DNA from: Candidatus Epulonipiscium sp.
GTDB taxonomy: Bacteria; Bacillota; Clostridia; Lachnospirales; Anaerotignaceae
Length of the DNA: 37,157 nucleotides
Reading direction: 5' to 3'
Assembly: GCA_012519385.1 (NCBI GenBank)
Contig: JAAYQI010000180.1
Span: 1-37,157, forward strand
Shown: positions 1 to 37,157 of the stretch, one piece after another
How the letters are laid out: every line of letters begins with the position of its first letter
Numbering within the stretch: position 1 is the first letter of the stretch
The notes under the pieces: model-generated
What the model saw: only the letters and a program-made list of their open reading frames with translations
Database searches by the model: none
What the model was told of the DNA's origin: nothing
Translations under genes and position numbers: made by a program

Positions 1-2
1 TG

Positions 3-1934
3 ATTTCGCTGTTAAATGAAGCATCAAAGGCTTATTACCAACTTGATTCACCAATATTATCCGATTTGGAATACGATAAGTTATATGATGAGTTGCTTTT
101 ACTGGAAAAACAGACAGGTGTAATTCTTTCTGGAAGCCCTACACAAAATGTTGGCTATGAAGTGCTAAGTGATTTAAAAAAGGTACAGCATGAATTTCCT
201 ATGCTGTCACTTGATAAAACCAAGGAGCCGCAAAAATTGAAGTCATGGCTGGGAGAAAAAGAAGGTCTTTTATCATGGAAGATGGATGGCTTAACCATTG
301 TGCTTCATTATAATAACGGTAGTTTGCGGCAAGCTATTACCCGTGGAAACGGGCAGGTGGGTGAAGATGTAACCCATAATGCTAAAGTTTTTAAAAATTT
401 GCCCCTAAAAATACCTTTCCAAAAAGAATTGGTGCTTCGAGGAGAGGGTGTAATTTCTTTATCTGATTTTCGTAAAATAAACGAAGAATTGGGTGCGGAA
501 GAAGCATATAAAAACCCTAGAAATCTATGCAGTGGTACTGTTCGCCAATTAAACAGCGAAATTGCGGCGAAGAGAAAAGTAATGTTTTATGCCTTTTCTG
601 TGGTAAAAGCAGAAGGAAAAGAATTTGAGGACGGCAAAAATAGTCAGATGGAATGGTTAAAGGAACTAGGATTTCCTGTGGTAGAGTATGTGCTTGTCAC
701 AAAAGATACTGTGGAAGAAGAAATTCAAAAATTTCAAAAGGCAATCCCTACTATAGATTTTGCAACAGATGGTTTGGTGCTTACCTATAATTCCCGTACC
801 TATAGTCAAAGTCTGGGTGCTACCTCTAAATTTCCAAGGGATGCCATTGCTTTTAAATGGGCAGATGAAACGGCAGAAACCACTTTGCGGGAACTAATAT
901 GGAACACCTCAAGAACAGGCTTGATTAACCCCATTGCGGTGTTTGACCCTGTAGATTTGGAAGGCTCTACTGTGAGCCGTGCCAGTGTGCATAATGTGAG
1001 TATTTTGGAAGAACTGCAACTTGGCATCGGTGATACCATTCGGGTATACAAAGCCAATATGATTATTCCGCAGATTGCGGAAAATGTTACTAAAAAAGGC
1101 GGGGCAATTATCCCTAAGCATTGCTCTGTTTGCGGCGAAGAAACTGAAATCAGAGCACTCAGAGAAGGAAAGGCACTATACTGTACCAACCCCAATTGTC
1201 AGGCACAAAGGGTTCGCTCCTTGACTCATTTTGTCAGCAGGGATGCTATGAATATCGAAGGACTTTCGGAGGAAACTTTGAAAAAGTTTGTGGATAGAGG
1301 GTTTATACAGTATTACCCCGATATTTTTGAATTGCATCAGTACGAAAAGGAAATTAAGGAAATGGAAGGCTTTGGAGAAAAGTCTTACGATAACTTGATT
1401 AGGTCTATAGAAAAAAGTAAATCTGTGTTTCTTCCCCATTTTATTTATGCATTAGGGATTTCCAATATTGGCCTTAGCAATGCGAAATTACTGTGTAAAC
1501 ACTTTCGGTATGACTTAGAGCGGATGAAGCAGGCAACGGAAGAAGAACTGATTCAAATTGAAGGCTTTGGCAGTATTATTGCTCATAATGTGTATCGCTA
1601 TTTTCATAATGAGAAGGATATGGAGCTATTACAGCAGGCCATACAAAAACTGGATTTTCAGTTGCCAAAAGAAGAGGAAGCAGTAAAAACTCTGGATGGA
1701 GTAACTGTGGTGATTACAGGGGACTTACAATATTTTTCTAATCGTAAGGAATTACAGCAGAAAATAGAAGACCTTGGTGGCAAGGTAACAGGGAGTGTTA
1801 CTAAAAAAACTGCCTTCCTTATCAATAATGATGTTTTATCCGAATCGTCAAAAAATAAAAAAGCAAAAGAACTGGGAGTTCCCGTTCTGAGTGAAGAAGA
1901 TTTTTTAGAAAAGTATCCAGAAATAAAGGAATAA
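3..1934 (+). CDS. ligA: NAD-dependent DNA ligase LigA, 5' end outside the window
   Basis: The frame is open from base 3 (ISLLNEASKAYYQLDSPILSDLEYDKLYDEL, upstream of the ORF-track Met). Contains KMDGLT adenylation motif, Cys4 zinc finger (CSVC...CTNPNC), HhH region and C-terminal BRCT. Confidence 0.93.
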   Translation: MSLLNEASKAYYQLDSPILSDLEYDKLYDELLLLEKQTGVILSGSPTQNVGYEVLSDLKKVQHEFPMLSLDKTKEPQKLKSWLGEKEGLLSWKMDGLTIVLHYNNGSLRQAITRGNGQVGEDVTHNAKVFKNLPLKIPFQKELVLRGEGVISLSDFRKINEELGAEEAYKNPRNLCSGTVRQLNSEIAAKRKVMFYAFSVVKAEGKEFEDGKNSQMEWLKELGFPVVEYVLVTKDTVEEEIQKFQKAIPTIDFATDGLVLTYNSRTYSQSLGATSKFPRDAIAFKWADETAETTLRELIWNTSRTGLINPIAVFDPVDLEGSTVSRASVHNVSILEELQLGIGDTIRVYKANMIIPQIAENVTKKGGAIIPKHCSVCGEETEIRALREGKALYCTNPNCQAQRVRSLTHFVSRDAMNIEGLSEETLKKFVDRGFIQYYPDIFELHQYEKEIKEMEGFGEKSYDNLIRSIEKSKSVFLPHFIYALGISNIGLSNAKLLCKHFRYDLERMKQATEEELIQIEGFGSIIAHNVYRYFHNEKDMELLQQAIQKLDFQLPKEEEAVKTLDGVTVVITGDLQYFSNRKELQQKIEDLGGKVTGSVTKKTAFLINNDVLSESSKNKKAKELGVPVLSEEDFLEKYPEIKE

Positions 1935-1983
1935 GGGAATAAGGCTATTTAAGTAAAGGTAGTTGCTTTTTGGAGGAGCCAAA

Positions 1984-2871
1984 ATGAATCTAAATCAGTT
2001 GTATTATTTTAAAACATTGGCAGAGTTGGAGCACTATACCAAGGCGGCAGAAAAGCTGTCTATTTCACAGCCTACATTAAGCCATTCGATTTCCACATTA
2101 GAACAGGAGCTAGGAGCATTTTTGTTTGAAAAACAAGGCAGAAATGTGGTTCTTACCAAATATGGACGAATTTATTTGTTTTACGTGGAAAATGCTCTGC
2201 ATCAGTTGGAATTGGGAAAAAATCAGATAGAGCGAATGGTAAGCGAGGGCGGTGGTCATGTTGACTTAGCTTATATGGCATCTGTTGGTACAAACTTTTT
2301 GCCTGAGATGATATCTGCTTTTTTTGAAGAAAAGAAAAACAAAAATATTACCTTCTCTTGTTACGAAGGAAGCACAAAAAACTTGATTTATAACTTAAAA
2401 CGGGAAAAGTATGATTTGATTTTTTGCTCTCATGTGGAAAATGAACGAGATATTGAATTTGTACCCGTCTATGAGCAGATTTTGATTGCCATTGTACCAA
2501 TCAATCATCCTTTGGCAGAAAAAACAAAGGTGGAATTAAAGGATATTAGCGGGTATCCCTTTATTTCTTACACAAAAGAAAGCGGAATGCGAAAAATCAT
2601 TGATGATTTATTTATTAAAGCAGAAATGATACCAAATGTACTTTGCCAATTTGAAGATATGAACTCTATTGCAGGGTTGGTTGCTGCGAATCAAGGGGTG
2701 GCAATTATTACGGATAATCCCTCCATCGGCAATTATAATGTAAAAAGATTGGAACTGGATGCACCTCATTCCAAGCGTCAAGTGTATCTTGCCTATGTTA
2801 AAAATCGATACCTGCCGCCATCGGTGCAAAAATTTAAAGACTTTATCATCAAACGAACCAAACAACGATGA
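1984..2871 (+). CDS. LysR family transcriptional regulator
   Basis: N-terminal HTH MNLNQLYYFKTLAELEHYTKAAEKLSISQPTLSHSISTLEQELG is typical LysR. ATG at 1984 preceded by GGAGG is a better start than 1963. Confidence 0.92.
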   Translation: MNLNQLYYFKTLAELEHYTKAAEKLSISQPTLSHSISTLEQELGAFLFEKQGRNVVLTKYGRIYLFYVENALHQLELGKNQIERMVSEGGGHVDLAYMASVGTNFLPEMISAFFEEKKNKNITFSCYEGSTKNLIYNLKREKYDLIFCSHVENERDIEFVPVYEQILIAIVPINHPLAEKTKVELKDISGYPFISYTKESGMRKIIDDLFIKAEMIPNVLCQFEDMNSIAGLVAANQGVAIITDNPSIGNYNVKRLELDAPHSKRQVYLAYVKNRYLPPSVQKFKDFIIKRTKQR

Positions 2872-2940
2872 TAAATTCCAGAAAAAGGTTGTTGTTTTTC
2901 TAATTAATAACAGATAAAATGAAAAATAAAGGGGGTTATA

Positions 2941-3879
2941 ATGATGAAGAAGTTGATGATATGCTTTGCCGCTTTGGTTGTGTTGGTGAGTACTCCTTTT
3001 ACTGTATTTGGAGAAGAAACGGCTGTAAATCAAACTATTGCAGTAAATCGTATGCAGGTTGGAGAAAGGCAAGTTGTAGTGAGGGATATTGTGATAACGG
3101 AAGCGGCAGCAGGGCTGTTTGAGAAAAAAGAATGCATTTATTTGAAGGCAGACCACCTTTCGTTTGAAGATGGAATAGAGTATACTGTGACAAAAGGTGA
3201 TATTAAAATCAAAAATGTTGAAACTAAGAATGATATTATAAAAATTACCATTGATAAAGCTAGTTCTAAAGCATCGGAAATTAAGCTGACAAATATTAGA
3301 TTATATCTGGACCGTTCTATTCCAGATGGTGTCTATCCCTTAGAATTAGTTACAGAGGGTGGGGCAAGTTATCCCAATAATGTTTTTGGAAAGCTATACG
3401 AACAAAAAGCCGCGAAAAATCAATCAGCAGTGAAGTCTGTAGTTTTGATGAAGAACTTTGTGGAGATTACTTCACCAAATCAGAATGGTGTTACAAAAGA
3501 GCAGGTGGTAATTTCTATTTCGGATGGGACTTTAACCAAAAACGGAGAAGAGATTGCTATTGATAAACCTTATATCTATGAAGGTCAAATCATGCTTCCA
3601 TTAAGAGCAGTGACAGAAGCATTATCCAAGGATGCTGTAATTGCGTGGGACAATGCTTCTCAAAGTATTACTGTTAGCATGGGAAAACAGGTAATGGGAT
3701 TTCGTGTTGGAGAAAAGACCTTGAATGCAAATGGAACGACTTTACCTATGACAACTCCCGCACAGATGCAAGAGGGTAGAGTATATTTATCTTTGCAGGA
3801 CTTAAGCTTTATTTTAGGTATGAAGGAAGAGAATGTATTGTGGAATCAAGAGGATATGACAATACAATTCAATAGCTAA
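2941..3879 (+). CDS. Secreted protein with copper amine oxidase N-terminal-like domain (stalk-type)
   Basis: Signal peptide MMKKLMICFAALVVLVSTPFTVFG; C-terminal PYIYEGQIMLPLRAVTEALSKDAVIAWDNASQSITV is typical of the Cu-amine-oxidase N domain family. Confidence 0.85.
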   Translation: MMKKLMICFAALVVLVSTPFTVFGEETAVNQTIAVNRMQVGERQVVVRDIVITEAAAGLFEKKECIYLKADHLSFEDGIEYTVTKGDIKIKNVETKNDIIKITIDKASSKASEIKLTNIRLYLDRSIPDGVYPLELVTEGGASYPNNVFGKLYEQKAAKNQSAVKSVVLMKNFVEITSPNQNGVTKEQVVISISDGTLTKNGEEIAIDKPYIYEGQIMLPLRAVTEALSKDAVIAWDNASQSITVSMGKQVMGFRVGEKTLNANGTTLPMTTPAQMQEGRVYLSLQDLSFILGMKEENVLWNQEDMTIQFNS

Positions 3880-3910
3880 TAAATTAACCAGAGATTGAAA
3901 CCATAAAATT

Positions 3911-3940
3911 CACTCGAAAATTATTTTTCGGGTGTTTTTT
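3911..3940 (+). terminator. Intrinsic terminator
   Basis: CACTCGAAAA-ttat-TTTTCGGGTG stem (one G-U) followed by a T run. Confidence 0.85.
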
Positions 3941-4033
3941 TATATTTAACAAATATCGCTCCTTATCTATTTTTTAAAAAATTGAAAAATGGGAAGACTT
4001 TTTTATACAAATTACGTTTTATATATAAAATTA

Positions 4034-4060
4034 TTAGCACTCTTTACAAATGAGTGCTAA
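4034..4060 (+). promoter_or_regulatory. CIRCE operator (HrcA binding site) upstream of clpB
   Basis: TTAGCACTC-TTTACAAAT-GAGTGCTAA: exact match to the TTAGCACTC-N9-GAGTGCTAA consensus. Confidence 0.97.
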
Positions 4061-4124
4061 TAGCGTATAATACTGTTAAAGAAAACCATTGTTATCAAAA
4101 AATTATAAGAAGAAAGGAAGGAAG

Positions 4125-6725
4125 ATGGATATGAACCTGCAAAAATACACGCAAAAATCATTAGAAGCAGTACAATCTGCTCAACAAACAGCCATGGAAT
4201 ATCAAAATCCTCAATTAGAACAGCAACATCTGCTGTATGCCCTGCTGGTTCAAGAGGATGGGCTGATTTCTCAATTACTGCTGAAAATGGGATGTAATGT
4301 AAATGGGTTATTAGGGCAAGTGAAGCAGGAGCTTAGTAAGTTGCCTCATGTGACGGGAAGCAGAAGTGCCAATAATTTATATATTTCAGCGGATATGGAT
4401 AAAGTGTTGGTAGAATCGGAAAAATTAGCAGAAAATATGAAGGACGAGTATGTTTCTGTGGAGCATATTTTTATGTCTCTATTAAACTCGCCTAACATCG
4501 TATTAAAAAATCTTTTTCAATCTCACCAGATTCAACTCAATGAATTTATGAAAGTATTATCCACGGTAAGAGGAAATACAAGAGTGACCAGTGATTCACC
4601 CGAAGCAACCTATGATGCCTTGAAAAAATATGGCACAGATTTGGTGGAAAAAGCCAGAACCAACAAGCTTGACCCTGTGATTGGTCGGGATGAGGAAATA
4701 CGAAATGTAATTCGTATTTTGTCCAGAAAAACAAAAAATAATCCTGTTTTAATCGGAGAACCTGGTGTAGGGAAGACAGCTATTGCGGAAGGTTTGGCGC
4801 AAAGAATTGTAAAAGAGGATGTTCCAAATAGTTTAAAAAATAAAACAATATTCTCACTGGATATGGGTGCATTGATAGCAGGTGCCAAGTTTAGAGGAGA
4901 ATTTGAAGAAAGGCTAAAGGCCGTTTTAAACGAAGTCAGAAAGAGCCAAGGGCAGATTATACTTTTTATTGACGAGCTGCATACCATTGTGGGTGCAGGT
5001 AAAACCGAAGGAGCCATGGATGCGGGAAATTTATTAAAACCAATGCTGGCTCGTGGTGAGCTTCATTGTATCGGTGCTACCACACTCAATGAATATAAGC
5101 AGTATATCGAAAAAGACCCAGCTTTGGAAAGAAGATTCCAACCAGTGCTGGTAAATGAGCCTACAGTTGAGGATACCATTGCCATTTTAAGAGGGTTGAA
5201 GGAGCGTTATGAAGTATATCATGGTGTCAAAATTCAAGACCAAGCCATGATTGCCGCTGCTACATTATCCCATCGCTATATTACAGACCGTTTTTTACCA
5301 GATAAAGCCATTGATTTAGTGGATGAAGCCTGCGCTATGATACGAACGGAAATTGACTCTATGCCCACAGAGTTAGATGTGATTCAGCGAAAAATTATTC
5401 AATATGAAATTGAAGAAGCCGCTCTGAAAAAAGAAAAAGATAAACTTTCTCAAGAACATCTAGCCGAGATTCAAAAAGAATTGGCAGAAATGCGAGAAAA
5501 ATTTAATGAGTTAAAAGCAAAGTGGGAAAATGAAAAAAACGAAATTACAAAAGTTCAAAAACTAAGAGAAGAAATTGAAAAAGTAAACGCAGAAATAGAG
5601 GCCGCAGAGCGTAAATATGATTTGAACAAGGCCGCAGAGTTGAAATACGGAAAATTACCTCAATTACAAAAAGAATTAGAAGCAAAAGAAAAGCAAACCG
5701 ATGAAACAACTATTAAACACAGCTTGCTTAGAGATAAAGTGACAGAGGAAGAAATTGCAAGAATTATTGAACGATGGACAGGAATTCCCGTAGCAAAGTT
5801 GATGGAAGGAGAACGGGAAAAGCTATTACACTTAGAGGATGTTTTGCACCAGAGAGTGATTGGGCAAGAGGAAGCGGTAACAAAAGTATCGGAAGCAATC
5901 CTTAGGAGCCGTGCTGGTATTCAAAACCCTGGCAGACCCATTGGTTCTTTTCTCTTTTTAGGCCCTACTGGTGTGGGAAAAACAGAATTGGCAAAATCCT
6001 TGGCAGAATGCCTTTTTGACGGCGAGAAAAATATGGTAAGAATTGATATGACGGAATATATGGAGAAATTCTCTGTATCTCGTTTGATTGGAGCTCCTCC
6101 AGGATATGTGGGATATGAAGAAGGCGGCCAATTAACAGAGGAGGTTAGAAGAAAACCATATTCTGTGGTACTCTTTGATGAGGTAGAAAAAGCACATCCT
6201 GATGTCTTTAATATTTTACTGCAAGTTTTGGATGACGGTCATATTACAGATTCTCAAGGTCGTACAGTAGATTTTAAAAATACCATTATTATTTTAACTT
6301 CTAATCTTGGCTCTTCCTATTTGCTGGAGGGCATTGATGAAGATGGCAATATTATGGATTCAGCAAAGAATAGCGTGGAAGAATTGCTTCGCCAGTCCTT
6401 CCGTCCTGAATTTTTAAACCGTTTGGATGAAATTATTTTTTACAAACCTCTCACCAAGAAGGATATCTCTCATATCATTGATTTAATTTTTAAAGATTTA
6501 AACAAGCGTTTGGCGCAGCAACAATTAAGCTGCCAGATTACACTAAGTGCCAAAGAATTTATAGCTGAAAATGGATATGACCCCTTGTATGGTGCTAGGC
6601 CGTTAAAACGATATATTCAAAGAAATATTGAGACAATGATTGCAAAGAAAATAATCAGTGAGGATGTATCGCCAGAGACAGTAATGACAATCGATATAGA
6701 AAATAACAATTTTGTAGTTAAATAA
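4125..6725 (+). CDS. clpB: ATP-dependent chaperone ClpB
   Basis: Clp N domain, two Walker A motifs (GEPGVGKT, GPTGVGKT), long middle coiled coil, C-terminal GARPLKRYIQ. Start near 4125/4131 after AAGGAAGG. Confidence 0.97.
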   Translation: MDMNLQKYTQKSLEAVQSAQQTAMEYQNPQLEQQHLLYALLVQEDGLISQLLLKMGCNVNGLLGQVKQELSKLPHVTGSRSANNLYISADMDKVLVESEKLAENMKDEYVSVEHIFMSLLNSPNIVLKNLFQSHQIQLNEFMKVLSTVRGNTRVTSDSPEATYDALKKYGTDLVEKARTNKLDPVIGRDEEIRNVIRILSRKTKNNPVLIGEPGVGKTAIAEGLAQRIVKEDVPNSLKNKTIFSLDMGALIAGAKFRGEFEERLKAVLNEVRKSQGQIILFIDELHTIVGAGKTEGAMDAGNLLKPMLARGELHCIGATTLNEYKQYIEKDPALERRFQPVLVNEPTVEDTIAILRGLKERYEVYHGVKIQDQAMIAAATLSHRYITDRFLPDKAIDLVDEACAMIRTEIDSMPTELDVIQRKIIQYEIEEAALKKEKDKLSQEHLAEIQKELAEMREKFNELKAKWENEKNEITKVQKLREEIEKVNAEIEAAERKYDLNKAAELKYGKLPQLQKELEAKEKQTDETTIKHSLLRDKVTEEEIARIIERWTGIPVAKLMEGEREKLLHLEDVLHQRVIGQEEAVTKVSEAILRSRAGIQNPGRPIGSFLFLGPTGVGKTELAKSLAECLFDGEKNMVRIDMTEYMEKFSVSRLIGAPPGYVGYEEGGQLTEEVRRKPYSVVLFDEVEKAHPDVFNILLQVLDDGHITDSQGRTVDFKNTIIILTSNLGSSYLLEGIDEDGNIMDSAKNSVEELLRQSFRPEFLNRLDEIIFYKPLTKKDISHIIDLIFKDLNKRLAQQQLSCQITLSAKEFIAENGYDPLYGARPLKRYIQRNIETMIAKKIISEDVSPETVMTIDIENNNFVVK

Positions 6726-6746
6726 AAATCTTATATAAAACAATAA

Positions 6747-6784
6747 AAAAAGATGATGTACCCAGTGTGCATTGTCTTTTTTTG
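6747..6784 (+). terminator. Intrinsic terminator after clpB
   Basis: AAAAAAGATGATG...CATTGTCTTTTTTT pairs through with G-U wobbles and ends in a T run. Confidence 0.7.
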
Positions 6785-6910
6785 TTTTTTAGGAGATTCT
6801 TAGTATTATGTCTGATTTTAAAAACATACTTGTCAAAAAGATGCATAGAATGTTCTTAGGCAGACAGTCGGAGTTTTTATGCACCAAATGGGAGGGAATT
6901 CATATAAAAT

Positions 6911-8479
6911 ATGAAAACAATAAGAATCAGACAAACTTTTATAGTCTGTCTTATCTATTGCGTTTTAATACATAGTTTAAATGCTTATGCTCTAGAAGAA
7001 AACACCGCCTCCTACAGAAATAGCCACATAATAAGTTATGTTGAAAGTGAAAAAAATCTCTTTAATAATCCTTATGGATTTTGGGTGGGGATGTGTATAT
7101 CGGCGGGGTTAGGATTTTTGCTATGTAGTGCTATTCAAGTACGAAAAAAACATTTGTTACAGAAACAGATGGCTGAGGGGAAGTTATATGACGAACGATA
7201 TAAAATTGCACTGATAAAAGGAGGCTTTAAGGTATTTGAGTTTGATAAAACCCAGGGGATTGTAATGCAATCCAATGAAAAATGGGGCTGTTGTGGTTTT
7301 GATGAATTAAACGGTGAGCCCGAAATTTATATCAAACGGGGGATTATCCACCCAGAAGATGCGGAGGAATTTAAAAGAATTTTTGATGAGATAAAATGCC
7401 AAAGTACGTGCCTAAGCTGTATTATCCGTCTAAAAGAAAATATGGATTATGTATGGAACCGAATTATGCTAATTAGCCTATCTTCGGAAGATGCAGTCAT
7501 AGGAATTGTAAAGGATATTTCTGAAGAAAAGGAAAAAGAAATGGTTTTTAACTATCAGCAGGAAGAGAAATACCGTATCTCTATCAAAAAGTTATATCCC
7601 TATTGTTTAGAAATGAATATATCTAAAAATTATTTTCAGAGCAAAAGTGAATTATTTTTATTAAACTCCTTCTTTGAAGAAGGGGATAATATGGAAGAAC
7701 TATTAGCAAATTTTGCGGAGGCACAAGTACATCCCGAAGACCAGGATATTTTTGGAGAGCTTTTTCAAAGAAATAAATTAATTGAGAATTATTTTAATCA
7801 CCGAACACAGTTTGATGTAGAATTTCGTTTGAAAGCTCAAGGGAATCAATACACTTGGTGGAATTGTCATTTGCTTTTATATTCCGATGAGCGAGGAGAT
7901 ATATGTGGTATTGTATTTTTCAAAGATATTGATGAGCAAAAACAAAATACACTTATGCTCCAACATTATGCGGAAAGAGATTTGTTTACGGGGTTATATA
8001 ATAAGGCTACAACACAAACTCAAATTACAAAAGTGCTGACACAAAACAATGATAAAGAAAGTATCCACGGAATTATGGTATTGGATATTGATGATTTTAA
8101 AAATATCAACGATACCATGGGGCATATTGCTGGAGATATTGTATTAAAAAAAATAGCCACTGATATGAAAGATACCTTCCGAAAATCAGATATTATTGGC
8201 AGAACTGGCGGAGATGAATTTATGGTGTGTATGAAGGATATTTTAGATGCTAATAATATAACAAATAAAGCGGAGGAGCTTTTGGAAAAAATACGAAGTT
8301 ATGAATTTTATATGGAAAATGGAAAAGAAGTGGAAATATCTGTGAGCATTGGAATTGCACTGTATCCACAGCAGGGGAATACATTTCAAGAGCTATATCA
8401 AAAAGCAGATAGAGCATTATATCATTCCAAACGATGCGGAAAAAATCAATATTTTATATATGACTCTATATTGGACTAA
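6911..8479 (+). CDS. Membrane-anchored PAS-domain diguanylate cyclase
   Basis: Signal/TM N-terminus, PAS-like regions, GGDEF domain with intact active site and I-site (RKSDIIGRTGGDEF, i.e. RxxD-x5-GGDEF). Confidence 0.92.
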   Translation: MKTIRIRQTFIVCLIYCVLIHSLNAYALEENTASYRNSHIISYVESEKNLFNNPYGFWVGMCISAGLGFLLCSAIQVRKKHLLQKQMAEGKLYDERYKIALIKGGFKVFEFDKTQGIVMQSNEKWGCCGFDELNGEPEIYIKRGIIHPEDAEEFKRIFDEIKCQSTCLSCIIRLKENMDYVWNRIMLISLSSEDAVIGIVKDISEEKEKEMVFNYQQEEKYRISIKKLYPYCLEMNISKNYFQSKSELFLLNSFFEEGDNMEELLANFAEAQVHPEDQDIFGELFQRNKLIENYFNHRTQFDVEFRLKAQGNQYTWWNCHLLLYSDERGDICGIVFFKDIDEQKQNTLMLQHYAERDLFTGLYNKATTQTQITKVLTQNNDKESIHGIMVLDIDDFKNINDTMGHIAGDIVLKKIATDMKDTFRKSDIIGRTGGDEFMVCMKDILDANNITNKAEELLEKIRSYEFYMENGKEVEISVSIGIALYPQQGNTFQELYQKADRALYHSKRCGKNQYFIYDSILD

Positions 8480-8482
8480 TAA

Positions 8483-8515
8483 AAAAGCATTCCTACTTTT
8501 GAAAGGAATGCTTTT
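8483..8515. terminator. Bidirectional intrinsic terminator between convergent genes
   Basis: AAAAGCATTCCT-acttttgaa-AGGAATGCTTTT perfect 12-bp arms. Confidence 0.85.
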
Positions 8516-8531
8516 AGCTTTTTGATTAAAA

Positions 8532-9176
8532 TTATAATAGATTTTTTTTCTGAAACAAATCTTGCAATGTACTATAGATAGAATGATACAGCAACTCATA
8601 TCCTTTGGGACTTAGGTGAACCCCGTCAGACTGAAAATAGGGGACCATATTTTTTTGTCCCATAGAATTTAATACAGAAAAGAAATCAATGCAGATTATA
8701 TTTTTCTCATCAGCAATCTTCTTTACAATATTGCTATATTTTTCCACCCGATCTGTAGTGTTAAAAGGGAAAAAGTCTGTATCAATTACAGGCGGCGGAG
8801 TAATAAGAATCGGAATAGGTGAAGATTCTAGAGGGCTATGGGGTAACTGCACCGCATTTAATGTTTCTATTATGTGGAGTAAGTTATTTTCAAATTCATA
8901 TGGTGTAAGATACTGCTCCTCACATAAAGAGCTATCGTTAGAACCGAATAATATCAACACAATATGAGGTAAAAAGCACAATACATCTCCCATCAGTCGC
9001 CTTTTAGCATCTCTGGTAGTATCGCCGTTGATGCCGCTATTAATGACATTCCAGCGAAAGTCTTTATAATGAGCAGGCAGAGTATGTTTTAGTCGGGAAA
9101 GAAAGGTAACACTTTCCTCAACACCATACCCAAAGGTTAGGCTGTCTCCAAAACCTAAAATGGTAATTTCTTTCAT
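8532..9176 (-). CDS. SGNH/GDSL-family hydrolase
   Basis: ILGFGDSLTFGYGV (block I), NSGINGDT, FGSNDSS and SDGVHLSPKGY motifs. Confidence 0.92.
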   Translation of the reverse strand: MKEITILGFGDSLTFGYGVEESVTFLSRLKHTLPAHYKDFRWNVINSGINGDTTRDAKRRLMGDVLCFLPHIVLILFGSNDSSLCEEQYLTPYEFENNLLHIIETLNAVQLPHSPLESSPIPILITPPPVIDTDFFPFNTTDRVEKYSNIVKKIADEKNIICIDFFSVLNSMGQKNMVPYFQSDGVHLSPKGYELLYHSIYSTLQDLFQKKNLL

Positions 9177-9185
9177 AATAACCTC

Positions 9186-10466
9186 CTATAGTTGCAAAAG
9201 AGATTCATAAAAGGCAGGATAGGAGATATTGGCACACTGTGCATTTGTAATTATAGTTTCTCCATCTGCCATGATTCCCGCTACTGCCATTGCCATTGCA
9301 ATACGATGGTCATGATAGGTTTCTACAGTACATCCTGTGAGAGGGTTCCCGCCGTGAATCATCATTCCATCTTCTGTTTCTTCGATGGATGCACCAAATT
9401 TCTTTAACTCTGTAACAACAGTGTGGATACGGTTAGATTCCTTTACTTTCAATTCTGCTGCATCACGGATTACGGTAGTTCCCTTTGCAAAGCAAGCAGC
9501 AACAGCCAAAATGGGAATTTCATCAATGAGCCGTGGTATAAGAGAGCCTTCCACAACTGTACCTGATAGGCCAGAAGATCTTACTAGGATATCTCCTACG
9601 AGTTCACCACATACGGTTTGCTGGTTTTGAATGGTAATATCTGCCCCCATAGCCAAAAGAACATCAATAATACCAGAACGTGTAGGGTTGATACCTACAT
9701 TTTTTAATAGTATCTCTGCATTTTGACAGACACATCCTGCTACCATAAAGTATGCGGCTGAAGAAATATCTGCAGGAACATCAATGCGTTTTCCATAAAG
9801 CTGTGAAATAGGGCGGCAATGTATGGTAGTGCCATTGGTAGTAATATCCGCTCCCATATAGTTTAACATAATTTCTGTATGATTTCGTGTTGGCTCTGGC
9901 TCTATCACCACAGTTTCGCCTTCTGCATATAAGCCTGCCAGAAGCAAAGCACTTTTTACTTGAGCACTGGCAACAGGCAAGGTATATTCAATGGCTTTGA
10001 GTTTTTTGCCATGAATAGTGAAGGGGGCATGGAGATTATCTTCATCTGCACATTCAAAGGAAGCGCCCATTTGCCGTAAACAAACAGCAACACGATTCAT
10101 AGGGCGTTTTTGAATGGAAGCATCCCCTGTTAATTGACTGGTAAATGGCTGAGCAGCAAGCAAACCACTCATTAAGCGTAATGTTGTGCCGCTATTGCCT
10201 ACATCTAAAACTTCTGTAGGAGCAGAAAGGCCATGTAGCCCTTTTCCATGGACAAATACAGTCTCCCCTTGAAGCTCAATGGTAATACCCAGCTTGCGAA
10301 AGCAGGAAATGGTGGAAAGACAGTCCTCTCCTAATAAAAAGCCATGAACCTCTGTGATACCCTTTGCTATAGCTCCAAACATCACACTGCGGTGAGAGAT
10401 GGACTTATCTCCAGGAACGGTTACGCTACCGTGGAGAGAATTCTTTTGTTTGATTACAATATCCAA
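9186..10466 (-). CDS. aroA: 3-phosphoshikimate 1-carboxyvinyltransferase (EPSP synthase)
   Basis: GDKSISHRSVMFGAIAKG, GNSGTTLRLMSGLLA, DHRIAMAMAVAG motifs. Confidence 0.97.
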   Translation of the reverse strand: MDIVIKQKNSLHGSVTVPGDKSISHRSVMFGAIAKGITEVHGFLLGEDCLSTISCFRKLGITIELQGETVFVHGKGLHGLSAPTEVLDVGNSGTTLRLMSGLLAAQPFTSQLTGDASIQKRPMNRVAVCLRQMGASFECADEDNLHAPFTIHGKKLKAIEYTLPVASAQVKSALLLAGLYAEGETVVIEPEPTRNHTEIMLNYMGADITTNGTTIHCRPISQLYGKRIDVPADISSAAYFMVAGCVCQNAEILLKNVGINPTRSGIIDVLLAMGADITIQNQQTVCGELVGDILVRSSGLSGTVVEGSLIPRLIDEIPILAVAACFAKGTTVIRDAAELKVKESNRIHTVVTELKKFGASIEETEDGMMIHGGNPLTGCTVETYHDHRIAMAMAVAGIMADGETIITNAQCANISYPAFYESLLQL

Positions 10467-10471
10467 TAAAA

Positions 10472-11572
10472 TCAGTCCTTTACAAAAACTTCATAGTTCA
10501 TTTGTCTTAAAAGCCGTATGCTTGTCTGGCGGTCGTCTTCGTTATCAAAGGCAAAGTAAAGCACACCTGTTTCCTGTTCTCTATTATTAATAATGCTCAT
10601 ATTTTTAATATTGATATTGTGACTGGAAAAAAGAACGGTAATAATAGCAATACTACCAGGTCTATCCAGTACATCAACAGTAATTTCGTACCGTTTTACA
10701 TAACTTGAAGGTGTTACATTTACAAAAGAGTCCCGATATTGACGTGCTGTATCAAAATAGGAAAATAATTCCTCTTTATTGAGGGAGGCAATATTTTCCT
10801 TCATTTTTTTAATATTATTTTCCAATGATTGCAATACTGTTAATATTTCCGATTGGTTTTCAATGCAGATGCTCTCCCACATTTCAGGACTTGAGGAAGC
10901 AATTCTTGTAATATCCTTAAATCCTCCTGCAGCCAGTTGGTGCATATAGTGCTCGGGGGTATCCAGCTCCTTTACGGTATTTACCAAAGCAGATGCAACA
11001 ATATGAGGAACGTGGCTAATGGATGCTACCACATAGTCATGCTGTTTTGGTGGCATAATAATCGGAATAGCACCGATATTACGGAGAAGTTGAGCAAAGT
11101 TTTCCGTTTGTGTCGATGTGGCATATTCCCCTGGAGTTAAAATATAGTATGCATTTTCAAACAAATGCTCTTTGGAAGCACTATAGCGAAATCGCTCTGA
11201 ACCCGTCATTGGATGCCCGCCGATATAGGTGATTGCATTTCCTAAAGAAGAAATTCTTTCATAAATGGCACTTTTTGTACTACCTACGTCAGTCAAAATA
11301 CAGTTGCTATCTATGTAAGGAAGCAATTTTTGTGCATATTCGAAAATTTTGTCCACGGGAGTACATATAAAAATAATATCACACTGGGAAAACAGTTCAT
11401 TAATTTCAGTGGTGTATCCATCAATGACTCCCTCAGCATATGCCGCTTGCAAAACGTCGTCTCTGCGGTTGCAGGCAACAATGGTGGATATGCCGCAACG
11501 AGCTTTTAATGCTTTTGCAATAGAACCGCCAATGAGCCCTAATCCAACAATACCTACCTTATGAAACATCAT
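10472..11572 (-). CDS. tyrA: Prephenate dehydrogenase with C-terminal ACT domain
   Basis: GIVGLGLIGGSIAKALK Rossmann motif, GGHPMTGSE, ACT-like DVLDRPGSIAIITVLFSSHNINIKNMSI. Confidence 0.95.
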   Translation of the reverse strand: MMFHKVGIVGLGLIGGSIAKALKARCGISTIVACNRRDDVLQAAYAEGVIDGYTTEINELFSQCDIIFICTPVDKIFEYAQKLLPYIDSNCILTDVGSTKSAIYERISSLGNAITYIGGHPMTGSERFRYSASKEHLFENAYYILTPGEYATSTQTENFAQLLRNIGAIPIIMPPKQHDYVVASISHVPHIVASALVNTVKELDTPEHYMHQLAAGGFKDITRIASSSPEMWESICIENQSEILTVLQSLENNIKKMKENIASLNKEELFSYFDTARQYRDSFVNVTPSSYVKRYEITVDVLDRPGSIAIITVLFSSHNINIKNMSIINNREQETGVLYFAFDNEDDRQTSIRLLRQMNYEVFVKD

Positions 11573-12585
11573 TCAAATTTCCTTCCTGCAAGTTGTATAA
11601 AGGGTTTTAGCTCTTCACATAATGCTTTAAAATCAGCTGGATTTAAAGATTGTGCTCCATCGGACAAAGCACAAGCAGGGTTTGGATGAACCTCTATCAT
11701 TAATCCATCTGCACCCACAGCTGCTGCTGCTTTACTTAAAGGAGCAATATACTCACGAACACCAGAAGCATGGCTAGGGTCAATAATAATTGGCAAATGT
11801 GTTTTACTGCGTAAGACGGGAACAGCACTGATATCCAGCGTATTTCTTGTACTGGTTTCAAAGGTGCGGATTCCTCTTTCGCATAAAATCACTTTTTCAT
11901 TTCCTTCGCTCATGATATATTCCGCTGCATTTAACCATTCATCAATGGTAGCAGATAATCCACGCTTTAACAGCACAGGGAGGTTGGTTTTGCCTGCTGC
12001 TTTTAGAAGCTCAAAGTTTTGCATATTTCTTGCACCAATTTGTAATAAATCTACATATTGAACAGCTGTCTCTAATGCACGAAGGCTTGTTATTTCTGTA
12101 ATAACAGGCATACCAGTTTGCTCCCGTATTTCTGCCATATATGTTAAGCCATCTTCCTCCAATCCCTGAAAGGAGTAGGGGGAGGTACGAGGTTTATAAG
12201 CACCGCCTCTTAAAATCTGGGCACCTGCATTTTTTGCAGCCCAAGCAGATTCCAGCAGTTGCTCTTTGCTTTCAATGGCGCAGGGGCCAGCCATAATGGT
12301 AAAGTTTCCGCCGCCGATTTTAACACCACGTACATCAATGGTTGTAGGCTCAGGATGGAATTTTATATTTGCAATTTTATAAGATTCACTAATGGGAACC
12401 AAACGTTCCACACCTGGCATAAGCTGCGGATTTTTTTCTAAAAATTTGCTTTTATCTCCGACAACACCAATGATAGTGATGGATTCCCCTCTAGAGAGGT
12501 GGGCATTTAAACCCAATTCATAAAGGGTATTCACGATACCTTGGATATGTTCTTCAGTTGCGTTGGGTTGCATTACTACAATCAT
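11569..12585 (-). CDS. aroF: 3-deoxy-7-phosphoheptulonate synthase
   Basis: GPCAIESKEQLL, RGGAYKPRTSPYSFQGL, DPSHASG motifs; N-terminal ferredoxin-like regulatory domain. Confidence 0.96.
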   Translation of the reverse strand: MIVVMQPNATEEHIQGIVNTLYELGLNAHLSRGESITIIGVVGDKSKFLEKNPQLMPGVERLVPISESYKIANIKFHPEPTTIDVRGVKIGGGNFTIMAGPCAIESKEQLLESAWAAKNAGAQILRGGAYKPRTSPYSFQGLEEDGLTYMAEIREQTGMPVITEITSLRALETAVQYVDLLQIGARNMQNFELLKAAGKTNLPVLLKRGLSATIDEWLNAAEYIMSEGNEKVILCERGIRTFETSTRNTLDISAVPVLRSKTHLPIIIDPSHASGVREYIAPLSKAAAAVGADGLMIEVHPNPACALSDGAQSLNPADFKALCEELKPFIQLAGRKFE

Positions 12586-12660
12586 TTTTCATTGCCCTCC
12601 TTAAGATTTTGATTTGATACCTATTGTACTCCAGGCAATGCAGAAGTGTCAATGATTGTA

Positions 12661-13395
12661 TTAAAGTCGCATTCTCATCTCCAAGTATTCCAACACATCC
12701 TTTTTATAGGTACGGCTAATTAAGGCATTGTTTGGATAACCCTGAAAGCTAATAGTCCACGGGTCTCTTGTTTTATCAATTTTTGAAATGTTATCTATAT
12801 TCACCAAATAAGAACGGTGTGTTTGTTTTAAAAAGTCTAAAGGAGCAGTTTGTTTTAATTTATATAAAGGCATAGAAATCGTTATTTTATCCTCTGCAGT
12901 ATGAATAATGCATTTATGCTGCACAGCTTCCACAAAAAATATTTTATGTAGTGGAATATTGCGATAAGAATGTACCATATCTAAGCCAACTCTGAACTGC
13001 TGCCCCAATTTTTGATAAAGAGAAAAGTACATATTCAAATATTCGGTAAAAGCGTTACAAGTATCTTTATCAAAAGGAAGCAAAATATAATTACAAAATT
13101 TAAAATGTGTAAATGCTGGAATCAAGTATTCCAAATTAGAAGAAAGCAATATAGTAGGAGTAGTTCTGTATTTTTTTATTTTTTGTAATTCATGTACAAA
13201 TTGCAAAGAGTCACATGATTTTTTATCAAGTGAAACAATAAAGAAATGAATGTTGCAATTTGTGAATATCTCCATCGCAGAGGAAAGGGTTTTTGCAGTA
13301 TAAAATGGAATGTCGACAGGAAATCCCTTAATAATTTCTTCTATTACAGACAGGGTTTGATCATCACAAAATGCTGCTAATACGGTAAAAATAAT
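12661..13395 (-). CDS. LytTR-type response regulator
   Basis: C-terminal LytTR domain (IFFVEAVQHKCIIHT...LDFLKQTHRSYLVNIDNISKI). Receiver-like N-terminus begins (I)IFTVLAAFCDDQ. Probable non-AUG start (ATT at 13395 or 13392) behind AGAGGAG; the 286-aa track ORF start is probably too far upstream. Confidence 0.8.
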   Translation of the reverse strand: MIFTVLAAFCDDQTLSVIEEIIKGFPVDIPFYTAKTLSSAMEIFTNCNIHFFIVSLDKKSCDSLQFVHELQKIKKYRTTPTILLSSNLEYLIPAFTHFKFCNYILLPFDKDTCNAFTEYLNMYFSLYQKLGQQFRVGLDMVHSYRNIPLHKIFFVEAVQHKCIIHTAEDKITISMPLYKLKQTAPLDFLKQTHRSYLVNIDNISKIDKTRDPWTISFQGYPNNALISRTYKKDVLEYLEMRMRL

Positions 13396-13547
13396 ATCAT
13401 CTCCTCTTTGATATATTATTAACGGATATTTTATGTATTCCTGGAACATTATATCACATAATGTAAAATGTTGTATAGTGAATTCACAAAAGAATAGGTA
13501 TATTTTTAAGTAACAGTTCATAACTTTAAAAAAAGGAGGACAACACT

Positions 13548-14522
13548 GTGGATGAAAAGAAAAAAATTCTACAATCTATCGGGGGACGTTTGCAAAATGT
13601 TCTACAAAATATGGATGAAGCCTATTTTCTTCATATAGAGGAGATTCGCATTCGAGCAGGACAGCCTTTTATGATTCGCATGAAAGGAAAAGAATATGTT
13701 GTCTCCGCCAAAGGAGAATTAATGGATAGCACACAGAGAGGATTTATTCCGACTCTTTCGGATATCCAAAAGATATTGGAAGTACTAAGCAGATATTCTT
13801 TTTATGCCTTTGAAGAAGAGGTAAAAGAAGGTTTTTTGACCATTGAAGGAGGGCACCGTATTGGCCTGGCTGGAAAAATTGTATTGGAGAATGGAAAAAT
13901 AAAAACAATGAAAAATATCCATGCTTTAAATATCCGCTTATCCCATGAGATAAAGGGGTGCGCGGATGGCGTTTTAAACTATATCGTGCGTCACGGAAGA
14001 GTGCATCACACGATGATTATTTCGCCTCCTGGGTGTGGTAAAACAACATTACTGCGAGACATTGTAAGACAAATTAGCAATGGAAAACCTGGTGTTTGCT
14101 CTGGATATACCGTAGGAGTTGTGGACGAGAGAGGAGAAATTGCAGGATGTTATCAAGGAATTGTGCAAAACGATGTAGGCATGAGAACCGATGTTTTAGA
14201 CTGTTGCCCTAAAGCACAGGGAATGTTAATGCTTCTGCGTAGCATGGCTCCTCAAGTGATTGCAGTGGATGAAATAGGAAAAAAAGAAGATTTTGAAGCA
14301 ATAGAGAGCATTTTAAATGCTGGTATTCAATTAATATGTACTGTTCATGGTAACTCTTTGGAGGATATCAAAAAAAGACCTATCCTCAATGCATTATTGG
14401 AGGAAGGGGTGTTTGGAACAATCATCGTTTTATCGGGTAAGCGTTCTATTGGAGAAATAACAGAAGTTTATGATGAAAACTTAAATAGTATCTTTACAAA
14501 AAAGAAGGGGATTATGTGCTGA
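13548..14522 (+). CDS. spoIIIAA: Stage III sporulation protein AA (ATPase)
   Basis: Walker A PPGCGKTTLLRDI, VDERGEIAG; GTG start after AAAGGAGGA; first gene of the canonical eight-gene operon. Confidence 0.96.
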   Translation: MDEKKKILQSIGGRLQNVLQNMDEAYFLHIEEIRIRAGQPFMIRMKGKEYVVSAKGELMDSTQRGFIPTLSDIQKILEVLSRYSFYAFEEEVKEGFLTIEGGHRIGLAGKIVLENGKIKTMKNIHALNIRLSHEIKGCADGVLNYIVRHGRVHHTMIISPPGCGKTTLLRDIVRQISNGKPGVCSGYTVGVVDERGEIAGCYQGIVQNDVGMRTDVLDCCPKAQGMLMLLRSMAPQVIAVDEIGKKEDFEAIESILNAGIQLICTVHGNSLEDIKKRPILNALLEEGVFGTIIVLSGKRSIGEITEVYDENLNSIFTKKKGIMC

Positions 14523-15037
14523 TAAAATGGATAGGAATTGTCTGTATTTTATTTTCTTCTATTATGACAGGAGCATATTTATCAAAACGATTTTATTTCA
14601 GAGCAGAGGATTTAGCCCAGATGCGGCGAGCCATGCTGATATTAAAAAATCAAATCCTTTTTTATTCCATGCCCTTGCCTGATGGTATGAGAGAAATATC
14701 CGAAAAGGTAGGCGGAGCCATAGGAGCTATTTTTGCTACTGCCGCAGGCCAGATGGAAGAAAGACAGGGGAAAGATGCCCAAAGCATCTGGCAGATTGCC
14801 TTGGAGAAAGAAAAGGGAAAAACATATTTTACATCAGAAGATATGGAGGAACTACATAACTTTGGGAGAACACTGGGGTATTTGGATAAAGGACAGCAAC
14901 AGTCCTCGATTGATTTACTCATCGAATATCTAACCGACAAAGAAGAAGCACTGAGAAAAGCAGGACAAAATAATACAAAACTATATGGAAGCATGAGTAT
15001 TCTCGTTGCTATGCTTACCATTGTAGTGCTGCTATAA
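14516..15037 (+). CDS. spoIIIAB: Stage III sporulation protein AB
   Basis: Size, terminal hydrophobic segments and operon position. Confidence 0.93.
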   Translation: MLIKWIGIVCILFSSIMTGAYLSKRFYFRAEDLAQMRRAMLILKNQILFYSMPLPDGMREISEKVGGAIGAIFATAAGQMEERQGKDAQSIWQIALEKEKGKTYFTSEDMEELHNFGRTLGYLDKGQQQSSIDLLIEYLTDKEEALRKAGQNNTKLYGSMSILVAMLTIVVLL

Positions 15038-15050
15038 AAGGAGGATAAGT

Positions 15051-15245
15051 ATGGAAATTAATATTGTTTTTCAAATTGCAGCTGTTGGAATTTTGGTTGC
15101 AGTGCTAAACCAAGTTCTCATTCGTGCAGGTAGAGAAGAACAGGCAATGATGACAACTTTGGCAGGGCTTGTTGTGGTACTATTTTGGGTTATTCAATAT
15201 ATTAGTACCTTGTTTCAAACAGTGCAAACCCTATTCCAGTTATAG
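15051..15245 (+). CDS. spoIIIAC: Stage III sporulation protein AC
   Basis: 64-aa two-TM protein in operon position, family-like sequence. Confidence 0.94.
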   Translation: MEINIVFQIAAVGILVAVLNQVLIRAGREEQAMMTTLAGLVVVLFWVIQYISTLFQTVQTLFQL

Positions 15246-15262
15246 CCTTGGGAGGTGGATAT

Positions 15263-15646
15263 ATGGAAATGGGACAAATTGTGGCGGTGGGGCTCATTGG
15301 TACTATTTTATCGGTAATGCTGAAAAAACAAAATCCTGAACTAAGCCTTTTAACTGCTTTAGCCACAGGATTAATTCTGTTCTTTTTCATCTGTACACAA
15401 ATAGGATTTTTAATTGGGCTTCTTCGGGAAACAGCAGAAAAAGCAGGTATCAGCAGTGGATTTTTTATCATCGTGCTAAAAATAACAGGAATAGCATATC
15501 TATCTCAATTTGGGATGCAGATTTGTGCCGATGCGGGCGAAGGTGCTATTGCAGCAAAAATTGAGCTTGCCGGAAAAATACTCATTATGACCGTATCTGC
15601 GCCTATTTTACTAGCAGTACTGGATGTAGTGATGGGGCTCACTTAA
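15263..15646 (+). CDS. spoIIIAD: Stage III sporulation protein AD
   Basis: Operon position and family-like hydrophobic sequence; ATG at 15263 follows GGAGGTGG. Confidence 0.93.
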   Translation: MEMGQIVAVGLIGTILSVMLKKQNPELSLLTALATGLILFFFICTQIGFLIGLLRETAEKAGISSGFFIIVLKITGIAYLSQFGMQICADAGEGAIAAKIELAGKILIMTVSAPILLAVLDVVMGLT

Positions 15647-15671
15647 CGGAGGAAGGGGAAGGGAACGAAGG

Positions 15672-16799
15672 ATGAGAGGAATACGGTTTATGCTGTGCTT
15701 TATGCTGCTGCTGTTGGGCATGGTGCAATATGTAAAAGCGGAAGAATTATCCGGCGTTATAGAAAACAAATTAGAGCGTCTTGATTTGGGCGTGGTGGAT
15801 AATGAAGCAGGCACCATTGAGGACATGGAGGAAGTTACATTTCAAGGTTTGGTGAAGAAAATTATAACTGGTGAGTTTAGCTTTCGTCCTTCTAAAATTT
15901 TTTCCTTTGTGATGGAGCATTGCTTCGGAGAAGTAAAAAATCAAATGTCTACTGTGAGAAAGTTGATACTGATTATGATTCTCAGCGGAATATTAAAGAA
16001 TTTGAATGCATCTTTTTCTGGAAAATCTGTGGGAGAATTGGGATTTTACATATGCTATTTGGTTTTGATTGTTTTAGTGATGACAGAATTTTATCGCCAG
16101 ACTGCGATGGTTGGGATGGTAGTAAAAAAAATGACCATATCCTTCCAAGCAATGCTTCCCATTTTTTTTGCACTGGCGGCATCCTCAGGGGGATATACGC
16201 AGACGGCCGTCATAGGCCCTACCATTGCAGGAGGCGCGGGGATATTATCTGTTGTTTTGACTACAGTGGTATTACCAATCATTACTCTTGCGGCATCTTT
16301 AGAGATGATAAACCATATTACAGAAAAACCTATGCTAGGCAGGTTTAATGACTTATTAAAAGGCGGAATTGCCTTGGGTATGAAGGCTGCAGCGTTCTTA
16401 TTTATGACATTATTATCCCTGCAAAAGCTAGGAGCATCTTCTATTAACCATATGCTAGGGAAAACTACCAAAGCAGTGGTAAGTGCTATTCCTGTGGTTG
16501 GCGATGTTATGGGAGGAGCAGTAGAATCTGCCGCTGCCTTGACAGGAATGCTAAAAAACGGAACCTTAGCTGCGGCGGCCATATTTCTGATTTGTATGTG
16601 TGCTGTACCGCTGATTCGACTAGGGGTTATGGTGGGGATTTATAAAGTAACGGCGGCGATTGCAGAGCCTGTTTGTGAGCCGAGGCTTGTAAAATGCATT
16701 GGCGGTGTGGGAGATTTTTTGGTTTTGCTTTTCGGTATATTATTTTTAATGGAAGTGATGTTTTTATTTTCTGCAATATTATTATTAGCAGTGTTTTGA
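15672..16799 (+). CDS. spoIIIAE: Stage III sporulation protein AE
   Basis: 375-aa multi-TM protein in operon position with a family-like C-terminal half. Confidence 0.95.
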   Translation: MRGIRFMLCFMLLLLGMVQYVKAEELSGVIENKLERLDLGVVDNEAGTIEDMEEVTFQGLVKKIITGEFSFRPSKIFSFVMEHCFGEVKNQMSTVRKLILIMILSGILKNLNASFSGKSVGELGFYICYLVLIVLVMTEFYRQTAMVGMVVKKMTISFQAMLPIFFALAASSGGYTQTAVIGPTIAGGAGILSVVLTTVVLPIITLAASLEMINHITEKPMLGRFNDLLKGGIALGMKAAAFLFMTLLSLQKLGASSINHMLGKTTKAVVSAIPVVGDVMGGAVESAAALTGMLKNGTLAAAAIFLICMCAVPLIRLGVMVGIYKVTAAIAEPVCEPRLVKCIGGVGDFLVLLFGILFLMEVMFLFSAILLLAVF

Positions 16800-16815
16800 A
16801 AGGAAGGAAACAGGA

Positions 16816-17331
16816 ATGACAGAGGCTTTTTCGGCATATATAAAAACTATAGCGGCAGTCACGTTATTTATGGCATTTGCTGAAATGCTGATGCCGGATA
16901 ATAGTTTTAAAAAATATATTCATCTTGTAACAGGAATTTTGCTTTTGACAGTAATGGCAAAGCCCATGCTTTCCCTCGTCCATTTTGATGTGGAAGAAAT
17001 AGAAAGCAAGATAGTTGAAAAAATGAATCTTTTACAAAGCAATATCACATTAGAAAGCGAAGAATATTATGAAGAACTACAAGAGGAGACCGTACAAGAC
17101 CTCTACACCCAGGAGGTAAATAGAAAAATTACACAAGATATCCAAACAAAATTTGGAGAAGACTTGCAAGTTCAAACAGAAGTAGAAAAAGACAGCAACA
17201 GTATACATTACGGTAATGTTGTGGCGGTCACAATTTTTGGAAACTGCCCGAACGGAGAGGAGTTGAAAAAGTACATGGCAGATAGTTATCATATTGCCCC
17301 GGAATCTATTTCGGTTTATGTGGATTCGTAA
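16816..17331 (+). CDS. spoIIIAF: Stage III sporulation protein AF
   Basis: Two N-terminal TM segments, operon position. Confidence 0.9.
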   Translation: MTEAFSAYIKTIAAVTLFMAFAEMLMPDNSFKKYIHLVTGILLLTVMAKPMLSLVHFDVEEIESKIVEKMNLLQSNITLESEEYYEELQEETVQDLYTQEVNRKITQDIQTKFGEDLQVQTEVEKDSNSIHYGNVVAVTIFGNCPNGEELKKYMADSYHIAPESISVYVDS

Positions 17332-17376
17332 TACACAAAATAAAGAAAAAGTCCAACAAGACACAAAAGAGAGGTT

Positions 17377-17970
17377 GTGTGTGAAATGGAGAAAAAAAAC
17401 TTTTTAAAGGAATTATTTCAGCCTGAAAATAAAAAAACTAGAATGAATTTATTAACTATATTTGCAGTGGGAGTGTTGTTGTTACTGGCAGGGGATACGT
17501 TTTTTCAAAAAAAGGAAACGGAAAATAAAGCTCCTATCCAAGAGCAAAAGGAAGACACCATACAACTGCAAAATGGGAAAGAAGAAAATCTAGAAAAAAG
17601 GCTGCAAAAAATTTTATTGCAAGTGGATGGTGCAGGGCAGGTGCAGGTAATGATTACATTTCGCTCTGGCGCAGAATCAATAGTAGCACAAGAAGAAAAA
17701 GTGGAGGATAGCCATACCGAGGAAAAAATGTCTCAAGGTACCATAAAAACATCGGAAAATACCAAACAGGAAAATACAGTGGTTATGCTTGAAGATGGTA
17801 AGGGAAACAAAACACCTTTTGTAGTAAAAGAAACGGTTCCTCAAGTAGAAGGTGTTGTGATTGTTGCCCAAGGCGGTGAAGATGCAAGGGTACGCAATGC
17901 ACTTACTTTGGCAGCACAGGCATTGTTGGATGTACCTGCGCATAAAATTGCAATATTAAAAATGAAATAG
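17377..17970 (+). CDS. spoIIIAG: Stage III sporulation protein AG
   Basis: TM plus ring-building-like C-terminus (PQVEGVVIVAQGGEDARVRNALTLAAQALLDVPAHKIAILKM). Start 17377 (GTG) or 17386 (ATG). Confidence 0.94.
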   Translation: MCEMEKKNFLKELFQPENKKTRMNLLTIFAVGVLLLLAGDTFFQKKETENKAPIQEQKEDTIQLQNGKEENLEKRLQKILLQVDGAGQVQVMITFRSGAESIVAQEEKVEDSHTEEKMSQGTIKTSENTKQENTVVMLEDGKGNKTPFVVKETVPQVEGVVIVAQGGEDARVRNALTLAAQALLDVPAHKIAILKMK

Positions 17971-17984
17971 GGGAGGAAAATAGT

Positions 17985-18629
17985 ATGTTTATGATTAAAA
18001 GAAATCAAGTAATTGTTACAGCTTTGGCGGTGATGATTGCGGTAGCGGGCTACTTAAATTTTACAGAAAGCAGAGGAAGCGAAAAAAGTAAGACCGCAAT
18101 GAATTTAACCGATGAGGGAGATGCAGTGGCTATTTTGGATGATTTTTCAACATTGCCTGATGATGACCCAGATGCTGTGGCAGCGTTAGACCCAATTACA
18201 GCGGAAGCTTCTGCTACAACAGGAGATGGAGCGGCAGTATTTGTAAGTGCAGAAAATGTTACTTCAGATTCTACGCAGTTTTTTGCTCAGGCAAAATTAG
18301 ATAGAGAGCAAGCTAGAGCAAAACAAAAGGATATTTTGACAGAAATGATGAATAACAACAATGTGCAAGAAGAAAAGAAAGCGCAATGTGCAGATAATAT
18401 GCTTGAACTGCAAAAAAGAGTAGAAAAAGAAACAGCAGCAGAAGCTATGATTGAAGCAAAAGGATTTAAAGAGGCATATGTTCGCATTGATGATGAAACC
18501 GTGGATGTAGTGGTAGATAAGGCAGAACTTACCGATGCGGAAATCGCTCAAATTGAGGATATTGTAAAGCGAAAAACAGGTGTGGCACAAGACAAAATTC
18601 GCATTTCCCCTCTGAAAAAAGCAAAATAG
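17985..18629 (+). CDS. spoIIIAH: Stage III sporulation protein AH (SpoIIQ partner)
   Basis: N-terminal TM, charged linker, C-terminal IEAKGFKEAYVRIDDETVDVVVDKAELTDAEIAQIEDIVKRKTG. Confidence 0.95.
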   Translation: MFMIKRNQVIVTALAVMIAVAGYLNFTESRGSEKSKTAMNLTDEGDAVAILDDFSTLPDDDPDAVAALDPITAEASATTGDGAAVFVSAENVTSDSTQFFAQAKLDREQARAKQKDILTEMMNNNNVQEEKKAQCADNMLELQKRVEKETAAEAMIEAKGFKEAYVRIDDETVDVVVDKAELTDAEIAQIEDIVKRKTGVAQDKIRISPLKKAK

Positions 18630-18666
18630 TATTCATACATAGGGAAACATATTGATAGAAAAAAGA

Positions 18667-18714
18667 AAGACTCCTTTTTCTCCGTGAAAAAACGGAAGGG
18701 AAGGGAGTTTTTAT
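18667..18714 (+). terminator. Terminator after the spoIIIA operon
   Basis: GACTCC...CCGT-gaaaaa-ACGG...GGGAGTTTTT hairpin. Confidence 0.65.
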
Positions 18715-19140
18715 GTTATGACTTATGCAGGGAAGGGAGTGATAATAAAACCTCGCCTTATTGGAGGCTTTTACCGCATTTTAACAATGCACAAGTTTTC
18801 GTGGACTTGGACTTATCCTAATATCAAATTTGCAATAGGGGCATTATATTGGTCAAAACAAACAAGTGAAGCTACTATTAGAATAATTGTATCGATTTTA
18901 TCATCAAAAATACATTGGTAAGTTAAAACATAGAAAGGCAAGAATAAATCCCCACATTCTAAATTTTATGGAGCGTTCAAACGAAGAGTTCATTTATAGT
19001 TTTCCTTCCCAAATAAAAGAGAATCCATTTTTTGGTATCAATAGTATAGTTACATATAAAAACTGTTTTATGAAGCAATTAAAAATCCTCCAAACATAGA
19101 ACCATTCCTTTTACGTTTGGAGGAGGATGTAGCCTTATTT

Positions 19141-20445
19141 TTATTGACTTAACTGAGTGATAGGAATTTTTTCAATATCATACAGGGCGTTTAACAATAG
19201 CCAATTTTGGGTGAAAGGACGCATCAAATTCCAATATCCTGCACCTTTTAATTGTTTTTCAGATAATAAATTCAACTTTCCCAGTATGCTTCTTGCATCT
19301 TCAAACCAAACCACATGCTCTTTGCCATCGTCATCATAATAACGGAAAAAAGGAGATTGTGCTAATTCATCAAATTGTATTTCTGCCCCCACAGACTGTG
19401 CCAGAGCGAGTGCTTCTTCATTTCCTAAAGGTACTGCGGCTGTTGTTCCTCGAATAAAGGGCAAAGCCCAGTCATAGCCATAGTTTGGTATTCCCAATAA
19501 AATTTTATCTGCAGGTATTTCTGTAAGTCCATAATCCACTACTTGTCGCACACTATTTAACGGTGCTACCGCTATAGGAGGGCCAAACATATATCCCCAT
19601 TCATATGTCATTAGCAAAGCAGTATTTGCAATATCTCCCAATGCGGCATAATCATGCCCTTGATAAAGCAGGCCTTCTTGATCTGCAGAAGTTTTTGGTG
19701 CCAAGTCAACATTGACACTAAACCCTTGGGCATTCAATTTTTCTGTAATGTTTTCTAAAAATTGAACATATGCATCTCTATCCTCTGGACGTACATATTC
19801 AAAGTCTACATCTAAGCCCCTATATTTTTTTTGTTTCATTGTGGCAATAATTTGTTCTATCAATTTATTTTGCATATCATAATCGTTAAATAGCTTGCTA
19901 GCAAGTTCTGTGCTAAAGGTACCTTTTTCTGAAACGGAGGATAAAAGCATAATAGGAGCGGTTTGAAATTCCAACGCCATATTAATCAATGGCTGGTCAT
20001 CTATACCACCAATTAAATTACCTTCTTCATCAAACCCATAGCCAAATATGGTCAAAGTAGTCAGATAGGGCAGAGAATTTAGCAGTACATCACGATGAAT
20101 GTAAGGATACGCATAGCCGTTAACGGTAATGGACCTACGTTTTTCATCGGAAAAAGATACTACTACTGGTTCTCCTGCATATAATATTGGGGATGTGGCT
20201 AAATGAGGGTTGTTTTGCAATAGAGAAAGTATCGTGGTATTATACATGACGGAAATTCCTCCTAAGGTATCTCCTGGCTTTGCAATATGTACCACATCAG
20301 GTGTCAATATCAAAAGAGCCTGTCCGACAGTAAGCATATTGGGGTCTGCGAAGTTATTGTCAGTTATAATTCTTTGGGGAGTAGTACCATACTGCTGTGC
20401 AATACTCATTAAGGTCTCTCCCGGTTTTACAACATGAATGTTCAA
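19141..20445 (-). CDS. LysM-containing GH18-family hydrolase (SleL/YaaH-like spore enzyme)
   Basis: Two N-terminal LysM repeats (HVVKPGETLMSIAQQYGTT, HIAKPGDTLGGISVMYNTT); GH18 motif YRGLDVDFEYV. TTG start after GGTGGTGAAA. Confidence 0.9.
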   Translation of the reverse strand: MNIHVVKPGETLMSIAQQYGTTPQRIITDNNFADPNMLTVGQALLILTPDVVHIAKPGDTLGGISVMYNTTILSLLQNNPHLATSPILYAGEPVVVSFSDEKRRSITVNGYAYPYIHRDVLLNSLPYLTTLTIFGYGFDEEGNLIGGIDDQPLINMALEFQTAPIMLLSSVSEKGTFSTELASKLFNDYDMQNKLIEQIIATMKQKKYRGLDVDFEYVRPEDRDAYVQFLENITEKLNAQGFSVNVDLAPKTSADQEGLLYQGHDYAALGDIANTALLMTYEWGYMFGPPIAVAPLNSVRQVVDYGLTEIPADKILLGIPNYGYDWALPFIRGTTAAVPLGNEEALALAQSVGAEIQFDELAQSPFFRYYDDDGKEHVVWFEDARSILGKLNLLSEKQLKGAGYWNLMRPFTQNWLLLNALYDIEKIPITQLSQ

Positions 20446-20641
20446 GCATTTTCACCACCTATTTTTAATATATACATAAGAATATCATAATAAAAGTATA
20501 TTCTACTTCTATGCTATTCAGTACCATAAATATAGAGATTATTCTTTATTAATCTAGAAATGTGAGTATTATAACGAAACCATAGGATTATTCTTTACTT
20601 TCTATCTGAGTATGGTGTAGAATAGGAAAGAATGAAATATT

Positions 20642-21994
20642 ATGGAAAGGGTAAATGAGGATAGAGTTATGAGTAATGAGACAAGAAAAGATAGAGACAG
20701 GTTTAAAAGTAAAGTAGGATTTATTCTAGCTTGTATTGGTTCTGCTGTAGGCATGGGTAATATTTGGTTATTTCCTTACCGACTGGGGCAATATGGCGGA
20801 GCTGCATTTTTAATTCCATATTTTTTATTTGTTGGTGTAATCGGATTTTCTGGAGTGGTCGGGGAAATGGCATTTGGTAGAGCCATGGAAACAGGCCCTT
20901 TAGGAGCATTTCGTAAGGCATCGGAAATGAGAGGTGGCCGTTGGGGGGAATGGATTGGAATTATACCCGTAATCGGAGCACTGGGCATTGGTATTGGTTA
21001 TTCTGTGGTAGTTGGATGGATATTGCGGTTTTTGATTGGTTCTATTACAGGTTCGGCAATGAATGCGGATGCAGGAGCGTATTTTGGCGAGATTGCTGGA
21101 ATGTATGGCAGTATAGGATGGCATATTGCTGGTTTATGTATTGTTTTTTTATGCATGACATTTGGAATTGCTGGAGGTATTGAAAAATTAAATAAAGTTC
21201 TGATGCCGGCATTTTATATTTTATTTCTATTGATGGCAATACGTGTTTTTATGTTACCCGATGCCATTAAAGGAGTTAGATATTTATTATATCCTGAGTG
21301 GTCCTATCTGAAAGATCCTAAAACATGGGTATTTGCGTTAGGGCAAGCATTCTTTTCCTTATCTTTAGCGGGTTCTGGTACCATTGTATATGGAAGCTAC
21401 TTAAGTAAAAAAGAAGATGTTGTTGCCTGTGCAAAAAATGTTGCTATGTTTGACACGTTTGCATCTTTGCTTACGGGATTTGTAATTATCCCCGCTGTAT
21501 TTTCCTTTGGGTTAGACCCATCATCAGGGCCTCCGTTGATGTTTATTACAATGCCGATGGTATTTCAAATGATGCCTGCTGGAAGAATATTTGCAATTAT
21601 ATTCTTTTGTGCTGTATTTTTTGCAGCAGTTACATCGCTGGTCAATATTTTTGAAACGCCTATAGAAGCATTGCAGGAAAAATTTGGATTTTCCAGAGTA
21701 AAATCTGTAATCATTATTGCTGTAATTGCCCAACTTGTTGGAATACTAATTGAAAGTGGTGACCGAGTAGGGGTTTGGATGGATGTTGTATCTATTTATA
21801 TTATTCCATTGGGAGCTTTATTGGCAGGAATCATGTTTTTTTGGGTATGTGGTTCCCAATTTGTGAAAGCACAGGTGCAAATGGGCAGAGAAAAATCATT
21901 GGGAGCATGGTTTGAGCCAATGACAAAGTATGTTTTTGTAGGGTTAACGCTGCTTGTCTATGTGATGGGAATTTTCTATGGCGGAATTGGCTGA
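20642..21994 (+). CDS. Neurotransmitter:sodium symporter (SNF) family transporter
   Basis: SKVGFILACIGSAVGMGNIWLFPYRLGQYGGAAFLIPYF signature. Confidence 0.95.
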   Translation: MERVNEDRVMSNETRKDRDRFKSKVGFILACIGSAVGMGNIWLFPYRLGQYGGAAFLIPYFLFVGVIGFSGVVGEMAFGRAMETGPLGAFRKASEMRGGRWGEWIGIIPVIGALGIGIGYSVVVGWILRFLIGSITGSAMNADAGAYFGEIAGMYGSIGWHIAGLCIVFLCMTFGIAGGIEKLNKVLMPAFYILFLLMAIRVFMLPDAIKGVRYLLYPEWSYLKDPKTWVFALGQAFFSLSLAGSGTIVYGSYLSKKEDVVACAKNVAMFDTFASLLTGFVIIPAVFSFGLDPSSGPPLMFITMPMVFQMMPAGRIFAIIFFCAVFFAAVTSLVNIFETPIEALQEKFGFSRVKSVIIIAVIAQLVGILIESGDRVGVWMDVVSIYIIPLGALLAGIMFFWVCGSQFVKAQVQMGREKSLGAWFEPMTKYVFVGLTLLVYVMGIFYGGIG

Positions 21995-22059
21995 TTTTAT
22001 AATATTATTGATAAAAATAGATTCCTTTGAAGGATTCTTAAAGAATTCTTAAAAAGGTC

Positions 22060-22088
22060 TTGATAAATAGCTAGGTTAACGGTATAAT
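22060..22088 (+). promoter_or_regulatory. Sigma-A type promoter
   Basis: TTGATA (22060-22065), 17-bp spacer, TATAAT (22083-22088). Confidence 0.8.
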
Positions 22089-22094
22089 TATCGT

Positions 22095-22291
22095 TAGTGC
22101 CTTAACAGGTAATTTAGCAAATAGTTCACAAAAGAAGTCGAGGGGGGTTTCTGACAAGTATGTGCAGGAATGGAGGCTTCTGATTGTGCATGGATTTACA
22201 ATTAGATATTGACCCCCCACTCTGGTTAATTTATATGAATAGAACTTTTTTAGTCTGAAATCAGGTGGCTTTTTTAAGACACCTTTTTTTA
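22095..22291 (+). ncRNA. Candidate structured RNA (6S-like RNA or cis-leader of putP), ending in an intrinsic terminator
   Basis: Strong promoter just upstream; GAGGGGGGT(140-148)/ACCCCCCACTC(212-222) helix; AGTTC/GAACT helix; long-range GTGCCTTAA(22097-22105)/TTAAGACAC(22274-22282); terminator AGGTGgCTT-tttt-AAGaCACCT + T7. Confidence 0.55.
22263..22290 (+). terminator. Intrinsic terminator of the candidate RNA
   Basis: AGGTG-g-CTT-TTTT-AAG-a-CACCT followed by TTTTTTT. Confidence 0.8.
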
Positions 22292-22373
22292 TTATTCAAA
22301 TTATGCTATGAAACCATACATCATTTGCTGATTGATTAACATTATACTATCAAAACAGGAGGGAAAAAGGGAT

Positions 22374-23855
22374 ATGACTTATATTATTATATTCGCTGTA
22401 TATATCCTACTTATGGTAGCCATTGGAATGTACTTTTCCAATAAAAATGAGAATATGTCTGACTATATTCTGGGAGGACGTTCTCTAAATGTTTGGGTTG
22501 CTTCTTTAAGTGCGCAGGCATCCGATATGAGCGGATGGCTTTTGACTGGCTTACCAGGGCTTGCATATGTATCTGCTGTTGGCTCCCAGGAGGCTATTTG
22601 GACAGCACTTGGACTTGCCATTGGTACATATTTAAACTGGTTGTTTGTAGCAAAACGTTTACGCCAATATACGGAGATTTGTGGAAATGCACTTACAATG
22701 CCAGATTATTTTGAACATCGTTTTATGGATGAAAGTAGAACGCTTAGAATTGTAACGGCATTATTTATACTGGTGTTTTTTCTGGTTTACACTTCCTCTG
22801 CCTTTGTTACGGCTGCAAAGCTATTCCGTACCGTATTTGGGATGAGTTATATGCAAGGACTGCTGTTGGGTGCAGTGATTGTAGTGATTTATACGTGCTT
22901 AGGCGGATTTAAAGCGGTATGCTGGACGGATTTATTCCAAGGAATACTTATGTTTATAGCAATATTGGTAATACCTGTAGTTGCTGCACGTGTGCTGGGC
23001 GGATTCCAGCCTGCACTTGAAACTGCCAGCACCCTTCATCCAGGTTCTTTGGATATTATACCAAATGGAGATAATATTTCTTGGTTTGTTGTAATTACTG
23101 GTTTGGGATGGGGTATTGGTTATTTTGGTCAGCCTCATATTCTGGCAAGGTTTATGGCGATTCGTTCTTCCAAAGAGGTAAGACCTGCAAGAATTATTGC
23201 AATGGTGTGGGTAACTGTTTCCTTGGCCTTTGCTATCTTAGTAGGTATTTTAGGAATTGCTTATTTGAATCCTCCTTTGGCGGCAGGTGAGCATGAAACT
23301 GTATTTATGAGAATGTCATTAGAGTTATTCCATCCGCTGATTGCAGGTGTATTATTATCTGCTATATTAGCTGCAACCATGAGTACAGCGGATTCTCAGC
23401 TATTGGTTACTGCTTCGGCTATTTCTGAAGACGTTTATAAAGCATTTATTAATCCCAAAGCAACCGATAAACAATTAATTACGATTAGTAAGATTACAGT
23501 TATAGTTGTTGCTATTATTGCTGTTATTATTGGTTTAAACCCTGAAAGTAGTATTTTTAAATTAGTAAGCTATGCTTGGGCAGGATTTGGTTCTGCTTTT
23601 GGCCCTACCATTGTATTATCACTTTATTGGAGAAGAATGACAAGAAAGGGAGCTATTGCTGGTGTCATCAGTGGTGGTACGGTATCTATTGTTTGGGGAA
23701 TGTTAAAATCTCTAGGTGGAATTTTCAGCATTTATGAAATTGTACCTGGTGTAATTGTTTCTGTGATTATGATTGTGGTTGTGAGTCTTATGGATGCTCC
23801 TCCAACACGTGAAATGACAGATAAATTTGATTCTTTAAAAAGCTGTAATATATAA
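22374..23855 (+). CDS. putP: Sodium/proline symporter PutP
   Basis: SSS family: NENMSDYILGGRSLNVWVASLSAQASDMSGWLLTGLPG, GFGSAFGPTIVLSLYWRRMTRKGAIAG. ATG at 22374 after GGAGGG; the track start is too long. Confidence 0.95.
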   Translation: MTYIIIFAVYILLMVAIGMYFSNKNENMSDYILGGRSLNVWVASLSAQASDMSGWLLTGLPGLAYVSAVGSQEAIWTALGLAIGTYLNWLFVAKRLRQYTEICGNALTMPDYFEHRFMDESRTLRIVTALFILVFFLVYTSSAFVTAAKLFRTVFGMSYMQGLLLGAVIVVIYTCLGGFKAVCWTDLFQGILMFIAILVIPVVAARVLGGFQPALETASTLHPGSLDIIPNGDNISWFVVITGLGWGIGYFGQPHILARFMAIRSSKEVRPARIIAMVWVTVSLAFAILVGILGIAYLNPPLAAGEHETVFMRMSLELFHPLIAGVLLSAILAATMSTADSQLLVTASAISEDVYKAFINPKATDKQLITISKITVIVVAIIAVIIGLNPESSIFKLVSYAWAGFGSAFGPTIVLSLYWRRMTRKGAIAGVISGGTVSIVWGMLKSLGGIFSIYEIVPGVIVSVIMIVVVSLMDAPPTREMTDKFDSLKSCNI

Positions 23856-23863
23856 TGGATAGT

Positions 23864-23919
23864 AAAATAGTCTTGTATTTTTATAGCAATTTCTTGTTAT
23901 AAAACATCAAGGCTATTTT
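23864..23919 (+). terminator. Terminator-like hairpin after putP
   Basis: AAAATAGTCTTG ... CAAGGCTATTTT. Confidence 0.6.
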
Positions 23920-23950
23920 CATTGGATATGGAATCAAAGGAGGAATCAGT

Positions 23951-24244
23951 ATGATTATAGTAGTTGCAAAAAGCAATGTTTTGCCAGAAAAAAGAGAAGA
24001 ATTTTTGAAATTGGCAAGAGAAATGGAACAAAAAAGCCGTCAGGAAAGCGGATGCATCTCCTATACATTGTATGAAAGCATGGATAATCCCAATCAATTT
24101 TGCTATATTGAGTTATGGAAGGATGCAGGTGCCTTAAAGGCTCATAATAACAGTGCCCATTTTTTATCTTTGGTACCTAAAATGAATCAACTCAAAAAGG
24201 AACCTAGCCATGTGGAGCTATACCATGAGATAACAGAGCTATAA
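23951..24244 (+). CDS. Antibiotic biosynthesis monooxygenase (ABM/YgiN-like) family protein
   Basis: MIIVVAKSNVLPEKREEFLKLAREMEQKSRQESGCISYTLYESMDNPNQFCYIELWKD is typical ABM. Confidence 0.92.
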   Translation: MIIVVAKSNVLPEKREEFLKLAREMEQKSRQESGCISYTLYESMDNPNQFCYIELWKDAGALKAHNNSAHFLSLVPKMNQLKKEPSHVELYHEITEL

Positions 24245-24259
24245 TTTTAATTAAAATAA

Positions 24260-24306
24260 AAGCCGCTGAGATATTTTTTTATAAAACATCTTAGTGGTTT
24301 TTTTAT
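24260..24306 (+). terminator. Intrinsic terminator
   Basis: GCCGCTGAGAT...ATCTTAGTGGT with G-U pairs, followed by T7. Confidence 0.75.
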
Positions 24307-24496
24307 GGAGTGAAAGCTAGAATCCTTTCTGATGAAAGAAGTTTTCCGCTGTTATTAAACCAAATAACAGGAGCAATAAGCTACAGATTTGGATTTGTTT
24401 TAAAATAACATTCTTAATATGGCATTGCATTAATATAATTATTTTAATTACAAATGTAAATGGAAAATTTCTGTATATAGTAAGGAGGAAGTAATA

Positions 24497-24928
24497 ATGT
24501 CTCAGCAAGAAGAAAATAAAACAAACTCTCCAAAGCCTTTTCCTAACGATAATCCCCATGTTTGGAAGTCATTAAAACCATATATGAATGAATATACAAA
24601 GGTGGGATATATTATATTCCACGTTTATTATGAAAATGATGCAGGAGAGAAAATACCCATAGAAAATGCTCAAATTGTAATTGCAAAGGAAATTTATGAT
24701 TCCTATTTTTTTTCAAAGTGTGTAAGAACCAACCATTTGGGAATAACAAATCCTATTGTACTTCCAACATTGTGTACTGATGCATCTGATGTTAGAAAAG
24801 GAAATCAATCCTGTGTCTACAGTGCTATCATCAAAGCACCCAATATGAAGCGACAAGATATTCATGATATCCCTGTTTTTGATGGAGTTACTTCTACAAA
24901 ATCCATACAAATGATACAAAAAAAGTGA
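24497..24928 (+). CDS. Carboxypeptidase-regulatory-like (beta-sandwich) domain protein paired with the downstream peptidoglycan-binding protein
   Basis: GYIIFHVYYENDAGEKIPIENAQIVI...RTNHLGITNPIVLP...IHDIPVFDGVTSTKSIQMI resembles N-terminal domains of clostridial SpoIID-like peptidoglycan-binding proteins. Confidence 0.6.
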   Translation: MSQQEENKTNSPKPFPNDNPHVWKSLKPYMNEYTKVGYIIFHVYYENDAGEKIPIENAQIVIAKEIYDSYFFSKCVRTNHLGITNPIVLPTLCTDASDVRKGNQSCVYSAIIKAPNMKRQDIHDIPVFDGVTSTKSIQMIQKK

Positions 24929-24940
24929 GGTGAAAATAAA

Positions 24941-26329
24941 TTGGTTGTAATCAGCAGGCCGTATGAGCCTTTTATACCCGAATTTATTAAAGTACATCTT
25001 GGGGAGCCAGATGAGCCAGCAGAAGATGTTGTGGTATCATTTACAGATTATATTAAAAATGTTGCCTCTAGCGAGATTTATCCAACGTGGCCAGAAAGTG
25101 CCATTAGGGCTAATATCTATGCTCAAATTACCTTTGCATTAAACCGCATTTATACAGAATGGTATAGAAGCAGAGGATATGACTTTGACATAACAAACTC
25201 TACTCGATTTGATCAGGCATTTGTAAAAGATAGAGAAATTTTTGAAAATATCAGCAAAATTGTGGATGAGATTTTTAATAGTTATGTTGTTAGATGGGGA
25301 CAAATACAGCCTTATTTTACTGCCTATTGCGATGGTAGGGTAACACAATGTGAGGGTCTTCTACAATGGGGAACTGTTCCTTTGGCACAGCAGGGATATG
25401 GTCCTTACGATATTTTGCAATATTATTATGGTGAAGATATTGACATTCTGCGAGATGTTCCTGTAAGGGCAAATTTTGAATCGTACCCGTTATATCCATT
25501 ACGATTAGGAAGTTTTGGCAGAGATGTAAGCATAATACAGAATGAATTAAATAGAATTCGAAAAAATTACCCCTCTATTCCCTTGATAAGCAATGACGAA
25601 GAGGGTGTTTTTGGAGTGGAAACAGAGGCGGCTGTAAGGCGGTTTCAAGAAATATTTAACTTAACACCTGATGGTATTGTAGGAAATGCAACATGGTATA
25701 AAATCAAGCAGGTTTTTAATGCAGTAAAAGGCTTAGGTGAACTGGCTTCAGAAGGAATTGCGCCAGGAGATTTTGATAGTCCTTTTGCGGTAAGCTGGCA
25801 AGAAGGGGATTATGGATTTTGGGTAAGGCTATTACAGTATTACATCAGAGCCTTAGCCTGCCTTTATCCCGATGAAATTCCCAAGATAGAACTTACTGGG
25901 TACTTTGGTCCTGAAACGACGCAGGCAGTTTTGGCAATACAAACAAAATTTGATTTAATACTAGACGGCGTAGTGGGAATACAAACATATGCAGTGCTTG
26001 ACAGAGAATACAGAAACAATTTGAATCGATTACCAGCAGACTGCTTTGGTGTGGAACCTCATTATCCAGGATATCTTTTATCAAGAGGGATGGGGGATAA
26101 AAACGTAATTTTAATGCAGGAATATTTGGAAAGAATTACACAAGCTGACCCATCTTTACCAAGAGTAACCGTGACAGGAATTTTTGATGATGCAATGTTA
26201 GAGGCAGTAAGGGCACTACAAGAAAGACATTTTAATGAAGTGATTGATGTTATTGATCCCAATACATGGCTACTAATTGTACGGTTATATCAAGAATTAG
26301 GAACTCCTCCTCCAGCAGAGGCAACCTAA
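24941..26329 (+). CDS. SpoIID-like domain plus tandem peptidoglycan-binding domains
   Basis: VSFTDYIKNVASSEIYPTWPESAIRANIYAQITFALNRIYTEWYRSRGYDFDITNS is SpoIID-like. PGB_1 repeats GVFGVETEAAVRRFQEIFNLTPDGIVGNATW, GYFGPETTQAVLAIQTKFDLILDGVVGIQTY and a third, weaker one. TTG start after GAGGTG. Confidence 0.85.
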   Translation: MVVISRPYEPFIPEFIKVHLGEPDEPAEDVVVSFTDYIKNVASSEIYPTWPESAIRANIYAQITFALNRIYTEWYRSRGYDFDITNSTRFDQAFVKDREIFENISKIVDEIFNSYVVRWGQIQPYFTAYCDGRVTQCEGLLQWGTVPLAQQGYGPYDILQYYYGEDIDILRDVPVRANFESYPLYPLRLGSFGRDVSIIQNELNRIRKNYPSIPLISNDEEGVFGVETEAAVRRFQEIFNLTPDGIVGNATWYKIKQVFNAVKGLGELASEGIAPGDFDSPFAVSWQEGDYGFWVRLLQYYIRALACLYPDEIPKIELTGYFGPETTQAVLAIQTKFDLILDGVVGIQTYAVLDREYRNNLNRLPADCFGVEPHYPGYLLSRGMGDKNVILMQEYLERITQADPSLPRVTVTGIFDDAMLEAVRALQERHFNEVIDVIDPNTWLLIVRLYQELGTPPPAEAT

Positions 26330-26368
26330 AATGAAACTAAGAATAAGAGAAAAAATAAGTGGAAGGCA

Positions 26369-26409
26369 CCTTTATCTATGGGTATATTTAGGTAATAGGT
26401 GCTTTTTTT
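26369..26409 (+). terminator. Intrinsic terminator
   Basis: AAGGCACCT ... AGGTGCTTTTTTT. Confidence 0.75.
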
Positions 26410-26519
26410 AAAGGGGAAAGACTGATAGAATTGGCTTATGTTGGATTATAAGGTAACATATTTTCCTTTATGCAAGGAATATATTAGAATAGAATACTAT
26501 TAGAATAAGGAGAAGAGAT

Positions 26520-27095
26520 ATGCAATTATTTGGAAAAAAGATTTTTTCTAGAAAAAGGATTTTGTATGCTATAGGAGTTCTTTTACTTGCAGGCATTGCC
26601 GTAACATTTGTTGCACCTGCGGCAAAAACCGTATTTCAAGTACATATTGCCAAGGCAGAACGGAAGTTGCCTATCTATTGTGTAGATACGCCAGAGCCGA
26701 AAGTAGCAATTAGCTTTGATGCAGCATGGGGAGCAGACGACACAGATGAATTATTAAGGATACTAGAGGAAAATGGTGTTAAAACCACTTTTTTTATGTG
26801 TGGATATTGGGTGGATGATTATCCTGAGGAGGTTAAAAAGATTGCAGAAGCAGGCCATGATTTAGGCAATCATTCTGCTACGCATCCTCATATGAGCCAG
26901 CTTTCCAAAGAGCAGATAAAAAAGGAATTGCTAGATACTCATAAAAAGGTATATGACCTTACGGGGTATGAAATGGATTTATTTAGACCGCCTTTTGGCG
27001 AATATGATAATAAGGTGATTGAAACTGCACGGGAAAATAACTATCATATAATTCAATGGGATGTTGATAGTCTAGAAACAAAAATAAACCCTTGA
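26520..27095 (+). pseudogene. Polysaccharide deacetylase (PdaB-like), C-terminus disrupted by the integrated element
   Basis: NodB-fold motifs VAISFDAAWG, GHDLGNHSATHPHMSQL, LFRPPFGEYDN, IIQWDVDSL are present. The protein stops (ETKINP*) just after WDVDSL, where family members continue (e.g. DSxDW...) to the LLH-type motif. Abuts the recombinase gene. Confidence 0.88.
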
Positions 27096-27118
27096 GTTTA
27101 TGCTATTTCCAGACTATC
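27066..27118. other. Putative hybrid attachment site (left att junction)
   Basis: Dyad: GATAGTCTAGAAA...TTTCCAGACTATC (12/13) outer arms; ATAAACCC-TT-GAGTTTAT (7/8) inner arms. Confidence 0.5.
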
Positions 27119-28590
27119 TCGATTACTTGGTCAGATAGAATTACTTTATCTATCATCAGCTTTGCAAGATACTTTTTATCCTCAAACGAAAGGTTGTAAT
27201 AATCAAAATCGGGTAAAAAAGCTTTCTCTTTGTTTGCTTTGATTTCCGCAGAATGCATATTGATTAAGGCTAATTTTTCCTCATCAAGTTCTTTAATTCT
27301 TTTATTGATATAAGCCATGCTTGCCCCAGTGGCATCTTCAAGGCTGCTAATCAGATTATTGATTTTAACATCAATTTCCGCTATTTTCTTATCGTATTCT
27401 AATGTTTTAACCTTTGCTTCCTGAGGCGCAGCAACTGCATACTTTCTCTTTTCTTCAACTCTAGTTAAGATTTCTTTCTCTACGTATTCCTCCACATCTG
27501 CAACTCTATGTGTCTGTTTAAGGTCACACGCCTTATGCAGATACCTTCCACTGCAAGCAAAATACTTTATCTCGCCATCTTTTGTTACACCGTTCCGAAC
27601 AGAAAAAGAATACCCACAGTTTCCGCATTTAACAAAGCCTGTGAGCCAACTATGTTTACCTTTATGCAAGTTTTTAATCTGCTTATTTTCGTTTAATTTT
27701 TGTTGGCAATAAAGAAAAGTATCACTATCAATGATGCCATTATGATTAGCAATAGCAAGTAGGTGGTCTGTAACGTCTGAATATTTTCTTGTGTTTGCAC
27801 TTCTTTTTCCAACCAATACACAAGCCTTTTTGCCATCAAATTCTTCTGGCTCATTTGCTATAATAGCTTTTTTGCTTTTATAGTAATTGTAAATGCTTAT
27901 ATCTGCCTTCACATAGGTAGGGGATTTCAAAAGTGTTGCTAGTTTCACATTATCCCAATTCTTATTTGAAGTAGTTTTTATATTATGCTCAATTAAATAT
28001 CTTTGCACGTCTGCTAGTGATGTATTGGGGGAACTATAAAGCTCAAATATTTTACGCACATTCTCAATATCATCATTTTCTTTGTAGACTGACATTTTTG
28101 TACCGTTTACTACTTGCCTAACGATATCGTAGCCATAGGGTGCAGGGCCACCGCCTAATGCTCCTTTTTTTACCCTCGCATAGTAATTATCTCTTACACG
28201 TTCTGCAATGGTTTCTCTTTCTAACTGAGCAAAAACAATGATAATATAAAGCATAGCTTTACCCATAGGTGAAGAGGTATCAAATTTTTCTGTGGCAGAT
28301 ACGAAAGCTATCTTTTTTTCCTCAAGGGTATTTATAAAGTCGGCAAAGTCTACGATAGATCTGCTGATACGGTCAAGACGATATACAACTACCTTTGACA
28401 CATCCTCTGTTTCCAAATCCTCCATCATTTGTTCAAAAGCAGGGCGGTTTGTATTTTTACCACTATAGCCTTTATCTTGATAAACTTTGAAATCTTCCCC
28501 GTAAATTTCTCTTTTGGCATATTCAATTTGTGTTTCTATGGATATGCTATCTTTTTTATCAATAGATTGACGTGCGTATATGTAAATCAT
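27103..28590 (-). CDS. Large serine recombinase (site-specific integrase)
   Basis: Resolvase domain with catalytic Ser (IYARQSIDKKDSISIETQ), YRLDRISRS, LERETIAERV, recombinase domain, Cys zinc ribbon (CGNCGYSF...C...C), coiled coil. Full length, with SD AAGGAGG. Confidence 0.96.
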   Translation of the reverse strand: MIYIYARQSIDKKDSISIETQIEYAKREIYGEDFKVYQDKGYSGKNTNRPAFEQMMEDLETEDVSKVVVYRLDRISRSIVDFADFINTLEEKKIAFVSATEKFDTSSPMGKAMLYIIIVFAQLERETIAERVRDNYYARVKKGALGGGPAPYGYDIVRQVVNGTKMSVYKENDDIENVRKIFELYSSPNTSLADVQRYLIEHNIKTTSNKNWDNVKLATLLKSPTYVKADISIYNYYKSKKAIIANEPEEFDGKKACVLVGKRSANTRKYSDVTDHLLAIANHNGIIDSDTFLYCQQKLNENKQIKNLHKGKHSWLTGFVKCGNCGYSFSVRNGVTKDGEIKYFACSGRYLHKACDLKQTHRVADVEEYVEKEILTRVEEKRKYAVAAPQEAKVKTLEYDKKIAEIDVKINNLISSLEDATGASMAYINKRIKELDEEKLALINMHSAEIKANKEKAFLPDFDYYNLSFEDKKYLAKLMIDKVILSDQVIEIVWK

Positions 28591-28673
28591 ACAATCCTCC
28601 TTAAACCCTGCTTGCTTGTAGTCCTTCCTGTTGATACAGGAGAGGCTTTTTATTATTTTACCAGGGCGGGTTT

Positions 28674-29000
28674 TTATTTTACTTTCTTCAGATGATTAAT
28701 ATCGTAACTATGCAGCTTGGTAACACCTTCTACAACATCGGTTTTTAGTTTAAGATATTCCACATCATCTTTAATGGCATCCAACTGTTGCAGTTTATCC
28801 GCATTTTGCATATGACCTTCCACAAGCAGCTGAATATTCTTGTTGGTTTCATTTTCGAGGGTCATTTTGATTTCCTTTACTTCCATTTTTAATTCTTTTA
28901 TTTCTTGGGTCAGTCTGGAATCTATGGTATCCATTTTGCCACTTAAAACATCGAACATATCTTTCATAGCGGATAATAATTCTTTTGATTCTTCTGTCAT
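28674..29000 (-). CDS. Small coiled-coil element protein, unknown function
   Basis: 108-aa heptad-rich protein with AATCATGGAGGT SD, directly upstream of the recombinase on the same strand. Confidence 0.75.
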   Translation of the reverse strand: MTEESKELLSAMKDMFDVLSGKMDTIDSRLTQEIKELKMEVKEIKMTLENETNKNIQLLVEGHMQNADKLQQLDAIKDDVEYLKLKTDVVEGVTKLHSYDINHLKKVK

Positions 29001-29090
29001 AATAATACCTCCATGATTTTTCTTTTAGAGATTCATATTTTTAATATATCATAAAAAAACAAGAGGGTAAAGAAAGGTGCACTTAAATAA

Positions 29091-29692
29091 TTATTTTTGT
29101 TGTTGCCAATATGTATCAATAAACGGCTGAAATTGCTTTAGCACAGCTCTTTCCAATGGACTTGTATAAAACGCTCTCCGTTTATATAACTCATGCATGC
29201 GTTTTAATCGTAATTCTGCGGATACACGGGAGATATTGCATAATTTCATAATTTGTTCTACAGTAGTTATCCTTAACTCTTTTAGAACACAGGCAGGTGC
29301 TAAAAGGTCTCTGGCAAAAATATTTGCTTGAAATTCACAAATATCATCTTGATTGTCATACTCGGAGTTTCTGAACTTTATCTCATCCAGTGGATGGTTA
29401 AGAATACCATGGCCTAACTCATGCCCAAGGGTAAAACGCCTTCAACCTATATAATGAATTTTATCATTAATAAAAATATGTTTTTTATCATCAAGTTGAG
29501 TGATAAAACCATCCCCAGATTGAACATCTTCGTTGAATAGTTGTACTAGGCTGCAAGTGGAATATTTGTGCAATGGGAATCCCATTTTTTTGCTACACTT
29601 ACCATATTTATTGGCAAGGCTGTTATTCCGCACTCCAAAATAGTTCTCCAAGACGCATCACGAGCAATTTTATAATGCTCATAATAATTCAT
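29091..29692 (-). pseudogene. ImmA/IrrE-family metallopeptidase pseudogene
   Basis: Start MNYYEHYKIARDASWRTILECGITALP, then a frameshift into GFPLHKYSTCSLVQLFNEDVQSGDGFI...NDKIHYIG, an in-frame TGA, then RRFTLGHELGHGILNHPLDEI (HExxH) to ...FIDTYWQQQK*. Confidence 0.85.
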
Positions 29693-29697
29693 AAAAA

Positions 29698-29751
29698 AAC
29701 CTCCATACAATAAAATTTAGCTACATTTGTAAATTTTACTGTATGGAGGTT
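29698..29751 (-). terminator. Long hairpin (12+8 bp arms) with U-run on the minus strand, containing the immA-like SD
   Basis: AACCTCCATACA-a-TAAAATTT-12nt-AAATTTTA-c-TGTATGGAGGTT; on the minus strand GGAGGTTTTTTTATG follows the 3' arm. Confidence 0.8.
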
Positions 29752-29838
29752 AGGCATATCATTATGAAATGACTGGAAAATAATATGATTTTAGATTATA
29801 TAATAAAAAAGTGTAATATATTGTATAATTACAATTTA

Positions 29839-30414
29839 TTATTTTAAAAGACTAGGTAATATGTATAAATCCTTTACATAATCTCCAAATGAAGTTGCAG
29901 AAATAGTTCCATCAGCAACCTTATCAATTAAATCTTTATCCATTGTAAAACTTATTACCTTAGATTCTTCACCGTTTGTCATATCAGCAACAGCCCAATA
30001 CTGTATTTCATTATAAGCGTCACCACCACCAGTTCGCACATAATCCTCCATGTTTAAATAATTTTGTTTGATGGTTAAGTTATTTGTTCCAGATGGGCTT
30101 ATCTTTGCTTTGATAACAACTGTTCCTGTATCAGGGTTTGAATATAAAGATACTAATTCTCCATGTTTTAATTCCCAAGAATCTGTGGTGTTTTCTTCTT
30201 CAGTATCATCCGTAGTATTATTATCTTCATCTTTTGAGGTTTCTGAAGAAGTAATATCTGAATCTGTGCTTATTTCTTCTGTTTTTGATGTAGCTTTACT
30301 AGAGTCTTTTTTTGAATCGGATTTAGGACTACAGAAGCTAAAAATGATAATAACCCATAATACTAGAACTAAAAATTGCAGTTTTTTCGGTGCTTGTTTT
30401 TCTTTTTTTGCCAT
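29839..30414 (-). CDS. Secreted/membrane-anchored hypothetical protein with Ser/Thr/Glu/Asp-rich linker
   Basis: N-terminal TM (LQFLVLVLWVIIIFSFCSPKS), low-complexity linker, C-terminal domain; SD GGAGG upstream. Confidence 0.75.
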   Translation of the reverse strand: MAKKEKQAPKKLQFLVLVLWVIIIFSFCSPKSDSKKDSSKATSKTEEISTDSDITSSETSKDEDNNTTDDTEEENTTDSWELKHGELVSLYSNPDTGTVVIKAKISPSGTNNLTIKQNYLNMEDYVRTGGGDAYNEIQYWAVADMTNGEESKVISFTMDKDLIDKVADGTISATSFGDYVKDLYILPSLLK

Positions 30415-30503
30415 AAAATATCCTCCAAAGTTATAGATTATTTATATTTTGATAATTATATCATAAAATCTGTGGTAATTCAAATTTTATGTCACAATTC
30501 AAT

Positions 30504-30548
30504 AAAAAAAGCAGCAAAGCAATTTATATTGTCAATGCTGCTTTTTTT
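30504..30548. terminator. Terminator after the XRE repressor gene
   Basis: AAAAAAAGCAGCA ... TGCTGCTTTTTTT. Confidence 0.75.
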
Positions 30549-31081
30549 TATATATCCATATCATCAGAATCATCTTTTAAGGCATCTTCTTTGGCAGCCT
30601 TGATTAGGGCATCCTTATCCACAGTAGTTTCTATTAAGCCGCCTCTGCCTGTTAATTTTAAAGTATATAAATTGCTTTGTGTATCTTCTTTCTGTTGGCT
30701 TGCATGAGATTGTTTCATAGCATAATTTTGTGCCACGTCTTTTAGATAATTTGACAATACTTTCATATCTTCCAAATCCATTTTTACCAGAGTCTCCAAA
30801 CAGGATTTTACAAAATCATCTATTTGATATTGTTCTGCTAGCTTATCAATGAGGGATTTCTCATCTTTCCGAAACATTTCCCCTGTGCCGTTACAAAGCC
30901 ATTCTTCATTTACATTAAACTTTTCGCAAATATCAATTATAGTACGTCTGGATAAATTTCTCTTTCCGTTTTCTATTAAAGAAACTGAATTTCTTTGAAG
31001 ATTTAATTTATTAGCAAATTCATTTTGACTTAAATCTAATGCTTCTCTTAATTCTTTAAGACGATTATTCACTTTTCGCAC
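30548..31081 (-). CDS. XRE/CI-like phage repressor
   Basis: RLKELREALDLSQNEFANKLNLQRNSVSLIENGKRNLSRRTIIDICEKFNVNEEWLCNGTGEMF. Confidence 0.92.
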   Translation of the reverse strand: MRKVNNRLKELREALDLSQNEFANKLNLQRNSVSLIENGKRNLSRRTIIDICEKFNVNEEWLCNGTGEMFRKDEKSLIDKLAEQYQIDDFVKSCLETLVKMDLEDMKVLSNYLKDVAQNYAMKQSHASQQKEDTQSNLYTLKLTGRGGLIETTVDKDALIKAAKEDALKDDSDDMDI

Positions 31082-31229
31082 CTCCTATATTCAATATAGA
31101 GTATAAATGATTACAAGTCAACAACGAAATTAAAAAATATTTAATATTTATGTTGATAAATCACCTTCGAAATGATATTGTTTTGATAACAAGTAATACA
31201 TAATGTTATTGCAAATAGGAGGGGATTCT

Positions 31230-31400
31230 ATGAAAGTAAATATGATAGAGCAAGGGAATCAATTCATTAATGAATTGCAGGAAAAAGAAAAAATTCTCCA
31301 TGAATGCATAGAGAATCAAAAGAAACTGCCGTTACAAGAGCAATTAAAGTTTTTATACATGGCAGAAGGTGTGGCGTTGGTGGTTAGCAGAGGGGCATAA
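31230..31400 (+). CDS. Small prophage protein
   Basis: ATG at 31230 after AGGAGGG; divergent from the repressor. Confidence 0.6.
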   Translation: MKVNMIEQGNQFINELQEKEKILHECIENQKKLPLQEQLKFLYMAEGVALVVSRGA

Positions 31401-31427
31401 ATGGATGTAGTAAAAAGGAGGGATAAC

Positions 31428-31634
31428 ATGAGCAAGAAGATGGAAAGTGTTATCAACACAAGTTTAGAGGTTTTGGAGATTTACGCAAGTAGGATTTTAG
31501 AGAAAGCAAAAGAGAATACAGAAGATTCTACTGATATGGAAAAGAATCTTCGTATTCTCAATGTAATTGGTTGCGATATGGAACGGTTACAACGATTGCA
31601 GCTTAAACAATTTTCAAGCTATTTTGAGGATTAG
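31428..31634 (+). CDS. Small prophage protein
   Basis: ATG at 31428 after AGGAGGG; MSKKMESVINTSLEVLEIYASRILEKAKENTEDS. Confidence 0.65.
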   Translation: MSKKMESVINTSLEVLEIYASRILEKAKENTEDSTDMEKNLRILNVIGCDMERLQRLQLKQFSSYFED

Positions 31635-31867
31635 CCTATACGCTTCCATTCGTAAATATCTGTAGGTACATGAAGTTGATACTCTGTATCAGTGCAGTGC
31701 TTATCCCACTCATAACATCCAGTGGAAAAGGTATATACATCATCAGCGGCGGCAATCGCTGATTGATAGCTGCCATAAAGCACTTCATTGATAACTATTG
31801 AGTACCTAGCATTTAAAGTTTTGACAATATAAATATTACCTATTGGACTTTGATAAATCCATTTAAT
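31631..31867 (-). CDS. Small protein with probable ATT start, missed by the ORF track
   Basis: ATT AAA TGG ATT TAT... gives (M)KWIYQSPIGNIYIVKTLNARYSIVINEVLYGSYQSAIAAADDVYTFSTGCYEWDKHCTDTEYQLHVPTDIYEWKRIG*, preceded by GGAGGG; ends convergent with the 31634 stop. Confidence 0.6.
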   Translation of the reverse strand: MKWIYQSPIGNIYIVKTLNARYSIVINEVLYGSYQSAIAAADDVYTFSTGCYEWDKHCTDTEYQLHVPTDIYEWKRIG

Positions 31868-32034
31868 AAAAATCCCTCCTTTCTGTCACAGCCTGTATTT
31901 ACCAGTATAGGAGTTCTTAAAATGAAATGCAATGTAACTAATTCGACAAATATACGGTGTGTTAGAAATAGGATGAACTGTAGAAATATGTACAACCAGT
32001 GCTTGAATATATATTTATTGGAGGTGAGGCCGTC

Positions 32035-32193
32035 ATGACAAAAGTATATACAGTAATTTGCCGTGAACCAGAAAACAAGAGCCCCCAAGAGGAACAACGT
32101 CTTTTGAGGGAGCTTGCAGCATTTGATTATCGTTTAAGAAAACGTCAAGCAGAAGAGTTGGAGGCACAAAAAAAGCAAAATGCGAAAAAATAA
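32035..32193 (+). CDS. Small prophage protein
   Basis: MTKVYTVICREPENKSPQEEQRLLRELAAFDYRLRKRQAEELEAQKKQNAKK after GGAGGTGAGG. Confidence 0.55.
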   Translation: MTKVYTVICREPENKSPQEEQRLLRELAAFDYRLRKRQAEELEAQKKQNAKK

Positions 32194-32568
32194 TCAAGCC
32201 CCATCTGGGGCCTTGTTGGTTGGACAAGCTATGGAGAAATAAAAAAGTCCTTCGGGAGGGCAATCCCAAAAGGACAGATAACAAAAACTACTTTCGTTAA
32301 TGATAGCATAACTGCTATTTTAAATCAATTAAAAAAGGAGGAGAACAGTATGGCACAAAACAAAATATATTTGACCTATCCTGCTTGGCAGGGGGAGCAG
32401 TAGCGGAACAAATATAACATAAATAACATACCATTTAGATTAGCACTTATGAAAAATGGGGAAATAAAAGAACCTTTTTGTATAGCATCGACAGAATGGT
32501 AGTTAAATATTAGGGTTGATTATTTGGTTGGTGCGAGTGATATTAGAAATCCTTACGAACAGGGGTGA

Positions 32569-32976
32569 CTTTATGAAAATAAAGAAGAAACATATATATG
32601 CTCTTCTGACGAAGAGCGAGAGCCAGAATTAAGTTCTATCGAAAAGAAAAAACTGCTCAATAAGTATTTTGAAAAGTTTTATAAGGCATACCCAAAGAAA
32701 CGTGCAAAAGATAAAGCGGAAAAGGCATTTATGAAATTAAAGCCAGATATTGATTTCTTGGAAAAGGTATTAGCAAGCCTTGAGGTACAAAAGAGAAGTG
32801 CAGACTGGCAAAAAGACGGAGGGCAGTATATTCCATATCCTGCAAGTTGGTTAAATGCAGGATGTTGGGATGATGAGGTAGTGGTAAGTGTATCACATCC
32901 CCCCAATACAGAACTTCCACCAGGGGTTTCATCCATGGAGGAATGGGAAAGGATAAAGGCGGAAAGGATGAGGTAA
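32569..32976 (+). pseudogene. C-terminal remnant of a phage replication (replisome organizer-like) protein
   Basis: Open frame (YENKEETYICSSDEEREPELSSIEKKKLLNKYFEKFYKAYPKKRAKDKAEKAFMKLKPD...YIPYPASWLNAGCWDD) begins right after a stop, with no initiator before 32731. Confidence 0.65.
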
Positions 32977-33936
32977 ATGTTTTATGAGTTGAAACAGTCA
33001 GATATCTTTGACTTTGCTAATACATTTCAGACACAAAAAAAGCAAAAAGGGGATGAGCTCTTTTTTGAGCGTTGCCCATACTGCAATGGTGGAAATCACG
33101 ATAAAAACACTTTTAGCATTAATCTGGTCAATGGCACTTTTAAATGCTTTCGTGCTTCCTGCGATAAACAGGGGCATTTTGTGGAGCTTGCCAGAGACTT
33201 TCAATTTCCTTTGGATTTTGGAGAGATAAAGGAATACCGCCAACTGCCTCAGAAGCCTATTATCACAAGGCCAAAAGCGATTGAATACTTAAAAAGCCGT
33301 GGCATCAGTGAGCAAATTGCAAAAAAGTATGGAATTACTACCCGTACCGATAACGATAATATTTTGGTATTCCCTTTCCATGATGAAAACAATATCCGTC
33401 AATTCATCAAATATCGACATATAAAGTACAACGGAAATGGCAACAAGGAATGGTGCGAAAAAGATACAAAGCCTATTCTTTTTGGTATGGCACAATGCGA
33501 AAATTTTGATACCCTTGTCATTACCGAAGGGCAAATAGATAGTTTAACGGTTGCGGAATGCGGTATCCCTAATGCCGTATCCGTACCTACAGGGGCGAAT
33601 GGATTTACCTGGTACCGCCATGTGAGAGAATGGATAGATAAGTTTCAAGAAGTGATTGTATTTGGAGACTGCGAAAAAGGGAAAATCACATTGGTGGAAG
33701 AACTGCAAAACAGACTAACGCAAAAAGTGAAAGTTGTGCAGATGCAGGACTACTTAGGTGAAAAGGATGCCAATGCAATACTGCAAAAGTACGGCAAGCA
33801 GGCTGTTATAAAAGCAGTGCAGAATGCAAAGATACCTGTGATAAAAAATATTAAGGAACTGGCAGAGGTAAAAGCTATAGATATTAATCTTTTGCCTAAA
33901 ATCAAAACCAACATCAAGGAAATTGACCGATTATAG
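32977..33936 (+). pseudogene. Phage primase (zinc-binding + TOPRIM) truncated before the helicase domain
   Basis: CPYCNGGNHDKNTFSINLVNGTFKCFRASCDKQGHF zinc finger, LVITEGQIDSLTVAECG TOPRIM, ends at INLLPKIKTNIKEIDRL*, where DnaB-like helicase domains usually begin (EIDRLxGG). Confidence 0.8.
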
Positions 33937-34396
33937 AGATTTGAATCAGCTAAACTGGCTATATAAAAAGCTGGCTTTACACGAAGTACAACGAGATGAA
34001 ATAATAAACGATATGAACCAATCCAATATATCTTTTGAGGATACTATGAAAAGTGTATCCTATGACAAACCCATAGTGCAAACAAGTGGCGTATGTGGCC
34101 TTGAGAAAATAATTGATTTTGAATATGAAAAATTGCAAAAGGAACTAGATAGTATCAATAAAAAAATTGCTGATACTAAAACTGATATACGGCTTTTGGA
34201 AGAAAAGACAGCTAAGTTAAGCCATTTTATTAAATTACTAAGTGAAGAAGCTCAAATGTTTTTGGAGTTGTACTACCATAAGAAAAAGAAATCATATGTT
34301 GCTATTGGGTTGGAACTTAATGTGTCTCATAGTACGGTAGGAAGATTAAAAAAGGAAATTTTGCAACAGGTAGAATTATTTTTAAGTTATAGTTGA
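33923..34396 (+). CDS. ArpU/sigma-like phage transcriptional regulator
   Basis: C-terminal HTH LSEEAQMFLELYYHKKKKSYVAIGLELNVSHSTVGRLKKEILQQVELFL; TTG start overlaps the truncated primase. Confidence 0.72.
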   Translation: MTDYRDLNQLNWLYKKLALHEVQRDEIINDMNQSNISFEDTMKSVSYDKPIVQTSGVCGLEKIIDFEYEKLQKELDSINKKIADTKTDIRLLEEKTAKLSHFIKLLSEEAQMFLELYYHKKKKSYVAIGLELNVSHSTVGRLKKEILQQVELFLSYS

Positions 34397-34763
34397 AAAA
34401 GGAAGTATGCATGAATATATTGTTTTTGATATCACTAAATAGTTATTTTTACCCTGAATAGGCCCTTTTTCGCATATTACTTGAATTCAGTCATTAATGG
34501 TGATAGGATAACTTTCATCAAGGTTAAGGATGTGCAATATCAATTATTAAGACGGGGGTAGAGATGTGTAATATCAATTACTAAGAGGGGGACTTAGTAA
34601 TTGAAAAGGATGATAGAATTAAAGTTTTTCGGTGCTTTGCGCTATCGCTTCTATGTTTGTATAAAATCTGTCTGCTAAAAATTTATTGAAACACTCAAAA
34701 ATATGGCAAATAGGTAGATAGGTTAATAATGAAAATAGGAGGATAAGTAATGTTTAAAATTAT

Positions 34764-35290
34764 ATGTATAAAAGATTTGTGGCATTAAGTTATGTTTTTT
34801 GTTATGACACTTGGAGCAAGTACAGGTGCATTTGCTTACACAGTACCCAATAATAATGTGGCTAGAGTTAAAATGAATGAAGAAGTTTTATATGTTGATG
34901 ATGGGGAAGGAAATTTAATGGAAGTAGTAATTATCGAATATAAAGATTCCTGATTATCCAGTAGGAGAAACAAGAAGCTATGAGGTTAAAGTAAGTAACC
35001 AAGCATTAGGTGCACCTTCGGCTGGTGCAGGAGCTTTGACCTTAGCCATGAAGAAAAAAGCTGTCAATGCAGCAGCTGAGGCAATAGCAAAAAAGTTTGG
35101 TTCAAAATTTATTCCAGGCTTAGGTGTTGCATCTACAATTTTGGGGCTTGTATCATGGGGGAATGGACAGTTTGGCAACAATGGATTTAAATTTTCTATC
35201 GGCTTAGAATATAGTAGCGTTTATATCCATAAAGAAGGTCATGATATGTACGGATGGGATATCACATCAGCAAGAGTAAGTACTTATTAA
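34764..35290 (+). pseudogene. Degraded small secreted protein
   Basis: Signal peptide split over frames (MYKRFVALS / FFVMTLGASTGAFAYTVPNNNVARVKMNEEVLYVDDGEGNLMEVVIIEYKDS), then a frameshift into PDYPVGETRSYEVKVSNQALG...SARVSTY. Confidence 0.65.
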
Positions 35291-35332
35291 CAGTAAAAAT
35301 TGTTTACAAGGAGGGAGATTAATATTATAAAG

Positions 35333-35764
35333 ATGAAATATGTAATGTATTTTGTTGGATTGGTAGCGTTATTCTCGATTTTAGGTAGTTTTATTACAAT
35401 GAAAACAAACAACAAAATCTATAACTATGAATCACAATTGATTTTGGAACAGTATAGTGAAAAAAACTTTGCTATGGCTTCTAGTACTTTAGACGAGAAT
35501 GACAGAAAAAGAGTTTCCTTCCTGTTTTTATGTGGTAGTGAAATGTTTGATACTATAGAAGTCTCTGATGATAAAAAATCTATCATTATATCTGTAGAAA
35601 AGGATCTTGGAGATATTAAAATTCTTGCAGCAAATAGTAAAGATGATAATATTATTTCCAAAGTGTTGAAAGAAGGAAAAAATGAAATATCGTTAAGTAA
35701 TGGACAGTACCAACTATACGTGGTAGGTAGGCAGTTTTGCGGCAATATACAAATAGAAAAATAA
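35333..35764 (+). CDS. Membrane-anchored hypothetical protein
   Basis: MKYVMYFVGLVALFSILGSFITMKTNN TM anchor; ATG at 35333 after AGGAGGG. Confidence 0.65.
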   Translation: MKYVMYFVGLVALFSILGSFITMKTNNKIYNYESQLILEQYSEKNFAMASSTLDENDRKRVSFLFLCGSEMFDTIEVSDDKKSIIISVEKDLGDIKILAANSKDDNIISKVLKEGKNEISLSNGQYQLYVVGRQFCGNIQIEK

Positions 35765-35865
35765 ACTCTGGTTAATAAATATGAAAGAAAGTTATATTTA
35801 TTATAGCTACCCAATGGCTATACGGAGAAAATCCTCTTATGCAGTGAATTACGGAGGGATGGAAG

Positions 35866-36417
35866 ATGATTAAACTAAAAGATGGTGGTTTATTATCTAT
35901 TCTCCCGCCTAACTTTGCTACAGACGTAGAGATACAATGCTTTTGCTATGCCATTGACCGTCAAATACAGAAATTAATAGCTGCGGCAGATAAAATATCC
36001 ATATTCTATACAAAGAAATGGGATGATAGGCTCTGCGATTATTTGGCAATGGAATTAAGGACACCTTTTTATTCAGAGGATATGGCATTAGAAACGAAAA
36101 GAGAATTGATTGGAAAGAGTCTCTTTTGGTATGCAAAGCTAGGGACGGCCGATGCAGTGAAAGAAATTATTGAAACAGTGCTAGGCTATGCGGAAATTGA
36201 AGAAGAAACAAGCGGGCCGTATACTTTTACGGTATGCACAACGGATGCCACCATTACAGGAGAAAAGGCAACGGAGTTTGCACGACAAATAGAAGGAATC
36301 AAAAACGTTCGCAGTGACTTTCTGGGAATACAAGTTTTATTGACAGAGAATATGAATGTTTACATAGGCTTTGCAGGACACAGTGGCAGCAGAGAAGAAT
36401 TAAGTATGGTGTATTAA
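35866..36417 (+). CDS. Phage tail protein I (baseplate) family
   Basis: LLSILPPNFATDVEIQCFCYAIDRQIQKL...DDRLCDYLAMELRTPFYSEDMALETKRELIGKSLFWYAKLGTADAVKEIIETVLGYAEIEE. Confidence 0.85.
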   Translation: MIKLKDGGLLSILPPNFATDVEIQCFCYAIDRQIQKLIAAADKISIFYTKKWDDRLCDYLAMELRTPFYSEDMALETKRELIGKSLFWYAKLGTADAVKEIIETVLGYAEIEEETSGPYTFTVCTTDATITGEKATEFARQIEGIKNVRSDFLGIQVLLTENMNVYIGFAGHSGSREELSMVY

Positions 36418-36435
36418 GGAAAGGAGGTATTTTCT

Positions 36436-37157
36436 TGGCAATCGGAAAAGTATATTTAACCAAAAGAGGATGAAATTTGATTGCAAAGGGTAGTGCTGGG
36501 GCAGAGATAGTTTTTACTAGGTTTGCTATTGGTGATGGCAATCTGACAGGACAGGCCATAGAAGATTTGAACGAACTAATTCATTATCGGAAAACAGTGG
36601 CCATTGGAAAAATAAAGCCTAAGGAAACAGGAATACTCAGCGTGTATGGAAATTTCAGTAATAGTGAGAGTGGTGGGTTTTATTATCGTGAGCTAGGACT
36701 ATTTGCAATAGATCCAGATTTGGGCGAGATTTTATATGCTTATGGTAATGCAGGAAATATGGCAGAATATATCCCGCTATTTCAAGAAGAGCTCTATGAG
36801 AAAACTATTATATTAAATGTATACCACGGAAATGCGGAACAAGTGACGGCAGTTATGGATGAAAGCCTTGTATTTGCTACGAAGGAGGATATCGAAGAAC
36901 TAGCATCCGAATTAGATTATAAAGCTGATAAGAATTTAGGGAATGTTTCCGCAGAAAGTTTTCGTGCGGCCTTTGCCAGTTCGGGTTTAGGTGGTGAGGT
37001 GGCAGATAAGACTACGCTAGATGCAGTGAGTACCAACGTAACCGATATCAAAGACAAGGTAGGCAGTACAGCCGATACAGGAGGTACAACAACGGCGGGC
37101 AGTATTTTTGCCAAGCTGAATGCAATTTTACATCAGTTTTTGAGCTACTGGACACCA
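36436..37157 (+). pseudogene. Phage tail-collar fibre protein, in-frame TGA near the 5' end; 3' end outside the window
   Basis: TTG GCA ATC GGA AAA GTA TAT TTA ACC AAA AGA GGA TGA AAT TTG ATT..., then open to the window end (AIGDGNLTGQAIEDLNELIHYRKTVAIGKIKPKETGILSVYGNFSNSESGGFYYRELGLFAIDPD...). Confidence 0.75.

Follow-up and report, generated by a model that had tools for sequence, protein, structure and literature searches.

A recombinase-bearing element inside pdaB in a contig of Candidatus Epulonipiscium, with apparent relatives of skin at the same site across the family

Described intervening elements and the pdaB locus

Few sporulation genes are known to carry excisable elements that split them, and several of these cases come from single strains. 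The skin element interrupts sigK in B. subtilis and C. difficile, SP-beta interrupts spsM in B. subtilis and gin interrupts gerE in B. cereus ATCC10987; these three serve here as the analogy for excision (PMC5025042, PMC4191935, PMC5595907). The yin element lies in yabG of C. botulinum V73 (PMC10747680), and vfbin lies in spoVFB of B. weihenstephanensis according to a citation in the same paper, which is our only source for it.

We analyzed a window of 37,157 nucleotides (the whole stretch of DNA considered here) in which the spore deacetylase gene pdaB is cut by an element of this general kind. As in skin, a large serine recombinase is encoded within a sporulation gene whose frame would be restored on excision. 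Unlike for skin, the target is pdaB, and sigK of the same genome is intact (C79:9466-10125), as is spoIVA; hence, this is not skin proper. The locus resembles SP-beta (PMC4191935) in being a prophage in a spore-envelope gene with a serine recombinase for its excision, but the gene and attB are different, the window element is decayed and no SprB-like directionality factor was found. The non-phage island gin has counterparts among the pdaB elements of relatives (G002 and the trio G012, G025 and G079); however, it carries three recombinase genes and a 9-bp shared overlap (PMC5595907), whereas a single recombinase was found in each pdaB element and the core is 2 bp long. Like the pdaB element, yin is prophage-like and has its recombinase beside the 5′ part of the gene, yet it was reported as unique to one strain (PMC10747680), whereas the pdaB site is occupied in 26/58 genomes of the family and also outside it, and pdaB has a second such site. 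As far as that source goes, vfbin is also prophage-like, in a different gene.

No description of an element in pdaB was found in the open-access literature (subscription papers and outside preprints were not covered), and pdaB is not mentioned in the papers on the elements in gerE, yabG and spsM. The first-pass annotation, made from the letters alone, had likewise known of no described example at this locus. What is new relative to the known systems is the target gene, the two sites in one gene and the unusual prevalence, and the element looks like an undescribed recurrent relative of skin.

The severed gene and the element in the window

The window is the entire contig C47 of a MAG from Anaerotignaceae (274 contigs, 83% complete); the assignment to this family follows named matches such as Anaerotignum and Chakrabartyella. 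Its ORF at 26520-27095 encodes 191 residues with the C terminus IIQWDVDSLETKINP and was matched by Polysacc_deac_1 (Pfam, E=8e-37) and by the PdaB model TIGR02764. The latter match, 150 bits against a curated cut-off of 237, covered positions 1-132 of 191 only; the last third is missing, and a score below the cut-off is what a truncated gene should give. Judged by its sequence, this ORF is a PdaB ortholog severed within conserved codons.

The first-pass annotation had reported an ORF ending six residues after IIQWDVDSL, before the C-terminal part, and a convergent, full-length large serine recombinase eight bases past its stop. Both observations were borne out. The recombinase gene ends at 27103, the eighth base beyond the stop at 27095, and the predicted protein is a full-length large serine recombinase with its catalytic Ser and Arg residues, Ser9, Arg71 and Arg74 being invariant among eight relatives. 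The annotation had also placed the cut inside a conserved stretch. Conserved codons are indeed severed, but the crossover maps to a GA dinucleotide according to 21 relatives; therefore, the residues SLETKINP after QWDVD are encoded by element DNA, and the SL of IIQWDVDSL is conserved in appearance only. The core lies 36 nt beyond the recombinase. The window has the P′ arm only, and this arm by itself would also be compatible with a crossover a few bases further on; in the complete elements of relatives, the arms are inverted repeats.

Table 1. Features at the pdaB locus and in the interrupting element
Feature	Coordinates	Strand	Remarks
Possible sigma-E-like promoter of pdaB, ACATATTT-N14-AATATATT	26456..26485	+	Weak; top-ranking site ahead of pdaB (shuffle rank 0.055)
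5′ part of pdaB to the crossover	26520..27067	+	ORF continues to 27095 within element DNA
GA crossover core of attL	27066..27067	+	Second Asp codon of QWDVD; GA common to both ends in 21/21 relatives
P′ arm of attL, TAGTCTAGAAACAAAAATAAAC	27068..27089	+	At most 17/22 positions common with other elements; near-identical arm in G021
Large serine recombinase of the pdaB site-B group	27103..28590	-	495 aa; convergent with pdaB; Resolvase, Recombinase and Zn-ribbon domains
Coiled protein of 108 aa, function unknown	28674..29000	-	Directly upstream of the recombinase
Phage protein of unknown function	29839..30414	-	phrog_28892
Phage-type repressor	30548..31081	-	
Truncated phage primase/helicase	32977..33936	+	phrog_239; match confined to positions 18-320 of 801
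Phage sigma-like late regulator	33923..34396	+	phrog_36
Phage tail protein (Tail_P2_I)	35866..36417	+	
Phage tail fibre, severed by the contig end	36477..37157	+	Element extends past the window

The genes pass from the sigma-like regulator straight to the tail genes, so the head genes have likely been lost, which suggests a decayed prophage. The label of prophage remnant given in the first-pass annotation fits the window. It does not hold in general, because among relatives the elements extend from full prophages at one extreme to non-phage islands at the other. The contig end at 37157 falls within the element. The MAG is fragmented and the window takes up one entire contig, so neither the right end of the element nor the remaining 3′ sequence of pdaB has been assembled for this genome. 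A search of the MAG for that 3′ part yielded only a paralog (E=0.03), and none was found in IMG/VR.

Interruption of pdaB in relatives

We scored pdaB in 58 genomes of the family. The gene was interrupted at the same codon as in the window, hereafter site B, in 26 genomes and was uninterrupted in 29; G027, G029 and G069 could not be scored. For 22 of these 26 genomes, the sequence was read at both ends of the cut; for G000, G074, G021 and G077, it was read at one end only. The cut at site B was also present, with both ends read, in other families of the order (G058 and G137). Short ORFs had suggested interruptions in G050 and G141, which proved to be contig breaks, and G175 has no interruption at site B.

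The two halves of pdaB were found in order, on one contig and one strand, in 13 family genomes. Eleven of these elements were delimited base by base, with sizes of 2.5, 2.6, 2.8, 10.1, 12.6, 15.5 (three elements), 27.2, 39.3 and 46.1 kb; the other two measure about 35 and 38 kb from match coordinates. A scripted comparison found GA at both ends in all 21 genomes processed, and a join at this GA yields QWD[V/I]DSLDW in frame. Junctions inspected by eye in G017, G058 and G137 were consistent with joining at GA. The att arms at site B are inverted repeats, with matches at 315 of 462 positions compared with 174 (sd 8.4) in shuffled arms. Relatives thus have a 2-bp crossover core with inverted-repeat arms, as for the att sites of large serine integrases. 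An unscarred site is available in the near relative G062, where at least 57 of the 60 bases surrounding the junction are identical to those of the G061 gene once rejoined (89.6% identity over a wider stretch). Excision in the relatives would rebuild a single in-frame pdaB without a scar in 21/21 cases, as predicted from the junctions; the right end is missing for the genome of the window itself.

The first-pass annotation had proposed a skin-like switch in a spore deacetylase gene. Its conditions were a missing 3′ fragment at the far end of the element, a rejoined gene in frame, and relatives whose intact gene does not end at the same residue. The first two were met in the relatives by the data above, and the third by intact orthologs, which continue through SLDWKE...ILFHND. 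The proposal is supported through these relatives; neither the right end in its own genome nor excision in the mother cell has been shown.

A second site of interruption, site A, lies within the SFDAAWGADD motif in G033, G010, G076, G017 and G046, G076 being a complete genome. When the halves are joined inside TGGG, the motif is recovered in frame. The G033 and G010 recombinases are distant from the site-B set, with 25-30% identity over parts of their length. Both cuts are present in at least two genomes, G010 and G017. They may also coexist in G009 and G021, since the 5′ parts of pdaB were not found there.

Other irregularities of pdaB were observed. An in-frame TAG replaces the Trp of SFDAAWGADD, motif 1 of pdaB, in two species of one genus (L018 from G001 and L020 from G028). 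In L138 (G048; 1364-1609, 8744-9538 and 11972-12232), an intact pdaB copy is flanked by two broken pieces of the gene, and no such recombinase was found between them. On contig C9 of G146, a fragment lies 4.9 kb from an intact copy, and G033 has an additional decayed 3′ fragment with two stops (C157:34429-34605) about 8 kb beyond the gene.

Elements, recombinases and selection on pdaB

The content of the elements is diverse. G035, a single-contig genome, has a 46-kb element that looks like a full prophage and includes terminase and portal genes, and the elements of G005 and G016 have phage-like gene sets that were not profiled. The element of G012 encodes an RND pump, a peptidase and transporters for chromate and cobalt, and none of its profiled genes is a phage gene; that of G002 (L041 3259-10633) is a metabolic island with an amino-acid ABC transporter, Fe-ADH, PucR and a class-III aminotransferase. 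The elements of G008, G022 and G031 contain a recombinase, an endolysin-like Amidase_3 gene and little else, and the smallest, of 2.5-2.8 kb, are recombinase-plus-endolysin remnants. SP-beta has been described along a course from active prophage to defective remnant (PMC4191935), and the pdaB series suggests the same course. A comparison of small ORFs across elements gave no family-wide candidate for a directionality factor; one ORF of 50-58 aa was common to the small elements of G008 and G022 only.

The Amidase_3 gene of the smallest site-B elements (L049 2832-3638, L043 2904-3767 and the G031 element) is under purifying selection, with pN 0.09 against pS 0.54 in the closest pair. It may have a role of its own.

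Counting the window recombinase itself, its 17 best matches in the family are all located close to a pdaB half, at either the left or the right end of an element. Among the lower-ranking matches listed (at most 45% identity), 7 adjoin pdaB and 15 lie elsewhere. The site-B label needs two changes on the recombinase tree compared with 8.9 in shuffles. The exception is G058, from another family, which clusters with recombinases not adjoining pdaB; given this grouping, a strict single origin of the site-B recombinases is unsupported.

Phage contigs of IMG/VR encode relatives of the recombinase with up to 59% identity in an alignment-based search, which did better than a single-sequence search (22-25% identity only). 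Five phage loci, of which L217 and L230 look like the same phage, have a palindrome centred on GA or TC located 32-66 nt beyond the recombinase. Such palindromes occurred at 5 of 121 near positions of the phage contigs and at none of 13,263 elsewhere. These palindromes may represent the attP expected of a circular form, with the reservation that they belong to contigs with related recombinases and not to the window element.

We compared pN/pS ratios between split and intact genes. Within genera, the 5′ and 3′ parts of split pdaB gave 0.131 and 0.132. Across the family, split genes gave 0.20 and 0.16, and the corresponding parts of intact genes 0.17 and 0.16. By this measure, both split halves are under purifying selection like that of intact genes. 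The 15.5-kb elements of G012, G025 and G079 and their flanks align collinearly over about 17 kb with 86-87% identity. The insertion therefore probably predates these three species. Their 3′ parts nevertheless remain conserved (pN 0.005-0.021 versus pS 0.53-0.64), which is hard to explain unless pdaB is regularly reassembled.

This conservation bears on the idea that pdaB is an ordinary integration hotspot, merely a conserved attB in a dispensable gene that insertion inactivates, with excision only at ordinary prophage induction and no sporulation timing. The highly varied content of the elements agrees with it. So does the SpoIVA tree, where at least 12-14 changes of the interrupted state indicate frequent gain and loss of elements, and G029 has no pdaB ortholog although its genome is rated 100% complete and has spoIVA. 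However, a dead gene should decay, and the halves of pdaB have not, even in the insertion common to several species; in addition, the 2.5-2.8-kb remnants have retained little besides recombinase and endolysin. We consider this explanation unlikely, without being able to discard it. It is very improbable that the N-terminal and 3′ ORFs are each translated and cooperate without DNA excision: both parts are open and conserved, but the 3′ parts begin within a motif, the codons upstream of them differ among genomes, and the conserved att arms and adjacent recombinase would need another explanation. An assembly or binning artefact, which might be suspected in a MAG of 274 contigs, is refuted for practical purposes by the recurrence of the junction in many independent assemblies, including the single contig of G035, and by site A in complete G076.

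We thus favor, with good confidence, the reading that a decayed prophage, which its own recombinase inserted at GA in pdaB, forms a gene-intervening element here and that the window holds the left end of it; timed excision in the mother cell is inferred. The large serine recombinase would insert the element at the 2-bp GA crossover within the codons of QWDVD|SLDW. During sporulation, the recombinase and an element-encoded directionality factor would excise it in the terminal mother cell and rebuild pdaB there, and the forespore chromosome would keep the element, as for skin and SP-beta. This timing rests on the analogy with skin, SP-beta and gin, and no excision has been observed. It remains an inference because neither a directionality factor nor a significant sigma-E promoter was found: several relatives have a sigma-E-like site at a comparable distance upstream of pdaB, and the scan for the family overall did not exceed shuffles. 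The model fits the status of pdaB as a mother-cell gene in B. subtilis, where ybaN (pdaB) has been listed among the sigma-E genes (PMC3416734) and SpoIIID binds the DNA upstream of it (PMC517825).

It may be that, in Lachnospirales, pdaB serves as a long-lasting DNA switch for spore-wall formation with more than one site, acted on by two unrelated recombinase lineages at two catalytic motifs, sometimes both at once, with elements domesticated from full prophages to 2.5-kb recombinase-plus-endolysin units kept for timed reconstitution. We offer this wider proposal tentatively and would not yet rely on it. Close to half of the genomes of a gut family have the gene split. Two sites are used, the elements are at stages from full prophage to 2.5-kb remnant, and near relatives have empty sites. 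This prevalence, the element stages and the empty sites make possible a direct test between tolerated parasites and retained switches. The elements are also a source of serine integrases whose att sites are matched to them, and in many gut spore-formers pdaB can be missed or annotated as broken.

Splits of sigK are far rarer in the family, with about three clear cases against the 26 of pdaB. They were seen in G007 (C12:224282-244455), G015 (C83:22599-25849) and G020 (C5 and C15), all three with intact pdaB. A serine recombinase lies between the sigK halves of G007, which is likely a skin element. Partial copies of spoIVA were found 5-10 kb from full ones in three genomes of one genus (G071:C1:2270734-2277675, G074:C71:44965-56785 and G070:C7:23548-31953).
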